This document shows, one piece after another, positions 1 through 64,000 of a stretch of 64,000 nucleotides of DNA; position 1 is the stretch's first letter, and each line of letters begins with the position of its first letter. Below the pieces are notes generated by a model. The model was not told the origin of the DNA. It ran no database searches and saw only the letters and a list, made by a program, of their open reading frames with translations. Source of the stretch: Hydrogenovibrio kuenenii DSM 12350 (GTDB lineage: Bacteria; Pseudomonadota; Gammaproteobacteria; Thiomicrospirales; Thiomicrospiraceae); assembly GCF_000526715.1 (NCBI RefSeq), contig NZ_JAGP01000001.1:2232001-2296000 (forward strand), in the 5' to 3' direction. The position numbers and the translations under genes were made by a program.

Positions 1-1586
1 CCTACTGCACCGCCAAGCCCTAAGCCCATTGCCAACACCAACGGCACGGTAACTGGGCCAGTGGTTACACCGGCACTATCCCAGGCCACATTGACAAACT
101 CTTCGCTGGAAAAAAACGTCAATACAAGTGCGAGGCCATAGCTCGGTAACAACAACCAGACCAATGGCAAATCGAAAACAATTTTTAGCACCCCCGCAGT
201 AATACCCAGCCCAACACCAAAGGCAACTGCCATCATTAGGGTTCTCTTTTTAAGGGTACCGTTGGTTAATCTTTCTACCGTTGCTCCTAATGCATTCAAA
301 GCAGGTTCGGCCATGGTTGCGCCAAAGCCTAAGAAAAATGCAAACAACATGACAATAAGAATGCCCAATGAAAACCAATACAGCGGTGAGTCATCAATCT
401 GCGAGACTTGTGTGAAGGCTGCCGGAATCAACGCCCCTTCTTGCCCGCCTAATTTAGCCAAACCGTAAGTTAGCCCTAGATAAAAGACAATCATTCCCAC
501 AACGGCAAATAACAGACCAAGTAAGACAACTCGGGCATTGGGTAATTTTTCTCGTAAAACCACAAACAACACTAATGCCAAAAACAACATTAAAGGCACA
601 ATAGAGCGCACCCCAGCAATGATTTCTGTAAAAGGTGTCATGTCATACCAAGCTGTCGTTACCTGTGAGGTTTGTTGTACTGCGCTTAAAATATCTGCCA
701 CAGAAACCGTTGACTGCACATAAATAGACAATAGGCTAACGCCTAAAATCGGAAATAACGAAGCAAGGGTGACTATCCCAAACCCTGATAAAGAGTTATT
801 ACCACTCCCGGCCGCAGAAGTAATACCGATACCGAGTGCCAACACCAAAGGCACGGTTACCGGCCCCGTGGTAACAGCACCACAATCCCACGCCAAACCG
901 ATTAAACGACTCAAATGCGGATCTTGTGCAATATAGTAGGTGACTGCTAGTGTCGGAAAGAGTGTGAGATAAATAAGTGGTTTCAAACTCCATTCATTCA
1001 AAAAACGAAGCGTTCCCAAGACTGCCGCCAACCCCACACCGCCACCAACAACCAAAACGAGTGGCTCTGTCCATTGATTCAGCAAAGCGTAAAGATAAGG
1101 TGCCTGGTGAGGGTCAACATTAACACCGGCCGCTTTTAGCGCACCGATTGCTGGCTCGGCAAAAGTGACTCCTATACCCAACAGAAAAGCGATGCTCAGC
1201 ACAACTGACAAGGTCGCTTTTTGTGGTAATTTATAGCCCATCACTTCACCAAATGGCATCAGCCCGAGACGCAGCCCCTCCATAAAAAGCATCAACCCCA
1301 ACACTACCGCAACCAAGCCAGAGGCGATCATGCCTGCATCAACAACAGGTTGGCGCAAAATCAATACTTGGAAAAGCGCGAGATACAGCGCTAACGGCAA
1401 TACCGCTCTAAGTTGTTCATAACTTTTACGTTGTAAATAAGGCTTAATCAGGCGATAGGCATCAATCGGTTTAACACGAATTTGTTGATAGGCTGCATTA
1501 GGCGCCTGCGTCAACTCATTGTAAGTAATGGTTTGAGTATTAAAACGCTCTAGTTGAACTATCTTATGATAGGAAATTTTTTTCAT
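1..1586 (-). CDS. DUF1538 family membrane transporter-like protein (C-terminus cut by window edge)
   Basis: This is an open frame of 528 codons read from an ATG at 1586 and still open at the left edge, so the C-terminus is missing. It encodes a hydrophilic N-terminus of about 65 residues followed by many hydrophobic segments. Two halves are clearly duplicated: the motif VTTGPVTVPLVLA occurs near residue 240 and again near residue 505, each after a W-D pair, and an F-(A/G)-EPA motif also occurs in both halves. This is the layout of the DUF1538 permease-like family, whose substrate is not established. The start lacks a clear Shine-Dalgarno sequence. It faces away from the next gene. Confidence 0.8.
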   Translation of the reverse strand, partial: MKKISYHKIVQLERFNTQTITYNELTQAPNAAYQQIRVKPIDAYRLIKPYLQRKSYEQLRAVLPLALYLALFQVLILRQPVVDAGMIASGLVAVVLGLMLFMEGLRLGLMPFGEVMGYKLPQKATLSVVLSIAFLLGIGVTFAEPAIGALKAAGVNVDPHQAPYLYALLNQWTEPLVLVVGGGVGLAAVLGTLRFLNEWSLKPLIYLTLFPTLAVTYYIAQDPHLSRLIGLAWDCGAVTTGPVTVPLVLALGIGITSAAGSGNNSLSGFGIVTLASLFPILGVSLLSIYVQSTVSVADILSAVQQTSQVTTAWYDMTPFTEIIAGVRSIVPLMLFLALVLFVVLREKLPNARVVLLGLLFAVVGMIVFYLGLTYGLAKLGGQEGALIPAAFTQVSQIDDSPLYWFSLGILIVMLFAFFLGFGATMAEPALNALGATVERLTNGTLKKRTLMMAVAFGVGLGITAGVLKIVFDLPLVWLLLPSYGLALVLTFFSSEEFVNVAWDSAGVTTGPVTVPLVLAMGLGLGGAV

Positions 1587-1818
1587 AAAAGTTGAATGTA
1601 ATAAAGCTGCTCGCAAGCTAAAACACAGATTGAATTAATATCATTCTAGAGCATCAATCTTTAAAAGGCATCTTCTAAATAGGTAAGTAAACTTAAAATT
1701 GTTCTACTGAAAGTTTTTTCTTTTTTCCAATGCCTGTTCATCAACAGTCGTACTTTAATTCATATTTGCACAGTCTTTGCTTAATAAAAAAGATTGCGTA
1801 ATATTTAGTGGAACCTAC

Positions 1819-2517
1819 ATGGCAAAAACAATTCTGATCTCTAGATTTTCAAAGCATTTAACGGGCATAGCATTCGGTTGGATTTTAACAAGCTCATTTA
1901 ACAATGCTTACGCAACCACCTCCTTTATTCCACCACTACCGGAACCACCAAAAGTTACCGCTATCAAAATAACGGCACATCCACAAAAAAAGCAAACGGC
2001 TCCAGTTACGACCTTACACAAACGCGCCCCTAAAGTACTCAACGAATATTGGGGACTGAGTTACAACTTTCTAAGTGTAGAAAACCCAGGCATTGAAGCT
2101 ACCAGTCCAAAAGTATTTATGATCAATGTCGGACATCATTTGGATGATTCTTTGGCTGTTGAAGCAAGTATGGCGGTGCCAAGTTCGGATCAAACCGTGA
2201 CTTGGAATGGGCAATCTGCCAATCAAAAAGTGAGTGTCTTATTTACTTTACAGCTACGTAAAGGGTTTATTAACATCAAAGGCGTTGAAGCTTATGGATT
2301 ATTTGGTGTTGCCTATAGCAACCTATCGACAGCCGTTATTCAAAACAATACTTTGCAACAAGCCACCAGAGAATCAGCTGATATTGCTTATGGATTAGGG
2401 GTTCGTTCGAGGCTAGGTTTATCTAATATGACGGGACACATGGAGTACAATCGACTGTTGGGTCAACCTCAATTCGGATTATCTAGTTTGTCATTGGGTG
2501 TGAACTATTATTTTTAA
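1819..2517 (+). CDS. outer-membrane beta-barrel protein (OmpA/OmpW-like barrel)
   Basis: A 232-residue exported protein. The ATG at 1819 is preferred to a TTG 42 bases upstream because a GTGGA ribosome-binding sequence precedes it and it begins directly with a signal peptide that ends near ALA-like residues at 34-36. After the signal comes a proline- and lysine-rich linker (about residues 40-70). The rest alternates polar and hydrophobic residues in short strands and ends in YYF, the terminal aromatic expected of an outer-membrane barrel. Size fits an eight-stranded barrel. Specific function is unknown. It converges on rdgB, with a copy of the dispersed repeat between them. Confidence 0.65.
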   Translation: MAKTILISRFSKHLTGIAFGWILTSSFNNAYATTSFIPPLPEPPKVTAIKITAHPQKKQTAPVTTLHKRAPKVLNEYWGLSYNFLSVENPGIEATSPKVFMINVGHHLDDSLAVEASMAVPSSDQTVTWNGQSANQKVSVLFTLQLRKGFINIKGVEAYGLFGVAYSNLSTAVIQNNTLQQATRESADIAYGLGVRSRLGLSNMTGHMEYNRLLGQPQFGLSSLSLGVNYYF

Positions 2518-2540
2518 CACGATTGAGAAAAACAACGATA

Positions 2541-2578
2541 CCCAGCCTGGCAGATTTTGCTAAAAATACCAAACTGGC
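2541..2578. repeat. dispersed repeat copy 1 (extended form)
   Basis: CCCAGCCTGGCAGATTTT at 2541-2558 is followed by an imperfect inverted partner CCAAACTGGC at 2569-2578, so the copy can fold into a hairpin. It lies between two convergent genes, the barrel-protein gene and rdgB. The same core occurs seven more times in the window. Confidence 0.8.
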
Positions 2579-2596
2579 AAACTACTCTCAATAAAT

Positions 2597-3196
2597 TCAA
2601 GATGGATTAAACTGCGCCATCAAGGCTTGCAATGCTTGCGCGCGATGACTGACTTGGTTTTTTTGTTCTTTAGATAATTCTGCTGCCGTACAGTCAAATG
2701 CATCAAACCACACCAATGGATCATAGCCGAACCCACCCGTGCCTTGTGGTGCATCCAGCAAGCGACCACACCATTGCCCTAAGCCAATTTTAGGTGTTGG
2801 GTCTTTAGCATGCTCAACAAAAACCATTGCACAATAATAACAAGCTTCGCGCTCTGTTTTACCTTGCATCGTCTCTAACAACTTTTCATTATTTAAAGCA
2901 TCCGATGCTGACTGACCTTTGTATCCTTCGGCATAACGTGCAGAAAAAATACCAGGCTGGCCCTGCAAAACAGGAACCTCTAAACCAGAGTCATCTGCTA
3001 TGGCAGGCAATCCGGTTTTTTCACTAGCAAAGCGCGCTTTAATCAACGCGTTTTCAATAAAGCTTAGGCCATCTTCAACTGCTTCATCTTGAAAGAAGTC
3101 GGACTGTGGACGTACTTCAAACCCTAAAGGTTCAAGGATATGCTGCATTTCTTTTAACTTACCGGCATTGCCGGTTGCCAAAACAAGTTCTTTCAT
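2597..3196 (-). CDS. rdgB: XTP/dITP pyrophosphatase (RdgB/HAM1 family)
   Basis: A 199-residue homologue of RdgB, which hydrolyses non-canonical purine nucleoside triphosphates (dITP, XTP) to monophosphates and keeps them out of DNA and RNA. Family motifs are visible: the N-terminal ATGNAGKLKE substrate loop at residues 7-16, DDSGLEV in the middle, SARYA, and GFGYDP followed by SHRAQAL near the C-terminus. The ATG at 3196 is preferred over a TTG one codon upstream. It lies only a few bases downstream of rph on the same strand, the usual rph-rdgB pair, and is probably co-transcribed with it. Confidence 0.95.
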   Translation of the reverse strand: MKELVLATGNAGKLKEMQHILEPLGFEVRPQSDFFQDEAVEDGLSFIENALIKARFASEKTGLPAIADDSGLEVPVLQGQPGIFSARYAEGYKGQSASDALNNEKLLETMQGKTEREACYYCAMVFVEHAKDPTPKIGLGQWCGRLLDAPQGTGGFGYDPLVWFDAFDCTAAELSKEQKNQVSHRAQALQALMAQFNPS

Positions 3197-3201
3197 CAAA
3201 A

Positions 3202-3918
3202 TTACTCGGCTAACATTGCTTTTTGTTTTTCAATCAGCTCTTGAATGCCCTTAGCGCCTAAGGCAATCATTGCATTCATTTCTTCCATCGAATAAGGTTC
3301 AGATTCTGCCGTACCTTGAACTTCGATAAAACGGCCATCTTCAGTCATCACTAAGTTCATATCCGTTTCTGCATTAGAGTCTTCTGCATAATCTAAGTCC
3401 AACACAGGCGTACCTTGATAAACACCAACCGAAACAGAGGCAACGTTTTGAATCAATGGGTTTTCGCTCAAGGTGCCATTTTTGACTAAAGTATCAATCG
3501 CTAAAGCCATCGCCGCAAAGCCACCTGTAATCGATGCTGTACGTGTACCACCGTCTGCCTGAATAACATCACAGTCAATCGTAATGCTACGCTCGCCCAA
3601 TTTCACAAGATCCACACCTGCTCTTAATGAGCGACCTATCAAACGCTGAATCTCAACCGTTCGTCCACCTTGCTTGCCTGCACTGGCTTCACGACGCATG
3701 CGAGAACCAGTTGAACGAGGCAACATGCCATATTCAGCCGTTACCCAACCTTGGTTTTTACCTTTTAAAAACGGTGGTACTTTTTCTTCAACCGTGGCGG
3801 TACAAATCACTTTGGTATCGCCAAACTCAATTAACACAGAGCCTTCAGCATGTTTCGTGAAGTTCTTCGTTAATCGAACTTGTCTCATTTCATTTGTTTG
3901 GCGGCCACTTGGTCTCAT
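3202..3918 (-). CDS. rph: ribonuclease PH
   Basis: A 238-residue RNase PH, the phosphate-dependent 3'-5' exoribonuclease that trims tRNA 3' ends. The start MRPSGRQ is the canonical N-terminus of the family. Characteristic segments are [14 protein letters not shown] near residue 56, the phosphate-binding [16 protein letters not shown] near residue 85, [18 protein letters not shown], and DLDYAEDS. The length equals that of the E. coli enzyme. It is divergent from yicC, as in many gammaproteobacteria, and is followed closely by rdgB. Confidence 0.96.
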
Positions 3919-4065
3919 TTGGTTTGTCCTTATTGAGTACTTTTGATTAGAATGAAGGGATTATACGAGACGAAGACTCCGCACTCAAACCATCTCTTCT
4001 CCGTAATCAATTTATTACTGGCTCAATTAGGCCAGCCGACCTAACACCAAGGAGGGGAACTTTAC

Positions 4066-4935
4066 ATGAAAAGCATGACAGCCTTTGCCAGAATAGAGCA
4101 ACAATATGATTGGGGGAAAATCAGTTGGGAGCTGCGTAGCGTCAACCAACGCTATTTAGAAATCTACCTAAAAATGGCAGAGAACCTTAAAACCGTAGAA
4201 ATGCCGGCACGAGAACTCATTAAAAAATCGGTTGGCCGAGGCAAATTAGAAGGTTCGCTACAAGTTACTCTCAATGAAGCGGCTGAAAGTTTTCACGTGG
4301 ATATTAACCTAGTCAATCAACTCGTCAAATCCATCGAATCCGTGCAACAATCCTTACCAGAAGCCACACAAGTCAACCCATTAGATATATTGAAGTGGCC
4401 GGGCATATTACAAACACAACAAAATTCACTTTCACCAGAAGCCTTAAACACCGCCATTCTTGACTGCTTACAACAAGCACTTGATCAGTTAAATGAAGCC
4501 CGCACTAGAGAAGGCAAAGCTCTTGCCACCATCTTGTCAGAAAAAACTGAACAAATGCACCAAGAAATTGAGAAGGTCAAAACCATTTATCCACAAGCGT
4601 TGCAACACCACACAGAAGCTTTAAAGCAACGCATTGCAGAACTCGCAGGACAAGTGGATGATCATCGCTTTCATCAAGAAGTCGCCATCATTGCGCAGAA
4701 AGCAGATATTGCAGAGGAAATTGAACGTCTAGAAACCCACTTAACCGAAGTCTCTCGCCTGTTAAGCGCAAAAAATGGCGTGGTCGGTAGGCGCTTAGAT
4801 TTCTTAATGCAAGAACTCAATCGAGAAGCAAATACTTTAGGCTCAAAAGCTATTGATCCACAATTGACTCAAGCCAGTGTGGAATGCAAAGTTTTAATCG
4901 AGCAAATGCGAGAACAAATCCAAAATATAGAATGA
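4066..4935 (+). CDS. yicC: YicC family endoribonuclease
   Basis: A 289-residue YicC/YloC protein with the family N-terminus MKSMTAFAR and the C-terminal block DI(A)EEIERLETHL...GRRLDFLMQELNREANTLGSK (about residues 210-265). YicC proteins are endoribonucleases implicated in RNA turnover and stationary-phase physiology. Translation should be efficient, because an AGGAGG sequence sits about 10 bases before the ATG. The gene is divergent from rph, its classical neighbour, and the 147-base intergenic region must hold both promoters. Confidence 0.93.
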   Translation: MKSMTAFARIEQQYDWGKISWELRSVNQRYLEIYLKMAENLKTVEMPARELIKKSVGRGKLEGSLQVTLNEAAESFHVDINLVNQLVKSIESVQQSLPEATQVNPLDILKWPGILQTQQNSLSPEALNTAILDCLQQALDQLNEARTREGKALATILSEKTEQMHQEIEKVKTIYPQALQHHTEALKQRIAELAGQVDDHRFHQEVAIIAQKADIAEEIERLETHLTEVSRLLSAKNGVVGRRLDFLMQELNREANTLGSKAIDPQLTQASVECKVLIEQMREQIQNIE

Positions 4936-5096
4936 CAGCAGACGGCCATAAGCACTCTGAAAACAAAGATTTTTTATATCCTTGCTAATAAAGATTTTTT
5001 CTTGATACGAATCAATATTTTTATTTGAATTTTTGAGCTTAGGACAGTATAGTTCGAGGTGTTGTCATGGACTTACAACTATCTGAGGAAAAGCAA

Positions 5097-5309
5097 ATGA
5101 ACAATTTTATTAAAATGCTTGGCGTTTTAGCTATTACAGTTATTATTCCATTGCTAGTACTGTTAGGGATTTGGGGTGGTATCCTTCCTCAGTCACTACA
5201 GGTTGATATTGGTATGTTCGGCGTAATTGCTGCAATCGTCATTATCGTAGGTGGTAACCTATACTTGATGTACGATGACATCAAATCTGGACGTTATTCT
5301 AAAAAATAA
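5097..5309 (+). CDS. small two-helix membrane protein, function unknown
   Basis: A 70-residue protein. The start at 5097 is chosen over an upstream ATG at 5067 because GAGGAAAAG lies directly before it. Two hydrophobic segments (about residues 6-26 and 39-57) are separated by a short polar loop, and the C-terminus is charged and ends in lysines. No family was recognised. It is a monocistronic unit closed by a strong terminator. Its position next to mrcA does not by itself indicate a role. Confidence 0.65.
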   Translation: MNNFIKMLGVLAITVIIPLLVLLGIWGGILPQSLQVDIGMFGVIAAIVIIVGGNLYLMYDDIKSGRYSKK

Positions 5310-5337
5310 ACAACGTCTTGAGAGAGCATTCTAGAAA

Positions 5338-5362
5338 AACCCGACCTAAGTCGGGTTTTTTT
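5338..5362 (+). terminator. rho-independent terminator after the small membrane protein gene
   Basis: AACCCGAC (5338-5345), a 4-base loop, GTCGGGTT (5350-5357) and then a T run. It is a perfect 8-bp stem and separates the small membrane protein gene from mrcA. Confidence 0.9.
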
Positions 5363-5465
5363 ATGGCTTTTTTACAGTTTTGTCATCTTTTCTCGCTTTT
5401 TAGCTAGATTTTTATCACGTATAATGAACTTCTTTTAGCCTAATAAAGTTTTATTATTGCTCCCT

Positions 5466-7898
5466 ATGTCTGATGAACTGCGCAACGACGATTACTACGA
5501 TCGCCAAGCACCCGAACAAGAAACGCCACCGCCTGAGAAAAAAAAGCGTGGTTTCTTCAAAAGATTTTTCTGGTTTAGCTTCTTTTCTGGTTCTGCCGCT
5601 TTCTTAGCAGGTGCAATTTATTACACTATAACCATTTATCCAACCCTTCCAGATGCGTCTTCCTTGAAAGATGTCTCTTACCAGGTGCCGTTAAAAATTC
5701 TGACCTCAGATGGCAAACTGATTAGTGAGATTGGCACCAAGAAACGTATCCCACTGGATTACACTCAAATCCCAGAGCGCATGACACAAGCCATCGTTTC
5801 TGCTGAAGATGAAGATTTCTTTAAGCATGGCGGCGTAGATTTTAAAGGGCTTGCTCGTGCCGTTTATGAGTTGGTAACAACAGGACATAAAAAATCTGGT
5901 GGTTCCACCATCACAATGCAGGTGGCAAGAAACTTTTTCCTAACAAAGAAAAAGACTTACTTGCGAAAACTGAATGAAATCATTCTGTCTTACAAAATTG
6001 AGCACCAAATCAGTAAAGAAGAAATACTTGCTCTCTACCTAAACAAAATCTTCCTGGGTTATCGCTCTTATGGAGTTGCTGCTGCTGCACAAACCTACTA
6101 TGGGAAAGACATTAAAAATCTATCTTTAGATGAATATGCCATGATTGCCGGGCTACCAAAAGCCCCTTCTCGTTATAACCCAATTTACAATCCGGAAAGA
6201 GCTAAGCTGCGTCGTAACTATGTACTCAAACGCATGTACAAAAACCACTACATCACTGAGCAAGAAATGGAACAAGCTATTGAAGTGCCAGTTCATGCCA
6301 AACTGACTGGTTCTCGTATTGATGTTGAAGCGGGTTATGTAGCCGAAATGGCTCGTGACTTTGCTATTGAACATTTCGGTGACGATGCTTTAAAAAATGG
6401 CCTGACCATTACCACCACGCTTTCCAGCCACCTACAAGATGTGGCTAACAAATCGGTGAGAGATGGCTTACAAGATTACGAAAGACGACATGGTTATCGA
6501 GGCGCTATCACGCATTTTGCACCAACAATCATGATAGATAAAGCGCAGTTATTATCCAAACTCAATGACTTGAAAACTTTTGCTTCTTTGGATGTAGGCG
6601 CTGTCACCGCAACTACTGACGATGATGCAACCGTACTTCTAGAAGATGGTTCTGAAACTCACTTATCACTTGATAGCATTAAATGGGCTAAGCCTTATAT
6701 CAATGTGAATAAAACAGGCGATACACCAGAAAAAATAACGGATGTACTCACCGTAGGGGATGCCATTTATTTGCAATTAACTGATAACGGTTGGGAACTA
6801 GCACAAAACCCAAAAACCGAAGCAGCCTTAATTTCGATTGATCCAGATAATGGCAGTATCAAAGCATTGGTTGGCGGTTATGATTTCTTCCGCAGCAAGT
6901 TTAACCGAGCAATCCAAGCTCGCCGACAGGTCGGTTCAAATATCAAACCTTTCCTATACTCTAGCGCGTTAGAAGATAACATGACTGCTGCATCGATTAT
7001 TAATGATGCCCCAGTCGTTTTCCATGATGCTTCGCTAGAAGATGTGTGGCGCCCGGAAAACTACTCTGGCCGTTTTTATGGTCCAACTCGATTAAGAGTT
7101 GCTTTGATGCACTCAAGAAACTTGGTTTCTATCCGCTTACTACAGCATGTCGGTATTTCATACGCCATTAAGTACATCGAACGTTTTGGCTTTCCGAAAG
7201 AGCAACTTAATTTGCATCGAGACCTATCTTTGGCACTTGGTTCAGTACAATTTACGCCAGAAGAAGTCGTTCGAGGCTACGCAACGTTTGCCAATGGTGG
7301 TTATCTCATCAAACCTTTCTTGATCGACAAGGTACAAAATTTCGATGGCAATGTCATTTACCAAGCTAACCCGAAAAAAGCCTGTAGCGTACAGTGCACA
7401 CCTGATGACCCAACAACTGCACCTGAAATCATCACCCCACAAAACGCTTACATCATGACAACCATGATGCAAGATGTTATCAACCACGGTACTGCCCGAG
7501 CTGCTCGCGTATTGAACCGAAAAGACATCGCAGGTAAAACAGGTACCACCAATGACCAAAAAGATGCCTGGTTCTCTGGTTTTAACCCCCATATCGCAAC
7601 AAGTGTTTGGGTTGGTTTTGATCAACCAAGTACGCTGGGGCGTAACGAATTTGCTGGACGTGCAGCCTTGCCTATTTGGATTGATTTCATGCGACAGGCA
7701 CTCAAGCCTTACCCAAATGTACCTTTCGCTATCCCAGATGGGTTGGTCAATGTGCCTATCGATAAAACAACTGGGAATGCCGTACCAGCGGATACGCCCG
7801 GCGCTTTCTTTGAAGTATTCCGTGAAGGGCACGCACCAAAAGTACCGAATGTTTCCGAAAAAAATATAGAAGAGATGACACAAAAGCTCTTTCAATAG
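5466..7898 (+). CDS. mrcA: bifunctional penicillin-binding protein 1A (class A PBP)
   Basis: An 810-residue peptidoglycan synthase. It has a short cytoplasmic N-terminus with prolines and lysines, one membrane anchor (about residues 35-57), then a GT51 glycosyltransferase domain with the catalytic segment EDEDFFKHGG (Glu near 114) and a GGSTITMQ motif. The transpeptidase domain carries all three active-site motifs: S491-N-I-K494, SRN near residue 550 and K691-T-G. The ATG at 5466 is preferred to an in-frame TTG at 5457; neither has a good ribosome-binding site. A TATAAT hexamer lies at 5420-5425. In many relatives mrcA faces the pilMNOPQ operon, but no pil genes are adjacent here. Confidence 0.96.
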   Translation: MSDELRNDDYYDRQAPEQETPPPEKKKRGFFKRFFWFSFFSGSAAFLAGAIYYTITIYPTLPDASSLKDVSYQVPLKILTSDGKLISEIGTKKRIPLDYTQIPERMTQAIVSAEDEDFFKHGGVDFKGLARAVYELVTTGHKKSGGSTITMQVARNFFLTKKKTYLRKLNEIILSYKIEHQISKEEILALYLNKIFLGYRSYGVAAAAQTYYGKDIKNLSLDEYAMIAGLPKAPSRYNPIYNPERAKLRRNYVLKRMYKNHYITEQEMEQAIEVPVHAKLTGSRIDVEAGYVAEMARDFAIEHFGDDALKNGLTITTTLSSHLQDVANKSVRDGLQDYERRHGYRGAITHFAPTIMIDKAQLLSKLNDLKTFASLDVGAVTATTDDDATVLLEDGSETHLSLDSIKWAKPYINVNKTGDTPEKITDVLTVGDAIYLQLTDNGWELAQNPKTEAALISIDPDNGSIKALVGGYDFFRSKFNRAIQARRQVGSNIKPFLYSSALEDNMTAASIINDAPVVFHDASLEDVWRPENYSGRFYGPTRLRVALMHSRNLVSIRLLQHVGISYAIKYIERFGFPKEQLNLHRDLSLALGSVQFTPEEVVRGYATFANGGYLIKPFLIDKVQNFDGNVIYQANPKKACSVQCTPDDPTTAPEIITPQNAYIMTTMMQDVINHGTARAARVLNRKDIAGKTGTTNDQKDAWFSGFNPHIATSVWVGFDQPSTLGRNEFAGRAALPIWIDFMRQALKPYPNVPFAIPDGLVNVPIDKTTGNAVPADTPGAFFEVFREGHAPKVPNVSEKNIEEMTQKLFQ

Positions 7899-7912
7899 CC
7901 AAAGGTGAAATC

Positions 7913-8803
7913 ATGGATTGGTCTGCGCTTTCTAAAACTTTAAGTACCGAACATGGACTAGACCTTAAAATTGAAAGTGCGTCACCTGTTGGCGGCGGTG
8001 ATATTCACCAAGCCTTTCATCTTAAAACACTCGATGATTCTTACTTCTTAAAAGTGAATCGTACTGAAGCGTTACCTCTATTTCAAACCGAAGCACACAG
8101 CCTTGAAACATTACTCGCAACAGGTGTTGTTGAAGCTCCAAAACCTTTGGCTTACGGCAGAGTCGAAGACAAATCTTTCCTATTAATGACTTATTTGCAA
8201 ATGGGATTTCAAGGAGACGATGAACAACGCGGCAAAGATCTTGCGCTCATTCACCATCAAATTCAGCAAAACAAACAATTCGGTTGGTTTGAAGATAACT
8301 ATATCGGTCATACCCTACAACAAAATACTTGGCATACCGACTGGATTGAATTTTATCGAGATGCCCGCCTGTTACCGCAACTTGAACTTGCTGCAACTCA
8401 AGGAGCAAGTTCTGACTTAATAAATTCCGGCTCGCAATTGGCAGAAGAGCTGCCTAAATTCTTTCAAGACTATCAACCTGAAGCATCATTATTACATGGC
8501 GACCTCTGGGGTGGAAACAGCAGCTTCCTTGCAACCGGAGAAGCCGTATTTTTTGATCCTGCTAGCTATTATGGCGATAGAGAAACTGACTTGGCGATGA
8601 CTGAACTCTTTGGCGGTTTTTCTAAAGCGTTTTACGATGGATACAATGAAATTTTCCCTATCAACAAAGGCTATGCAATGCGCAGGCCTCTGTATCAGCT
8701 GTATCATCAACTTAATCACTTCAATCTGTTTGGCGGTCATTACCAACAACAATCGTTACATACCATAGAATCTTTACTCAAAACCCAGCCTGGCAGTTTT
8801 TAA
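7913..8803 (+). CDS. fructosamine kinase family protein
   Basis: A 296-residue member of the fructosamine/ketosamine-3-kinase family (aminoglycoside-phosphotransferase fold), which phosphorylates sugars attached to protein amines and so reverses glycation. The catalytic loop LLHGDLWGGN lies near residues 194-203 and the metal-binding FFDPASYYGDRE segment follows, as in the family. An N-terminal GGGDIHQAF glycine loop is present. The gene starts 14 bases after mrcA and may be read from the same transcript. The last codons (QPGSF and stop) are made by a copy of the dispersed repeat, so the tail may be a recent replacement. Confidence 0.85.
   Translation: MDWSALSKTLSTEHGLDLKIESASPVGGGDIHQAFHLKTLDDSYFLKVNRTEALPLFQTEAHSLETLLATGVVEAPKPLAYGRVEDKSFLLMTYLQMGFQGDDEQRGKDLALIHHQIQQNKQFGWFEDNYIGHTLQQNTWHTDWIEFYRDARLLPQLELAATQGASSDLINSGSQLAEELPKFFQDYQPEASLLHGDLWGGNSSFLATGEAVFFDPASYYGDRETDLAMTELFGGFSKAFYDGYNEIFPINKGYAMRRPLYQLYHQLNHFNLFGGHYQQQSLHTIESLLKTQPGSF
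8784..8801 (+). repeat. dispersed repeat copy 2, inside the end of the kinase gene
   Basis: CCCAGCCTGGCAGTTTTT overlaps the last codons and reaches the first base of the stop codon of the fructosamine-kinase-family gene. One A of the consensus CAGATTTT is missing, and that puts the TAA in frame. Confidence 0.75.
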
Positions 8804-8826
8804 TCACCTAGATTAGACAGCAACAA

Positions 8827-8855
8827 TTGGGTGGCAAAACACACTATGGTAAAAT
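8827..8855 (+). promoter_or_regulatory. candidate sigma-70 promoter of adk
   Basis: TTGGGT (8827-8832), a 17-base spacer and TAAAAT (8850-8855). This predicts a 5' leader of about 105 bases ahead of adk. The leader contains an inverted repeat, TGACCAATC at 8868-8876 and GATTGGTCA at 8909-8917. Confidence 0.5.
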
Positions 8856-8949
8856 AGCCCAACTTTTTGACCAATCCAAACTAAACGCCTTCCTCAAAAG
8901 CCGAAATTGATTGGTCATACACCCAAATTATTTTGCTAAAACACGCTAA

Positions 8950-9615
<666 letters not shown>

Positions 9616-9633
9616 CGTTTTAAAACGTCAGTC

Positions 9634-9661
9634 AAAAAGGCCTCAACATGAGGCCTTTTTT
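9634..9661 (+). terminator. rho-independent terminator of adk
   Basis: AAAAAGGCCTC (9634-9644), loop AACAT, GAGGCCTTTTT (9650-9660), continuing into more T. It is a perfect stem directly after adk. Confidence 0.92.
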
Positions 9662-9690
9662 GTTTTTAGAACAACCCATTAGCTGTCTAT

Positions 9691-9709
9691 TGTTGCAAAT
9701 TTTGCAACA
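9691..9709. promoter_or_regulatory. perfect palindrome, candidate operator of azoR
   Basis: TGTTGCAAA-T-TTTGCAACA is an uninterrupted 19-base perfect palindrome 84 bases before the azoR start. It is not followed by a T run, so it is more likely a site for a dimeric repressor or activator than a terminator. No regulator gene is adjacent. Confidence 0.5.
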
Positions 9710-9792
9710 GTATTTTCTAGATTCACTTATTTTTTGTTACCAATTTTCTCTTTAGAATAAGGCTCCAACGTTAATACATTTCAAGGAATCTT

Positions 9793-10401
9793 ATGTCAAC
9801 ATTACTTAGAATTGATAGCAGCGCCTTAACCCAAGGCTCTAACTCAAAACACTTAGCTGAACAGTATCAAAAACAATGGCTAGCTACCCATCCGCAAGGA
9901 AATATCATCCACAGAGATTTGGCGATGCAGCCGCCTGAACACTTATCTGAAGCTATGATTGGTGCAATGTACACACCTGCTGAAAGCCGTTCTGTTGAAC
10001 AACAAGCGGCTTTATCTGATTCTGACCTATTCCTGAATGAAGTTAAACTGGCAGACACTTTACTGATCAGTATGCCTATGTACAACTTCGGCATACCCTC
10101 TTCATTAAAGGCGTACTTGGATCACATTATTCGTGTAGGAGAATCTTTTACTTATACGGAAGACGGCCCTAAAGGGCTACTGAAAAACAAAAACGCTGTG
10201 ATTATTTTGACATCTGGTGGAAATTATACGGAGTCACCATACAAGCAATTTGATCATGTAACGCCTTACTTGAAAACGGCTTTAGGCTTTATTGGTCTTG
10301 AAGATATAAAAGTGGTGATTGCGCCAAATATGGCAAAAGAGGAAACGGCAAGACAACAAGCGTTAAACAATGCTGAGGAGGATTTACTTAGCGCGGTATA
10401 A
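9793..10401 (+). CDS. azoR: FMN-dependent NADH-azoreductase
   Basis: A 202-residue flavodoxin-fold protein of the AzoR family, which uses FMN and NADH to reduce azo compounds and quinones in the cytoplasm. It has the N-terminal phosphate-binding segment RIDSSALTQGSNSKHL, the SMPMYNFGIPSSLKAYLD flavin loop near residues 96-113, and the ILTSGGNY segment. Length agrees with the family (about 200). AAGGA lies just before the ATG. It is a single-gene unit, and a 19-base palindrome upstream suggests specific regulation, perhaps by quinone or electrophile stress (inference). Confidence 0.9.
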   Translation: MSTLLRIDSSALTQGSNSKHLAEQYQKQWLATHPQGNIIHRDLAMQPPEHLSEAMIGAMYTPAESRSVEQQAALSDSDLFLNEVKLADTLLISMPMYNFGIPSSLKAYLDHIIRVGESFTYTEDGPKGLLKNKNAVIILTSGGNYTESPYKQFDHVTPYLKTALGFIGLEDIKVVIAPNMAKEETARQQALNNAEEDLLSAV

Positions 10402-10443
10402 ACCTATGCGTAATGCGAATAGTCATTAAATAAGACATTGCGC

Positions 10444-12012
10444 TCAACTGATAAGCGTTTTGAAACTTTCTGTTTCAATCATTTCTGACCAATAAACGCC
10501 TTGCCCATAAGCGCAACCCCATTGTTTTAAACTTTGGGCTTGCTGCTCAGAATGAACGCCACTGGCAATCATACAAGCATCCAAACTTTGTACCATTTGA
10601 ATAATGGCTTTCACCCATTGCTTTCCTTGTTCAGACTGCATCTGTTGATCCAACCAAACTGGGTCAAAACGAAACTCTTGAATAGACAACCCTGTTAAGA
10701 AATTCAAATCAAGAGGCTGAGGACCCACATCTGCTAGCGTTAATTGATAGCCTGCAGCTGTCAACTCTTGCAACAAAGGTTGCATCGTTAAACCTTCTTG
10801 CTGCAATCCTTTTAATGAAAAAGACAGCTGCAATTGATTTTTAGGTATGTCATAACGCGCAACCGTCTGTTCAAGCTTATTAAGAAGAGAGGCATTCCAT
10901 AAAGGTTTCATAATAGGTAATGTCACAACAAATTCTGGATCAAGCACTTGCCAATCTTTTAGATAATGACAAGCCGTGTCCAACAACCAATCTGCCGCCG
11001 ACTCTGCCCAAGGCATTTGTTCAAGTTGATCAGCCCACTCAATCGCTGAAAAACTTTCAAAAAATGAATTCTGCCATGCAATGGACAAACAGCCACCGAC
11101 AATGCGATTTTCTTTCAGATCAATTTGAGGCTGAACGCAGCTAATCAATTCATTGTTGTGCACAGCCATTTCCAAAGCTTCTCGAATATCTGATTCCCTT
11201 TGCTCTGCTAAAAAGTCTGGTGATGTTTCAGCATCTTCATAAAAACGAAACCGTTTTTTACCTAATTTTTTAGCGACATATAGAGCTTTATCAGCATTCT
11301 CTGACAACTCGGAAGTGATTCGGCCGTCATGAGGAAAACGACTGACACCGATGCTAGTAGAAATTTGGACTTCATGACCATCAAAATAATACAGGCGGGA
11401 AATCTCATTAATCATACGCTTACAGATGCTTTCGATGATTTCTCTGCTATCTTCAGAGTCCGTTAATAAAGCTACAAATTCATCGCCCCCCAAACGAGCC
11501 ACGACGTCATTTTCACGTAAAGAGGAGACCAAACGAGCCGCTGCAAGTCGAAGGAGTTCATCACCAACATGATGACCCAGAGTATCATTCACCTTTTTAA
11601 AACCATCGAGGTCCAAGAATAACAGAGTGAAGCTGGTTTCCGTTTCTGTCGCACGTTGCACCATCTGCTCCATAATGTCATGAAAATAACCACGATTTGG
11701 TAAATGCGTTAATGCATCAAAATGCGCTTTGCGATAAAGGTCTTCTGTTCGTGCTTTCACTTCTGCCTCAATCAGATTTTCAACATCTTGCTGACGCCCA
11801 GAAAATTTATAACGCAAGTCAGACAATAGGTGTTTAACATTCCCCATCTCCAATTTTGCTTGCAGTGAATCTTGATCATCTCGACCCAAACGACTCAACT
11901 GATCATGAGCCAAGCGACTTTCTTTTGTCAACCTTTCAAGAGATGCGTCGTTCAACTCGCTTGCATCGATTAAGGACACATCAGAAAAAGGAGTCATGTC
12001 ATCTTGTACCAT
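10444..12012 (-). CDS. GGDEF protein with a degenerate EAL domain
   Basis: A 522-residue cytoplasmic protein with three parts: an N-terminal helical region (about 1-95), a GGDEF domain with an intact GGDEF signature and an RxxD inhibitory site (REND) five residues before it, and a C-terminal EAL-like domain. The GGDEF part should make cyclic di-GMP. The EAL part keeps the fold (VQPQIDLKENRIVGG, LTLADVG, GVHSEQQA) but the EAL triad reads CLS, the DDFG-type aspartates read ADVG, and the catalytic lysine and late glutamate positions are replaced. It is therefore unlikely to be a phosphodiesterase. The ATG at 12012 with an upstream GGGAA is preferred to 12078. Confidence 0.88.
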   Translation of the reverse strand: MVQDDMTPFSDVSLIDASELNDASLERLTKESRLAHDQLSRLGRDDQDSLQAKLEMGNVKHLLSDLRYKFSGRQQDVENLIEAEVKARTEDLYRKAHFDALTHLPNRGYFHDIMEQMVQRATETETSFTLLFLDLDGFKKVNDTLGHHVGDELLRLAAARLVSSLRENDVVARLGGDEFVALLTDSEDSREIIESICKRMINEISRLYYFDGHEVQISTSIGVSRFPHDGRITSELSENADKALYVAKKLGKKRFRFYEDAETSPDFLAEQRESDIREALEMAVHNNELISCVQPQIDLKENRIVGGCLSIAWQNSFFESFSAIEWADQLEQMPWAESAADWLLDTACHYLKDWQVLDPEFVVTLPIMKPLWNASLLNKLEQTVARYDIPKNQLQLSFSLKGLQQEGLTMQPLLQELTAAGYQLTLADVGPQPLDLNFLTGLSIQEFRFDPVWLDQQMQSEQGKQWVKAIIQMVQSLDACMIASGVHSEQQAQSLKQWGCAYGQGVYWSEMIETESFKTLIS

Positions 12013-12232
12013 GTTAATTTCCCAAACTTCATATTTATAATTCTTTCGTCTAAAGCTGTTGACCAATACCTTTGTCATCCCGCTTTGACTATAATGGCTT
12101 CATTCGCCTGACTCAGAGTTTTATCATACCTTTATCCCGCAGCCTTATCTATTGATAAGAAAAGCAATATCTAAAACATCTGTAGTCAATTCTTTAACAG
12201 AATTTAATTTAATCAAAAGCAAAGGAAATGCC

Positions 12233-13438
12233 ATGTTTCAGGATTCCGATAATCACGAAGTCACTATCGGCACTAAATTTTCGCCTACTGCTACCAAAAT
12301 AATGCTGTGTGGTGCAGGAGAATTAGGTAAAGAAGTTGCAATAGAAGCACAGCGTTTTGGTATCGAAGTTATTGCGCTTGATCGCTATGAAAATGCACCC
12401 GCCATGCAGGTTGCTGATAAAAGCTACACCCTCAGTATGCTAGATGGTGATGCTTTAAAAGAAATCATTCTTAAAGAAAAACCTGACTTTATCGTCCCGG
12501 AAATTGAAGCCATTGCCACGGATACCTTGGCAGAACTTGAACAGCAAGGTTTTCATATTGTACCAACTGCTAAGGCAACACAATTGACGATGAATCGTGA
12601 AGGTATTCGTCGACTTGCCGCAGAAACACTGGAACTCAAAACCTCTCCCTACGCTTTTGCAGACAATAAAGAAGACTTTGTACAAGCGGTAAAAACGATT
12701 GGGATTCCTTGCGTGGTAAAACCAATTATGAGCTCTTCCGGTAAAGGACAAAGTGTCATCAAAAGCGCTGACGATATTAATCATGCTTGGGATTATGCTC
12801 AAGAAGGCGGTCGTGCTGGCAAAGGTAAGGTTATTGTCGAAGGCTTTGTCGACTTTGATTATGAGATTACATTACTTACTGTACGCCACATTGACGGCAC
12901 AAGCTTCTGCGAACCAATTGGGCATATACAAGAAGATGGGGATTATCGTCAATCCTGGCAACCGCATCCTATGACACCTAAAGCCCTAGATAATGCGCAA
13001 CATATTGCAAAAAACATTACCGACGCCTTAGGCGGCCGTGGACTATTTGGCGTAGAACTCTTTATTAAAGGTGATGATGTCATCTTTAGTGAAGTATCTC
13101 CCCGCCCGCATGACACTGGTCTGGTCACCTTAATCTCTCAAGACTTATCTGAGTTTGCACTCCATGTCCGCGCCATACTTGGTCTACCGATTCCAAACAT
13201 TGTTCAACATGGACCTTCGGCTTCAAGCGTGATTTTACCTACAGGCAATTCAACCCAAACCGCATTTGGAAACTTGCAGCAAGCCCTCTTGCAGCCAAAT
13301 ACTCAAATTAAACTATTTGGGAAACCTGAAATTGCGGGTAGACGACGCATGGGCGTTGCTCTGGCTAGAGGTGAAACCATCGAAGATGCTTTAGAAAAAG
13401 CAAAACAAGCTGCCCAAGCGGTAACCATCACCTTCTAA
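12233..13438 (+). CDS. purT: formate-dependent phosphoribosylglycinamide formyltransferase
   Basis: A 401-residue PurT, the ATP-grasp enzyme that formylates GAR directly from formate in purine synthesis. Seen are the N-terminal [20 protein letters not shown], the ATP-grasp loop [22 protein letters not shown], and the metal-binding [11 protein letters not shown] followed by a [10 protein letters not shown] segment. The ATG at 12233, preceded by AAAGGAAA, gives almost the usual length (392 in E. coli); the frame is open 81 bases further upstream. It is divergent from the GGDEF gene. Confidence 0.95.
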
Positions 13439-13448
13439 TCCCCTAATA

Positions 13449-13490
13449 CCCAGCCTGGCAGATTTTTGACTAAAAATGACCAAGCTGGGG
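13449..13490. repeat. dispersed repeat copy 3 (fullest copy, inverted arms)
   Basis: CCCAGCCTGGCAGATTTTT at 13449-13467, a short centre, then AAAAATGACCAAGCTGGGG ending at 13490. The two arms are imperfect inverted repeats. It starts 11 bases after the purT stop and could act as a transcript-end hairpin. A short open frame starting inside it (13476-13673) is not credible as a gene. Confidence 0.85.
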
Positions 13491-13643
13491 TTAATCACCA
13501 AAAAACACTCCGTCAAATTTCTGACGAACAGCAAGACTTGCCAGTTTTTTATCGTCAATTTTCCGCTTTACGGCAATTTTTTCCCATACTTAAAACCCTG
13601 TAAAAACATTGTGTTACCTGTGTTTCAGGCATTTTCGATCATT

Positions 13644-13660
13644 TTGGCACACTCAGTGCT
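13644..13660 (+). promoter_or_regulatory. sigma-54-type promoter of the FliS-like gene
   Basis: TTGGCAC (13644-13650), 5 bases, GTGCT (13656-13660). The invariant GG and GC dinucleotides are 10 bases apart as sigma-54 requires, and only one base differs from the common TTGGCAC-N5-TTGCT. The predicted start is near 13671, about 44 bases before the ATG of the next gene. Confidence 0.7.
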
Positions 13661-13714
13661 ATTCGACAGGTAAAGAAAAACTTTAAAAAATATTTACCAC
13701 AAAGGGAAATAGCC

Positions 13715-14149
13715 ATGACAACTAATTTAAATATGACAGCTGAAACTAAAGCTCCTTTGATTACCGACTACCAACGTGATGAACAAGCTGAAAAACACTT
13801 GGCAGAAAACCCAAGAAAAACCGTTTTACTACTTCTTCAAGGCGTTGTTGATAAAGGAAACTTGGCAAAAGTTTGCCACCAGTCCAGTGCTTTAGTTGAA
13901 AAAGGATTTCATCTAGGTCGAATGACTACGATTCTTGACGCGCTTCGTGACCGTCTAAGCATGACTGAACATACACCAATTGCATATGATTTAGAAGAAC
14001 TATATCATTATGCTGACAAAGCTATTCAAGAAGCTGTTTTTGAGAAAGATACTTTCTACTTAGACAGCGCGATCGAAATTCTTACTGAGCTACGAGATGC
14101 TTGGTTAGAAATGATGCATCAAACAGGTGAGCTAGGTGATCACGCTTAA
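13715..14149 (+). CDS. FliS-like flagellar export chaperone
   Basis: A 144-residue all-helical protein that resembles FliS, the chaperone that holds flagellin before export. The resemblance lies in NPRKTVLLLLQGVVDKGNLA near residue 33 (FliS: position of the LML-YEGA helix), the KAI/MTTILDALRDRLSM helix, the DLEELYHYADKAIQEA helix (FliS: LY-YM-RRL--AN), and the final LTELRDAWLEM. It is longer at the N-terminus than typical FliS (about 125-130). No other flagellar gene is in the window, but a sigma-54-type promoter precedes it, which fits flagellar control in gammaproteobacteria. It could also be a divergent paralogue with another client. Confidence 0.6.
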   Translation: MTTNLNMTAETKAPLITDYQRDEQAEKHLAENPRKTVLLLLQGVVDKGNLAKVCHQSSALVEKGFHLGRMTTILDALRDRLSMTEHTPIAYDLEELYHYADKAIQEAVFEKDTFYLDSAIEILTELRDAWLEMMHQTGELGDHA

Positions 14150-14224
14150 TTCTCCTTAGCTTATCTGATGCAACCAAGTTTGGCTTTCTTTCCTTTCAAA
14201 TTCGAAAGCTTTACTTACTCCCAA

Positions 14225-14253
14225 GGCCAGTTACTTTAACTGGTCTTTTTTTT
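14225..14253 (+). terminator. rho-independent terminator after the FliS-like gene
   Basis: GGCCAGTTA (14225-14233), CTT loop, TAACTGGTC (14237-14245), then eight T. It is a 9-bp stem with one G-T pair. Confidence 0.88.
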
Positions 14254-14315
14254 CATTCTCATTTAAGCTTAATCCGTTAGAATTAAATTTCAAATTCCTT
14301 ACAAATGGAAAAATC

Positions 14316-14876
14316 ATGAGCTTAAAAAATACAGAACACTCTTTCGGTTTAGTTTCACGTGCTAATCATTGGATATCCGCTTTTGCCTTTATTCTTGCAA
14401 TACTTACCGCCTTTATCGCTGAAGAATTTATGGCTAAAGGTGAAGCTAGAAGCAATGTATTTCAATTACATTTCTCTCTGGGAATCAGCTTATTTTTACT
14501 GATGATTCTTGGAATGATTTGGCTGAAAATTTCACCAAACCCTGCTGATATTGGTGAAAACCGCCTTGAAATCGTTCTCAGCCATATTGTAAAAGGCTTT
14601 TTATACCTATCCTTAATTGTGATGCCTATTTCCGGTTATATGATGGTCAGCGCAGGCGGGCATGATATTGGGTTCTTCAATCTATTTACGCTGCCAAATT
14701 TGGTTGGCGAAAACCCTGACATCAAAGCTATTGTCAAACCTTTACATGTTTACTCAGGATTCTTTATTACTTTTATACTGATGGTACATATCGCTGGTGC
14801 CTTAAAACACCATTTGGTTTACAAAGATAATGTTCTAAACCGCATGCTGGGACGAACACCTTCTCAGCCAGAATAA
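14316..14876 (+). CDS. cytochrome b561 family protein
   Basis: A 186-residue four-helix membrane cytochrome of the bacterial b561 (CybB/YceJ) type, which carries haem b and moves electrons between quinol and periplasmic or membrane partners. Candidate haem-ligand histidines are visible: His18 (RANHWISAF), His53 (QLHFSLGISL), His146 (KPLHVYSGFF) and His159 (MVHIAGALKHH). GYMMVSAGG matches the conserved loop between helices 3 and 4. It is preceded and followed by no co-directional partner closer than about 150 bases, so it is probably a single-gene unit. Confidence 0.85.
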   Translation: MSLKNTEHSFGLVSRANHWISAFAFILAILTAFIAEEFMAKGEARSNVFQLHFSLGISLFLLMILGMIWLKISPNPADIGENRLEIVLSHIVKGFLYLSLIVMPISGYMMVSAGGHDIGFFNLFTLPNLVGENPDIKAIVKPLHVYSGFFITFILMVHIAGALKHHLVYKDNVLNRMLGRTPSQPE

Positions 14877-14980
14877 CGCCAAATAAAAACCTAGAAATGC
14901 ATTTAGATAAGTTTAATAAGCTTTTGTTTTTCTAAAGTATTTATAAACTCTGTCGATATCATGAAGATCATAAGAAATAA

Positions 14981-15007
14981 TTAGCACTCTATTGACTTGA
15001 GTGCTAA
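14981..15007 (+). promoter_or_regulatory. CIRCE operator (HrcA site) upstream of rpoH
   Basis: TTAGCACTC (14981-14989), 9 bases, GAGTGCTAA (14999-15007). This is a perfect match to the CIRCE consensus recognised by the heat-shock repressor HrcA. It overlaps the rpoH promoter -35 region. Confidence 0.92.
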
Positions 15008-15019
15008 TTTCTGTATATT
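14992..15019 (+). promoter_or_regulatory. sigma-70 promoter of rpoH embedded in CIRCE
   Basis: TTGACT (14992-14997), 16-base spacer, TATATT (15014-15019). The -35 hexamer lies in the CIRCE spacer and the right CIRCE arm fills the promoter spacer, so HrcA binding should block RNA polymerase. Transcription should begin near 15026, which argues against an rpoH start at 15028. Confidence 0.75.
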
Positions 15020-15060
15020 AGTACCTAATGAAAAAGATGAATCAACAGGAGCAGGATTGT

Positions 15061-15915
15061 ATGACAAATCAAATGATTCCGTTAAGCGCTAGCCTTACTC
15101 CAGGACAAAACATCGAAAACTACTTGGTAACGGTTCGATCTCTGCCGCAATTGAATGCAGAGGAAGAGCATGCGCTTGCTGAAAAACTTTATTATCAAAA
15201 AGACCTAGACGCTGCTAGACAACTTATATTGTCTAGTCTTCGTTATGTTGTGCCGGTTGCACGCTCTTATAAAGGTTATGGCTTACCACTTGCTGACTTA
15301 GTACAAGAAGGCAATATCGGTTTAATGAAAGCCGTTAAACGCTTTAATCCAGAAGAAAACGTGCGTCTAATGACATTTGCAGTTCATTGGATTCGAGCTG
15401 AAATCAACGAATATGTCATTAAAAACTGGCGTATCGTAAAAACAGCAACAACTAAAGCACAACGCAAACTTTTCTTTAAGCTAAGAAGCACCAAAAAATC
15501 TTTGGAATGGTTTGGCGATAAAGATGCCGATGACGTAGCAACAGCATTAGGTGTAACCAGACGCGACGTGTTAGAAATGGAAACCCGTCTCTATGGTCAG
15601 GACTTACCTGTAGATATGAGCCCAGATGACTCGGAAGAATCTGGAAAGTCTTATCCTATTCTAGTTAGCCAAGAACCTGACCCTGAAACACAGTTGGTTA
15701 ATGAGTCTCAAAGCACTTATGAGCTAAACATGATGACATCAGCACTAGGTAACTTAGATGAACGTAGTCAAGATATTATCCGTAAACGCTGGCTAAATGA
15801 AGACAAAATGGGCTTGAAAGAATTGTCGGAAATTTACGGCGTTTCAATGGAACGTATCCGTCAAATTGAACAGCAAGCTTTATTAAAAATGCGTGCAAAT
15901 ATGCAAACTGCATAA
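15061..15915 (+). CDS. rpoH: heat-shock sigma factor sigma-32
   Basis: A 284-residue RpoH, the same length as the E. coli protein. It directs RNA polymerase to heat-shock promoters. Visible are region 2 (DLVQEGNIGLMKAVKRFNP and TFAVHWIRAEINEYVIKNWR), the RpoH box QRKLFFKLR at residues 134-142, region 3, and region 4 with LDERSQDIIRKRWL and a terminal helix-turn-helix ERIRQIEQQALLKMR. The ATG at 15061, preceded by AGGAG, is chosen over 15028 because the mapped-by-eye promoter would start transcription almost at 15028. An HrcA operator covers its promoter. Confidence 0.96.
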   Translation: MTNQMIPLSASLTPGQNIENYLVTVRSLPQLNAEEEHALAEKLYYQKDLDAARQLILSSLRYVVPVARSYKGYGLPLADLVQEGNIGLMKAVKRFNPEENVRLMTFAVHWIRAEINEYVIKNWRIVKTATTKAQRKLFFKLRSTKKSLEWFGDKDADDVATALGVTRRDVLEMETRLYGQDLPVDMSPDDSEESGKSYPILVSQEPDPETQLVNESQSTYELNMMTSALGNLDERSQDIIRKRWLNEDKMGLKELSEIYGVSMERIRQIEQQALLKMRANMQTA

Positions 15916-15940
15916 TACTTAATGTTCAACATAAAAACAA

Positions 15941-15967
15941 AAAGCCCCGAAACCGGGGCTTTTTTTA
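15941..15967 (+). terminator. rho-independent terminator of rpoH
   Basis: AGCCCCG (15943-15949), loop, CGGGGCT (15954-15960), followed by a run of T; A residues precede the stem, so it may also serve the opposite strand. Confidence 0.9.
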
Positions 15968-15990
15968 TAACTACGTTTTCACTTTACTGC

Positions 15991-16308
15991 TCATTTTAAA
16001 ACCAACAACAATGTCAAACCCACATCAGCAACCAATGTAAAAATAAAACCTAAACTCAGTAGCAATCCACGATAAACATGGCCTCGCCATTTTAAAACCA
16101 AAATAGCCATCAAGTTTGCTAAAACCATCAATGGCAACCCCCACATAAAAGCAATATTAAACTCATACGCGCCTGGCTTTAACGGATTAATATCGAAGAC
16201 AACCAGCAATGCTGGCAAAAACAACCAAAGCGCAATAATGCCAAATACCATGGACAACATAGACAAAAGGTTGATTACCCATAATGGCTTTATATTTTTA
16301 TTGGACAT
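15991..16308 (-). CDS. small membrane protein, function unknown
   Basis: A 105-residue protein with three hydrophobic segments (about residues 10-37, 53-72 and 79-104) and few charges. No family was recognised. The start at 16308 follows GGAGGG (reverse of CCTCC just upstream), a good ribosome-binding sequence. It lies 30 bases downstream of the mutarotase gene on the same strand, so it is probably the last gene of the aroK-aroB-mutarotase transcript. Confidence 0.6.
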   Translation of the reverse strand: MSNKNIKPLWVINLLSMLSMVFGIIALWLFLPALLVVFDINPLKPGAYEFNIAFMWGLPLMVLANLMAILVLKWRGHVYRGLLLSLGFIFTLVADVGLTLLLVLK

Positions 16309-16338
16309 TTCATCCCTCCAAACCTAATACCTAGCTTC

Positions 16339-17244
16339 TTACGAAAGCTTCTCAGCAAAAATAGTCATGCTGATAGCGTGCTTTGATTCACTTGGAACCA
16401 CAACCGCATTATCCAATACATTACCTGACTCAACACACAACATGGTTTGCCAAGCGTCATCACCCATATCGGAAAAGGCTTTCACGCCTTCTGCTCCAGG
16501 ATTCCATACGACACTGGATTGACTGTGATTCTTTTCAATCACAATACGGCGGTTCGCTCTCACATCATCAAAAGATACGGGGCTTGTTTGATCTAAATAA
16601 ACATTGTCCAAAGGTGGATCAATATGCACTGACCCTTGTTGACGAACTGGCACTGCATTGGTTAACTTATCCAGCAGAAGCGCGCTTGCCATCCCTTGAA
16701 CTTCAACACCAGTCGAATTAGAAACGGCGAAATAAGTATGAAAAGCTTCAGTGAAGCTCAAGTCATAGCCATTGAGGTTATGTGTTGTTAATGTCAAAGA
16801 CAGCTTTTCACCAATTTCTATACGCAAAGATAAATGAAAATCATGCGGCCAAACCTTTCGCGTAACATCATCGGAATCACAAGTTAGCACCAATTCTGTC
16901 GTGCCATTATCATGAGAATGTGCACTATCTAAGTGCCATACACGGTTACGAACAAAACCATGAGCAGGTAGCCCCTCTTCATCAGACTTACCAAACCAAG
17001 GCCAACAAATAGGAATACCACCTCGTACAGGCTTTTGCCCATCGTATATCGCCACATCCGACACCCAAAGCAAATCTTGCCCCGCAGAAGCCCCTTGTTT
17101 AGGTATAAAACTTAACACGCTAGCACCATGAGGCGTAATAACCGCTGTTGCGAAAGGGTTATCGACTTCGATCATCATAAGACGATCTTTCATCGAAAAA
17201 CTTACCCCTTCAGCATCAAATTGCTTACTCAGTGCGTCTGTCAT
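16339..17244 (-). CDS. D-hexose-6-phosphate mutarotase (YeaD-like aldose 1-epimerase family)
   Basis: A 301-residue galactose-mutarotase-fold protein of the YeaD group, which interconverts alpha and beta anomers of hexose 6-phosphates. Diagnostic segments are GGIPICWPWFG at residues 75-85, LPAHGFVRN with His95, SFTEAFHTYF with His169 and VESGN with Glu272; the two histidines and the glutamate occupy the expected catalytic positions. It lies 33 bases downstream of aroB on the same strand. The link between the mutarotase and shikimate genes seems only positional. Confidence 0.88.
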   Translation of the reverse strand: MTDALSKQFDAEGVSFSMKDRLMMIEVDNPFATAVITPHGASVLSFIPKQGASAGQDLLWVSDVAIYDGQKPVRGGIPICWPWFGKSDEEGLPAHGFVRNRVWHLDSAHSHDNGTTELVLTCDSDDVTRKVWPHDFHLSLRIEIGEKLSLTLTTHNLNGYDLSFTEAFHTYFAVSNSTGVEVQGMASALLLDKLTNAVPVRQQGSVHIDPPLDNVYLDQTSPVSFDDVRANRRIVIEKNHSQSSVVWNPGAEGVKAFSDMGDDAWQTMLCVESGNVLDNAVVVPSESKHAISMTIFAEKLS

Positions 17245-17277
17245 GTCATGCCTTTATTGATTCGTTTAACAGTGTTC

Positions 17278-18360
17278 TCAGCGCCATTCCGTGAGTGTTT
17301 GTTCAAGCAAGGTTTGCGAATAATCGCCAGTCACATAAGCCTGACCAATTTCTTTTAGCAAAACCAACCGAATCTTACCTGCATGAACCTTCTTATCACC
17401 CGCCATTAGGTCTAGAAAACGTTGATTAGACATTTCTTCAACACTTGGCGGCAAGGTCGGTAAGTTGGCGTGTTTAAAAATCGCTTCAATTCTATCTAGA
17501 TCACTTTGTGTCAGGTTGCCCATTAACTTCGAGAGATAAACCGCTTGCATCGACCCAGCGCTAACGCCTTCACCATGCAACCATTTGCCATACCCCATCC
17601 CTGCTTCAATAGCATGCCCAAAGGTATGACCTAGATTAAACAAAGCACGCATACCAGACTCTTTTTCATCTAGCGCAACGATTTTTGCTTTGTTTTGACA
17701 TGAGCGCTCAATCGCTTCTGTTAATGCTGCTGAGTCACGACCAATCAAATCATCCATATGCTGTTCAAGCCACTCAAAGAAAGGATAATCCGTAATTAAA
17801 CCGTACTTAATGACTTCCGCCAAACCTGCCGATAATTCTCTATCTTCAAGAGTGCTCAGGACATCCGTATCAATCACAACACATTCTGGTTGATGAAAGG
17901 CACCAATCATATTTTTACCAAAAGGATGATTAACCCCGGTTTTACCACCAACAGAAGAATCCACCTGAGACAACAGCGTGGTTGGAATCTGAATAAAGTT
18001 CACGCCTCGTTGATAAGATGCAGCCGCAAACCCCGTCATGTCACCGATAACACCACCACCTAAGGCAACAAAGGTACACTTTCGATCAAATCGATTAGCA
18101 ATAGCAACATCAAAAATTTTGTTAAGGATTTCAAGATTTTTGTACTCTTCACCATCCGGTAACACCGCAACGCGCACTTCATAATCTGCAAAAGTTTGTT
18201 CGACTTGCTCTAAATACAATGGCGCAACAGTCGTGTTAGTCACAATCAATACTTGATTACCCTGTACATAGGGACTAATCAACTCAGGATTGCTAATCAG
18301 ACTTTGACCGATAAAAATCGGGTAGCTTCTTTCTCCTAAATCGACATGTAATGTTTTCAA
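17278..18360 (-). CDS. aroB: 3-dehydroquinate synthase
   Basis: A 360-residue AroB, the second enzyme of the shikimate pathway, converting DAHP to 3-dehydroquinate with NAD and a divalent metal. Seen are [11 protein letters not shown], the NAD-binding [14 protein letters not shown] near residue 100, and [23 protein letters not shown] near residue 150. Metal ligands fit E in LAEVIKYG, H in [11 protein letters not shown] and H in LHGEGVS. It lies 52 bases downstream of aroK, the standard aroK-aroB order. The pilQ genes that often precede this pair are not present. Confidence 0.97.
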
Positions 18361-18412
18361 TATTTTGTCCTCAATTCTTTAACGCTATATGCTGGTACTT
18401 AAGATAGGCAAG

Positions 18413-18937
18413 TTAAACAAGGTGTTCTTCTTCTAGCTTGTCGACGATTTGTTTAACCACACGATGAACTGGCGTCTGCTCAGTTTCTATCACCAAATCC
18501 GCCACTTCCATATAGAGTGGATCACGTTTTTTCATTAAGTCTTCCAACACCTGTTCAGGGTTGTCGGTTTGTAACAATGGTCGATTGCGATCATGTTTTG
18601 TACGCTGCACCAAAGCATCAACCGATGATTTAAGATAAACAACAAAGCCACGTGAACGTAAGTGCTTACGATTTTCAGGATCTAAAACAGCGCCACCGCC
18701 AGTTGCCAATATAGTCTCAGTACGTTGGGTTAACTCATCAATAACACTGGCTTCCCGGGAACGAAATCCTTCTTCACCTTCGATGTCAAAAATCATCGGA
18801 ATGGTTGCGCCAGTTTTGGCTTCGATTTCATGGTCACTGTCCACAAAATCATAATGCAACTTTTCCGATAAAAAACGTCCTACTGTGGATTTCCCAACCC
18901 CCATTGGACCGATTAAAAAAATACTTTCTTTATGCAT
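18413..18937 (-). CDS. aroK: shikimate kinase
   Basis: A 174-residue shikimate kinase that phosphorylates shikimate at the 3-hydroxyl. It has the P-loop [12 protein letters not shown] at residues 10-21, the substrate-binding DSDHEIE and EGFRSRE segments, the Walker-B-like ATGGGAVL, and the LID arginines in RNRPLL. It leads a minus-strand transcript that continues with aroB, the mutarotase gene and perhaps the small membrane protein gene. It is divergent from gmk across 287 bases. Confidence 0.96.
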
Positions 18938-19224
18938 GCCGCTATTTTAGCCCACTACTATAGGAACAACTTAAAATATTTGCTCCCGAAATTTATAACC
19001 TGATTTTTATACCTTTGTTTCACAGCAGACCTTATGCTTTTATCATTGAAATTTCTGCTACTAACAATTTTATAGTTGTATGTTACAGGCTACCTAGTTA
19101 ATTTTTATTCAAACTCTGTTAAAATGCCAAATCTGCTACAAAGTAAAAATACTATCAAATTACATCAAAAGAATCCCTCTAACTTTAACGGGATACTTAA
19201 CAACAAAGAGTTAAAACGAAAATC
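18938..19224. other. intergenic region between divergent aroK and gmk
   Basis: This 287-base AT-rich stretch is the longest gap without a gene. It must hold both divergent promoters. A TAAAAT hexamer at 19120-19125 faces gmk, but no convincing -35 hexamer was found at the right distance. No RNA gene, riboswitch fold or repeat was recognised. Confidence 0.5.
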
Positions 19225-19851
19225 ATGACTGGTTCGCTTTACATCATCTCAGCACCATCAGGTGCAGGCAAGTCCTCTCTTGTCAGTAAATTACTAGAAC
19301 GCGACCAGCACATTCAGGTTTCAGTTTCGACCACAACCCGACAAGCTCGCCCAGGTGAAGAAGATGGGGTGAATTACTTTTTCGTCACGGTTGATGCATT
19401 CAAACAAAAAATCGAGCAAAACGACTTTCTGGAATATGCAGAAGTTTTCGACAATTTTTACGGCACCTCCAAATCAATTGTCGAATCGAAACTATCTGAA
19501 GGTAAAGACGTTATCTTAGAAATCGACTGGCAAGGTGCTCGCCAAGTAAAATCTCTTTTCCCGAATGCAATTAGCATTTTCATCTTACCGCCAAGTTTAT
19601 CGGAGCTGAATAAACGTTTAAAAGGAAGAGGAACAGATAGCGAAGAGGTTATCACTTCTCGCATGTCGAAAGCCGTGAGTGAAATGTCGCATTTTGATGA
19701 ATTTGACTATGTGGTCATTAACAACCACTTTGAAACAGCATTAATGGAATTACACAGTATCTTTTTGGCTAACCGTCTTCGACGCCATATCCAACGCCAA
19801 AAACACCAAAACATGATTAACGAATTGCTTGAATCGAGCACCCCCAAATAA
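19225..19851 (+). CDS. gmk: guanylate kinase
   Basis: A 208-residue guanylate kinase, converting GMP to GDP with ATP. It has the P-loop SAPSGAGKSSL at residues 9-19, the GMP-binding VSTTTRQARPGEEDGVNYFFV block, and DVILEIDWQGARQVK. Usually gmk is followed directly by rpoZ and spoT. Here four lipopolysaccharide genes (kdnA, kdnB, kdsB, waaA) lie in between. kdnA starts 18 bases after gmk, so they are likely co-transcribed. Confidence 0.97.
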   Translation: MTGSLYIISAPSGAGKSSLVSKLLERDQHIQVSVSTTTRQARPGEEDGVNYFFVTVDAFKQKIEQNDFLEYAEVFDNFYGTSKSIVESKLSEGKDVILEIDWQGARQVKSLFPNAISIFILPPSLSELNKRLKGRGTDSEEVITSRMSKAVSEMSHFDEFDYVVINNHFETALMELHSIFLANRLRRHIQRQKHQNMINELLESSTPK

Positions 19852-21060
<1,209 letters not shown>

Positions 21061-21105
21061 ACTTTACCCATATTTAATTCACTAAAATGTGTGACTCACA
21101 ACTAA

Positions 21106-22212
<1,107 letters not shown>

Positions 22213-22220
22213 CTTCTTAA

Positions 22221-22258
22221 TTCCTACCGATAAAAATTCGGTAGGAAACTTCTCTTTT
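22221..22258 (+). terminator. hairpin between kdnB and kdsB, possible terminator or attenuator
   Basis: TTCCTACCGA (22221-22230), a 7-base loop, TCGGTAGGAA (22238-22247), then ACTTCTCTTTT. The 10-bp stem is perfect but the T tract is interrupted by C, so termination may be partial. Confidence 0.6.
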
Positions 22259-22291
22259 CACTTAATTTTTAAGTCATCGGATTGATTCAAC

Positions 22292-23038
22292 ATGAAAACC
22301 TATGTTTTTATTCCTGCGCGTTACGGTTCCTCTCGATTACCAGGCAAGCCTTTAAAACTGATTAATGGTAAACCAATGATTCAACACGTTTTTGAGCGCA
22401 CTTCAAAAGCTAAAGGCATTGAAGCCGTCTATGTTGCAACAGATGATGATCGCATTAAAGATGCCGTTGAAGCCTTTGGTGGCAAGGTCATCATGACACC
22501 ACCTGAAGCAGAATCAGGTACGGACCGCATCGCACAGGCAGCCGCACAACTTCAACTTGAACCGAATGATTTAATTGTTAATGTGCAAGGCGACCAGCCT
22601 TTAGTACATTCCGAGTCCATCGAAGCCGTTATTTCTCCTTTTACGGATGACCGTTATGATGGTAGTTTTGAAATGTCTACTCTGTCTTTCAAAATCGTTA
22701 ATGAAGCAGAAATCACCAGCCCGAAGGACGTGAAATTGGTTACCGATGTCAATGGGTTTGCGCTTTACTTCTCGAGAGCAACCATTCCTCATGGTCGAGA
22801 CTATTGGGATCACGATTCTTATAAGCACCTAGGGGTCTATGCTTACACCAAGCGTTTTGTTGATGCTTTTAACGAACTCCCAATGGGACACTTAGAAAAT
22901 ATCGAAAAACTTGAGCAACTTCGCGCACTGGAATTTGGTCAAAAAATCAAAGTCGTTGAAAGCCTTTGGGACTCACCAGAAGTTGATGTTCCTGGTGACA
23001 TTGAAATAATGGAAGCCCTGCTTAACGCTGGACACTAA
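22292..23038 (+). CDS. kdsB: 3-deoxy-manno-octulosonate cytidylyltransferase
   Basis: A 248-residue CMP-Kdo synthetase, which activates Kdo (here probably Kdo8N) with CTP. Signatures are the N-terminal [43 protein letters not shown], and [11 protein letters not shown]. Length equals that of E. coli KdsB. Position between kdnB and waaA suggests it accepts the 8-amino sugar, as the Shewanella enzyme does (inference from context). Confidence 0.95.
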
Positions 23039-23072
23039 CGCTAGAATCTTAAAGACAATTAACGGCTAGACT

Positions 23073-24302
23073 ATGCTGACTTACCAATTGCTCATTCACC
23101 TCCTCAGCCCGTTGGTTTTCTTTATTACTGTGCTGGAAGCTATTAAAAAACAGGGGGGGTTAGCTTTTATCCTAGAAAGGCTAGGACTAAAGTACCCTGA
23201 AGGCTCTTTACCAAACCTATCTCCAATCTGGATTCATTGCGCTTCTGTCGGCGAGGTCAAAGCAGCAGAACCCCTCATCCATAAGCTACTATTGAACCAT
23301 TCTCTTTTAATCACCACCAATACACCAACAGGCCATGCATTAATCGAAAGACTATTTAATGAAAAGGTACTTCTCGCCTATTGCCCGGTAGATTATCCTT
23401 ATGCCATTCACCGCTTTCTCAATCACTATTACCCATCAAAGCTTTGGGTCATGGAAACGGAAATCTGGCCAAACCTATACCGAGAAGCTCATAAAAAAGG
23501 GATTGAAATTAGTATTTTAAATGCCCGACTATCGAGAAAAACACTCAATAGTCCAGCTTGGTTGAAACAAGCTTACCAGCAAACACTGGCGCTGGTTTCA
23601 CACTTACTGGTTAGAAACGAACAAGAAGCTTCACATTTTCGACAACTCAATGCCAACAACAATACCATTCAAGTTTTAGGCAACTTAAAATATGCGGCTA
23701 TTGCAACACCTGTGGCAACGGACCGCCCGATTGAACGCCCTTATATCCTATTAGCATCCAGTCATGACAATGAAGAAACCGAGGTCACTCAGCGCTGGCT
23801 ATCCTTTCATAGAGCAGAACTTCTGGTCATCGTACCAAGGCACCCGAAACGGGCAGATGAAATCGTAAAAAACTTACCTCTCTCGCGTGATCAGATTCGA
23901 GTTTATAGCAAAAATGAAATGATTGATTCAGACACATTGGTTTATATCGATGATCAAATTGGCGCGTTGGATCCTCTTTTTTGCCATGCAAAAGTTGTGA
24001 TTATGGGGGGCGCTTTTGTTCCTAAAGGCGGGCACAATGTTTTGGAACCAGCTGCCTGCGGCGCTACCATTCTAACTGGGCCAGATATGTCGGATTTTGA
24101 AGAAGAAACGCAATTGCTTAAAAGTCATCAAGGGCTAATACAGTGTTCAGATTATGACAGCTTGTTTCAGGAACTTAATTCTTTGATTGACGCACCCGGT
24201 TTACTAAACAAAATGGGTGAAAATGCTAAACAGGCATTACAAAATAAAATGCACATATTAGAAGACTACTTAACGATTCTATTACCTGAACATAAGCAAT
24301 AA
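23073..24302 (+). CDS. waaA: Kdo transferase (3-deoxy-D-manno-octulosonic acid transferase)
   Basis: A 409-residue GT30 glycosyltransferase of the inner membrane that adds Kdo residues to the lipid A precursor. It has a hydrophobic N-terminal anchor (residues 6-24) and then WIHCASVGEVKAAEPLI with the catalytic glutamate, METEIWPNL, ILNARLS, and the donor-binding GGAFVPKGGHNVLEPAACG near residue 310. It ends the kdnA-kdnB-kdsB-waaA group and probably transfers Kdo8N. rpoZ begins 137 bases downstream. Confidence 0.95.
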   Translation: MLTYQLLIHLLSPLVFFITVLEAIKKQGGLAFILERLGLKYPEGSLPNLSPIWIHCASVGEVKAAEPLIHKLLLNHSLLITTNTPTGHALIERLFNEKVLLAYCPVDYPYAIHRFLNHYYPSKLWVMETEIWPNLYREAHKKGIEISILNARLSRKTLNSPAWLKQAYQQTLALVSHLLVRNEQEASHFRQLNANNNTIQVLGNLKYAAIATPVATDRPIERPYILLASSHDNEETEVTQRWLSFHRAELLVIVPRHPKRADEIVKNLPLSRDQIRVYSKNEMIDSDTLVYIDDQIGALDPLFCHAKVVIMGGAFVPKGGHNVLEPAACGATILTGPDMSDFEEETQLLKSHQGLIQCSDYDSLFQELNSLIDAPGLLNKMGENAKQALQNKMHILEDYLTILLPEHKQ

Positions 24303-24439
24303 AATAGTCACTAAACATAAAACACAACAATCAACTTCATTTATCACATATACAATTCCTTTCAAATTCGGTAAAATAGTAGTTTACTTTAAAATTAATT
24401 CTTAAAGACTCCTAACAAGACACACAAAAAGGCAAAAGA

Positions 24440-24664
24440 ATGGCTCGTGTAACAGTAGAAGACTGCTTAGACCAAGTTGAAAATCGTTTTGAATTGGTTA
24501 TTTTGGGTGCGAAGCGCGCCCGTCAACTATCTAACGGTGCAGAACCGACTTTGGAATGGGATAAAGACAAACCAACTGTCATGGCACTACGTGAATTGGC
24601 AGAGAACACTATCGACAAAGATGTGGTTATGTCTGACCCTGACACACCTCCTTATTTCGGTTAA
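24440..24664 (+). CDS. rpoZ: RNA polymerase omega subunit
   Basis: A 74-residue omega subunit, which helps assemble the beta-prime subunit of RNA polymerase and is one site of ppGpp action. The N-terminus [20 protein letters not shown] is canonical and is followed by [16 protein letters not shown]. It is shorter than the E. coli protein (91) at the C-terminus but within the normal range. spoT starts 25 bases later. Confidence 0.96.
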
Positions 24665-24689
24665 TCGGTACCTTATTTAGCTCTGTCCA

Positions 24690-26849
24690 ATGCCAACTCC
24701 GACCAGTATCGATGGTTTATTAGAAAAGGCTTCGCTTTACCTTAGCAAAAAGCAAGTAAAGCAAATTCAAGCTGCCTTTGAATTTGGCGCTCAAGCACAC
24801 GAAGGGCAAACCCGAAAATCAGGCGGGGAATATATTTGGCATCCTATTGCGGTTGCAGAAATCCTCGCCGACATCCAACTCGATTGCGAAAGTCTTATCG
24901 CTGCGATTCTGCATGATGTTGTAGAAGACACCCCTTTCACCAAAGATGATATAGAAGAACGTTTCGGACATAATGTCGCCGAAATAGTTGATGGTGTCAC
25001 CAAACTTGGTAAGCTTGAGTTCGACAACCCTCAAGAAGCACAAGCTGAAAACTTCCGTAAAATGATTCTTGCCATGTCGCGAGATATACGCGTCATCCTC
25101 ATTAAATTGGCAGACCGTCTCCACAATATGAGAACGCTCGGCGTTATGCGCCCAGAAAAGCAACGACGCATAGCAAGAGAAACCTTAGAAATTTTTGCAC
25201 CAATCGCTGCACGCTTAGGGATTAACGCCTTTCGTATTGAATTGGAAGACCTAGGCTTCAAAGCCATGCATCCAAATCGCTATTCGGTTCTGGAACGAGC
25301 GGTTAAGAAAGCACGTGGAAATCGAAACGAAGCGGTTAACCAAATCAGTGAGGCCATTAACAATCGCCTGATTGACGACAAGATTCCGGCTCAGGTTGTT
25401 GGGCGGGAAAAACATTTATACAGTCTGTATAAGAAAATGAAATATAAAAATCTCAGTTTTGACGAGATTCTGGATATTTTTGCCTTCCGCGTTGTCGTTA
25501 ATAGCGTTGATGAATGTTATCGCGTACTAGGCAGCGTTCACTCTTTGTACAAGCCTTTTCCTGGACGATTTAAAGACTATATTGCCATTCCGAAATCCAA
25601 TGGTTATCAGTCTTTACATACCGTACTGTTTGGACCTTTTGGTGCCTATATTGAAGTGCAGATTCGTACCAAGGAAATGCATGAAGTATCGGAACATGGT
25701 ATTGCCGCTCACTGGATCTATAAAGGTGATCAAACAGAAGAAGAACGTGCAAATCAAGGCAAAATGAACGCGGTAGAAATACGTGCACAAGAATGGGTAA
25801 AAAACCTGCTGGAAATTCAGCAAAGCGCAGGTAATTCACTCGACTTCTTGGAAAACGTTAAGATCGATCTTTTCCCCAACGTTATCTATGTTTTTACGCC
25901 AAAAGGGGAAATTATTACTCTTCCTGCAGGTGCGACGGCTGTTGATTTTGCTTATGCAGTTCATACCAGTGTTGGACACTCTACCGTTGGTTGCCGAGTC
26001 GATAAAAAACTTGTTCCCCTTAGAACACGTTTAGAAAGCGGTCAAACCGTTGAAATCCTACGAAGCCAAGAGCAACAGCCTAACCCTGCCTGGCTACATT
26101 TTGTTACGACAGCAAAAGCACGTTCACAAATTCGTCACTTCTTGAAAACACAACAAATCGAGTCCGCAGCAAGCTTAGGCAAACGCTTATTAACAAAAGC
26201 AATTCGCAGTTTTAATATGTCTTACCAGGGCCTTACCGAAGAAATACAGCTAAGAGTTGTGGAGGAACTTAAACTCAATAACTGGGATCACTTACTGGAA
26301 GAAATCGGGCTTGGCCAGCGTCTAGCAAATCTAGTCGCTAAACAAATTCATGATTTATTACTGGGTACAGAAGACTCCATTTTCCACTACCAAGGCGCTA
26401 CTGATCCAGCGATGCCGCTTGTTATTTCCGGAACAGAAGGTATGGTCGTTAACTATGCCAATTGCTGTCACCCAATTCCTGGTGACGATATTTTAGGTTT
26501 TATCAGTGCGGAAAAAGGTTTGGTCATCCACCGTCAAGAGTGTCCCAACGTTAAGAACTTCAAAAACCATCCCGAAAAATGGCTCGACGTTCATTGGGAA
26601 GAAAACATTACCCAAACCTTTAACGTTGAATTGCAAATCGAAGTCTTAAATGGTCGTGGAGCGCTTGCCACTGTCGCCAGCAAAATCGCTGAAATGAAAA
26701 CCGATATTGACCGCGTTCGCTCAGAAGACAAAGATGAAACCTATAGCTTGATGAATATTGTTATTCGCGTTCGCACACGCAAACATTTGGCTGATATCAT
26801 ACGTAAGCTTAAACGCCTGCCAATTGTTGAAAAAATTCATCGAATCTAA
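24690..26849 (+). CDS. spoT: bifunctional (p)ppGpp synthetase/hydrolase
   Basis: A 719-residue RelA/SpoT protein controlling the stringent response. The hydrolase HD domain is intact (His51, His75-Asp76 in AAILHDVVEDT). The synthetase domain has GRFKDYIAIPKSNGYQSLHT and EVQIRTKEMH; the RFKD loop is of the bifunctional (basic RxKD) type. A TGS domain (VIYVFTPKGEIITLPAGA) and a C-terminal ACT domain follow. It is the only RelA/SpoT gene in the window, paired with rpoZ as usual. Confidence 0.96.
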   Translation: MPTPTSIDGLLEKASLYLSKKQVKQIQAAFEFGAQAHEGQTRKSGGEYIWHPIAVAEILADIQLDCESLIAAILHDVVEDTPFTKDDIEERFGHNVAEIVDGVTKLGKLEFDNPQEAQAENFRKMILAMSRDIRVILIKLADRLHNMRTLGVMRPEKQRRIARETLEIFAPIAARLGINAFRIELEDLGFKAMHPNRYSVLERAVKKARGNRNEAVNQISEAINNRLIDDKIPAQVVGREKHLYSLYKKMKYKNLSFDEILDIFAFRVVVNSVDECYRVLGSVHSLYKPFPGRFKDYIAIPKSNGYQSLHTVLFGPFGAYIEVQIRTKEMHEVSEHGIAAHWIYKGDQTEEERANQGKMNAVEIRAQEWVKNLLEIQQSAGNSLDFLENVKIDLFPNVIYVFTPKGEIITLPAGATAVDFAYAVHTSVGHSTVGCRVDKKLVPLRTRLESGQTVEILRSQEQQPNPAWLHFVTTAKARSQIRHFLKTQQIESAASLGKRLLTKAIRSFNMSYQGLTEEIQLRVVEELKLNNWDHLLEEIGLGQRLANLVAKQIHDLLLGTEDSIFHYQGATDPAMPLVISGTEGMVVNYANCCHPIPGDDILGFISAEKGLVIHRQECPNVKNFKNHPEKWLDVHWEENITQTFNVELQIEVLNGRGALATVASKIAEMKTDIDRVRSEDKDETYSLMNIVIRVRTRKHLADIIRKLKRLPIVEKIHRI

Positions 26850-26885
26850 CCACCTTCCACCAACCACTTTCATGTTTAATTCACG

Positions 26886-26906
26886 TTTATGCACTTGATG
26901 CATAAA
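26886..26906. promoter_or_regulatory. palindrome overlapping the promoter of the SpoIIAA-like gene
   Basis: TTTATGCA (26886-26893), 5 bases, TGCATAAA (26899-26906). The 8-bp arms are perfect. It covers the candidate -35 hexamer TTGATG (26895-26900), which with TATAAT at 26919-26924 (18-base spacer) forms a probable promoter. This arrangement suits a repressor. Confidence 0.5.
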
Positions 26907-26924
26907 ACTTTACCCCTCTATAAT
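26895..26924 (+). promoter_or_regulatory. candidate sigma-70 promoter of the SpoIIAA-like gene
   Basis: TTGATG (26895-26900), 18 bases, TATAAT (26919-26924), a perfect -10 hexamer. Start of transcription would be near 26931, about 59 bases before the coding start at 26990. Confidence 0.6.
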
Positions 26925-26989
26925 GAAATCTATCTTCAATTAAAACTGTTTGACTAATCCAGCAATAAATCCATTTCAAGGAGTGCGTT

Positions 26990-27376
26990 ATGACAACAGA
27001 TATTCACGGTCTTTCCATCGGCATTGAACGAATCGACAACCAATTTTTCATGACACTAACGGCCAAAGGCAAGCTCACGCATGAAGACTATCAATTGATT
27101 ACGCCCATGCTTGAAAACGCGATTGAAGGTGTGCAACAACCTGAAATAAATCTATTTGTTGATGCTACCGAATTAAAAGGCTGGGAACTCCACGCTGCCT
27201 GGGATGATTTCAAATTAGGCATAAAACACGGTAAATCTTTTGAAAAAATTGCTATTTACGGTCATAAACAATGGCAAGAATGGGCTGCCAAAACAGGTTC
27301 TTGGTTTATTGGCGGAGAAGCCAAATTTTTTGAAGACAAAGATGAAGCGTTACAGTGGCTAAATCAAGGAACATAA
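26990..27376 (+). CDS. SpoIIAA-like (STAS-related) protein
   Basis: A 128-residue soluble protein of the SpoIIAA-like family (two-strand/helix STAS-like fold). Features are an N-terminal strand pair (IERIDNQFFMTLTAKGKLTHEDY), a central NLFVDATELKGWELHAAWDDFK segment, and KIAIYGHKQWQEW near residue 90. Members are often annotated as stress- or membrane-associated, with no firm function. AGGAG precedes the ATG. It interrupts the usual spoT-ridA neighbourhood and has its own promoter with an operator-like palindrome. Confidence 0.75.
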   Translation: MTTDIHGLSIGIERIDNQFFMTLTAKGKLTHEDYQLITPMLENAIEGVQQPEINLFVDATELKGWELHAAWDDFKLGIKHGKSFEKIAIYGHKQWQEWAAKTGSWFIGGEAKFFEDKDEALQWLNQGT

Positions 27377-27413
27377 TCCTCCTATCTTTTGTTTTTCTAA
27401 ATAACGCACCCTA

Positions 27414-27431
27414 CCCAGCCTGGCAGATTTT
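27414..27431 (+). repeat. dispersed repeat copy 4
   Basis: CCCAGCCTGGCAGATTTT, 38 bases after the stop of the SpoIIAA-like gene. No clear second arm is present. Confidence 0.75.
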
Positions 27432-27514
27432 CGATAGAATGAATATCTAATGATTAAGCTCGCCCTTAGCAACTTAAGGCCAGCGATAATCCGTATTCAT
27501 TTAAAGGACATTTC

Positions 27515-27901
27515 ATGAAAGAAGTTATTGCAACTGATAAAGCCCCTCAAGCCATTGGCACTTACTCTCAAGCCGTTCGTACCGGCTCTACTGTTTACCT
27601 TTCTGGTCAAATCGCATTGATTCCAGAAACAATGGAACTTAAAGAAGGCGATATTTCTGAACGAATTCATCAAGTGTTCAAAAACTTAACTGCTGTTTGC
27701 GAAGCTGCTGGCGGCTCCCTGCAGGACATCGTTAAACTCAATATATTTTTAACAGACTTAAGTCACTTTGCAACCGTTAACGAAATTATGGCGCAATACT
27801 TTGAACAACCCTATCCTGCACGTGCTGCCGTTGGTGTTAAAGAGCTGCCAAAAGGTACAGATGTAGAAATGGATGGCGTCATGTACCTTAGCGCTTACTA
27901 A
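27515..27901 (+). CDS. ridA: 2-iminobutanoate/2-iminopropanoate deaminase
   Basis: A 128-residue RidA (YjgF/YER057c) protein, which hydrolyses reactive enamine/imine intermediates released by PLP enzymes. The family signature is present: [12 protein letters not shown] at the N-terminus, VYLSGQIAL, and the C-terminal [16 protein letters not shown] with the catalytic Arg of ARAAV. AAAGGA lies before the ATG. It belongs to the conserved spoT-ridA-recG neighbourhood. Confidence 0.95.
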
Positions 27902-27923
27902 TATAGGGCTGAGCGCGAACCTC

Positions 27924-28850
27924 ATGACCTATTACCTCACTTCGCTAATACCAAGCTTTAAAAAACGCTTCCAGACAATACTGCTGTTATTACTCTTAAC
28001 CGGAGTGAGCAGCTCAGTTTGGGCTAGTGCTTTTATCTGGAAAGTGTCTAAAGACAATCATGCCATTTATTTAGGTGGCGCCGTACACTTACTAGCGAAG
28101 TCGGATTATCCTCTTCCGAAAGCTTATGAATATGCCTATCAACACTCAAAAGCACTGGTATTTGAAGTCGATTTACGTCAAATCCAAACCCCTAGCTTTC
28201 AACAACATTTTTTAATGCAAATGCGCTACCCCTATGGCGAAACACTTCAACAGCACCTTTCGCCAGAGGTTTACCAAAAACTGGTCATTCAACTAAAAAA
28301 ATATGGTGTCGACTTTCATAAAATAAATAATTATCGCGCCAGCTTAATGTCGATGAACTTAACCTTGCTAGAGCTTAAAAAACTTGGGCTAGCAGGCACA
28401 GGTGTTGATAAATATTATCTTGAAAAAGCCGTTAAACAACACAAACCCATTCTCGCGCTAGAAACCCCTAAGCAACATTTACTATTTATGAGCTCTATGG
28501 GTGAAGGGCATGAAAATGCCATGATTCTACATACGCTTGAAGAAAACACTCATCTTGCACAAGTCATGAATACTATGAAAAATTTTTGGCGAACGGGAAA
28601 TGTTAGCGGTTTTGATCAAGTTGTACTCAGACCTTTTGAGACAAAGTTTCCATCAATTTATCAATCCATTATTGTTAAACGAAATCAAAACTGGCTCCCA
28701 AAAATCGAAAACATGATTCATACGCCCCCAACTAAATTCATTTTAGTCGGCAGCTTACACCTTGTTGGAAAAGATGGTCTGTTAGCGCAGCTAAAACACA
28801 AAGGCTACCAAATACAGCAACTCTCGTTCAAAAAGAACACTTCCGATTGA
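27924..28850 (+). CDS. TraB/GumN family protein
   Basis: A 308-residue exported or membrane-anchored protein. The ATG at 27924 is chosen because it leads directly into a signal sequence (hydrophobic run about residues 16-31, ending in VWASA), whereas upstream codons overlap ridA. The TraB/GumN signature is present: FIWKVSKDNHAIYLGGAVHLL near the mature N-terminus, a conserved glutamate in ALVFEVDL, LALETPKQH, and a final LVGSLHLVGKDGLLAQLK. The family has a putative metal-dependent hydrolase fold and no settled role. It lies 22 bases after ridA. Confidence 0.85.
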   Translation: MTYYLTSLIPSFKKRFQTILLLLLLTGVSSSVWASAFIWKVSKDNHAIYLGGAVHLLAKSDYPLPKAYEYAYQHSKALVFEVDLRQIQTPSFQQHFLMQMRYPYGETLQQHLSPEVYQKLVIQLKKYGVDFHKINNYRASLMSMNLTLLELKKLGLAGTGVDKYYLEKAVKQHKPILALETPKQHLLFMSSMGEGHENAMILHTLEENTHLAQVMNTMKNFWRTGNVSGFDQVVLRPFETKFPSIYQSIIVKRNQNWLPKIENMIHTPPTKFILVGSLHLVGKDGLLAQLKHKGYQIQQLSFKKNTSD

Positions 28851-28851
28851 T

Positions 28852-28870
28852 AAAATCTGCCAGGCTGGGG
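28852..28870 (-). repeat. dispersed repeat copy 5 (reverse orientation)
   Basis: AAAATCTGCCAGGCTGGGG begins one base after the stop codon of the TraB/GumN gene; it is the exact complement of the consensus. Confidence 0.8.
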
Positions 28871-28948
28871 TTACCTCAATTCTCAGCCTACTAGGTTCTA
28901 TGCAAGCAAGTTTGGTAGAATGCCAATGTTCCTATTAAAGATAATTTT

Positions 28949-31045
28949 ATGCTGGCTGAACAAACCCTAACCACATTAAAAGGCGTTGGCGAAAAACAAC
29001 TCGAGAAATTCCATCGTCTTGGGCTTCATACTGTTCAGGATTTGCTGTTTCATCTACCTCTTCGCTATCAAGATAAAACCAAACTGACGCCGTTCTCGAA
29101 CCTCTTTGTAGGACAAGAAGCGCTTGTAGAAGGTGAAATTATCAGCCACCATCTCACCCAAAGCCGCAATACCAGCCTATTGGTTAAAATAATTGATACC
29201 GAAGGGAAAATACTCACTTGTCGCTTCTTTCACTTTCATTACCGCCAAGCACAGCAATTTAAACGTGGACAAATGCTCAGAGCCTATGGCGAAGTAAGAT
29301 CAGGTCCAACCGGACTGGAAATGGTGCATCCAACCTACCAACTGTTTGCAGCTGACACTACACCAGAACTGGAAAATACGCTTACGCCTATTTACCCAAC
29401 AACCGAAGGCTTAGGACAGCCCTCTCTACTCAAACTCATGAAACAGGCAGTGGTACTGCTTAAGCAATACCCACTAGAAGAAGGCATACCTCCGGACTTA
29501 CTTAAGTCCATGCAGCTTCCAGGCATTAATCAGGCATTGCTCACGCTGCATCAACCACAGCCGGATGATGACCTGTTTCAGATAAAACAATTTGAGCACC
29601 CGGCGCAAAAACGACTGATACTTGAAGAACTCATGACATCTCAAATGAGTTTGTTGCTGATGCGTCAAACTGAAAAAAAATACGCAGCCCCTGTTTTCAC
29701 TCTCGGCACCAAAAGTCGTTCTCTACTTGATAACTTACCTTTTGAATTAACACAAGCACAGCAACGTGTTTTAAAAGAGATACAACAAGACCTTGCACAA
29801 CCTCATCCTATGCAACGTTTAGTACAAGGTGATGTCGGTTCTGGTAAAACCGTCATAGCGGCACTGGCGGCATTGCAAGCGGCTGAAGCGGGCTATCAAG
29901 TTGCCATCATGGCACCTACAGAAATCCTTGCTGAACAGCACCGTAATCATTTTATAGAATGGCTGATACCCCTTGGCATTAATGTCGCCTGGCTAAATGG
30001 TCGCATGAAAGCTGCTGAAAAACGGCTTATGTTATCCAAAATGACTTCAGGCGAAGCACAGGTGATTATCGGTACGCATGCCTTATTCCAAGAATCCGTC
30101 GAATTCAACCAACTTGGCCTAGTGATTATCGATGAACAACACCGTTTTGGCGTTCATCAACGTCTGGCATTGCATGCAAAAGGAAAATCAGAAACCGATG
30201 ATTCTTTGGCTACAGAAAGCCATCCGCATCAACTAATTATGACAGCCACTCCAATCCCAAGAACATTGGCAATGACCGCCTATGGTGACTTAGACTTGTC
30301 AGTTATAGATGAATTACCCCCGGGCAGAAAGCCTATCGAAACCGCTGTTTTAAGCAATGCTAAGCGATTGGAAGTAATGGAGCACCTGGTTGCTCAATGC
30401 ACACAAGGCGTGCAAGCTTACTGGGTTTGCCCACTCATTGAAGAATCAGAGCTCCTACATGCTCAAGCAGCTGAAGTAACTGCCCAACAATTTAAAGACA
30501 ATTGGCCGGATTTACGCGTAGGCTTAATTCACGGCCGACTCAAAGGCGAAGAAAAAGCCGCCGTGATGAATGCTTTTCAGCAACATGAACTGGACTTGCT
30601 CGTTGCAACCACCGTGATAGAAGTAGGCGTCAATGTTCCCAACTCCAGTTTAATGATTATCGAAAATGCTGAGCGCCTCGGTCTAGCACAGCTACATCAA
30701 CTGCGTGGACGCGTGGGCCGTGGTTCAAAACAAAGTCATTGTGTACTTCTCTATCAACCCCCTCTAAGCGAAACAGGAAAGGCGCGACTCAATATAATGA
30801 GAGAAACCAATGACGGTTTCAGAATTGCCGAAGAGGACTTAAAATTACGCGGCCCTGGGGAAATCCTTGGTACTCGCCAAACTGGCGGCATACAGTTTCG
30901 CATTGCTGATCTTAAACGTGATCAGGATTGGATTGCGACAGCAAAACACCTAGCAGAAAACTTTTTACAATCCGCAACGAAAGATCAAATTGAAACGTTG
31001 CAGATGCGGTGGCATGGATATCGTTTGGAATACCAAAGGGCTTGA
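28949..31045 (+). CDS. recG: ATP-dependent DNA helicase RecG
   Basis: A 698-residue RecG, a branched-DNA translocase that remodels stalled replication forks and Holliday junctions. It has an N-terminal wedge/OB domain (GVGEKQLEKFHRLGLHTVQDLL and LPLRYQDKT), the Walker A GDVGSGKT near residue 295, DEQHRFG near 393, TATPIPRTLAMT, LIHGRLKGEEK, and the QLRGRVGRG motif VI. The C-terminus LRGPGEILGTRQTGG is specific to RecG. Length matches the E. coli enzyme (693). ubiC follows after 7 bases. Confidence 0.97.
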   Translation: MLAEQTLTTLKGVGEKQLEKFHRLGLHTVQDLLFHLPLRYQDKTKLTPFSNLFVGQEALVEGEIISHHLTQSRNTSLLVKIIDTEGKILTCRFFHFHYRQAQQFKRGQMLRAYGEVRSGPTGLEMVHPTYQLFAADTTPELENTLTPIYPTTEGLGQPSLLKLMKQAVVLLKQYPLEEGIPPDLLKSMQLPGINQALLTLHQPQPDDDLFQIKQFEHPAQKRLILEELMTSQMSLLLMRQTEKKYAAPVFTLGTKSRSLLDNLPFELTQAQQRVLKEIQQDLAQPHPMQRLVQGDVGSGKTVIAALAALQAAEAGYQVAIMAPTEILAEQHRNHFIEWLIPLGINVAWLNGRMKAAEKRLMLSKMTSGEAQVIIGTHALFQESVEFNQLGLVIIDEQHRFGVHQRLALHAKGKSETDDSLATESHPHQLIMTATPIPRTLAMTAYGDLDLSVIDELPPGRKPIETAVLSNAKRLEVMEHLVAQCTQGVQAYWVCPLIEESELLHAQAAEVTAQQFKDNWPDLRVGLIHGRLKGEEKAAVMNAFQQHELDLLVATTVIEVGVNVPNSSLMIIENAERLGLAQLHQLRGRVGRGSKQSHCVLLYQPPLSETGKARLNIMRETNDGFRIAEEDLKLRGPGEILGTRQTGGIQFRIADLKRDQDWIATAKHLAENFLQSATKDQIETLQMRWHGYRLEYQRA

Positions 31046-31052
31046 AGACAAA

Positions 31053-31622
31053 ATGCATACTCCAATTACCCTATTACCAAGGTGGTACCCTCAATCTTTA
31101 CAGAGTCGTATGTCTATCGCTAAAAGCCTACAAAATTGGCTATTTGACCCTTCATCCTTAACCGCCAAACTCAAGCAGAAATGCCCTGAATTGACCGTAA
31201 AAGTCCTGTCAGAAAAATTAGAATACCCTCTTCCAGACGAAAGAATTCGATTAAACCTTAATCCAAAAAAGAAAGTATGGGTAAGGACTGTGACCTTAAA
31301 TTGCGGTGAAATTCCACTGGTTTATGCCAGAACAATCATTCCAAATTTCAATACAGGCAATCCATGGTTTTCCTTAAAAACATTAGGACATACACCTTTA
31401 GGTCACGTATTGTTTGCAAGGGATTTTCGGAATCACTATTCCCGCTCGAATTTTGAATGCCAAAATCAGCGAAATAATTGGCCTCACCTGAAAAAAGAGG
31501 CATATTTTGACCAAAAAGAAGGGAAAAGGCTAGCATCGAGACGGTGCGAGTTCTCAAAAAAAGGGAACTCGCTATTATTGACTGAGGTCTTTTTGCCTGA
31601 TAGTTTGGTACTATTTGACTAG
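31053..31622 (+). CDS. ubiC: chorismate pyruvate-lyase
   Basis: A 189-residue UbiC, which converts chorismate to 4-hydroxybenzoate and pyruvate, the first committed step of ubiquinone synthesis. Recognisable segments are VKVLSEKLEYPLPDE, the W/VRTVTLNCGEIPLVYARTIIP block with its conserved arginines, LGHTPLGHVLF, and the C-terminal ASRRCEFSKKGNSLLLTEVFLP with the catalytic glutamate. The ATG at 31053 follows recG closely; the frame is open further upstream inside recG. The gene end overlaps the convergent anti-sigma gene by 4 bases. ubiA lies elsewhere (37203). Confidence 0.88.
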   Translation: MHTPITLLPRWYPQSLQSRMSIAKSLQNWLFDPSSLTAKLKQKCPELTVKVLSEKLEYPLPDERIRLNLNPKKKVWVRTVTLNCGEIPLVYARTIIPNFNTGNPWFSLKTLGHTPLGHVLFARDFRNHYSRSNFECQNQRNNWPHLKKEAYFDQKEGKRLASRRCEFSKKGNSLLLTEVFLPDSLVLFD

Positions 31623-32341
31623 AACTTGTAGTAACGCCAACCCTGCTGCATTTTATTGACAATCTCACCAACGGCTGTACGATCGGACTCAACATTTGAA
31701 ATCAGCTTAACAGGGTGTCCAGCTTCAGCACGTCTTTCCAGCGCTCGCTTACACGCGAGTAGTTTAAGGTTGTCGTATTTCTTCAGCATCGCAATAATTT
31801 CAGCTCGATTTTTACTGGTTTTATCGAACAAATCAATACCATGATCATTTGCCACAATTTCAACTTGCGGTAACTGCTTGCTATCCGCTGTCGTGACAGA
31901 TGTTTTTTCCAATAACTCATTCGCTGTATGCAGCAATGCTTGTACTCGCGCTGGCTTGTCAGAGTCAATATGCAAAATAACCTTCTGCGGAGCGATATTT
32001 TCTGCCACTAAATTTGATGGGGTATTAAATGCTTGCCCCTGTCCTTCTTGGTTAGAAACCACAAAGCCCAAACCAAAGGCAAGAGTTAATGAGGCGGCTA
32101 TCGCCATACGAGACCCCCAACCTTTAGAGGTGTCGACATCCAGTTTAGGCATTGGTGGAATGTCTACTTTTTGATAATGTTCTAAAATCTGTTGTTTCAC
32201 TTTTCTTAGCTCACAAACCTCATCCTTCAACTCATCATCTAATCGCATTGCTTTTTCAAAAGCATTCTTTTCCTGCGAAGATAAGTCACCATCAATATAG
32301 GCATGCAGATTTTGAACAGTAAATTTATCAAATGCGTTCAT
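31619..32341 (-). CDS. membrane anti-sigma factor with a DsrE-like periplasmic domain
   Basis: A 240-residue protein. The N-terminal 60 residues (LHAYIDGDLSSQEKNAFEK...) look like the sigma-binding domain of ECF anti-sigma factors, without an obvious zinc motif. One membrane segment spans about residues 79-96. The C-terminal part (118-240) is DsrE-like: QKVILHIDSDKPARVQAL, VEIVANDHGIDLF, LKLLACKRALERR with Cys197, and a QQGWRYYKF end. The same cysteine position and end motif occur in the two secreted proteins encoded divergently. It starts 2 bases after the sigma-factor stop. It would hold the sigma factor until its periplasmic domain senses a ligand or redox change (inference). Confidence 0.8.
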   Translation of the reverse strand: MNAFDKFTVQNLHAYIDGDLSSQEKNAFEKAMRLDDELKDEVCELRKVKQQILEHYQKVDIPPMPKLDVDTSKGWGSRMAIAASLTLAFGLGFVVSNQEGQGQAFNTPSNLVAENIAPQKVILHIDSDKPARVQALLHTANELLEKTSVTTADSKQLPQVEIVANDHGIDLFDKTSKNRAEIIAMLKKYDNLKLLACKRALERRAEAGHPVKLISNVESDRTAVGEIVNKMQQGWRYYKF

Positions 32342-32343
32342 GA

Positions 32344-32916
32344 TTATTTACTCTTCTTAAGATTCACCACGTTATGGTGATAACGTGGGATATATTTTTC
32401 ACTCGTCACAAGTTTTTTCAGTTTATCACGTGCTCGTGATAATCGACTCATGACGGTTCCTACTGGTATTACCATGACTTCAGACACTTCCTGATAACTG
32501 TAGCCTTGCAGGTCAACCAGAATAATAATTTCCCTTTGATCGACAGGCAAACATCCAATGGCATCATGAATATTTTGAATCGCCTGTTTCTTGATATATA
32601 AAGTTTCAACTGACTCCGAATGCAATTCTTCAGAAAAGTCCTCCACATCAACCTGCTGCCAACGAGTGTTATGACGACAATTGTCATAAAACAAGTTGTG
32701 CATCACCTTGCATAACCAGCGGTCGATGTTCTCGAAACAAGATATTGTTTCCGCCTTTTGCAATGACTTGACCATGGTATCTTGAACCAAATCCTGAGCT
32801 AAAGAAGCATCTTGGCACCACGCGTATGCGATCCGATAGAGGTTCGCATAATGCGACTCCAGTACCGCATGCAACTTTGCTTGATTACTCTTTTGTTTTA
32901 TCCAGCTTTTTATCAT
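32344..32916 (-). CDS. ECF (extracytoplasmic function) RNA polymerase sigma factor
   Basis: A 190-residue ECF sigma factor. Region 2 is seen in LYRIAYAWCQDASLAQDLVQDTMVKSLQ and WLCKVMHNLFYD; region 4 in LPVDQREIIILVDLQGYSYQEVSEVMVIPVGTVMSRLSRARDKLK with a helix-turn-helix. The linker between them is typical and there is no extra C-terminal domain. It is followed after 2 bases by the anti-sigma gene, implying translational coupling. Its likely targets include the divergent DsrE-like/porin operon, which has a GGAAT...CGTT promoter. Confidence 0.92.
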   Translation of the reverse strand: MIKSWIKQKSNQAKLHAVLESHYANLYRIAYAWCQDASLAQDLVQDTMVKSLQKAETISCFENIDRWLCKVMHNLFYDNCRHNTRWQQVDVEDFSEELHSESVETLYIKKQAIQNIHDAIGCLPVDQREIIILVDLQGYSYQEVSEVMVIPVGTVMSRLSRARDKLKKLVTSEKYIPRYHHNVVNLKKSK

Positions 32917-33058
32917 TTTGATATCTTTAAAAAATTTCCTTTTTTCATATTAGGCAAAAAAAATTGAGATAACAAGCGTTAATTTCATATAAGAAAATAA
33001 TGATTTCCTTAAATAAATAGCGCTGATTTACTCATAGAAATTTGCAGTGGATGAAAAC

Positions 33059-33086
33059 GGAATATTTCCCGCACCCCTCCCGTTAT
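33059..33086 (+). promoter_or_regulatory. candidate ECF sigma promoter of the DsrE-like/porin operon
   Basis: GGAATA (33059-33064), 16 bases, CGTTAT (33081-33086). This resembles the GGAAC/CGT elements of many ECF sigma factors. Transcription would begin near 33093, 43 bases before the first gene. GGAATA also recurs inverted as TATTCC at 33084-33089, making a partial palindrome. Confidence 0.5.
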
Positions 33087-33135
33087 TCCCATGAGTACTC
33101 AAAGTTTAGACATTCAACTAGAAGGAAATCAGGTA

Positions 33136-33594
33136 ATGAAATTTTTAACCCATACGTTAGTTTTAAGCTGGCTTGTCGGCTTACTGCTATCGCCTTTAAC
33201 TATGGCTGCGCAAAAAGAAGCTCCTTTACCAGATACTTTTGCCACCCATAAAGTCGTTCTACAAATTAGCGATCCAAATCCTTTTAAACAAACTTTGGTA
33301 CTTAATGTTGCAGGAAATCTCATGAAGTATTACGGCGCTGGAGATGTCGATATCGAAATCGTCGCATTTGGCCCTGGCTTGCGCTTAATGATGGCTGGGA
33401 ACGTTAACACACCACGCATCAAATCCATGATGAGCTCCGGCATTCGTTTCAGTGCTTGCCAAAACACTTTGAACAACTACAGCAAAAAGCTTGGCTATAC
33501 ACCAAAGATTATCCCTGGTGTCCAAATGGTTCCAGCGGGTGCGGGTAGAATACTTCAGCTTAATGCTGCAGGCTATCAAATACTAAAACCATAA
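33136..33594 (+). CDS. secreted DsrE-like protein 1
   Basis: A 152-residue protein with a signal peptide (residues 1-25, cleavage after TMAA), so the mature protein is likely periplasmic. The ATG at 33136 is chosen over 33091 because AAGGAAATCAGG precedes it and the signal peptide starts there. The mature part has the DsrE/YchN-like order of strands: HKVVLQISDPNPFKQTLVL, VDIEIVAFGPGLRLMM, IRFSACQNTLNNYSKK with the conserved Cys (about residue 114), and GAGRILQLNAAGYQILKP. The family is known from sulfur-relay proteins, but secreted members have no settled function. It is the first gene of the presumed ECF-controlled operon. Confidence 0.82.
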   Translation: MKFLTHTLVLSWLVGLLLSPLTMAAQKEAPLPDTFATHKVVLQISDPNPFKQTLVLNVAGNLMKYYGAGDVDIEIVAFGPGLRLMMAGNVNTPRIKSMMSSGIRFSACQNTLNNYSKKLGYTPKIIPGVQMVPAGAGRILQLNAAGYQILKP

Positions 33595-33607
33595 GCGAGA
33601 GCATGGC

Positions 33608-34099
33608 ATGAAAAAACTATTGAAACCATCTTTATTCTTTCCTCTTCTGATTGCTGCTTTGTTCATGGCAAATTCAGCGCAGGCGAACAGCAGTCGTTAT
33701 GGGGAGCAAAAAGTCGTTTATCACATCAACTATGACGACATAAAGCGCCAAGCCAAAGTGCTACACAACATTCAGAACAACATCAACGCTGTTGGTGCTG
33801 ACCACATGAAAATCAAGGTTGTTCTTCATGGAAATGGTCTTTCTTTATTGCTATTACCTAAGGCGTTAAAGAGCCATCCAAAGTTCAATGCTGCCAATGC
33901 AACCCCTGAAATGCAGCAAAAAATCGACTCCCTAAAAATGGAAGGGGTGGTTTTCGATGTTTGTGCAAACACGCTAAAAGGTAAGGCAGTTGATTATAAA
34001 AAGGATCTTTACGACGTTGATCCTAAAGATGTTGTTCCTAGTGGCGTTGCCGAATTGGTCTACTTACAGCAGCGTGGGTATGCCTATCTAAGACCATAA
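33608..34099 (+). CDS. secreted DsrE-like protein 2
   Basis: A 163-residue paralogue of the preceding protein, 13 bases downstream. It has a signal peptide (residues 1-26, ending NSAQA) and the same layout: QKVVYHINYDDIKRQAKVLHN, MKIKVVLHGNGLSLLLLP, VVFDVCANTLKG with Cys near residue 121, and VAELVYLQQRGYAYLRP. Compared with protein 1 it carries an insertion before the cysteine strand (KFNAANATPEMQQKIDSL). The adjacent paralogues may form a hetero-oligomer, as DsrE-family proteins often do (inference). Confidence 0.82.
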   Translation: MKKLLKPSLFFPLLIAALFMANSAQANSSRYGEQKVVYHINYDDIKRQAKVLHNIQNNINAVGADHMKIKVVLHGNGLSLLLLPKALKSHPKFNAANATPEMQQKIDSLKMEGVVFDVCANTLKGKAVDYKKDLYDVDPKDVVPSGVAELVYLQQRGYAYLRP

Positions 34100-34187
34100 A
34101 ACTAATAAAACAGATAACGCAAAAAGATTGCTGAATGTTTCAGCAATCCAAGATGCATTTACCTCAAATTCAGAAGAGACGATACTT

Positions 34188-35471
34188 ATGAAAAAGCATT
34201 TATTGAAAAAAGTACTTCCGATCGCTATTTTAGCTGCAACAGCTTCAACAAGCGTTCAAGCAGCAAACTGGCTCATGTTACAAGGTACAGAACCCGCCAA
34301 TCAAGCACCAAGAGCAAAAGTGTGGGGGTTCTTGCAATTGGATTACCAATCAACTGATGATACAAAATTGAAAGCTGGACCTTATAAAGGCAAATCAGCA
34401 GCCTTTAACCAAGTTGCACCACAGCTTTCATCTCCTAGCAGCTTTAATGTCAAGCGTGCTCGTATTGGTGTCAGAGGTAACAACTTTCCTCTAGATCCAA
34501 AGGTGAATTACTTCTTACTTACAGAGTTTGGAAATAATGGAATTACTACAGGCGGAAAGGCCTCGCAGGGCCAACTAACAGATGCCAGCGTTACGTTAAA
34601 TCATATCCCTGGAGCTCGCATCCGTGTAGGGCTCTTTAAAACACCTGGTTCAGAAAAAGCTATGCAAGGTATAGGTGTTTATAATTATGTCAACTTCACG
34701 AGTGTGGTTGATAGACTTCTACTTGAACGCTCTTTTACCAATTCAACCGGAGATACCACTCGTAGTCAACCTGTTAGCGCCTTCCGTGATACAGGTGTAG
34801 AAGTGTTTGATAGCTTTAATCTTAAAGGTTGGGACACTAGTTATGCTGTCATGATGGGTAATGGTAATGGTTTAGCCATGACAGACAACAATAAGTCGAA
34901 AGATACCTATTTATATCTTTCTACTGAAAAGGTATTTGGGGCTTCAAAAGGGCCTCGTCGCCACGGTCTGAAGTTCTATGCCTGGTCTCAGAATGGCAAG
35001 CGTACCATTAATATTAGTGGCGTTGCAACAGATAAAGATCGTAGCCGTTCAGGCCTAGGAACCACCTATTTTGACGGTAAATACCGTATGACGGCGGAAT
35101 ACATCACTGCAAAAGGCATGATTTATGGTGGAACAAAAGGTGCTGGATTGCCTGCCGATGGTGCATCATTTAGCGTTCAGACTGATGAAGAGGCAAATGG
35201 TTACTATGTTGATCTAGGTTACCGCGTAAAGCCAAATATTGAGCTAAATGCGCGATATGACTTCCTTGATAGCGGAACAAAAGTGGCTGCGAATGAACGC
35301 AAATTCACAAACACCACACTGGGTGCACAGTATTTCTTTAACAAGAAAACAACTTTGATGGCGGATTATGAAATTCGTAAAATCGAAGCTCCAGCTGGAA
35401 ACGCTACTGTAAAAAGTATCTTAGATTCTTTGGATAACCGCTTGGCGCTTCAGCTAAGAGTTGTCTTCTAG
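34188..35471 (+). CDS. porin of the OprO/OprP-like type
   Basis: A 427-residue outer-membrane porin. The ATG at 34188 after AGAAGAGA gives a clear signal peptide ending in SVQA (residue about 25); the frame is open upstream to 34128. The mature protein begins with a short segment, then GFLQLDY, and it has RARIGVRGNN and GARIRVGLFKTPGSEKA, as in phosphate-selective-porin-like proteins, with many alternating strands and a terminal LALQLRVVF ending in phenylalanine. It lies 88 bases after the second DsrE-like gene with only a weak sign of separate transcription, and a terminator follows. The substrate cannot be read from sequence. Confidence 0.82.
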   Translation: MKKHLLKKVLPIAILAATASTSVQAANWLMLQGTEPANQAPRAKVWGFLQLDYQSTDDTKLKAGPYKGKSAAFNQVAPQLSSPSSFNVKRARIGVRGNNFPLDPKVNYFLLTEFGNNGITTGGKASQGQLTDASVTLNHIPGARIRVGLFKTPGSEKAMQGIGVYNYVNFTSVVDRLLLERSFTNSTGDTTRSQPVSAFRDTGVEVFDSFNLKGWDTSYAVMMGNGNGLAMTDNNKSKDTYLYLSTEKVFGASKGPRRHGLKFYAWSQNGKRTINISGVATDKDRSRSGLGTTYFDGKYRMTAEYITAKGMIYGGTKGAGLPADGASFSVQTDEEANGYYVDLGYRVKPNIELNARYDFLDSGTKVAANERKFTNTTLGAQYFFNKKTTLMADYEIRKIEAPAGNATVKSILDSLDNRLALQLRVVF

Positions 35472-35497
35472 GTTTTAACCCTCTCTCTTAACCCTTT

Positions 35498-35535
35498 CCT
35501 GCTACTTCTGTCTCCATTGGTAGCAGGCTTTTTTA
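35498..35535 (+). terminator. rho-independent terminator of the DsrE-like/porin operon
   Basis: CCTGCTAC (35498-35505), 14-base loop, GTAGCAGG (35520-35527) and then CTTTTTT. It overlaps the stop of the convergent gene by a few bases. Confidence 0.8.
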
Positions 35536-36696
35536 CTTCTCAAACTTTCTGTCATAAAACTGAGCTTCTAACATAAATGTTATGTTCGGATCAGCCTTTC
35601 TAAAATCCGTATCCTGGTTAAAATCCACTCTCGGTTGGATTTCAAAAAACAACCACTTCTTATAAATACGTTCACGCCATTGAAAGCCGGTATGGTAAGA
35701 AACCAAATGCGGGCCAACATCCTTGGTATCCCAATCCCATCCGACATGGTAGGCAATCGCTCGATGCACATTCATCGTCTGATAGAAATAAAATACCTGA
35801 TGAAGCTCATAATATTGTTCCTTATCCCACCATGTTCCTTGAGTTTCCGAACGCAATAAATTTTCTTGGTTGAACTGGTAATCAAACGTTTGTTTAGAAG
35901 TTAATCCGACACCTGCATAGCTTTCCCAGAACAAGTCCTGCACCATCCGGCTATAAACTCGATCATTCAATTGCCATTTGTAGGTACCTTTAATTCGTGC
36001 ATATGGATCGGGACTGATGCCACGAAAGTTCAACCCGAAACCAACAAAAGAGTTGGTATAGTTTTTTACTTCGAGCGCATAACGTAACCCTACCGTTGCT
36101 GCGGTATCATTATTCGTTGCTGTTCCTGAAAACTGGTTATTAGAAGTGGTATTTGAAGCTGAACCTGTATTTGCATAATCGCTCAATGAGTTTTCAGCAG
36201 ACTGCACAATCAAGTTCCATCGCTTATTCGTTCTGGGAAGCTCGAACTTTCCTCTAACTTTAACTGTGGTATCGATTTTTCCATTTTCATGAAAAGTAAT
36301 GGGGGTCATGACATCAAGACGACTGCCTTGTGTTCGATCAAAGTCTTCCTCAGATCCAAAAAAAGCATCTGCCGACTCACCGACATCTTCTACATAAGAC
36401 CCGACCCAACCCTGAACCTTATCTAAATAATTCAGTGTCGAATTCATCAACGGACTAGAAACACCTTCAAAAAAATACTGCTTATCCTTTGTGGGTAATG
36501 GTGTCTTATCATTTACTATCGGCAACGGTGTTTTTTCTTGCGTTGTCGGCAAAGTCGGTTTCGTATCGGTCGTTTGAGAAGCACTTGAGGATGTGTTTGT
36601 CGCTTTGGACTCAGCAAGCGTCTGCGCAAAACTTACAACAGGCCATATCAGCATGCAGGCGAAACAAGGTATAATGAATTTAGAACTTATCAGCAA
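35533..36696 (-). CDS. exported protein, probable outer-membrane barrel, function unknown
   Basis: A 387-residue protein with a signal sequence ending in SFAQ at residue 25, then a low-complexity Ser/Thr/Pro region (about 26-70) and a C-terminal half rich in aromatic residues with alternating strand patterns (ELHQVFYFYQTMNVHRAIAY and similar). This suggests a beta-barrel or large beta-sheet protein. The start is a TTG at 36696; the next ATG (36654) would truncate the signal peptide. The divergent neighbour begins only 7 bases away, so the promoters must lie inside each other's coding sequence. Confidence 0.6.
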   Translation of the reverse strand: MLISSKFIIPCFACMLIWPVVSFAQTLAESKATNTSSSASQTTDTKPTLPTTQEKTPLPIVNDKTPLPTKDKQYFFEGVSSPLMNSTLNYLDKVQGWVGSYVEDVGESADAFFGSEEDFDRTQGSRLDVMTPITFHENGKIDTTVKVRGKFELPRTNKRWNLIVQSAENSLSDYANTGSASNTTSNNQFSGTATNNDTAATVGLRYALEVKNYTNSFVGFGLNFRGISPDPYARIKGTYKWQLNDRVYSRMVQDLFWESYAGVGLTSKQTFDYQFNQENLLRSETQGTWWDKEQYYELHQVFYFYQTMNVHRAIAYHVGWDWDTKDVGPHLVSYHTGFQWRERIYKKWLFFEIQPRVDFNQDTDFRKADPNITFMLEAQFYDRKFEK

Positions 36697-36703
36697 TTGA
36701 AAT

Positions 36704-37195
36704 ATGTCCAGTCAAATTAAACAAATACAAGCACACTACCTTCCTATAGAAGATAGGATTTTGCTAAAAATTCATACTGACGAAAAGCAGGTTTTCCATG
36801 CTTGGTTAACTCGCCGCTATCTGAAATTACTGCTCCCCGTCTTGCAAGGGCAACACCCTCAGACAGGCGAAGCCATTTTTGACACAAGCCAGAATTCAGT
36901 TGAAGGCAACCCATCTGAGGAGCCTCAATTTGATCAGGCTTATCAACCACCAGAATCTGCTGATTTTCCTTTGGGGGAAGCACCAATTTTACTCAGCAGA
37001 ATGACTTTTAAAGGGTTTGATACTGATTTTGCAGAGCTTATTTTAGAGCCTGAAGAAGGTTCAGGAATCTCTTTAAGCTACCAGCCCAAGTTTATTAAAG
37101 CCCTACTCACGATCATCCAACAAACCATTGAAACTGCCGATTGGCAATTTGATAGTTTTATTCATCAATCTCCAGAAAGTGGCGTTTTGCAATAA
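36704..37195 (+). CDS. hypothetical cytoplasmic protein, function unknown
   Basis: A 163-residue acidic protein with no signal peptide or membrane segment and no family that I recognise. The N-terminal 50 residues (VEDRILLKIHTDEKQVFHAWLTRRYLKLLLPVL-like) and the C-terminal 60 residues (SRMTFKGFDTDFAELIL..., LSYQPKFIKALLTIIQQTI) look folded; the centre (about 55-95) is a Pro/Glu-rich linker. The stop is 8 bases from the convergent ubiA stop. Confidence 0.6.
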   Translation: MSSQIKQIQAHYLPIEDRILLKIHTDEKQVFHAWLTRRYLKLLLPVLQGQHPQTGEAIFDTSQNSVEGNPSEEPQFDQAYQPPESADFPLGEAPILLSRMTFKGFDTDFAELILEPEEGSGISLSYQPKFIKALLTIIQQTIETADWQFDSFIHQSPESGVLQ

Positions 37196-37202
37196 CCACC
37201 TG

Positions 37203-38072
37203 TTACAACTGCCACTTATCAAATAAACTCCCCAGTAACAGTACTAAACCAATCCAATGATTATTTAAAAAGGCTTGAAACGCATACTTAGGTTCATTAC
37301 GAGCTAAAAGTCGTTGGTGGTACAAAAACAAGCCCAAAACAGCTAATAGTGCTGCATGATAACCAACTGCTAAATGAAATAAATTACCTATCCACACAAG
37401 TAAAACAAACATTACAAGTTGAAAGAAACCTATCCAAAAGCGAACATGCTCACCAAACAATATTGCCGTTGATTTAATCCCTATTTTAAGGTCATCTTCT
37501 TTATCGGTTATCGCATAGGCGGTATCGTAAATCAACGCCCAAACCATAACAGTCAAAAATACTATCCAGCTTTGCCAAGGTACATCATTTTGTACTGCCG
37601 CAAATGCCATAGGAATCGCCCAAGCAAATGCAGCACCTAGAAATGCTTGTGGCCAATAAGTATGACGCTTCATAAAGGGATAAAGTGTTGCCAGAATGAG
37701 TGCGCCAATGGATAAAACAATCGTTAGTTGATTAAGTAATAAAACAAGCCCAAGCGCAATGATACAAAGTATGGCAAAAAAGATTAAAGCTTGTTTTTCC
37801 GTAATTAATCCGGCAGCTAAAGGTCGATTACAGGTTCGCTCTACGTGACCATCAAAGTGTCTATCTGCATAATCATTAATAATACAACCAGCGGAACGCA
37901 TGACGAATGCGCCCAAAGTAAAAATTAGAATCAAACTTAATGAAGGAAGATGTTCTGCTGCCAAAACCAATGCCCATAACGCAGGCCATAACACTAAATA
38001 GGTGCCAATTGGCCGGTCTAAGCGTGTTAGCTGAATAAAAATTATCCATGTTTGCTTTGACAATAAATTCAT
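37203..38072 (-). CDS. ubiA: 4-hydroxybenzoate octaprenyltransferase
   Basis: A 289-residue integral-membrane prenyltransferase that attaches the polyprenyl tail to 4-hydroxybenzoate in ubiquinone synthesis. The two aspartate-rich motifs are present: NDYADRHFDGHVERT near residue 70 and YDTAYAITDKEDD near residue 190. About eight or nine hydrophobic helices are visible. The start is taken as the ATG at 38072, 2 bases after the stop of the preceding gene, rather than the GTG two codons upstream. ubiC is 6 kb away on the other strand. Confidence 0.95.
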   Translation of the reverse strand: MNLLSKQTWIIFIQLTRLDRPIGTYLVLWPALWALVLAAEHLPSLSLILIFTLGAFVMRSAGCIINDYADRHFDGHVERTCNRPLAAGLITEKQALIFFAILCIIALGLVLLLNQLTIVLSIGALILATLYPFMKRHTYWPQAFLGAAFAWAIPMAFAAVQNDVPWQSWIVFLTVMVWALIYDTAYAITDKEDDLKIGIKSTAILFGEHVRFWIGFFQLVMFVLLVWIGNLFHLAVGYHAALLAVLGLFLYHQRLLARNEPKYAFQAFLNNHWIGLVLLLGSLFDKWQL

Positions 38073-38074
38073 TT

Positions 38075-38347
38075 TCACCAGCCACTTAATAAGTTATCCA
38101 TCAATGGTTTTGCTGCAGTATTCATTTCTAAGTGTGAGGCTTGAACCCCCTGATTCTCGGAGAAGTGTAGCCATACTTCTGCCTCTTTACTTTCTCCCTC
38201 TGAGGTTGGTAATCGCCAATGCATAATATAAGCCCACCCAATAAATTCACTTTGACCACCATCTTGAGAAATCATTTCCCACAGATTGTCTCTCATAAGC
38301 TTTTGAAAATCATCCGCTTGTGATGGCAAAATTTCTCGATATATCAT
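38075..38347 (-). CDS. small hypothetical protein upstream of ubiA
   Basis: A 90-residue soluble protein. The ATG at 38347 has AAGGGG about 5 bases before it; a TTG one codon upstream is less likely. Sequence features are a tryptophan- and acid-rich middle (EFIGWAYIMHWRLP, AEVWLHFSEN) and no membrane segment. No family was recognised. It is tightly coupled to ubiA (2-base gap), so it may be linked in expression to ubiquinone synthesis. Confidence 0.6.
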   Translation of the reverse strand: MIYREILPSQADDFQKLMRDNLWEMISQDGGQSEFIGWAYIMHWRLPTSEGESKEAEVWLHFSENQGVQASHLEMNTAAKPLMDNLLSGW

Positions 38348-38368
38348 CAACGCCCCTTTATTGGCTTA

Positions 38369-38387
38369 CCCCAGCCTGGCAGATTTT
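38369..38387 (+). repeat. dispersed repeat copy 6
   Basis: CCCCAGCCTGGCAGATTTT overlaps the stop codon of glmU (on the minus strand) by two bases and separates glmU from the small gene before ubiA. Confidence 0.8.
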
Positions 38388-39759
38388 AGTGTTTTTCTTT
38401 TTTTGTCGGCTTTTGCCAACCTTTGATGGTTAACTGCTTTGAACGAGAAAGTGTCAATTCATCTGCGGGTGCCGTTTTGGTAATGGTTGATCCAGCACCA
38501 ATGGTTGCACCACGTTCAACTTCCACAGGAGCAACCAGTTGAGAAGCTGAGCCAACAAATACATTATCACCAATTTTGGTTTGATATTTATTAACACCAT
38601 CATAGTTACAAGTAATAGTGCCTGCGCCGATATTACAGTTTTCACCCATCACAGTATCGCCTACATAGCTCAAATGATTGACCTTTGAACCAGTGCCGAT
38701 GACTGCTTTTTTGGTTTCAACAAAATTGCCTATTTTGACTTTTTCAGACAGAACGGTTCCTGGACGGATGCGAGCATAAGGTCCAATCACACAATTGGCA
38801 CCAATTTCTGCTTCATCCAAATGGGAAAATGCTTCAACGACTGTATTGTCTGCCAAACTGCAATCTTTGATAATGCAGTTAGCACCAATTTTAACGCCAT
38901 CACCTAAAGTAACTTTACCTTCAAAAACAACGTTCACATCGATTTCGACATCTTGACCGACTTCAAGCTCACCACGTATATCAACACGATTAACATCTAT
39001 TAAAGTAACGCCTTTTTCCATTAGTTCATTAGCTAATGCAGCTTGATACTGTCTTTCTAAATCCTGTAATTGTTGCTTATTATTAACACCCAAAACTTCC
39101 ATTAAGCTTGCGGGTTGTGCGGTTTCTACGAAAAAACCATCCTCAACACACATAGCAATAATATCTGTTAGGTAATATTCCCCTTGAGCATTCTCATTAG
39201 ATAACTGACCTAACCATTTTTTTAGTGACTGCCCTTTGGACGCCATAATACCGGTGTTGATCTCCTTAATATGTTTTTGCTCATTATTTGCATCTTTTTC
39301 TTCAACTATCGCAGTTACTTGCTGTTTTGTATTTCGCACAATACGACCATAACCGGTTGCATCTTCCAGCTTAGTGGTTAGTAATGCCAAAGGGTGTTCC
39401 TGGCTCAGTTGGCTCAACAGGCCTTGTAAAGTTTCTACTCGTGTCAAAGGCACATCACCATACAAAATCAATACATCATCTTCATCCTGTATCAAGTCAA
39501 CCGCTTGCTGAACCGCATGTCCTGTTCCAAGCTGTGATTCTTGCATAACAAAATGTAAATGTTCAGACTGGATTTGTTTTTGAACGTCTTCTGCGCCATG
39601 TCCTATTACAGCAAGTATATCTGAGGCACCTAACTTTTCTGCTGTTGCTATCACGTGTGAAAGCAAAGGACGCTTTGCTAATGGTTGTAAAACTTTTGGT
39701 AAACTTGAACGCATTCGGGTGCCCTTGCCTGCAGCAAGGATAACGACTTTCAGCGACAT
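38386..39759 (-). CDS. glmU: bifunctional N-acetylglucosamine-1-phosphate uridyltransferase / glucosamine-1-phosphate acetyltransferase
   Basis: A 457-residue GlmU, making UDP-GlcNAc for peptidoglycan and lipopolysaccharide. The N-terminal uridyltransferase half has ILAAGKGTRMRSSLPKVL at residues 6-23, GTGHAVQQA and YGDVPL. The C-terminal half is a left-handed beta helix of hexapeptide repeats with VKIGNFVETKKAVIG, VNHLSYVGD and IGAGTITCNYDG. It follows the atp operon at its 3' side, a common arrangement, but is separated from it by a strong terminator. Confidence 0.97.
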   Translation of the reverse strand: MSLKVVILAAGKGTRMRSSLPKVLQPLAKRPLLSHVIATAEKLGASDILAVIGHGAEDVQKQIQSEHLHFVMQESQLGTGHAVQQAVDLIQDEDDVLILYGDVPLTRVETLQGLLSQLSQEHPLALLTTKLEDATGYGRIVRNTKQQVTAIVEEKDANNEQKHIKEINTGIMASKGQSLKKWLGQLSNENAQGEYYLTDIIAMCVEDGFFVETAQPASLMEVLGVNNKQQLQDLERQYQAALANELMEKGVTLIDVNRVDIRGELEVGQDVEIDVNVVFEGKVTLGDGVKIGANCIIKDCSLADNTVVEAFSHLDEAEIGANCVIGPYARIRPGTVLSEKVKIGNFVETKKAVIGTGSKVNHLSYVGDTVMGENCNIGAGTITCNYDGVNKYQTKIGDNVFVGSASQLVAPVEVERGATIGAGSTITKTAPADELTLSRSKQLTIKGWQKPTKKEKH

Positions 39760-39840
39760 AGACTTTCCTATAATAAGAGGAGGTTAAAATTAAGTAAGTC
39801 TATTATACAGAATGTATGTTGAGGGTTTATATCAGGTATA

Positions 39841-39865
39841 AAAAAAGCGCCTTGCGGCGCTTTCT
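39841..39865 (-). terminator. rho-independent terminator of the atp operon
   Basis: Read on the minus strand: AAAGCGCC (39863-39856), loop GCAA, GGCGCTTT (39851-39844), then a T run. It lies 17 bases after the atpC stop. Confidence 0.9.
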
Positions 39866-39881
39866 TAACAAAGATTAACGA

Positions 39882-40316
39882 TTAAGCCAACCCAGTTTTA
39901 TGCAGACGATCACGCAATTTGCTAAGCGTCTGAATTTGTGCAACTGCTTCTGCTAATTCAACTTGAGCTCGAGCAACATCGGTATCCGATTTTGCTTGAT
40001 CCATAGCTTCCAGAGCACGACGTTTTGCTTCTTCAGCAGATGCTTGGTCAAGATCTTCAGCACGAATAGCTGTATCAGCTAAAACAGTTACTACTGAAGG
40101 TTGAATTTCGACGATACCACTGTTGATGTAGAAAATATCTTCTTCATCACCACTGATAACACGAACTTGTCCAGGCTTTAACGCACTTAAAAACTGGGTA
40201 TGGTGAGGCATAATACCGACCTCACCATCGGCAGCCTGTGCGAATACCATTTCAGCCTTACCGGAAAAAAGGGATCCTTCTGCACTAACAATATCTACTT
40301 GCATTGAGACTGCCAT
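39882..40316 (-). CDS. atpC: F0F1 ATP synthase epsilon subunit
   Basis: A 144-residue epsilon subunit of the F1 rotor stalk. The N-terminal beta-sandwich (MQVDIVSAEGSLFSGKAEMV, GEVGIMPHHTQFLSAL) and C-terminal helical hairpin are present. A second ATG five codons in (40304) would give 140 residues, closer to E. coli (139); both are possible. It is the last gene of the operon, 6 bases after atpD. Confidence 0.95.
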   Translation of the reverse strand: MAVSMQVDIVSAEGSLFSGKAEMVFAQAADGEVGIMPHHTQFLSALKPGQVRVISGDEEDIFYINSGIVEIQPSVVTVLADTAIRAEDLDQASAEEAKRRALEAMDQAKSDTDVARAQVELAEAVAQIQTLSKLRDRLHKTGLA

Positions 40317-40322
40317 AATATA

Positions 40323-42598
<2,276 letters not shown>

Positions 42599-42608
42599 GG
42601 ACTACCCC

Positions 42609-44150
42609 TTAATAAACGCCGTTTGCTTTAAAAGCTTCAATACAAGCTTTTACACCTGCAATGATGTCGTCGTTCCAGTCGCCTTTTTCATTAATCTTAG
42701 CGGCTAGGTCAGCATGTTCAGAGTTCAAAGAAGCGTGTAACGCTGCTTCAAAATCTAATACTTTTTCAACTTCAACATCATCTAAGTAGCCTTCGTTTGC
42801 TGCGTAAAGAGAAGTAGCCATTTCAGCGATAGTCAATGGAGCATATTGCTTTTGCTTCATCAATTCTGTAACACGCTTACCACGCTCTAACTGAGCTTTC
42901 GTCGCAGAATCTAGATCAGATGCAAACTGAGCAAATGCTGCCAATTCACGGTACTGAGCTAGGTCTAGACGAATACCACCACCTAATTTCTTAATCGCTT
43001 TAGTTTGAGCTGCACCACCAACACGTGATACTGACAAACCAGCGTTAACAGCAGGACGGATACCTTGAGTAAACAAACCTGTTTCAAGGAAGATCTGACC
43101 ATCTGTGATCGAAATTACGTTAGTTGGAACGAAAGCAGATACGTCACCTGCTTGGGTTTCAATAATAGGTAGAGCAGTCAATGAACCAGTCTTACCTTTT
43201 ACTTCACCGTTAGTGAATTTTTCAACATAATCCGCGCTAACACGAGCTGCACGCTCAAGTAGGCGTGAATGTAGGTAGAATACATCACCAGGGAAAGCTT
43301 CACGTCCAGGAGGACGACGTAATAACAGTGATACTTGACGATAAGCTTGCGCCTGCTTAGTTAGATCATCATAGATGATCAACGCATCTTCACCACGGTC
43401 ACGATAGTATTCACCCATCGCACAACCTGCATATGCAGCCATGTATTGAAGAGCAGCTGGATCAGAAGCATTAGCCGCAACGATAACAGTGTTATCCATC
43501 GCACCCATTTCTTCTAGCTTACGTCTAACGTTGTTTACGGTTGAAGCTTTTTGCCCCATTGCAACGTAAACACATTTAACACCAGTGTTTTTCTGAGAAA
43601 TAATTGCGTCAACTGCGATTGCAGTTTTACCAGTTTGACGGTCACCGATAATCAACTCACGTTGACCACGACCAACAGGAATCATTGAGTCAATAGACTT
43701 GATACCAGTCATCATAGGTTGATCAACTGATTGACGATCGATTACACCTGGAGCAATACGCTCGATAGGTGAAGTTACTTTAGTATCGATAGCACCTTTA
43801 CCATCAATTGGACGACCCAATGCATCGACAACGCGACCTAGCATTTCTGGTCCAACTGGTACTTCAAGAATACGACCAGTACAAGTAACCTTTTGACCTT
43901 CTGAGATGTGTTCAAATTCACCTAGTACAACAACACCAACTGAGTCACGCTCAAGGTTAAGTGCCATACCGAAAGTGTTTTCGTCAAATTGAACCATCTC
44001 ACCATACATTACATCTGATACGCCGTGAATAAGCGCGATACCGTCAGCAATGCTAACGACCGTACCTTCACTGCCAGACTCAGCTGCGCCGTCAAAACCT
44101 TTAATACGATCTTTGATCAGGCTGCTAATTTCAGAGGCATTCAATTGCAT
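42609..44150 (-). CDS. atpA: F0F1 ATP synthase alpha subunit
   Basis: A 513-residue alpha subunit, identical in length to the E. coli protein. It has the N-terminal [16 protein letters not shown] helix, the P-loop [11 protein letters not shown] near residue 170, and the [24 protein letters not shown] segment. It forms the non-catalytic nucleotide sites of F1. atpH lies 15 bases upstream. Confidence 0.97.
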
Positions 44151-44165
44151 GTGTGTTCCTCTCCA

Positions 44166-44702
44166 TTATTGGGCGATTGCTGCGCCAAGTTTGTTTAACT
44201 GCGATAGTGCTGAGCCATCAATAGCCCAGTCACCGACGATGATTTTAATGCCGGCGATCAATGAAGAATCTTCTTCATAATTGATTTCGACCTCAGCATC
44301 AAACTTAGCATTTAAAGCAGCACTTAATTTCTTTTTCTGCTCTACCGTTGCTGCACGTGCTGAAATAACGGTTGCTCTCACTTTCTTTTCTTCTTCAGCT
44401 TTCATGTTTTCAAAAAGCTCTGAAACAAAAGTAAGTGCTTGCAAACGTTTGTTTTCAAACATCACAGACAATAAGTTATCTAGCTCTTTATCCTGGCTTC
44501 CTTTTAAAACAGCTTTGAACACATCAGAAATTTGCTCATCACTTGCTTCAGGGTTTGCCATAAAAGCTTGCATTGCTTCATCAGAAACAATAGCTGATAG
44601 ATTAGTCAAAGTTTCTGACCAAGCATCTAACTTACTTTCTTCTTTTGCAACCGCAAAAATAGCTTCTGCATACGGTCTAGCAATTGTCATTAATTCTGCC
44701 AT
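44166..44702 (-). CDS. atpH: F0F1 ATP synthase delta subunit
   Basis: A 178-residue delta subunit of the peripheral stalk. It has the N-terminal helical domain (TIARPYAEAIFAVAKEESKL), and a C-terminal DSSLIAGIKIIVGDWAIDGSALSQL segment that matches the conserved D-S-ligand-free loop G-(V/I)-x-I-x-x-G-x-x-x-x-D-x-S. Length fits E. coli (177). Confidence 0.95.
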   Translation of the reverse strand: MAELMTIARPYAEAIFAVAKEESKLDAWSETLTNLSAIVSDEAMQAFMANPEASDEQISDVFKAVLKGSQDKELDNLLSVMFENKRLQALTFVSELFENMKAEEEKKVRATVISARAATVEQKKKLSAALNAKFDAEVEINYEEDSSLIAGIKIIVGDWAIDGSALSQLNKLGAAIAQ

Positions 44703-44712
44703 AGAGTCGTCC

Positions 44713-45183
44713 TTAGATTGATTTAACTAAGGCTTCAAGCATGTCGTTGTGGGTTGCAGCATTAACTTCTTTCTTAAGAATTTTCTCTGCACCTTCAACC
44801 ACTAGGCCAGACACTTCTTTACGAAGGTCTTCTCTAGCACGACTTACTTCTTGCTCTAATTCTGCTTGGGCGGCAGCTTTAATACGGTCAGCTTCTTCAG
44901 CAGCTTTTACTTTCGCATCTTCTACGATTTCAGAACCACGTTTTTCAGCTTGACTTAGTACGTTTTGAGCTTGAGATTTAGCATCTTTCAGAATTTCTTT
45001 TGCCTTCTGTTCTGCTAACTCAAGTTCATGCTTACCTTTCTCAGCAGCAGAAAGACCATCAGCAATTTTCTTCTGACGATCTTCCATTAACTTTGAAAGC
45101 GGCCCCCACAGCACTTTGTTCACAAACCAAATCAATAGCACAAATGCAATAATTTGGATGAGAAGCGTTGCGTTAATACTCAC
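44713..45183 (-). CDS. atpF: F0F1 ATP synthase b subunit
   Basis: A 156-residue b subunit. One N-terminal membrane helix (residues 5-25, [19 protein letters not shown]) is followed by a long alanine/glutamate/lysine-rich coiled coil, the peripheral stator. Length equals E. coli (156). It follows atpE. Confidence 0.96.
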
Positions 45184-45237
45184 GGTGGTTACCTCGCCAT
45201 TCGTTATTTAAAAATATGGGTAATGAAAAACTATGGA

Positions 45238-45522
<285 letters not shown>

Positions 45523-45655
45523 TTAGTTTACTCCTTAAAGTTAAAGTTAATAGTTAAAGTTAAAAAGCTTTTTACCTATTGATTTGACAGGCAGGTTGCT
45601 TAAACCTTTTAAGAGACTTAAGTGCAGCCTCTATATTCCTTTCATTGTTTATTTA

Positions 45656-46837
<1,182 letters not shown>

Positions 46838-46848
<11 letters not shown>

Positions 46849-47149
46849 TTTTATCCTGATCTTCCGTATCTGTAGCACCTGCTTCTTTATCTTTTGCAGG
46901 CAACTCCAATAAATCCATTTTGCTAAGCAATTTGTGTATTTTTAAAATTCCACCAATAAAGCCCAATACACCGCAACTCAACAAGAACAACGGCGTTGTA
47001 TTGAACAACTGGTCAAAAAAATAGCCCACTAAAAAGCCAGCAACAATCATGCTGGTAAACACTGAACCGGCACTCATTAGCAAAAAATTTAACGCAGGTT
47101 TCTTTTTTGAGGAAGACGATTCTTCTACTCTTTTTTCAGGTATTTTCAC
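46838..47149 (-). CDS. AtpZ/AtpI-family F0F1 assembly protein
   Basis: A 103-residue protein with a charged N-terminus, two membrane helices (about residues 20-45 and 51-73) and a charged, acidic C-terminal tail. The VAGFLVGYFFDQLF...PLFLLSCGVLGFIGGILKIHKL pattern is that of the AtpZ/AtpQ family, encoded first in many ATP-synthase operons. It starts the operon here and overlaps atpI. Confidence 0.8.
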
Positions 47150-47361
47150 GTTAAATTTTTAACTCAAAATTATGTGTTTAGGCTTTAAAAAAACCAAATC
47201 AAAACGGCTTGAAATAATAGCTTTTTCTATAACTAAAATCTAGTGGTAATCAAACTATTTTTATGACACCACTATATATAGTAATATCATCTATTTACAG
47301 CACTAAATGTGCTCAAACAACCCTCAACGTCATTAATAATGTTTATCTTTTCGCACCAAAC
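47150..47361. other. AT-rich intergenic region between the atp operon and parB
   Basis: These 212 bases must carry the promoter of the atp operon on the minus strand. They are very AT-rich. No DnaA-box cluster, terminator stem or repeat was recognised. Confidence 0.4.
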
Positions 47362-48225
47362 TTAGCTTAAATGCTCTAACAAACGTTGTAATTCTTCTTC
47401 TGAGCTAAAGATCAGCTCGATTTTCCCTTTTCCGTTAACACTGTGATTAATCTTAACTTTGGTCGCCATTTTTTCGGCAATCTGCTCTTGTTTTTCAAGA
47501 TAATGAGCCGCTAACTCAGGTTTTTTAGCCTTTTTCAAATTCTTTGGAACTAGAATAGCTTGAACAGCCTGCTCCATATCACGAACTGTCCAGTTTTTAG
47601 AAATAGATTTTTGCGCAAGCTCTAACTGAAGATTTTCTGGCAAAGTAATAATGGCTCGAGCATGGCCCATAGTCAAATCACCTTTGTGCAACCATTCCTG
47701 AACTTTTTCTGGAAGCTTCAACAATCTTAAAAGATTGGTCACCGCAGTTCTAGAACGACCCACCGCATCAGCCACGGCTTGCTGAGTCAAATCAAACTCT
47801 TTCATTAAACGCTTCAAACCCAATGCAGTTTCAATCGGGTTCAAATCTTCACGCTGTATATTCTCAATCAGCGCCATTGCGAGCGTAGCTTGGTTGTCAG
47901 CTTGACGAATAACAACAGGAACAGAAGTTAATCCTGCTATTCTCGCTGCACGCCAACGTCTTTCTCCAGCAATAATTTCATAAGTATCATCTTCATCTGA
48001 AGCTTTAACCACTATCGGCTGAACAATGCCTTGCAAGCGAATTGAGTCAGCAAGCTCTGACAAAGCTTCCTGATCAAAATTATATCTCGGCTGATAAACA
48101 CCAGGTTTAAGGTGATCTATGGATACTTTTTCAATGCGCAAATCCGACACATTAGACTCTGCTTTCTGCTTCGCGCCGTAAAGTGCACGAACACCCCCTA
48201 GACCCATACCTCTTTTCTTTGCCAT
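47362..48225 (-). CDS. parB: chromosome-partitioning protein ParB (Spo0J)
   Basis: A 287-residue ParB that binds parS and spreads as a CTP-dependent clamp for origin segregation. It has an N-terminal basic tail (KKRGMGLGGVRALYG), the clamp motifs PGVYQPR, GERRWRAARIAG near residue 90 and ENIQREDLNPIETALG, a helix-turn-helix (QQAVADAVGRSRTAVTNLLRLL), and a C-terminal dimer domain. parA is 31 bases upstream. No parS site was identified in the window. Confidence 0.96.
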   Translation of the reverse strand: MAKKRGMGLGGVRALYGAKQKAESNVSDLRIEKVSIDHLKPGVYQPRYNFDQEALSELADSIRLQGIVQPIVVKASDEDDTYEIIAGERRWRAARIAGLTSVPVVIRQADNQATLAMALIENIQREDLNPIETALGLKRLMKEFDLTQQAVADAVGRSRTAVTNLLRLLKLPEKVQEWLHKGDLTMGHARAIITLPENLQLELAQKSISKNWTVRDMEQAVQAILVPKNLKKAKKPELAAHYLEKQEQIAEKMATKVKINHSVNGKGKIELIFSSEEELQRLLEHLS

Positions 48226-48256
48226 TTCTCTGTCCGCTTCAGTTAGTAAACTTCAA

Positions 48257-49024
48257 TTAAATTTTGGTTTTTCGAATCAACTCATTTGCTAGCGCCAAAT
48301 AAGCTATTGCGCCATTCGAGGAAATATCATAATCCAATATTGATTCACCATGGCTAGGTGCCTCAGCCAACCGCACATTTCTTGGAATAATGGTTTGCAG
48401 CACTTTCATACCAAAATGCGACACTAATTCATTAGATACATCGTTCGCAAGGTTATTACGTCTATCATGCATGGTTCTCAGCAAACCATCGATATGCAGA
48501 TCTGGATTCAAATCTTGCTGCACTGCCTCAATAGTATCCATTAAGGCAGATAAACCTTCTAATGCAAAAAACTCGCATTGCACTGGCACCACAATACCGT
48601 CCGCTGTTGTCAGTGCGTTCAAGGTCAACATATTCAACGTAGGCGGACAATCGATGATAATAGCGTCATACTGATCAACGGCCTTCTTTAACGCTTTTCG
48701 TAAACGCTTAGGCCCTTTATTTTCTTCAATCAATGCAACTTCAGCTGCCGTTAATTCACTATTGGAACCAATTAAATCCAGCCCTTCTATTTCAGTAGAG
48801 ATAATGACATCTTTGGCTTTAACATCGCCGATCAAAAGGTCATAAGCTGACACTTCGAGTTCGTCTTTATCAATCCCTATGGCAACCGTCGCATTACCTT
48901 GCGGGTCCATATCAACCAGCAAAACCTTTTTCTTCATTCTTGCTAATGCCGCTGCAAGATTGACACTTGTAGTCGTTTTTCCAACGCCGCCTTTTTGGTT
49001 AGCAATAGCAATGATTCGGCTCAT
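48257..49024 (-). CDS. parA: chromosome-partitioning ATPase ParA (Soj)
   Basis: A 255-residue deviant-Walker ATPase that works with ParB. It has QKGGVGKTTTSVNLAAALA near residues 10-28 with the signature lysine, VDMDPQGNAT, DCPPTLNMLTLNAL and VPVQCEFFALEGL. rsmG ends its reading 6 bases before this start, so the four genes mnmG-rsmG-parA-parB are likely one transcript. Confidence 0.97.
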   Translation of the reverse strand: MSRIIAIANQKGGVGKTTTSVNLAAALARMKKKVLLVDMDPQGNATVAIGIDKDELEVSAYDLLIGDVKAKDVIISTEIEGLDLIGSNSELTAAEVALIEENKGPKRLRKALKKAVDQYDAIIIDCPPTLNMLTLNALTTADGIVVPVQCEFFALEGLSALMDTIEAVQQDLNPDLHIDGLLRTMHDRRNNLANDVSNELVSHFGMKVLQTIIPRNVRLAEAPSHGESILDYDISSNGAIAYLALANELIRKTKI

Positions 49025-49030
49025 AATTGA

Positions 49031-49660
49031 TTAGACACTCTGAATTTTCTGCACTTGAATTAGGGTTCTTTCTGCTTGCAAATGGGGTACTTGCAATTCA
49101 AAAACTTGCATTATTCTAGCAAAATTAGGCAATTGCGCTAGCTCATCTTGCGTTTTCTGAGATTTCATTGCCCACCAACAACCATTATCTTTTACTAAAT
49201 GCTTTGTCCAAAACAACATATCATCTAATGAAGCAAAGGCACGAGAAACCACCCCATCATACAAATGTTCCGGTTGATAATCCTCAACCCTCATATGAAA
49301 TATCTGAGTATTTTGTAAATCCAACTCTGCTTTTGCCTGAATAAGAAAACGGGTTTTTTTACTGTTACTGTCCAATAAATCGATTTGTCTTTCTGGAAAT
49401 AAAATTGCCAAAGGAATACCTGGCAAACCTCCGCCAGTTCCTACATCAATCAAACGTTCACTATCAATAAATGGTGCCACTGCAAGACTATCCAGCAAAT
49501 GTTTCACAAACATTTCTTCTTCATCACGAATCGCAGTCAAGTTATACACTTTATTCCACTTACGCAACAGTGCCAAATAGTCGACCAATTTCTGCCAGGC
49601 TGGGGGGTTAGGTTCCAAACCCCATTGCTCAAAAGCTTCTTCTAACTGGTCAAAATACAT
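49031..49660 (-). CDS. rsmG: 16S rRNA (guanine527-N7)-methyltransferase
   Basis: A 209-residue RsmG that methylates G527 of 16S rRNA using SAM. Conserved segments are LLRKWNKVYNLTAIRD near residue 32, KHLLDSLAV, the SAM-binding DVGTGGGLPGIPLAILFP near 67-84, and SRAFASL. Near the N-terminus, the codons for NPPAWQK contain a 15-base match to the dispersed repeat, without breaking the frame. It lies 22 bases downstream of mnmG. Confidence 0.95.
   Translation of the reverse strand: MYFDQLEEAFEQWGLEPNPPAWQKLVDYLALLRKWNKVYNLTAIRDEEEMFVKHLLDSLAVAPFIDSERLIDVGTGGGLPGIPLAILFPERQIDLLDSNSKKTRFLIQAKAELDLQNTQIFHMRVEDYQPEHLYDGVVSRAFASLDDMLFWTKHLVKDNGCWWAMKSQKTQDELAQLPNFARIMQVFELQVPHLQAERTLIQVQKIQSV
49591..49605 (-). 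repeat. dispersed repeat copy 7, in frame inside rsmG
   Basis: TCTGCCAGGCTGGGG, a 15-base match to the complement of the consensus, lies in the N-terminal codons of rsmG. The poly-A/T end of the consensus is not kept, so chance similarity cannot be excluded. Confidence 0.4.
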
Positions 49661-49682
49661 TAAAACTGAATTCCTTTACTTT

Positions 49683-51572
49683 TTAGGCGACCGTTTTAGA
49701 TGCCTGACGGTGCTTTTTAATATAAATAAGTAAAATCGAAATGGCTGCTGGCGTAATACCTGAAATACGCGATGCCATGCCAATGGTTTCTGGTTTATGG
49801 TCGCGGATTTTTTGCTTCACCTCATTCGACAATCCAGAAACTTTATCCAAATCCAAGTCCTCAGGAATTTTCACTTCTTCAGAACGACGTAATTTTTCAA
49901 TATCGATTTTTTGGCGCTCAATATAACCAGAATACTTCGCTTCAATCTCAATTTGCTCAACCACTTGTGGATCATCAATTGATTCACCAAACATTTCTAA
50001 CGTCGCTAGCGAGTCATAACGTACATTTGGGCGCTTCAACAATTCGAATAACGTTTGCTCTTTACTTAACGGCAAATCCATCAATTCTTCTGCTTTCTTC
50101 GCTTCAGCATGATTAGGGTAAATCCAGCTTTGTTTCAAACGCTCGATCTCCTTATCCATGGTTTCCATTTTTTGCTCAAATGCAGCCCAACGGGTATCGT
50201 CTATCAACCCAAAAGCTCGACCGATTTCTGTCAAACGCTGATCTGCATTATCCTCACGCAACATCAAACGATACTCTGCACGGGAAGTAAACATACGGTA
50301 AGGCTCATTAGTACCAAGCGTAATTAAGTCATCCACCAACACGCCCATATAAGCTTCATCTCGTCGAGGTGACCATTGATCTTGTTCTTGCGCGGCACGA
50401 GCAGCATTCATTCCCGCCAACAACCCTTGTGCTGCCGCTTCTTCATAGCCCGTGGTGCCGTTGATTTGACCAGCAAAGAACAAACCTTCAATTGCACGAG
50501 ATTCCAAAGTAGGCTTTAATCCTCTCGGATCAAAGTAATCGTATTCAATCGCATAACCTGGGCGTAAAATTCTCGCTTGCTCCATCCCCTTCATCGAACG
50601 CACTATCTGCAATTGTGTCTCAAAAGGCAAACTAGTCGAAATACCATTAGGATAAAGTTCAATAGAAGTTAAGCCTTCTGGCTCTATAAAGACCTGATGA
50701 CGATCTTTATCGGCAAAGCGCATCACCTTATCTTCAATGGATGGGCAGTAACGCGGCCCTATACTATCAATTTCACCTGCATCAGAATACATAGGAGATT
50801 GATCCAAGGAGTTGCGAATTACGTCATGAGTCTGTTCATTGGTATAGGTAATGTAGCAAGGCATTTGTTTAGGGTGCATATCACGCGATCCCATAAAAGA
50901 AAAAACAGGCGTAGGTTCATCGCCAGGCTGTATTTGCATCGCATCAAAATCAACACTACGCGCATCAATTCTTGGCGGCGTTCCTGTTTTTAAGCGCCCA
51001 ACTGGCAAATCTAACTCTCGAAGCTTAGCTGCCAAACGGTTAGCAGGCTCATCTCCAGCACGGCCACCTTCGTAGTTTTGTAGACCAATATGAATTTTAC
51101 CAGCCAAGAAAGTGCCTACCGTCAATACCACTTGAGGCGCATAGAAGCGCAATCCCATTTTGGTTTCAACGCCCACCACTCTATCGCCTTCGGTCAGCAT
51201 ATCCTCAACAGGCTGTTGAAACAGATAGAGGTTCGGCTGATTCTCCAGCACAGTACGAATCGCTTGGCGATAAAGCACGCGATCAGCTTGTGCTCTTGTC
51301 GCACGTACAGCAGGGCCTTTAGAAGCATTTAAGGTTCTAAACTGGATGCCCGACTTATCAATTGCTAACGCCATAGCACCGCCCAAAGCATCCACTTCTT
51401 TCACCAGATGCCCTTTTCCAATACCGCCAATCGCCGGATTGCAGGACATTTGCCCAAGCGTATCAATATTATGGGTCAGCAATAGGGTCTTCACCCCCAT
51501 TCTTGCCGAGGCCAATGCTGCTTCAGTACCTGCGTGACCACCGCCTACAACGATAACGTCATAGTGTGTCAT
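49683..51572 (-). CDS. mnmG: tRNA uridine-5-carboxymethylaminomethyl modification enzyme MnmG
   Basis: A 629-residue FAD protein (GidA) that with MnmE modifies the wobble uridine of tRNAs. The FAD-binding [17 protein letters not shown] starts at residue 9; other signatures are [38 protein letters not shown] and [13 protein letters not shown]. The ATG at 51572 gives exactly the E. coli length; a GTG at 51623 would add 17 residues. mnmE is not in the window. Confidence 0.96.
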
Positions 51573-51804
51573 ATCCTGATCTATCGAACGATTCAATGTG
51601 CTTCCTTTTTGCTCGCCCATCACCTATTTCCAGACTATCTCAACCATCCCAGGGTAGAACCAGGGGTTAAAATCAACAAATTAGTAATAAAAACAGTTAA
51701 TTATAACATATTCGACATTAAGCATTTTTCAGAAAAAAACTTATCATTGCCGAAAAGGTGGACGATAATAAACACTAATACCTTCCCTGTCGAGGAGTTT
51801 CAGA

Positions 51805-52425
51805 ATGAAAGCACTTAAGCCAAACACATTTAAACTTATTTCCTTAACAACAATTGTCGGTTTAAGCCTCACCGCATGCTCCCTCACCCCGCCAAAATCG
51901 ATGATGGATGTTCAGGCCGATAATACTTTCCAGCTCAATCAGACATTGACCGTACCCGCGAATGCGACACGTATTTTTATTCAATATGGCAAAGTCACGA
52001 CAAGACATGGTTTTAATCGACAAGATCAACATTGCGAGCTTGAGGTTAACCAAATTAAAGACCATGAACAGAAAATATTACCTGATCACTTCACTATTAC
52101 CAAAGTACGAATCGGTAATGAAATGGTGGCTAACCGCTTGACCAAAAACCAACCAGTTATGCTGGCACAGGCAGATACTGGCATCATGAGTGACACACAA
52201 ATCCCATGGCAAAATTTGGTAGCTGACACTACTGACAATAATAGACCCGAAACCATGGACACGGTAATGCTGTATTTAAAACCGACTCACAACAACCCGA
52301 ATATTTTCAGACTCACCTGTGCTGGCTCACTAAGCAATGGTGATTTACAAGATGCGCCTCGAAGCTATCGCCCTGAAAAAGCAGAAATCAACACCATACT
52401 CGGCTCAATCGGGCACTTAAACTAG
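51805..52425 (+). CDS. lipoprotein, function unknown
   Basis: A 206-residue protein with a lipoprotein signal: hydrophobic residues 11-22 and a lipobox LTAC with Cys25. The ribosome-binding site GAGGAG is 9 bases before the ATG. The mature part has many polar strands (RIFIQYGKVTTRHGFNRQDQHCELEV, VMLYLKPT) and two more cysteines (about 77 and 174) that could form a disulfide. No family was recognised. It is transcribed away from mnmG and convergently with the NnrS gene. Confidence 0.7.
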   Translation: MKALKPNTFKLISLTTIVGLSLTACSLTPPKSMMDVQADNTFQLNQTLTVPANATRIFIQYGKVTTRHGFNRQDQHCELEVNQIKDHEQKILPDHFTITKVRIGNEMVANRLTKNQPVMLAQADTGIMSDTQIPWQNLVADTTDNNRPETMDTVMLYLKPTHNNPNIFRLTCAGSLSNGDLQDAPRSYRPEKAEINTILGSIGHLN

Positions 52426-52442
52426 ACACCCTGCCAACCAAC

Positions 52443-53600
52443 TCAAAGCAAAATGCCCGTCTCTTTCGGCGGGCTTGGTCGAGTTAAAGTTGGCCAGTAG
52501 AGAACTGTTAACCATAAAAAACCAACTATCCAACCTAACTGACTGATATGAACCCATAGTACTGTTTGATTGGGAGCAATAATGGGTAGCAGCACTCTAA
52601 AAATAGCACTCAACGTTAAACTAATAAACACCCACTTCAGCCCTTTAGGAGGATCAAATACATTGCGATTAGTGTGCCCCAAAGAAATTCTCGCAATAAT
52701 TGCAGAACACAGTAAACCTATTCCTCCTGCCGCTAAAGCATGAATGGCGATTGAAAAACTCACCCACCCCAAAGGTACACCCACAAAGAGCAACATACCC
52801 AAGGTCATGAATCCATAGGAAATAAACAAAGGCCATAATAAAGTGACTTTCCAAATCCTTGGATGATACCAACGCCATAAACGGATAAAGTGTGCAATAA
52901 ATAAAGGCAAGGCAATCACAACAACCATCCAATGCATTGACCAAAACACAACAACAATCATTAACGCAAAGAAGCCAACCAATGCAACTCCATCAAGCCA
53001 CTTATATTGTTTTTGCTCTGGCAACCCCAGGGCTTTCTCCGTAAAAAAGGGAAGCAATCGACGCATCATCGTCAGGTTAATCGCAAGCACCAAAAACAAC
53101 CCCAATAGAATGGCATTGAACTGACTAAAACCAATCCAACCCAGCGCTCCGGCATAAAACACCGCATTAACCAAAATTAACAACAAAAACTTCGATGCCA
53201 ACCCCGTCTGCGCCCAAAGCTTTTTCTGAAAAACAGGTAATGCAAAGTGCAAGAACAACCCAACATTGAAAGCCAAATCAAATAACGCCACCCAAAAAAT
53301 CGGAAGATCAAATAAATACCCTAAGCGAGCCACGACCCAGAAACCGAAAATTAACAGTAATCGCCATCCAGAAGCAGAATTCGCTCCCGTCCAATTCATA
53401 ACGGCTGTCAATAAAAAGCCTGTAACCGTTGCCAACGCATAACCAAAGACCATTTCATGAGCATGCCACATCATCGGTGCAAGGCTTGAAAAATGAGCAG
53501 ATATGATTGGATATTGCACAAACCAAACCGTCATCGCAACCACTGAAAAAAGACTGCCGCCTAAAAAGAATGAGCGAAAAGCTCTATCGAAAAAAAACAT
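52443..53600 (-). CDS. nnrS: NnrS family haem-copper membrane protein
   Basis: A 385-residue protein with about twelve membrane helices. The family signatures WHAHEMVFGYALATVTGFLLTAVMNWTG (near residue 45), NLTMMRRLLPFF and HALAAGGIGLLCSAIIARISLGHT are present with conserved histidines. NnrS proteins help bacteria cope with nitric oxide and iron-nitrosyl damage. The ATG at 53600, with GGGTG upstream, is preferred to the long frame opening at 53780, whose first 60 residues are unlike the family. No denitrification genes are nearby. Confidence 0.88.
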   Translation of the reverse strand: MFFFDRAFRSFFLGGSLFSVVAMTVWFVQYPIISAHFSSLAPMMWHAHEMVFGYALATVTGFLLTAVMNWTGANSASGWRLLLIFGFWVVARLGYLFDLPIFWVALFDLAFNVGLFLHFALPVFQKKLWAQTGLASKFLLLILVNAVFYAGALGWIGFSQFNAILLGLFLVLAINLTMMRRLLPFFTEKALGLPEQKQYKWLDGVALVGFFALMIVVVFWSMHWMVVVIALPLFIAHFIRLWRWYHPRIWKVTLLWPLFISYGFMTLGMLLFVGVPLGWVSFSIAIHALAAGGIGLLCSAIIARISLGHTNRNVFDPPKGLKWVFISLTLSAIFRVLLPIIAPNQTVLWVHISQLGWIVGFLWLTVLYWPTLTRPSPPKETGILL

Positions 53601-53830
53601 CAATGCACCCAATATGACTTCTATGTCATGTCCGCTAAAATATAAACATTCATCTATTATACATAAATAGATTTCCCAAATATAACAAGGAGAAAATATG
53701 AAACCTTTATGAATTACTTGAATTTTTTGACAATTTAATCGATGATTGCTATTCGTGAGTATACGAAATATTTCGCACACAGCTTGTTGTGTTCAGATTT
53801 CAACGAACATTAAGCTTAGGATGAGCAAAG

Positions 53831-54886
53831 ATGAGTCTTATGAAAGATCGATATCACATTCTTATTGTTGATGATGTTTCTGAAAATATTCAAGTCGCAA
53901 TGAATATTTTAAAAGAAGGCCATTATCAATTTTCTTTTGCACTCAATGGCGAAAAAGCACTTGCCCTGCTAGAAGAAAACGATTTTGACTTGATTCTACT
54001 CGATATCATGATGCCTGGCCTTAACGGCTTTGAAGTTTGCTCACGCCTTAAGCGCAACCCTATGACGGCTGATATTCCCGTTATTTTCCTCACCGCGAAA
54101 GTTGATATTGATTCTATCAGCCAAGGATTCAAACTCGGTGCGGTTGACTACATCACCAAACCTTTCCACGCTGAAGAACTCATTGCACGAGTCAGGAATC
54201 ATCTCGATCTATTTACAGCCAAAAAGCTATTGAAACAACACAACATTGCCTTGCAAAATAGCCTCATCAGCAAAGAAAAACGTTTCATGACCGAACTGGA
54301 AGAAAACCAGAAAGAAATGATTTACGTCTTAACTGAGCTGATGGAAGCCACCTCCGATGAAACTGGCAAACATATCCGTCGTGTAGCTGAATATTCGCGG
54401 TTATTGGCAGAATACCATCCAGGACTTTCTGCGGATGATGTAGAAATCATCTTTCATGCCGCACCCATGCATGATATTGGCAAAATTACCATTCCACACC
54501 ACATACTCTGCAAACCCGGTAAGTTAACGGAAGAAGAGTTTGAGATAATGAAAACCCATACCACCCGTGCTGCAGAAGTCATGCGAATTTCAAAACGAAA
54601 ATTCATGAAAGCTGCAGAAATCATTGCCCTACAACATCATGAGAAATGGGATGGTTCAGGCTACCCTCAGGGATTAAGTGGAGAAAATATCCATATCTAC
54701 GCGCGGATAGTTGCCGTTGCCGACGTATTTGATGCCTTAACCCATAAACGCGTTTATAAAGAAGCATGGGGTCTTGATGATGCTACCAACTTTGTCTTAG
54801 AACAAAATGGGAAACACTTCGACCCTCAACTTATCGAAATCTTCTCGAACAATGTAGATGAATTTAAGAAAATTGCTGAATCTTAA
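53831..54886 (+). CDS. response regulator with HD-GYP domain (RpfG-like)
   Basis: A 351-residue regulator. The receiver domain has DD at residues 14-15, the phospho-acceptor Asp58 (LLLDIMMPG) and Lys in ITKPF. A short helical linker leads to the HD-GYP domain with H214-D215 (MHDIGKI), LQHHEKWDGSGYPQGLSG and VAVADVFDALT, all catalytic residues being present. It should hydrolyse cyclic di-GMP under control of phosphorylation. Its 3' end overlaps the hybrid kinase by 29 bases, so the kinase is the obvious partner. Confidence 0.93.
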   Translation: MSLMKDRYHILIVDDVSENIQVAMNILKEGHYQFSFALNGEKALALLEENDFDLILLDIMMPGLNGFEVCSRLKRNPMTADIPVIFLTAKVDIDSISQGFKLGAVDYITKPFHAEELIARVRNHLDLFTAKKLLKQHNIALQNSLISKEKRFMTELEENQKEMIYVLTELMEATSDETGKHIRRVAEYSRLLAEYHPGLSADDVEIIFHAAPMHDIGKITIPHHILCKPGKLTEEEFEIMKTHTTRAAEVMRISKRKFMKAAEIIALQHHEKWDGSGYPQGLSGENIHIYARIVAVADVFDALTHKRVYKEAWGLDDATNFVLEQNGKHFDPQLIEIFSNNVDEFKKIAES

Positions 54887-57800
54887 AACGCTTCTTCTAG
54901 CATCGCTCTGGGTAGTCTCGTTTACTGCCCAAGCAGCTTTGCAGCTAACGACAGAAGAAAAAGAGTGGATAAAACAGCATCCAACCATTACGCTAGGAGC
55001 CGACTACAACTGGCCTCCATTTGAATTTTCGACCAGCCCAAAACAGCATGCGGGTATCGCTGCCGACTTCCTCAAATTAATCTCCAAAAAAACTGGGTTA
55101 ACCATTAAAGTCAAAAGTGGTGTATGGGCAGAGATTCTAAAAGATGCGAAATCCGGTAAGTTATATGGATTGTCATGTGCTGTTAAAACACCTCAACGCA
55201 CACCCTACTTATTCTTTACCACACCCTATACCACCATGCCGCTGGCAATGGTTGTCAATTCCACAAGCAAACTCCAATCACTCAAAGAGCTCAACGGGAA
55301 AGCACTGGCACTAAATGGTGGCTCTTATATAGAAGAATGGGTAAAAAAAACCTATCCCAAGATTCATATTGTTTCCGTCAACTCAAATGCAGAAGCATTA
55401 GAGCAGGTTGCAACAGGCCAAGTTAATGCCTATATCGGTAATATTGCTGTAGCAACTTATCTAATCAAAAAAAATTACCTGACTAACCTGAAAATTGTTT
55501 CCAAGATTGATAGCTATCAAACCAGCACCTCTATTGCCATTAATAAAAAATGGCCGATATTGGCGTCCATTATGCAAAAAGCCCTCGATGACATTTCGCC
55601 AATCGAAAAAAACACCATTTTGAACAAGTGGTTCTTGGCATCAAGCTCTACCAGTCAGGCCTTCACACCAAAAGAACAAGTGTGGATAGCCAAACACCCC
55701 ATTATCAAGGTCGCTGGTGAAACCGACTGGGCACCTTTTGATTTTGTCGATGCACAAGGGCACTATCAAGGCATTGCCAAAGACTACTTAACACTCATCA
55801 GCCAGAAAACAGGACTGAAATTTGATATCCAAGCAGGGGCTTGGCAACATAATTTATCCTTACTGAAAAACAAAAAAATAGACCTACTTCCTGCGGCTAA
55901 TATCACAGAAGCGCGCAAAAACTACGCACTTTTTTCCGTGCCTTACTTCAAAATGCTCAACTACTTTTTTGTACGCAATGATTTAAAAGCCCAAACTCTT
56001 AAAGACTTTAATGGAAAAGTACTCGCTGTTCCAAAAGACTACGCCTCTATCGAATACCTAAAAAAATACTTTCCTCAAATCAAGCTACTCAAAACAGACA
56101 ATCTCAACCAAGCAATCGATGCGGTCATTCAAAACAAAGCACAAATTCTTTACGATACCTACTCAGTACTCTCTTTTAAGCTCGAAAAAGAGGGCATCTC
56201 AAACATCCATCCATTTGCCTCAACAAGAAATACACCCCAAACGCTTCATTTTATGGTTCGTGATGATGCACCTGAATTAGTGTCTATTCTCAATAAAGCG
56301 CTCAATAACATCACGCCATTAGAGAAAAAACACATCTACAGTCACTGGCTCACAAAACCAGAAGATAAAGTGGCCTTTAATTTAACGTCACTGAAATTAA
56401 CAAATTCAGAGACGGCTTGGCTATCAAAACACGCTTCTATCACTTTTGCAGGCGACCCCAACTGGCTGCCCTATGAAGCCTTTACCTCAAACGGCCGCTA
56501 TATCGGTATAGTTGCCGACAACCTCAAAGCCATAGAAAAAAAGATTCCAATCAAAATCAAACCCAAACGAGTCTCTTCTTGGCAAGAAACTCTGAACCTG
56601 TCAAAAAATAAGGCTGTGGACATTATTTCCGGTGATATTGATGATTCCATTCTGAAGCAAAATTATCTGCCTATCTCTCCCTATATAAACAGCCCTATCA
56701 TCATTGTCATGAATGACAAAAACCAGTTTGTAAACAGTTTGACGCAGCTTGAGGGTAAAAAAATAGCACTCATTAAAGGCTATGGTTATACCCATAGCCT
56801 TTATAAAAAATTTCCCTATCTAGTATTTACGCAAACCAATACCGCTGATGAAGCCCTAGAAGGGGTTGCGATTGGCAAATACGATGCTGCGCTCATGTCA
56901 TTGCCCAAAGCCAGCTATCTCATCAAGCAAAAGGGGCTCAATACCCTGAAAATTGTCGGCAAAACGCCCATAGAGATGAAACTCACTTTATTCGTCAGAA
57001 ATGATGAACCCGAATTACACAGTATTCTTGATAAGGTGATGAAACAAGTTACCGAAGAATCTGGAACCAAGATACTCAACAATTGGACGAAAATTGAGTT
57101 CGCATCAAAAGTTGACTACTGGTTGGTGCTGAAGATTATTGGCGTTTTCCTAATCATTCTCGGATTTATTATTTACTGGAACCTGAAGCTTTCACGGGAA
57201 GTCAGTCAACGAAAACGCGCAGAAGACCACCTACAAATCGAAAAAGAAAACTTCCAAAACCTATTTGAAAACGCAGCCGATGCCCACCTCATTATCCAAA
57301 ATAAGGTTTTTGTTGCATGCAACCATGCAGCTCTTGACCTACTCGGCCTTGAGTCCAAAGAACAACTGATTAACACCTCACCCATTAAATGGTCACCAGA
57401 GCTTCAACCCGAAGGCGTCAGTTCTGAAGACAAAGTGGACTATACCGTTAGAGAATGTTTTAACCGTGGAACCGTTCGCCTAGATTGGATACTGAAAAAA
57501 TCCAGCGGCCAAGAGTTTTGGGTCGATGTGGTACTCACCGCGATTCAATATCAGGGACACCCTGCTATTTATGTTTCCTGGCGTGACCAAACCGAACAAA
57601 AAGCGTTAGAAACATCCATCAAACGAAACCAAGAGCAAGTTCAAGCTATCATCGATCGTGTGCCGCTCATCATCATGGTAACCGACTACCAAGGCAATCT
57701 TCTTTCGGCAAACCAAAAGGCCCAAAAAAATTATCTCATCGATGCTGAAAACCCAAACACAAAAAGAATGAGCGACTATTACACAAGGTCTGAAGAGCAA

Positions 57801-59492
57801 AAGGAAATCGAAACGCAGCTCAACACCTATGGAAAAATAGAACAGCGCATTGTTCCCATGAAGGACATTCATGGAAACGGCAAACAAATGATGCTTTCAA
57901 TCCTACCGATTCACTATGACAACCAACTGGCATTGCTGTCCATTTACGTTGACCTAAGTGACCGTATTCAGATGGAACAACAGCTTAACGAAGCTAAAGA
58001 GTTGGCGGAAACAGCCAACCAGGCAAAAACTGAATTCCTTGCCAATATGAGCCATGAAATCCGTACGCCAATGAACGCCATTATCGGCTTTACCGAGCTG
58101 CTCAACGACCAAATAAAAGAGCCTCGACTCAAGACCTTTATCCGCACCATCCAATCAGCGGGTAATACCTTATTAATGCTGATTAACGACATTCTCGATT
58201 TATCCAAAATCGAAGCCGGCAAAATGACGCTCCACAAACAACCCACCAACCCTACCGAACTGTTTCAGGAAATCTCCGATATTTTCTCCATGAACGTTCA
58301 GCAAAAGGGCCTCGACTTGTTTATGGATGTTTCGCCCGACCTTCCCGAAGCCATCCTTCTCGATTCGGTCAGGCTTCGCCAAGTGTTGTTCAACCTACTC
58401 GGTAATGCGGTTAAATTCACCGAAAACGGTTATATCAAGCTTTCCGTGCGCGCCATCAACCTGGATCAGCCTCGTAGCAAACTGGATTTATTAATTGAAG
58501 TGGAAGATACCGGTATTGGTATTCCCCCAGAAGAACAAGCCCGTATCTTTAATGTGTTCGAGCAACAGTCCGGGCAAGACAACCGTAAGTTTGGTGGAAC
58601 GGGTCTTGGCTTATCCATCACCAAACGTTTGATTGAAATGATGGAAGGCGATATTGAAGTTGAAAGTAAAGTGGGTAAAGGCTCGACCTTTAAAATCCTA
58701 CTTCATCAAATGGACATTGCCTCCACACACAGCCCGCAATATATGGCGAACCGCGTCAACCCGAATCATATTTACTTCAAACCGGCCAAAATCCTTGTCG
58801 TTGACGATGTCACTGATAACAGGGAACTGATTGCGCAAAACTTTATTGATACGGAAATCCAAATTTCCCAAGCCCAGAACGGTCAAGAAGCCGTCGAAAA
58901 AGCCTCTTTAGAAACATTTGACCTAGTGTTAATGGATATACGCATGCCGGTTATGGATGGTTATGAGGCGGCCAAAATCATTAAATCCGCTCATCCTGCC
59001 ATACCGGTTATCGCATTAACGGCATCTGTGATGCAAGATGAGTTTGAGAAAACCAAACGCGCGCATTTCGATGGCTACCTTCGTAAACCCGTGCTCAAAC
59101 ATGATCTTTTCCAGATGCTCTGCCAACACTTAGCTTATGAAGAAATAGAAGTTGAAAGCACTGATACCCAAGAGCCATTGATACTGTCCAGTACGGTTAA
59201 AAGCCAATTGACGGACTTTACGGCAGCATTAGAAGACAAACTGGATCAACAGCATAAAAGAGCGATCAAAACCAACAACCTAGAAGACCTTGAAGATTTT
59301 GCCGACAATATAGAAGAGGTAGGCAAAACATTTGACGTGCCCGAGCTGACAGCTTTCTCAGCACAATTAAAAGAAAAGATTCAAAGCTTTGATATTGGCG
59401 GTATGCAACAAATGCTCAAGCAGTTTACAAAACTGTACGAAGAACTGTCTGAGCTAATCAAAGATATCAATGAAAGCCGAAATAGACGTTAA
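54858..59492 (+). CDS. hybrid sensor histidine kinase with three periplasmic solute-binding domains (BvgS/EvgS-like)
   Basis: A 1544-residue inner-membrane kinase. After a signal peptide (residues 1-26) come three tandem bacterial solute-binding (type 3, Venus-flytrap) domains, about 27-265, 270-510 and 515-750. Each starts with the same pattern: W(I/L)-x-x-H-x-x-I-x-x-x-(A/G)-x-x-x-W-x-P(F/Y). A membrane helix (about 753-778) is followed by two PAS regions, HisKA (FLANMSHEIRTPMNAI, His about 1066), HATPase (GNAVKFTENG, DTGIGIPPEEQ, GGTGLGLSI), a receiver domain (VVDDVTDN; Asp about 1360 in LMDIRMP) and a helical tail without an Hpt histidine motif. The start ATG lies inside the upstream regulator gene (29-base overlap). 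Confidence 0.94.
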   Translation: MNLRKLLNLKTLLLASLWVVSFTAQAALQLTTEEKEWIKQHPTITLGADYNWPPFEFSTSPKQHAGIAADFLKLISKKTGLTIKVKSGVWAEILKDAKSGKLYGLSCAVKTPQRTPYLFFTTPYTTMPLAMVVNSTSKLQSLKELNGKALALNGGSYIEEWVKKTYPKIHIVSVNSNAEALEQVATGQVNAYIGNIAVATYLIKKNYLTNLKIVSKIDSYQTSTSIAINKKWPILASIMQKALDDISPIEKNTILNKWFLASSSTSQAFTPKEQVWIAKHPIIKVAGETDWAPFDFVDAQGHYQGIAKDYLTLISQKTGLKFDIQAGAWQHNLSLLKNKKIDLLPAANITEARKNYALFSVPYFKMLNYFFVRNDLKAQTLKDFNGKVLAVPKDYASIEYLKKYFPQIKLLKTDNLNQAIDAVIQNKAQILYDTYSVLSFKLEKEGISNIHPFASTRNTPQTLHFMVRDDAPELVSILNKALNNITPLEKKHIYSHWLTKPEDKVAFNLTSLKLTNSETAWLSKHASITFAGDPNWLPYEAFTSNGRYIGIVADNLKAIEKKIPIKIKPKRVSSWQETLNLSKNKAVDIISGDIDDSILKQNYLPISPYINSPIIIVMNDKNQFVNSLTQLEGKKIALIKGYGYTHSLYKKFPYLVFTQTNTADEALEGVAIGKYDAALMSLPKASYLIKQKGLNTLKIVGKTPIEMKLTLFVRNDEPELHSILDKVMKQVTEESGTKILNNWTKIEFASKVDYWLVLKIIGVFLIILGFIIYWNLKLSREVSQRKRAEDHLQIEKENFQNLFENAADAHLIIQNKVFVACNHAALDLLGLESKEQLINTSPIKWSPELQPEGVSSEDKVDYTVRECFNRGTVRLDWILKKSSGQEFWVDVVLTAIQYQGHPAIYVSWRDQTEQKALETSIKRNQEQVQAIIDRVPLIIMVTDYQGNLLSANQKAQKNYLIDAENPNTKRMSDYYTRSEEQKEIETQLNTYGKIEQRIVPMKDIHGNGKQMMLSILPIHYDNQLALLSIYVDLSDRIQMEQQLNEAKELAETANQAKTEFLANMSHEIRTPMNAIIGFTELLNDQIKEPRLKTFIRTIQSAGNTLLMLINDILDLSKIEAGKMTLHKQPTNPTELFQEISDIFSMNVQQKGLDLFMDVSPDLPEAILLDSVRLRQVLFNLLGNAVKFTENGYIKLSVRAINLDQPRSKLDLLIEVEDTGIGIPPEEQARIFNVFEQQSGQDNRKFGGTGLGLSITKRLIEMMEGDIEVESKVGKGSTFKILLHQMDIASTHSPQYMANRVNPNHIYFKPAKILVVDDVTDNRELIAQNFIDTEIQISQAQNGQEAVEKASLETFDLVLMDIRMPVMDGYEAAKIIKSAHPAIPVIALTASVMQDEFEKTKRAHFDGYLRKPVLKHDLFQMLCQHLAYEEIEVESTDTQEPLILSSTVKSQLTDFTAALEDKLDQQHKRAIKTNNLEDLEDFADNIEEVGKTFDVPELTAFSAQLKEKIQSFDIGGMQQMLKQFTKLYEELSELIKDINESRNRR

Positions 59493-59499
59493 CCCTTGA

Positions 59500-59519
59500 C
59501 CCCAGCCTGGTAGATTTTT
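59500..59519 (+). repeat. dispersed repeat copy 8
   Basis: CCCCAGCCTGGTAGATTTTT (one base differs from consensus, GTA for GCA). It lies between the convergent stops of the hybrid kinase gene and queF. Confidence 0.8.
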
Positions 59520-59520
59520 C

Positions 59521-60360
59521 TTACTGTCGGCTCAATCGAGTCAAATCAAACTCATCCTCAAAGTTAGAACGATAAGGATTAATATCCAACCCTCCACGAC
59601 GCAAATAACGCGCGTAAACCGTCAACTTTTCCGGCATGCAATGTTTTTGAATATCGGTAAAAATACGCTCAACGCATTGCTCATGAAACTCATTGTGATT
59701 GCGGAAAGAAATTAAATACTTCAGTAGGCTTTCACGTTCTATTTTACTTCCCTCATACCGAATCACAACGGATCCCCAATCGGGCTGGCCTGTCACCAAA
59801 CAATTGGATTTCAATAAATGACTATGTAGGGTTTCAGAAACCTGTTCATCCGATTCACAATGCAATAACTCGGGTGATACCTGGTATGCGTCTACTTCGA
59901 TATCCAAGTCATCCAAAGTGTCGCCCGGTAGCTTACCAAGATATTCTTCCGCATCAACTGGACGTATATCCACCGACACTTCACCACCACTGGCTGCGGA
60001 TAAGTCTTTTTCCCATAAGCTGATGACTTCTTGCTCAGATCCAAAACGCGATCCATTAAAGGAATTTAAATAGAGCTTAAAAGATTTGGATTCAATTAAA
60101 TTAGGGGCATCAGCCGAAAATGCAAACTCAGCGATGGCAACCTGAGGTTTACCTTTTGCATTCAACCAAGAGATCTCATACGCTGTCCAAATATCCAAGC
60201 CCACAAACGGCAAACTATTTAGATCAAACCCTAGTTCATCACGATTTTCCTGGCGAGGAATCGGAAATAACAACTCTGGATTGTACGTTTGACAGTAGGG
60301 CGTATTTTGACCCAATAGACTTTGTTCTGCTATTGAAGTTTTTTTGGTGGTGTTTGACAT
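59521..60360 (-). CDS. queF: NADPH-dependent 7-cyano-7-deazaguanine reductase (long form)
   Basis: A 279-residue QueF of the two-domain type found in gammaproteobacteria. It reduces preQ0 to preQ1 for queuosine in tRNA. The nucleophile is Cys187 (LKSNCLVTGQPDWG) with Asp194 close by; the NADPH motif-like ESKSFKLYLNSFN with Glu90 lies in the N-terminal half, and FRNHNEFHEQC and ARYLRRGGLDINPYRS follow. It stands alone on the minus strand. Confidence 0.95.
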   Translation of the reverse strand: MSNTTKKTSIAEQSLLGQNTPYCQTYNPELLFPIPRQENRDELGFDLNSLPFVGLDIWTAYEISWLNAKGKPQVAIAEFAFSADAPNLIESKSFKLYLNSFNGSRFGSEQEVISLWEKDLSAASGGEVSVDIRPVDAEEYLGKLPGDTLDDLDIEVDAYQVSPELLHCESDEQVSETLHSHLLKSNCLVTGQPDWGSVVIRYEGSKIERESLLKYLISFRNHNEFHEQCVERIFTDIQKHCMPEKLTVYARYLRRGGLDINPYRSNFEDEFDLTRLSRQ

Positions 60361-60415
60361 AGCTTTCTAAAGTGTTTGTTGACTGAGAGTCATTATACCG
60401 TTTACAGAACGGCCG

Positions 60416-61336
60416 TTACCAAGACTTAAGCAACTCACTATGTAAGTGATTCACTTGCTTCTTAAGATGAGACAGGCGCTGGCGCGTGAATTTTTCTAAC
60501 GTCTTGTGCGCCTCTTTTTTGCTTTTGCCTACCTTCATTTTTTTCGACATGGCTTTTAAATGCAAATATAAAATCTCAAAATCGTGTTCTTTGCCCAGTA
60601 AGTTACCTAGCTGGTCAAGCTTCTGAATGGCTTTCTTTCCCTTGTCCGTACCCAGTGATTTCAGTAGTTTCAGCTGATAATAACCATGCTTCACCCATTT
60701 ACGCCATTCATGACGGTCTTCGGATGTCGCCCCAACAGCAATACCTGCCAATGCATAGCGATGACATGAAGATAGCGTTTTTTGAAAACCTTGCTGTAGT
60801 GTCTGCATAAAGTCTTGTTCAACCGAAAGTGCTTGCCATGCTGCTAACTCTTTCTTCAAGGCTTTCTGAATAACATTCCAGTCAATATCTGGCAAGGATT
60901 CTTCCTGCTGTACAATTTGTGCTTCAAAGCCAGATTTCAACTCATCCAAATAAGCTTGCGTTTCTTTTGATAAAGACTTTTCTACCATCAAACTTTCAAT
61001 TTGTTCCAGAGACTCAAACATAACTTGAAGGTCTCGATGTTGAGCTAAAAGCTTTGCCGTAGAGCGGATTCTATTATTCGCTTCTCTAAATTCTTCTTTA
61101 GTTATAGCAGGGGAAATAAGCCGCCAATAAGCCCTTAAACGTTTAAACGTAACGCGAATTGCATGAATAGATTTAGAAGCTTCGCGTTGCTCAATATCAT
61201 TGGCCAATGACAGCACATCTGAAACTTCTTGGCACACCGAAGCCATAAAAGCAGGCGCAACTTCTTCAGAGCTTTTTGCTTTTAGACCAAAGTTCTTAAA
61301 AATCCGGCGAATGAATTTTTTTGAAATGTCTTCCAT
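60416..61336 (-). CDS. CHAD domain protein
   Basis: A 306-residue helical protein dominated by a CHAD domain, a fold rich in conserved histidines and basic residues that binds polyphosphate. Seen are SIHAIRVTFKRLRAYWRLI near residue 58, AKLLAQHRDLQVMFESL near 95, HEWRKWVKHGYYQLKLL near 210 and GNLLGKEHDFEIL near 240. No CYTH partner domain or polyphosphate kinase gene is present nearby. Confidence 0.88.
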   Translation of the reverse strand: MEDISKKFIRRIFKNFGLKAKSSEEVAPAFMASVCQEVSDVLSLANDIEQREASKSIHAIRVTFKRLRAYWRLISPAITKEEFREANNRIRSTAKLLAQHRDLQVMFESLEQIESLMVEKSLSKETQAYLDELKSGFEAQIVQQEESLPDIDWNVIQKALKKELAAWQALSVEQDFMQTLQQGFQKTLSSCHRYALAGIAVGATSEDRHEWRKWVKHGYYQLKLLKSLGTDKGKKAIQKLDQLGNLLGKEHDFEILYLHLKAMSKKMKVGKSKKEAHKTLEKFTRQRLSHLKKQVNHLHSELLKSW

Positions 61337-61415
61337 AAACCCGGTTTTCTCAATTAATAGAATTGAATATTATGCTTACTGAACTTTACAAGCAAATGAA
61401 ATTTTTAACGCAACG

Positions 61416-61440
61416 GGCTTGCGCCTAAAAGCGCAAGCCT
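61416..61440 (-). terminator. hairpin after the iron-sulfur membrane protein gene
   Basis: GGCTTGCGC and its complement GCGCAAGCC form a 9-bp stem around a 6-base loop. On the minus strand, the tail (CGTTGCGTTAAAAATT) has no clean T tract, so it is a weak terminator call. Confidence 0.5.
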
Positions 61441-61452
61441 AACTAACAAAAT

Positions 61453-62808
61453 CTAATGGTGCATCATTGCCCATTGAGTGAACACAACCAAGCCCAAATA
61501 GATCCAAATCATCGACCCAGAAGTCAAAGTTGCCACAACCAATTTTCTGCCGGAAAGCTGGAGCTGTTTGAGTTTTTTGACCAATACATAGGCAGCAACA
61601 ATGACCGCTAAATAATTAAATAGGCCAAACAAATGCACCCAAGCATCTCTGCGGGTTGCAAGGGGATTCATCGTTGCATCCGAACCGACCAGCCAATAAA
61701 AGGCATTACCCAAATCCGACGCATAGTGCAAAAAGAAAAAGCTGCCTATATGGCTTAATGCACCAATCAGCATTAGAGGCGCAAGCGCCAAACCAGCATG
61801 CTCAAACACTCGGTTATATTCAATCTTGGTCAATTTACTCGTCAAAGCAAAACTACCCAACACAACACCAAAAGTGAGCACAATGGCCATGACTAATGCA
61901 GAAAACCCAACCCAATCAATCATTGGAATGGTCGGCATTATCGAGTCCAACCATTGCCCAGTCTGAACCCAAGGCAATTCACTTTTAATTGGACTGTGGC
62001 CTAATGCATGGTGAAAACGCATGGTGATGGTAATAACAGCCAACAACGAAATAAAAACCCAAATCGCCATTTTATCCAGCTGTTTTACCGGCTCACTGAC
62101 CTGCTTGGCAAAAGCCCCCAGATTCCACTGAACAGAATCACAAGCATGATGACAGTCCATGCAGAGCGTGCAATCCTGCATATTGTTTTTCTTTTCAAAC
62201 AAATAGGGTCTCAGGCTCCACTCACAAGACTTTACACAATCAAAACTTCGGCAAGTTTTACATTCATTTTGATCTGTTTTTAGCGTTGCCGCACCGACTT
62301 TTCCATAGGATTTGATGACCGAACCAATTGGGCAAACATAGCGACAATAGTCCATATTTCGGTAGAGATAAAATCCTGCAAAAGCGATCACTGTTAACAC
62401 CAAGAAATACATGGCACTGACAAAAGGCACCTTAAGGAAGTCAGGGAAAACATAAACCGGCACCCAATAACTCACCAGCAACAGTCCAAAACCCCACCAA
62501 CGGTTGCGCATCCAATTTGGCATGAGCTTTTTCGGACCTATTCTATTCAGGTATTTACCGATAAAACTATGCGGACACACCGAACAAAACATTGGCCCCA
62601 AAGTCACCATTGATAGAATCAAGAAAAATGGCCAAAACAATGACCAGAAGACAGCCAAGGTATAAGGGTTTTCCGACTCCTCAGGATAGCTCAGACCGAA
62701 GTAAACCGCGCTGGAAAACAGCGCCAAAACCAAAACTCTCAAGAGATTCAATAATGCTGGTGAGCGATAAATTGTGCCTAATAAAGGCCAGTTCAACAGA
62801 TTATTCAT
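61453..62808 (-). CDS. membrane-bound 4Fe-4S ferredoxin-like protein (NapH/CcoG/NosR-C-type)
   Basis: A 451-residue protein with about ten membrane segments and cytoplasmic or periplasmic iron-sulfur loops. Cysteine clusters visible: CSVCPHS, CRYVCPIG, CKTCRSFDCVKSC and the ferredoxin signature CTLCMDCHHACD. The two CxxxCP segments after membrane helices resemble NosR/NapH/CcoG electron-transfer proteins. It starts 12 bases after the TonB-dependent receptor gene on the same strand. Passing electrons to reduce an imported metal complex is plausible but is an inference. Two histidine-rich helices (HHALGHS, LSHIGSFFFLH) could hold haem. Confidence 0.75.
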   Translation of the reverse strand: MNNLLNWPLLGTIYRSPALLNLLRVLVLALFSSAVYFGLSYPEESENPYTLAVFWSLFWPFFLILSMVTLGPMFCSVCPHSFIGKYLNRIGPKKLMPNWMRNRWWGFGLLLVSYWVPVYVFPDFLKVPFVSAMYFLVLTVIAFAGFYLYRNMDYCRYVCPIGSVIKSYGKVGAATLKTDQNECKTCRSFDCVKSCEWSLRPYLFEKKNNMQDCTLCMDCHHACDSVQWNLGAFAKQVSEPVKQLDKMAIWVFISLLAVITITMRFHHALGHSPIKSELPWVQTGQWLDSIMPTIPMIDWVGFSALVMAIVLTFGVVLGSFALTSKLTKIEYNRVFEHAGLALAPLMLIGALSHIGSFFFLHYASDLGNAFYWLVGSDATMNPLATRRDAWVHLFGLFNYLAVIVAAYVLVKKLKQLQLSGRKLVVATLTSGSMIWIYLGLVVFTQWAMMHH

Positions 62809-62820
62809 GACGCCACCTAC

Positions 62821-64000
62821 TTATAGTTTGTAACGATAGTTAAGCTGGATATTTCGTAGTGCTCCCGGGCTATAACTGTAACTACCACGGCTATCTTTAG
62901 AAACTTCTTCCGCATAACGCATGTCAAATACGTTATTCACATTTAGTTGGAACAAATGCGCTTTGTGGCGATAAGCCACCATCGCATTGGTCACCATGTT
63001 ATAGCCGCTGTATTTTTCGGTATTAGCATCGTCAATGTAGTAACTACCGAATGCCAAGCCTTCAACACGTGCTTGATAGCCTTTCTTCTGATAATTAGCA
63101 AAAATCGAATACTGTTGCTCAGGAATAAAACGAACATGCTTACCGGAATAATTCGCACCACTGTCTTTATAATCTAGGTAACGGTAATCCTGCCATGCAG
63201 CCGATCCACCAACATCCACTGTTGATAAAAGCTGATAACCTAAATTCAACTCAGCACCCTTTTTCTGGGTTTTACCCGCGTTCACATAGTAAGTTGTTGT
63301 GCCATTTTTTACCGCGACAATTTCATCAGTTAAATCTATCTGGTACAGCGCAAATGTAGTTTGTAGCTTTTGTGTATTACGCTTATATCCCACTTCATAC
63401 TGCAACGCAGTTGAGGCTTTTAGATCCGTTGCCTGACCATAAGATCGGTTATTGCTGATTTCGCTTTCAGTCGGCGCTTGTTGAGCCGCACTGACCGTCG
63501 TGTATAAACGGGATGCCTTCGCCAATTCATAGTTCACCGATACTTTTGGCGCAAACAAATCATAGTTAGCTCGCGTCGTATAATGCCCCTGCCCTGCAAG
63601 GTACTTAGCCTGAGCATAATCGTATTTCCAGTATTCATCACCGGCAATATCCATCGCGAGATGGTCATAGCGCAAGCCCAAATCCATTTTCCAACGGTCC
63701 GCAGGTGAAAGCGTTTGTTGGAAATAAGCACCGCTCAATAGGTTTGATGAATCTTCTACGCTGGCCAAAGTACCTTTCGCATCAGACGTCACATCTACGA
63801 TTCTGCCATACTTAACCACGGTATCTCGGTACTGGTATTTCTTACCTTGGTTACGAATATCGCCTCTCAAGGTCAAACCGAACACCTGACTCGCATCGTG
63901 ACCGAAAAGCTGGTGTTTGCGGTCAAACATCAAATCTGTACCAATCACATAGTTGTCTTTCGCATCATTGATAATCCCTGTTACAGGGTGAAAATGCTGC
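62821..64000 (-). CDS. TonB-dependent receptor (C-terminal part; N-terminus beyond window)
   Basis: The frame is open to the right edge of the window, so only the last 393 residues or so of the barrel are present. The C-terminal TonB-receptor pattern is clear: NYELAKASRLYTTVSAAQQAP, ALQYEVGYK, YYVNAGKTQKKGAELNLGYQ, NVNNVFDMRYAEEV, and a final beta strand PGALRNIQLNYRYKL. It imports a siderophore or another metal complex or nutrient across the outer membrane. The ligand cannot be told without the N-terminus. The next gene downstream is the iron-sulfur membrane protein. Confidence 0.88.
   Translation of the reverse strand, partial: QHFHPVTGIINDAKDNYVIGTDLMFDRKHQLFGHDASQVFGLTLRGDIRNQGKKYQYRDTVVKYGRIVDVTSDAKGTLASVEDSSNLLSGAYFQQTLSPADRWKMDLGLRYDHLAMDIAGDEYWKYDYAQAKYLAGQGHYTTRANYDLFAPKVSVNYELAKASRLYTTVSAAQQAPTESEISNNRSYGQATDLKASTALQYEVGYKRNTQKLQTTFALYQIDLTDEIVAVKNGTTTYYVNAGKTQKKGAELNLGYQLLSTVDVGGSAAWQDYRYLDYKDSGANYSGKHVRFIPEQQYSIFANYQKKGYQARVEGLAFGSYYIDDANTEKYSGYNMVTNAMVAYRHKAHLFQLNVNNVFDMRYAEEVSKDSRGSYSYSPGALRNIQLNYRYKL

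Follow-up and report, generated by a model that had tools for sequence, protein, structure and literature searches.

Several membrane anti-sigma factors carry a sensory domain outside the membrane, among them RseA, CnrY/CnrX and RsiV, the last of which has an outside sensor for lysozyme. The studied members of the DsrE family are cytoplasmic sulfur carriers, and DsrEFH and TusBCD are hetero-oligomers of DsrE-type folds. To our knowledge, the way in which sulfur-oxidising Gammaproteobacteria sense sulfur is poorly known. Among ECF systems, ECF26 RpoE1/RpoE4 of Sinorhizobium meliloti and the cognate ECF factors of Starkeya novella are switched on in thiosulfate/sulfite metabolism, according to the available parts of two accounts (PMC3511301; PMC6527743).

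The window, a stretch of 64,000 nucleotides of Hydrogenovibrio kuenenii DNA, contains an ECF (group IV) sigma factor gene (SF; 32344..32916, minus strand) whose 190-aa product has regions 2 and 4 (Pfam Sigma70_r2 at 20-85 and Sigma70_r4_2 at 114-166). It lies 2 bases from the gene of a 240-aa putative anti-sigma factor (AS; 31619..32341, minus strand), and the pair is divergent from two secreted DsrE-like proteins, D1 (33136..33594, plus strand) and D2 (33608..34099, plus strand), and an OprO/P-type porin (34188..35471, plus strand; Porin_O_P E 3.7e-10); an earlier note on this DNA had described this layout, and its coordinates are confirmed. The listed open reading frame of D1 is 33091-33594 on the plus strand, but the ATG at 33136, which gives a 152-aa form, is the better start because it is where orthologues begin and because the -10 element of the promoter extends as far as 33084. 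The porin frame is also open from a TTG at 34128, where its listing starts, and the signal-peptide-like sequence begins at the ATG at 34188. No solved structure matched the porin profile at E<=0.01. Downstream of the porin, a terminator-like stem, CCTGCTAC...GTAGCAGG, with a loop of 14 bases and followed by T6 (35498..35534, plus strand), can be read by eye as the earlier note had proposed; the terminator scan does not list it, because the loop exceeds the scan's loop limit. The quoted cysteine motifs are present in AS (LKLLACKRAL, Cys197), D1 (SACQNTL, Cys108 of the 152-aa form) and D2 (DVCANTL, Cys119), as are the shared G-(W/Y)-x-x-x-(K/R)(P/F) ends (GWRYYKF, GYQILKP and GYAYLRP).

By profile comparison and structure modelling, residues 118-240 of AS (31622..31990, minus strand) are a DsrE fold, as had been suspected. 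Profile comparison was needed because Pfam, with no match at E<=1, and NCBIfam, also without a match, are blind to this part of the protein. The AS family profile matched solved structures over positions 119-231 (PDB 1L1S, E 5.9e-12; 2PD2, 8e-6), and the structure model of the domain matched the DsrE fold (1L1S) with a Z of 17.1 over 110 residues; the AF2 input alignment (A4) presupposed homology of AS, D1 and D2, and the profile matches are independent of it. Profile-profile comparison (hhalign) joined AS to D1 (97.7%, E 2.2e-12) and to D2 (93.6%, E 2.1e-7), and D1 to D2 (99.1%). Pfam DsrE itself matches D2 at E 9.7e-9 and D1 at 0.0062, a weak match below the cut-off.

Cys197 (codon 31751..31753, minus strand) is the sole cysteine in the periplasmic part of AS and aligns with the cysteine of MTH1491 and ST0148 at the DsrE family position. 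It is invariant in the AS alignment (36/36; A1, which omits the split AS of L072 in G034 and the AS of L039, the same locus as L037) and in a larger set of aligned relatives (58/58), every one of which has exactly one cysteine in the periplasmic part. The mature part contains a single cysteine in 27/28 D1 and 29/29 D2 proteins, two of 30 D1 and one of 30 D2 being omitted from A2 and A3; A6 and A7 are selected subsets. The window AS holds two cysteines in all, Cys43 and Cys197, and its sequence lacks the HxxxCxxC motif of zinc-binding (ZAS) anti-sigma factors.

Hydropathy gives AS one hydrophobic segment, residues 79-97 (32051..32107, minus strand), which bears out the single membrane helix first read from the sequence; the model does not resolve this segment (pLDDT about 30). 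Among the 58 aligned AS proteins there is one such segment in 51, two in 5 and none in 2. A single membrane segment and a location beside the sigma gene, both seen for AS, are marks of class I (ASD) anti-sigma factors, as is a helical sigma-binding N-terminus. The charge distribution supports an N-terminus inside and a DsrE domain outside the membrane. The predicted sigma-binding region, residues 1-58 (32168..32341, minus strand), consists of three helices modelled at pLDDT 45-70. Its family matches, to NCBIfam antisigma (E 1.1e-6) and zf-HC2 (0.0037), are both below the cut-offs, and its match to the RsiW structure is weak (Z 6.8, rmsd 6.5).

A search of genomes for the same arrangement found it repeatedly, with SF and AS adjacent in 37/37 further family loci. 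In 62 family genomes, AS and D1 occur together in 31, AS only in 6, D1 only in 1 and neither in 24 (p 1.5e-10), and in the sole D1-only genome (G048) SF is interrupted by the contig end. The anti-sigma/DsrE fusion is present in 65/369 sampled Gammaproteobacteria, spread over 39 family labels; these counts are non-independent because of shared ancestry, and the 65 genomes were selected by hand, from at most 7 scored candidates per genome, as matches spanning the model from <=10 to >=230. Uncounted are G282, in which the gene is in two pieces in one frame and SoxB is present, and the partial matches of G150, G318 and G323, each with SoxB or DsrA (G318 DsrA only); L075, an unrelated weak match, was dropped. 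Of 398 genomes sampled across the phylum, 3 had full-length matches, all of them Gammaproteobacteria (again with no more than 7 scored candidates in each genome); at 17 inspected loci from other classes the DsrE proteins lack an anti-sigma part and have no SF within about 1.5 kb. Class-wide, 42/62 AS copies adjoin D1, D2, a porin or a SoxB-like gene; both tandem pairs of L159 and of L173 were counted as facing one D1. The scripted count gives 19/62 without such a neighbour. Some of these copies lie where a contig ends, and at two loci (L168, L181) D1 and D2 are present but were missed through over-long frames; others truly lack one. Apart from these neighbours the flanking genes are mixed, as judged from 132 of 135 chosen neighbours and the 25 commonest of the 152 families into which they fall.

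ECF-type promoters have a GGAA -35 and a CGT-type -10 element. Ahead of the D1-D2-porin operon lies a putative promoter of this type, GGAATA-N16-CGTT (33059..33084, plus strand; matrix score 16.0). The best shared bipartite word, GGAAT-N17-CGTT, occurs in 24/32 regions versus 4 in one shuffle, and GGAATA-N15/16-CGT precedes the SF-facing gene in 32/32 family loci having such a gene, a figure that is no independent test, as the matrix was trained on those 32 regions. Outside the training set, the promoter stands before D2 at 4/4 loci where D2 is beside AS and no gene faces SF (score 23.3; L050, L057, L067 and L068), and class-wide a score of at least 12 is reached before 15/25 D1 and 20/41 SF genes, compared with 7/330 shuffles and 4/321 other frames. 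The remaining 10/25 class-wide D1 genes score below 12, and the tallies are weaker for D2 (1/7 in the class set; 5/30 in the family, where most D2 genes lie behind D1), and at L058 and L059 the additional copies of D2 have no promoter. In G227 neither D1 has the promoter and SF does (21.6). Taken from sequence conservation, these data indicate that SF very probably drives the divergent D1-D2-porin operon, as had been proposed. Autoregulation is usual for ECF sigma/anti-sigma pairs. The promoter score before the window SF gene is 4.5, so autoregulation is not seen in this window; 6/38 family SF genes reach 12.

The number of pattern occurrences in whole genomes is near chance (13 in the window's own genome, versus 9 for the reversed pattern), so that the regulon is unreadable from the pattern alone. 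Two extra sites were followed. One, scoring 21.3, lies before another secreted DsrE gene, the third (G000:C1:661033-661058), in the window's own genome, G007 and G012, with nothing alike there in any of the remaining 35 of the 38 genomes compared; G020, which is without AS, has a site of 15.7 far upstream. A strong site (23.6) lies near soxB of the own genome, oriented away from it, and sites at the equal position occur before soxB of G007 (17.5) and G012 (13.1) and are absent from the other soxB copies searched.

The involvement of sulfur, which the earlier note had guessed from fold names, is backed by gene content. SoxB is present in 64/65 genomes with AS versus 88/304 others (p 5.6e-28), and SoxB or DsrA in 65/65 versus 100/304, at a threshold of E<=1e-50 under which 4 SoxB and 6 DsrA genomes are below the curated cut-offs. 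Because those 100 genomes without a counted AS have SoxB or DsrA, sulfur oxidation does not depend on the AS system. Sox or thiosulfate-transport genes are carried at loci L154, L242 and L243. In G216 and G326, of one genus, soxX-Y-Z-A-B lies directly downstream of SF-AS, each gene scoring over its NCBIfam cut-off, and the promoter scores at these loci are 15.1 before SF and 15.6 before D1. G227 has the gene order D1, porin, thioredoxin-like and TsuA/YeeE-like gene with SoxB nearby, and in G143 a gene of the SoxB superfamily faces SF with a promoter score of 21.6. In the window's own genome the sox genes are not adjacent to the SF-AS system. Co-occurrence and neighbourhood together make a strong case that the AS system belongs to sulfur-oxidising Gammaproteobacteria and is linked to sulfur.

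On balance, we consider it probable, by a modest measure, that SF drives the DsrE/porin operon and that AS senses periplasmic reduced sulfur via Cys197. SF would be kept at the inner membrane by AS, whose N-terminal helices, as judged from the family, would bind it in the cytoplasm; sequence, charge and the model suggest that one helix spans the membrane and that the single-cysteine DsrE domain is in the periplasm. Reduced sulfur there would load Cys197 as a persulfide or S-thiosulfonate, either with no intermediary or handed on by D1 and D2, the secreted carriers homologous to the domain, which might also oligomerise with the AS domain as DsrE-family proteins do. AS would then be reshaped or cleaved, releasing SF to transcribe D1-D2-porin from the conserved GGAATA-N15/16-CGT(T) promoter. 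The porin may admit a sulfur anion, whose sulfur D1 and D2 may bind or carry once it is in the periplasm; feedback would then run via the same fold. A more specific form of this reading, which we put forward tentatively and expect to be wrong somewhat more often than right, is a transmembrane sulfane-sulfur receptor in which D1 and D2 load the sulfur of thiosulfate or polysulfide in the periplasm and pass it to the DsrE domain of AS, upon which the ECF sigma factor is released. If true, Sox-type sulfur oxidation would be under the control of a receptor that is widespread in Gammaproteobacteria, and DsrE proteins would have a part in signalling besides carrying sulfur. Through the AS switch, sulfur-oxidising bacteria may perceive sulfur that is still outside the cell membrane. 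It is a compact, conserved device in which an ECF sigma factor would be joined to the fold of a sulfur carrier, and its likely targets, promoter and sensing residue can be named.

The homology of the AS domain to D1 and D2 also accommodates sensing of the amount or loading of D1/D2 through mixed oligomers, free of chemistry at Cys197, with D1 and D2 as co-regulators such as feedback inhibitors. D1 or D2 adjoins 37/62 class-wide AS copies, D2 bears the promoter at the four family loci where no gene faces SF, and the hetero-oligomers DsrEFH and TusBCD are both among the fold matches of the AS model. Binding alone, however, would not need the invariance of Cys197; the AS domain forms its own branch apart from D1 and D2 (SH-aLRT 95, 96 and 94 in a quick tree of few columns), and four class loci (L155, L160, L250 and L253) have a porin alone next to AS, with neither D1 nor D2. 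We regard this explanation as rather unlikely, if the nearest competitor to sulfur sensing via Cys197.

Envelope stress is a common signal of ECF sigma/anti-sigma pairs, and with a porin among the predicted target genes AS could be an RseA-like sensor of envelope or porin stress, its DsrE domain no more than a structural cap and the association with sulfur a matter of ancestry. The invariant single cysteine, the SoxB or DsrA of every counted AS genome and the sox and thiosulfate-transport genes at three loci argue against this, and we give it very little credence. A system responding to sulfite or thiol-oxidant stress, in the manner of ECF26 RpoE4, with a toxic by-product as the signal and D1 and D2 detoxifying it and not feeding metabolism, would be in keeping with the response of known ECF sulfur sensors to sulfite, as far as the available accounts describe it (PMC3511301; PMC6527743). 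It appears improbable, as no sulfite oxidase was found among the 25 commonest of 152 neighbour families or the inspected neighbour proteins, and the linkage is instead to sox and a thiosulfate-transporter-like gene. Sensing of reduced sulfur via Cys197 is the reading that we prefer.

Like RsiV, RseA and CnrY/CnrX, AS is predicted to have a sigma-binding N-terminus inside, one membrane helix and an outside sensor, but unlike theirs its putative sensor is a DsrE domain. That domain shares its fold with DsrEFH, TusBCD, YchN and the MTH1491-ST0148 branch, and its aligned cysteine with MTH1491 and ST0148; the studied DsrEFH/TusBCD-type proteins are cytoplasmic, whereas the AS domain is predicted to be periplasmic and is fused to an anti-sigma factor. 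In the titles and abstract starts searched, no description of a DsrE-domain anti-sigma factor was found, and the ECF classification may list the group. In the text available, the DsrE matches in PMC2729926 are to DsRed, the co-mention in PMC10512742 is unrelated to a DsrE anti-sigma factor, Dsr is absent from PMC7406223, PMC7787665 holds nothing relevant to such a factor and PMC13047784 deals with other DsrE-like proteins. The available parts of the ECF26 accounts make no mention of a DsrE domain, the text match in PMC3511301 being DsRed. Like ECF26 RpoE1/RpoE4, the system described here has an ECF sigma factor, an adjoining anti-sigma gene and, by prediction, few targets beside itself; the targets of the former are the sulfite oxidases SorT and SorAB in the text available (PMC3511301; PMC6527743), and here the predicted target is a DsrE/porin operon. 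The pairing of an ECF sigma with an anti-sigma factor is already known, and the DsrE-type domain on the anti-sigma factor would be the new element.

The sigma factor gene of the window (32344-32916, minus strand), encoding an ECF protein with sigma regions 2 and 4, is followed after 2 bases by the anti-sigma gene (31619-32341, minus strand). Two secreted DsrE-like proteins, D1 (best start 33136) and D2 (start 33608), are encoded divergently on the plus strand, upstream of an OprO/P-type porin (best start 34188; Porin_O_P match, E 3.7e-10) and, 3' of it, a stem with a T run (35498-35534, plus strand). The closest named relative found for this 2.45 Mb genome is Hydrogenovibrio sp. JE_KL2, with 82% identity in the anti-sigma protein. 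As far as sequences and models can establish them, the parts of the system, its topology, fold, cysteine and layout are secure. The gap between D2 and the porin holds an 11-pair hairpin (34125-34149) with a T run on the minus strand only, which might influence the porin:D2 transcript ratio. Converging on the porin is a gene (35533-36696) whose product is putatively an outer-membrane protein; it also lies beside the porin in L038-L042, and occurs in L044 without a porin.

The earlier note had read the anti-sigma C-terminus as DsrE-like and had proposed predicting its structure; both profile and model bear the reading out. In Pfam at E<=1 the protein gave a weak zinc-finger match alone and no DsrE domain. 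A profile from an alignment of 36 anti-sigma proteins of the host family (Thiomicrospiraceae) matched PDB 1L1S (E 5.9e-12), 2PD2 (E 8e-6) and 8UJA (E 3.2e-5) over positions 119-231 or 122-231, with Cys197 aligned onto the cysteine of these chains. Profiles of D1 and D2 retrieve the same chains, and hhalign relates the anti-sigma factor to D1 (97.7%, E 2.2e-12) and D2 (93.6%, E 2.1e-7). The structure model, built from the window and L037 sequences, has a mean pLDDT of 65.7 and a pTM of 0.49 overall; within residues 121-240 block pLDDT is mostly 86-92, lower at 141-160 (57-77) and 221-230 (70). It superposes on 1L1S with Z 17.1 and rmsd 1.9 over 110 residues, and on YchN, DsrEFH and TusBCD chains with Z 12.4-13.1; for residues 1-73 there is a weak match to the anti-sigma factor RsiW (Z 6.8, rmsd 6.5). 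A quick tree built from 119 DsrE domains sets those of the anti-sigma factors, D1 and D2 each apart on a branch of their own (SH-aLRT 95, 96 and 94), which is compatible with one old fusion.

The single membrane helix claimed earlier corresponds to one hydrophobic segment, residues 79-97. Among 58 aligned anti-sigma proteins 51 have one such segment, five have two and two have none. Mean net charge in the 56 segment-bearing proteins changes from +2.8 ahead of the first segment to -0.5 beyond it, a pattern that puts the DsrE domain outside. Exactly one cysteine is present in the periplasmic part of all 58, and a single cysteine is found in mature D1 (27/28) and mature D2 (29/29).

The five-gene layout, for which a search of other genomes had been suggested, recurs. 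Anti-sigma matches of any kind occur in 40 of 62 family genomes, and by our count 37 of the 40 have a full match, one of them split over two frames. The sigma factor adjoins in all 37 further family loci (36 further genomes), and the gene facing it is D1, D2 or the porin in 32 of 38 family loci, window included; of the other six, two are cut off by the end of a contig, and in four D2 flanks the anti-sigma gene on its far side. D1 and the anti-sigma factor co-occur across the 62 genomes (31 both, 6 anti-sigma only, 1 D1 only, 24 neither; p 1.5e-10), and in the sole D1-only genome, G048, the sigma gene is present and runs off a contig end. Class-wide (62 anti-sigma copies, 60 loci), 30 copies face D1, two tandem pairs being credited with their neighbour's D1; four face the porin alone, one a SoxB-like gene, and seven have D2 or D1 solely after the anti-sigma gene. 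Nineteen were counted with none of these neighbours, including L168 and L181, which do carry D1 or D2, masked by over-long ORFs. One copy, at a contig start, has no sigma gene beside it.

In L072 (G034) the anti-sigma gene lies in two reading frames with sigma factor, D1 and D2 present, reflecting either a broken gene or a draft-genome sequence error. L159 (G286) and L173 (G170) each carry two sigma/anti-sigma pairs in tandem within ~3 kb. D1-porin faces one pair and D2 follows the other: a duplicated switch, perhaps with divided targets. The anti-sigma gene converges on a chaperonin gene, named by eye as GroEL-like, in L244, L247 and L178, and lies ~2 kb from one in L182; these copies have no DsrE or porin neighbour.

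Promoter analysis strongly supports action of the sigma factor on the D1/D2/porin operon. The best shared bipartite word in 32 family intergenic regions was GGAAT-N17-CGTT (24 regions; at best 4 in one shuffle). GGAATA-N15/16-CGT occurs in all 32 (N16 in 28, N15 in 4), a count not independent of the matrix, which was trained on these regions; the predicted window copy is at 33059-33084. Outside the training set, D2 scores 23.3 in all four family loci lacking a facing gene, and a score of at least 12 is reached class-wide by 15 of 25 D1 and 20 of 41 sigma genes (background: 7/330 shuffles, 4/321 other ORFs). Class-wide D2 reaches 12 in just 1 of 7 cases and the family sigma gene in 6 of 38 (window, 4.5); no promoter match precedes either D1 of G227 or the additional D2 copies in L058 and L059.

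Two further ECF-type sites were seen in the own genome. One (score 21.3) lies just upstream of a third secreted DsrE-like gene (gene and site, G000:C1:660450-661058; L104, L003), after which come genes named by eye as ferredoxin-like and as a PiT-like permease; among 38 genomes tested, this site occurs only here and in G007 and G012. The other (L105:5185-5210, G000:C1:768185-768210; score 23.6) lies ~155 bases before soxB, oriented away from it toward the end of the preceding gene; it is conserved in position in G007 (17.5) and G012 (13.1) and absent at the other soxB copies searched.

That the system belongs to sulfur oxidisers is strongly supported by an even sample of 369 Gammaproteobacteria. 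Full-length anti-sigma proteins occur in 65 genomes with 39 family labels, of which 64 have SoxB, 51 DsrA and all 65 one or the other, against 88, 66 and 100 of the 304 other genomes (p 5.6e-28, 7.7e-18 and 3.3e-27, kinship ignored); both markers are absent from 14/14 control genomes. In G216 and G326, of one genus, soxX, Y, Z, A and B, each above its own NCBIfam cut-off, lie downstream of the sigma/anti-sigma pair and codirectional with it (within ~65 bases), with D1 on the opposite side. SoxB (above cut-off) and a second D1 adjoin the system in G227, where genes for a thioredoxin-like and a TsuA/YeeE-like protein (the latter at 115.6 bits, under the cut-off of 400) come after D1-porin. In G143 the sigma-facing gene, under a site scoring 21.6, belongs to the SoxB superfamily (175 bits; SoxB cut-off 550). 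The 17 loci inspected from other classes have DsrE proteins alone, without an anti-sigma part. The system is a real one, conserved and tied to sulfur oxidation. We propose that Cys197 would be loaded with sulfur, which may be passed from D1/D2 to the anti-sigma factor, and that the sigma factor would then be released.

The system is of the ECF/anti-sigma type, with a sensor domain that is new within the literature searched: the search, whose scope excluded the published ECF reclassification, returned no description of a DsrE-domain anti-sigma system. The nearest functional precedents are the ECF26 factors RpoE1 and RpoE4, which, in the portions of the sources available, respond to sulfite-generating compounds (PMC3511301, PMC6527743). 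Those portions do not mention a DsrE anti-sigma factor, unlike the pair described here. The targets differ as well: according to the same portions, RpoE1 and RpoE4 control sulfite oxidases, whereas the present sigma factor is assigned the D1/D2/porin operon.
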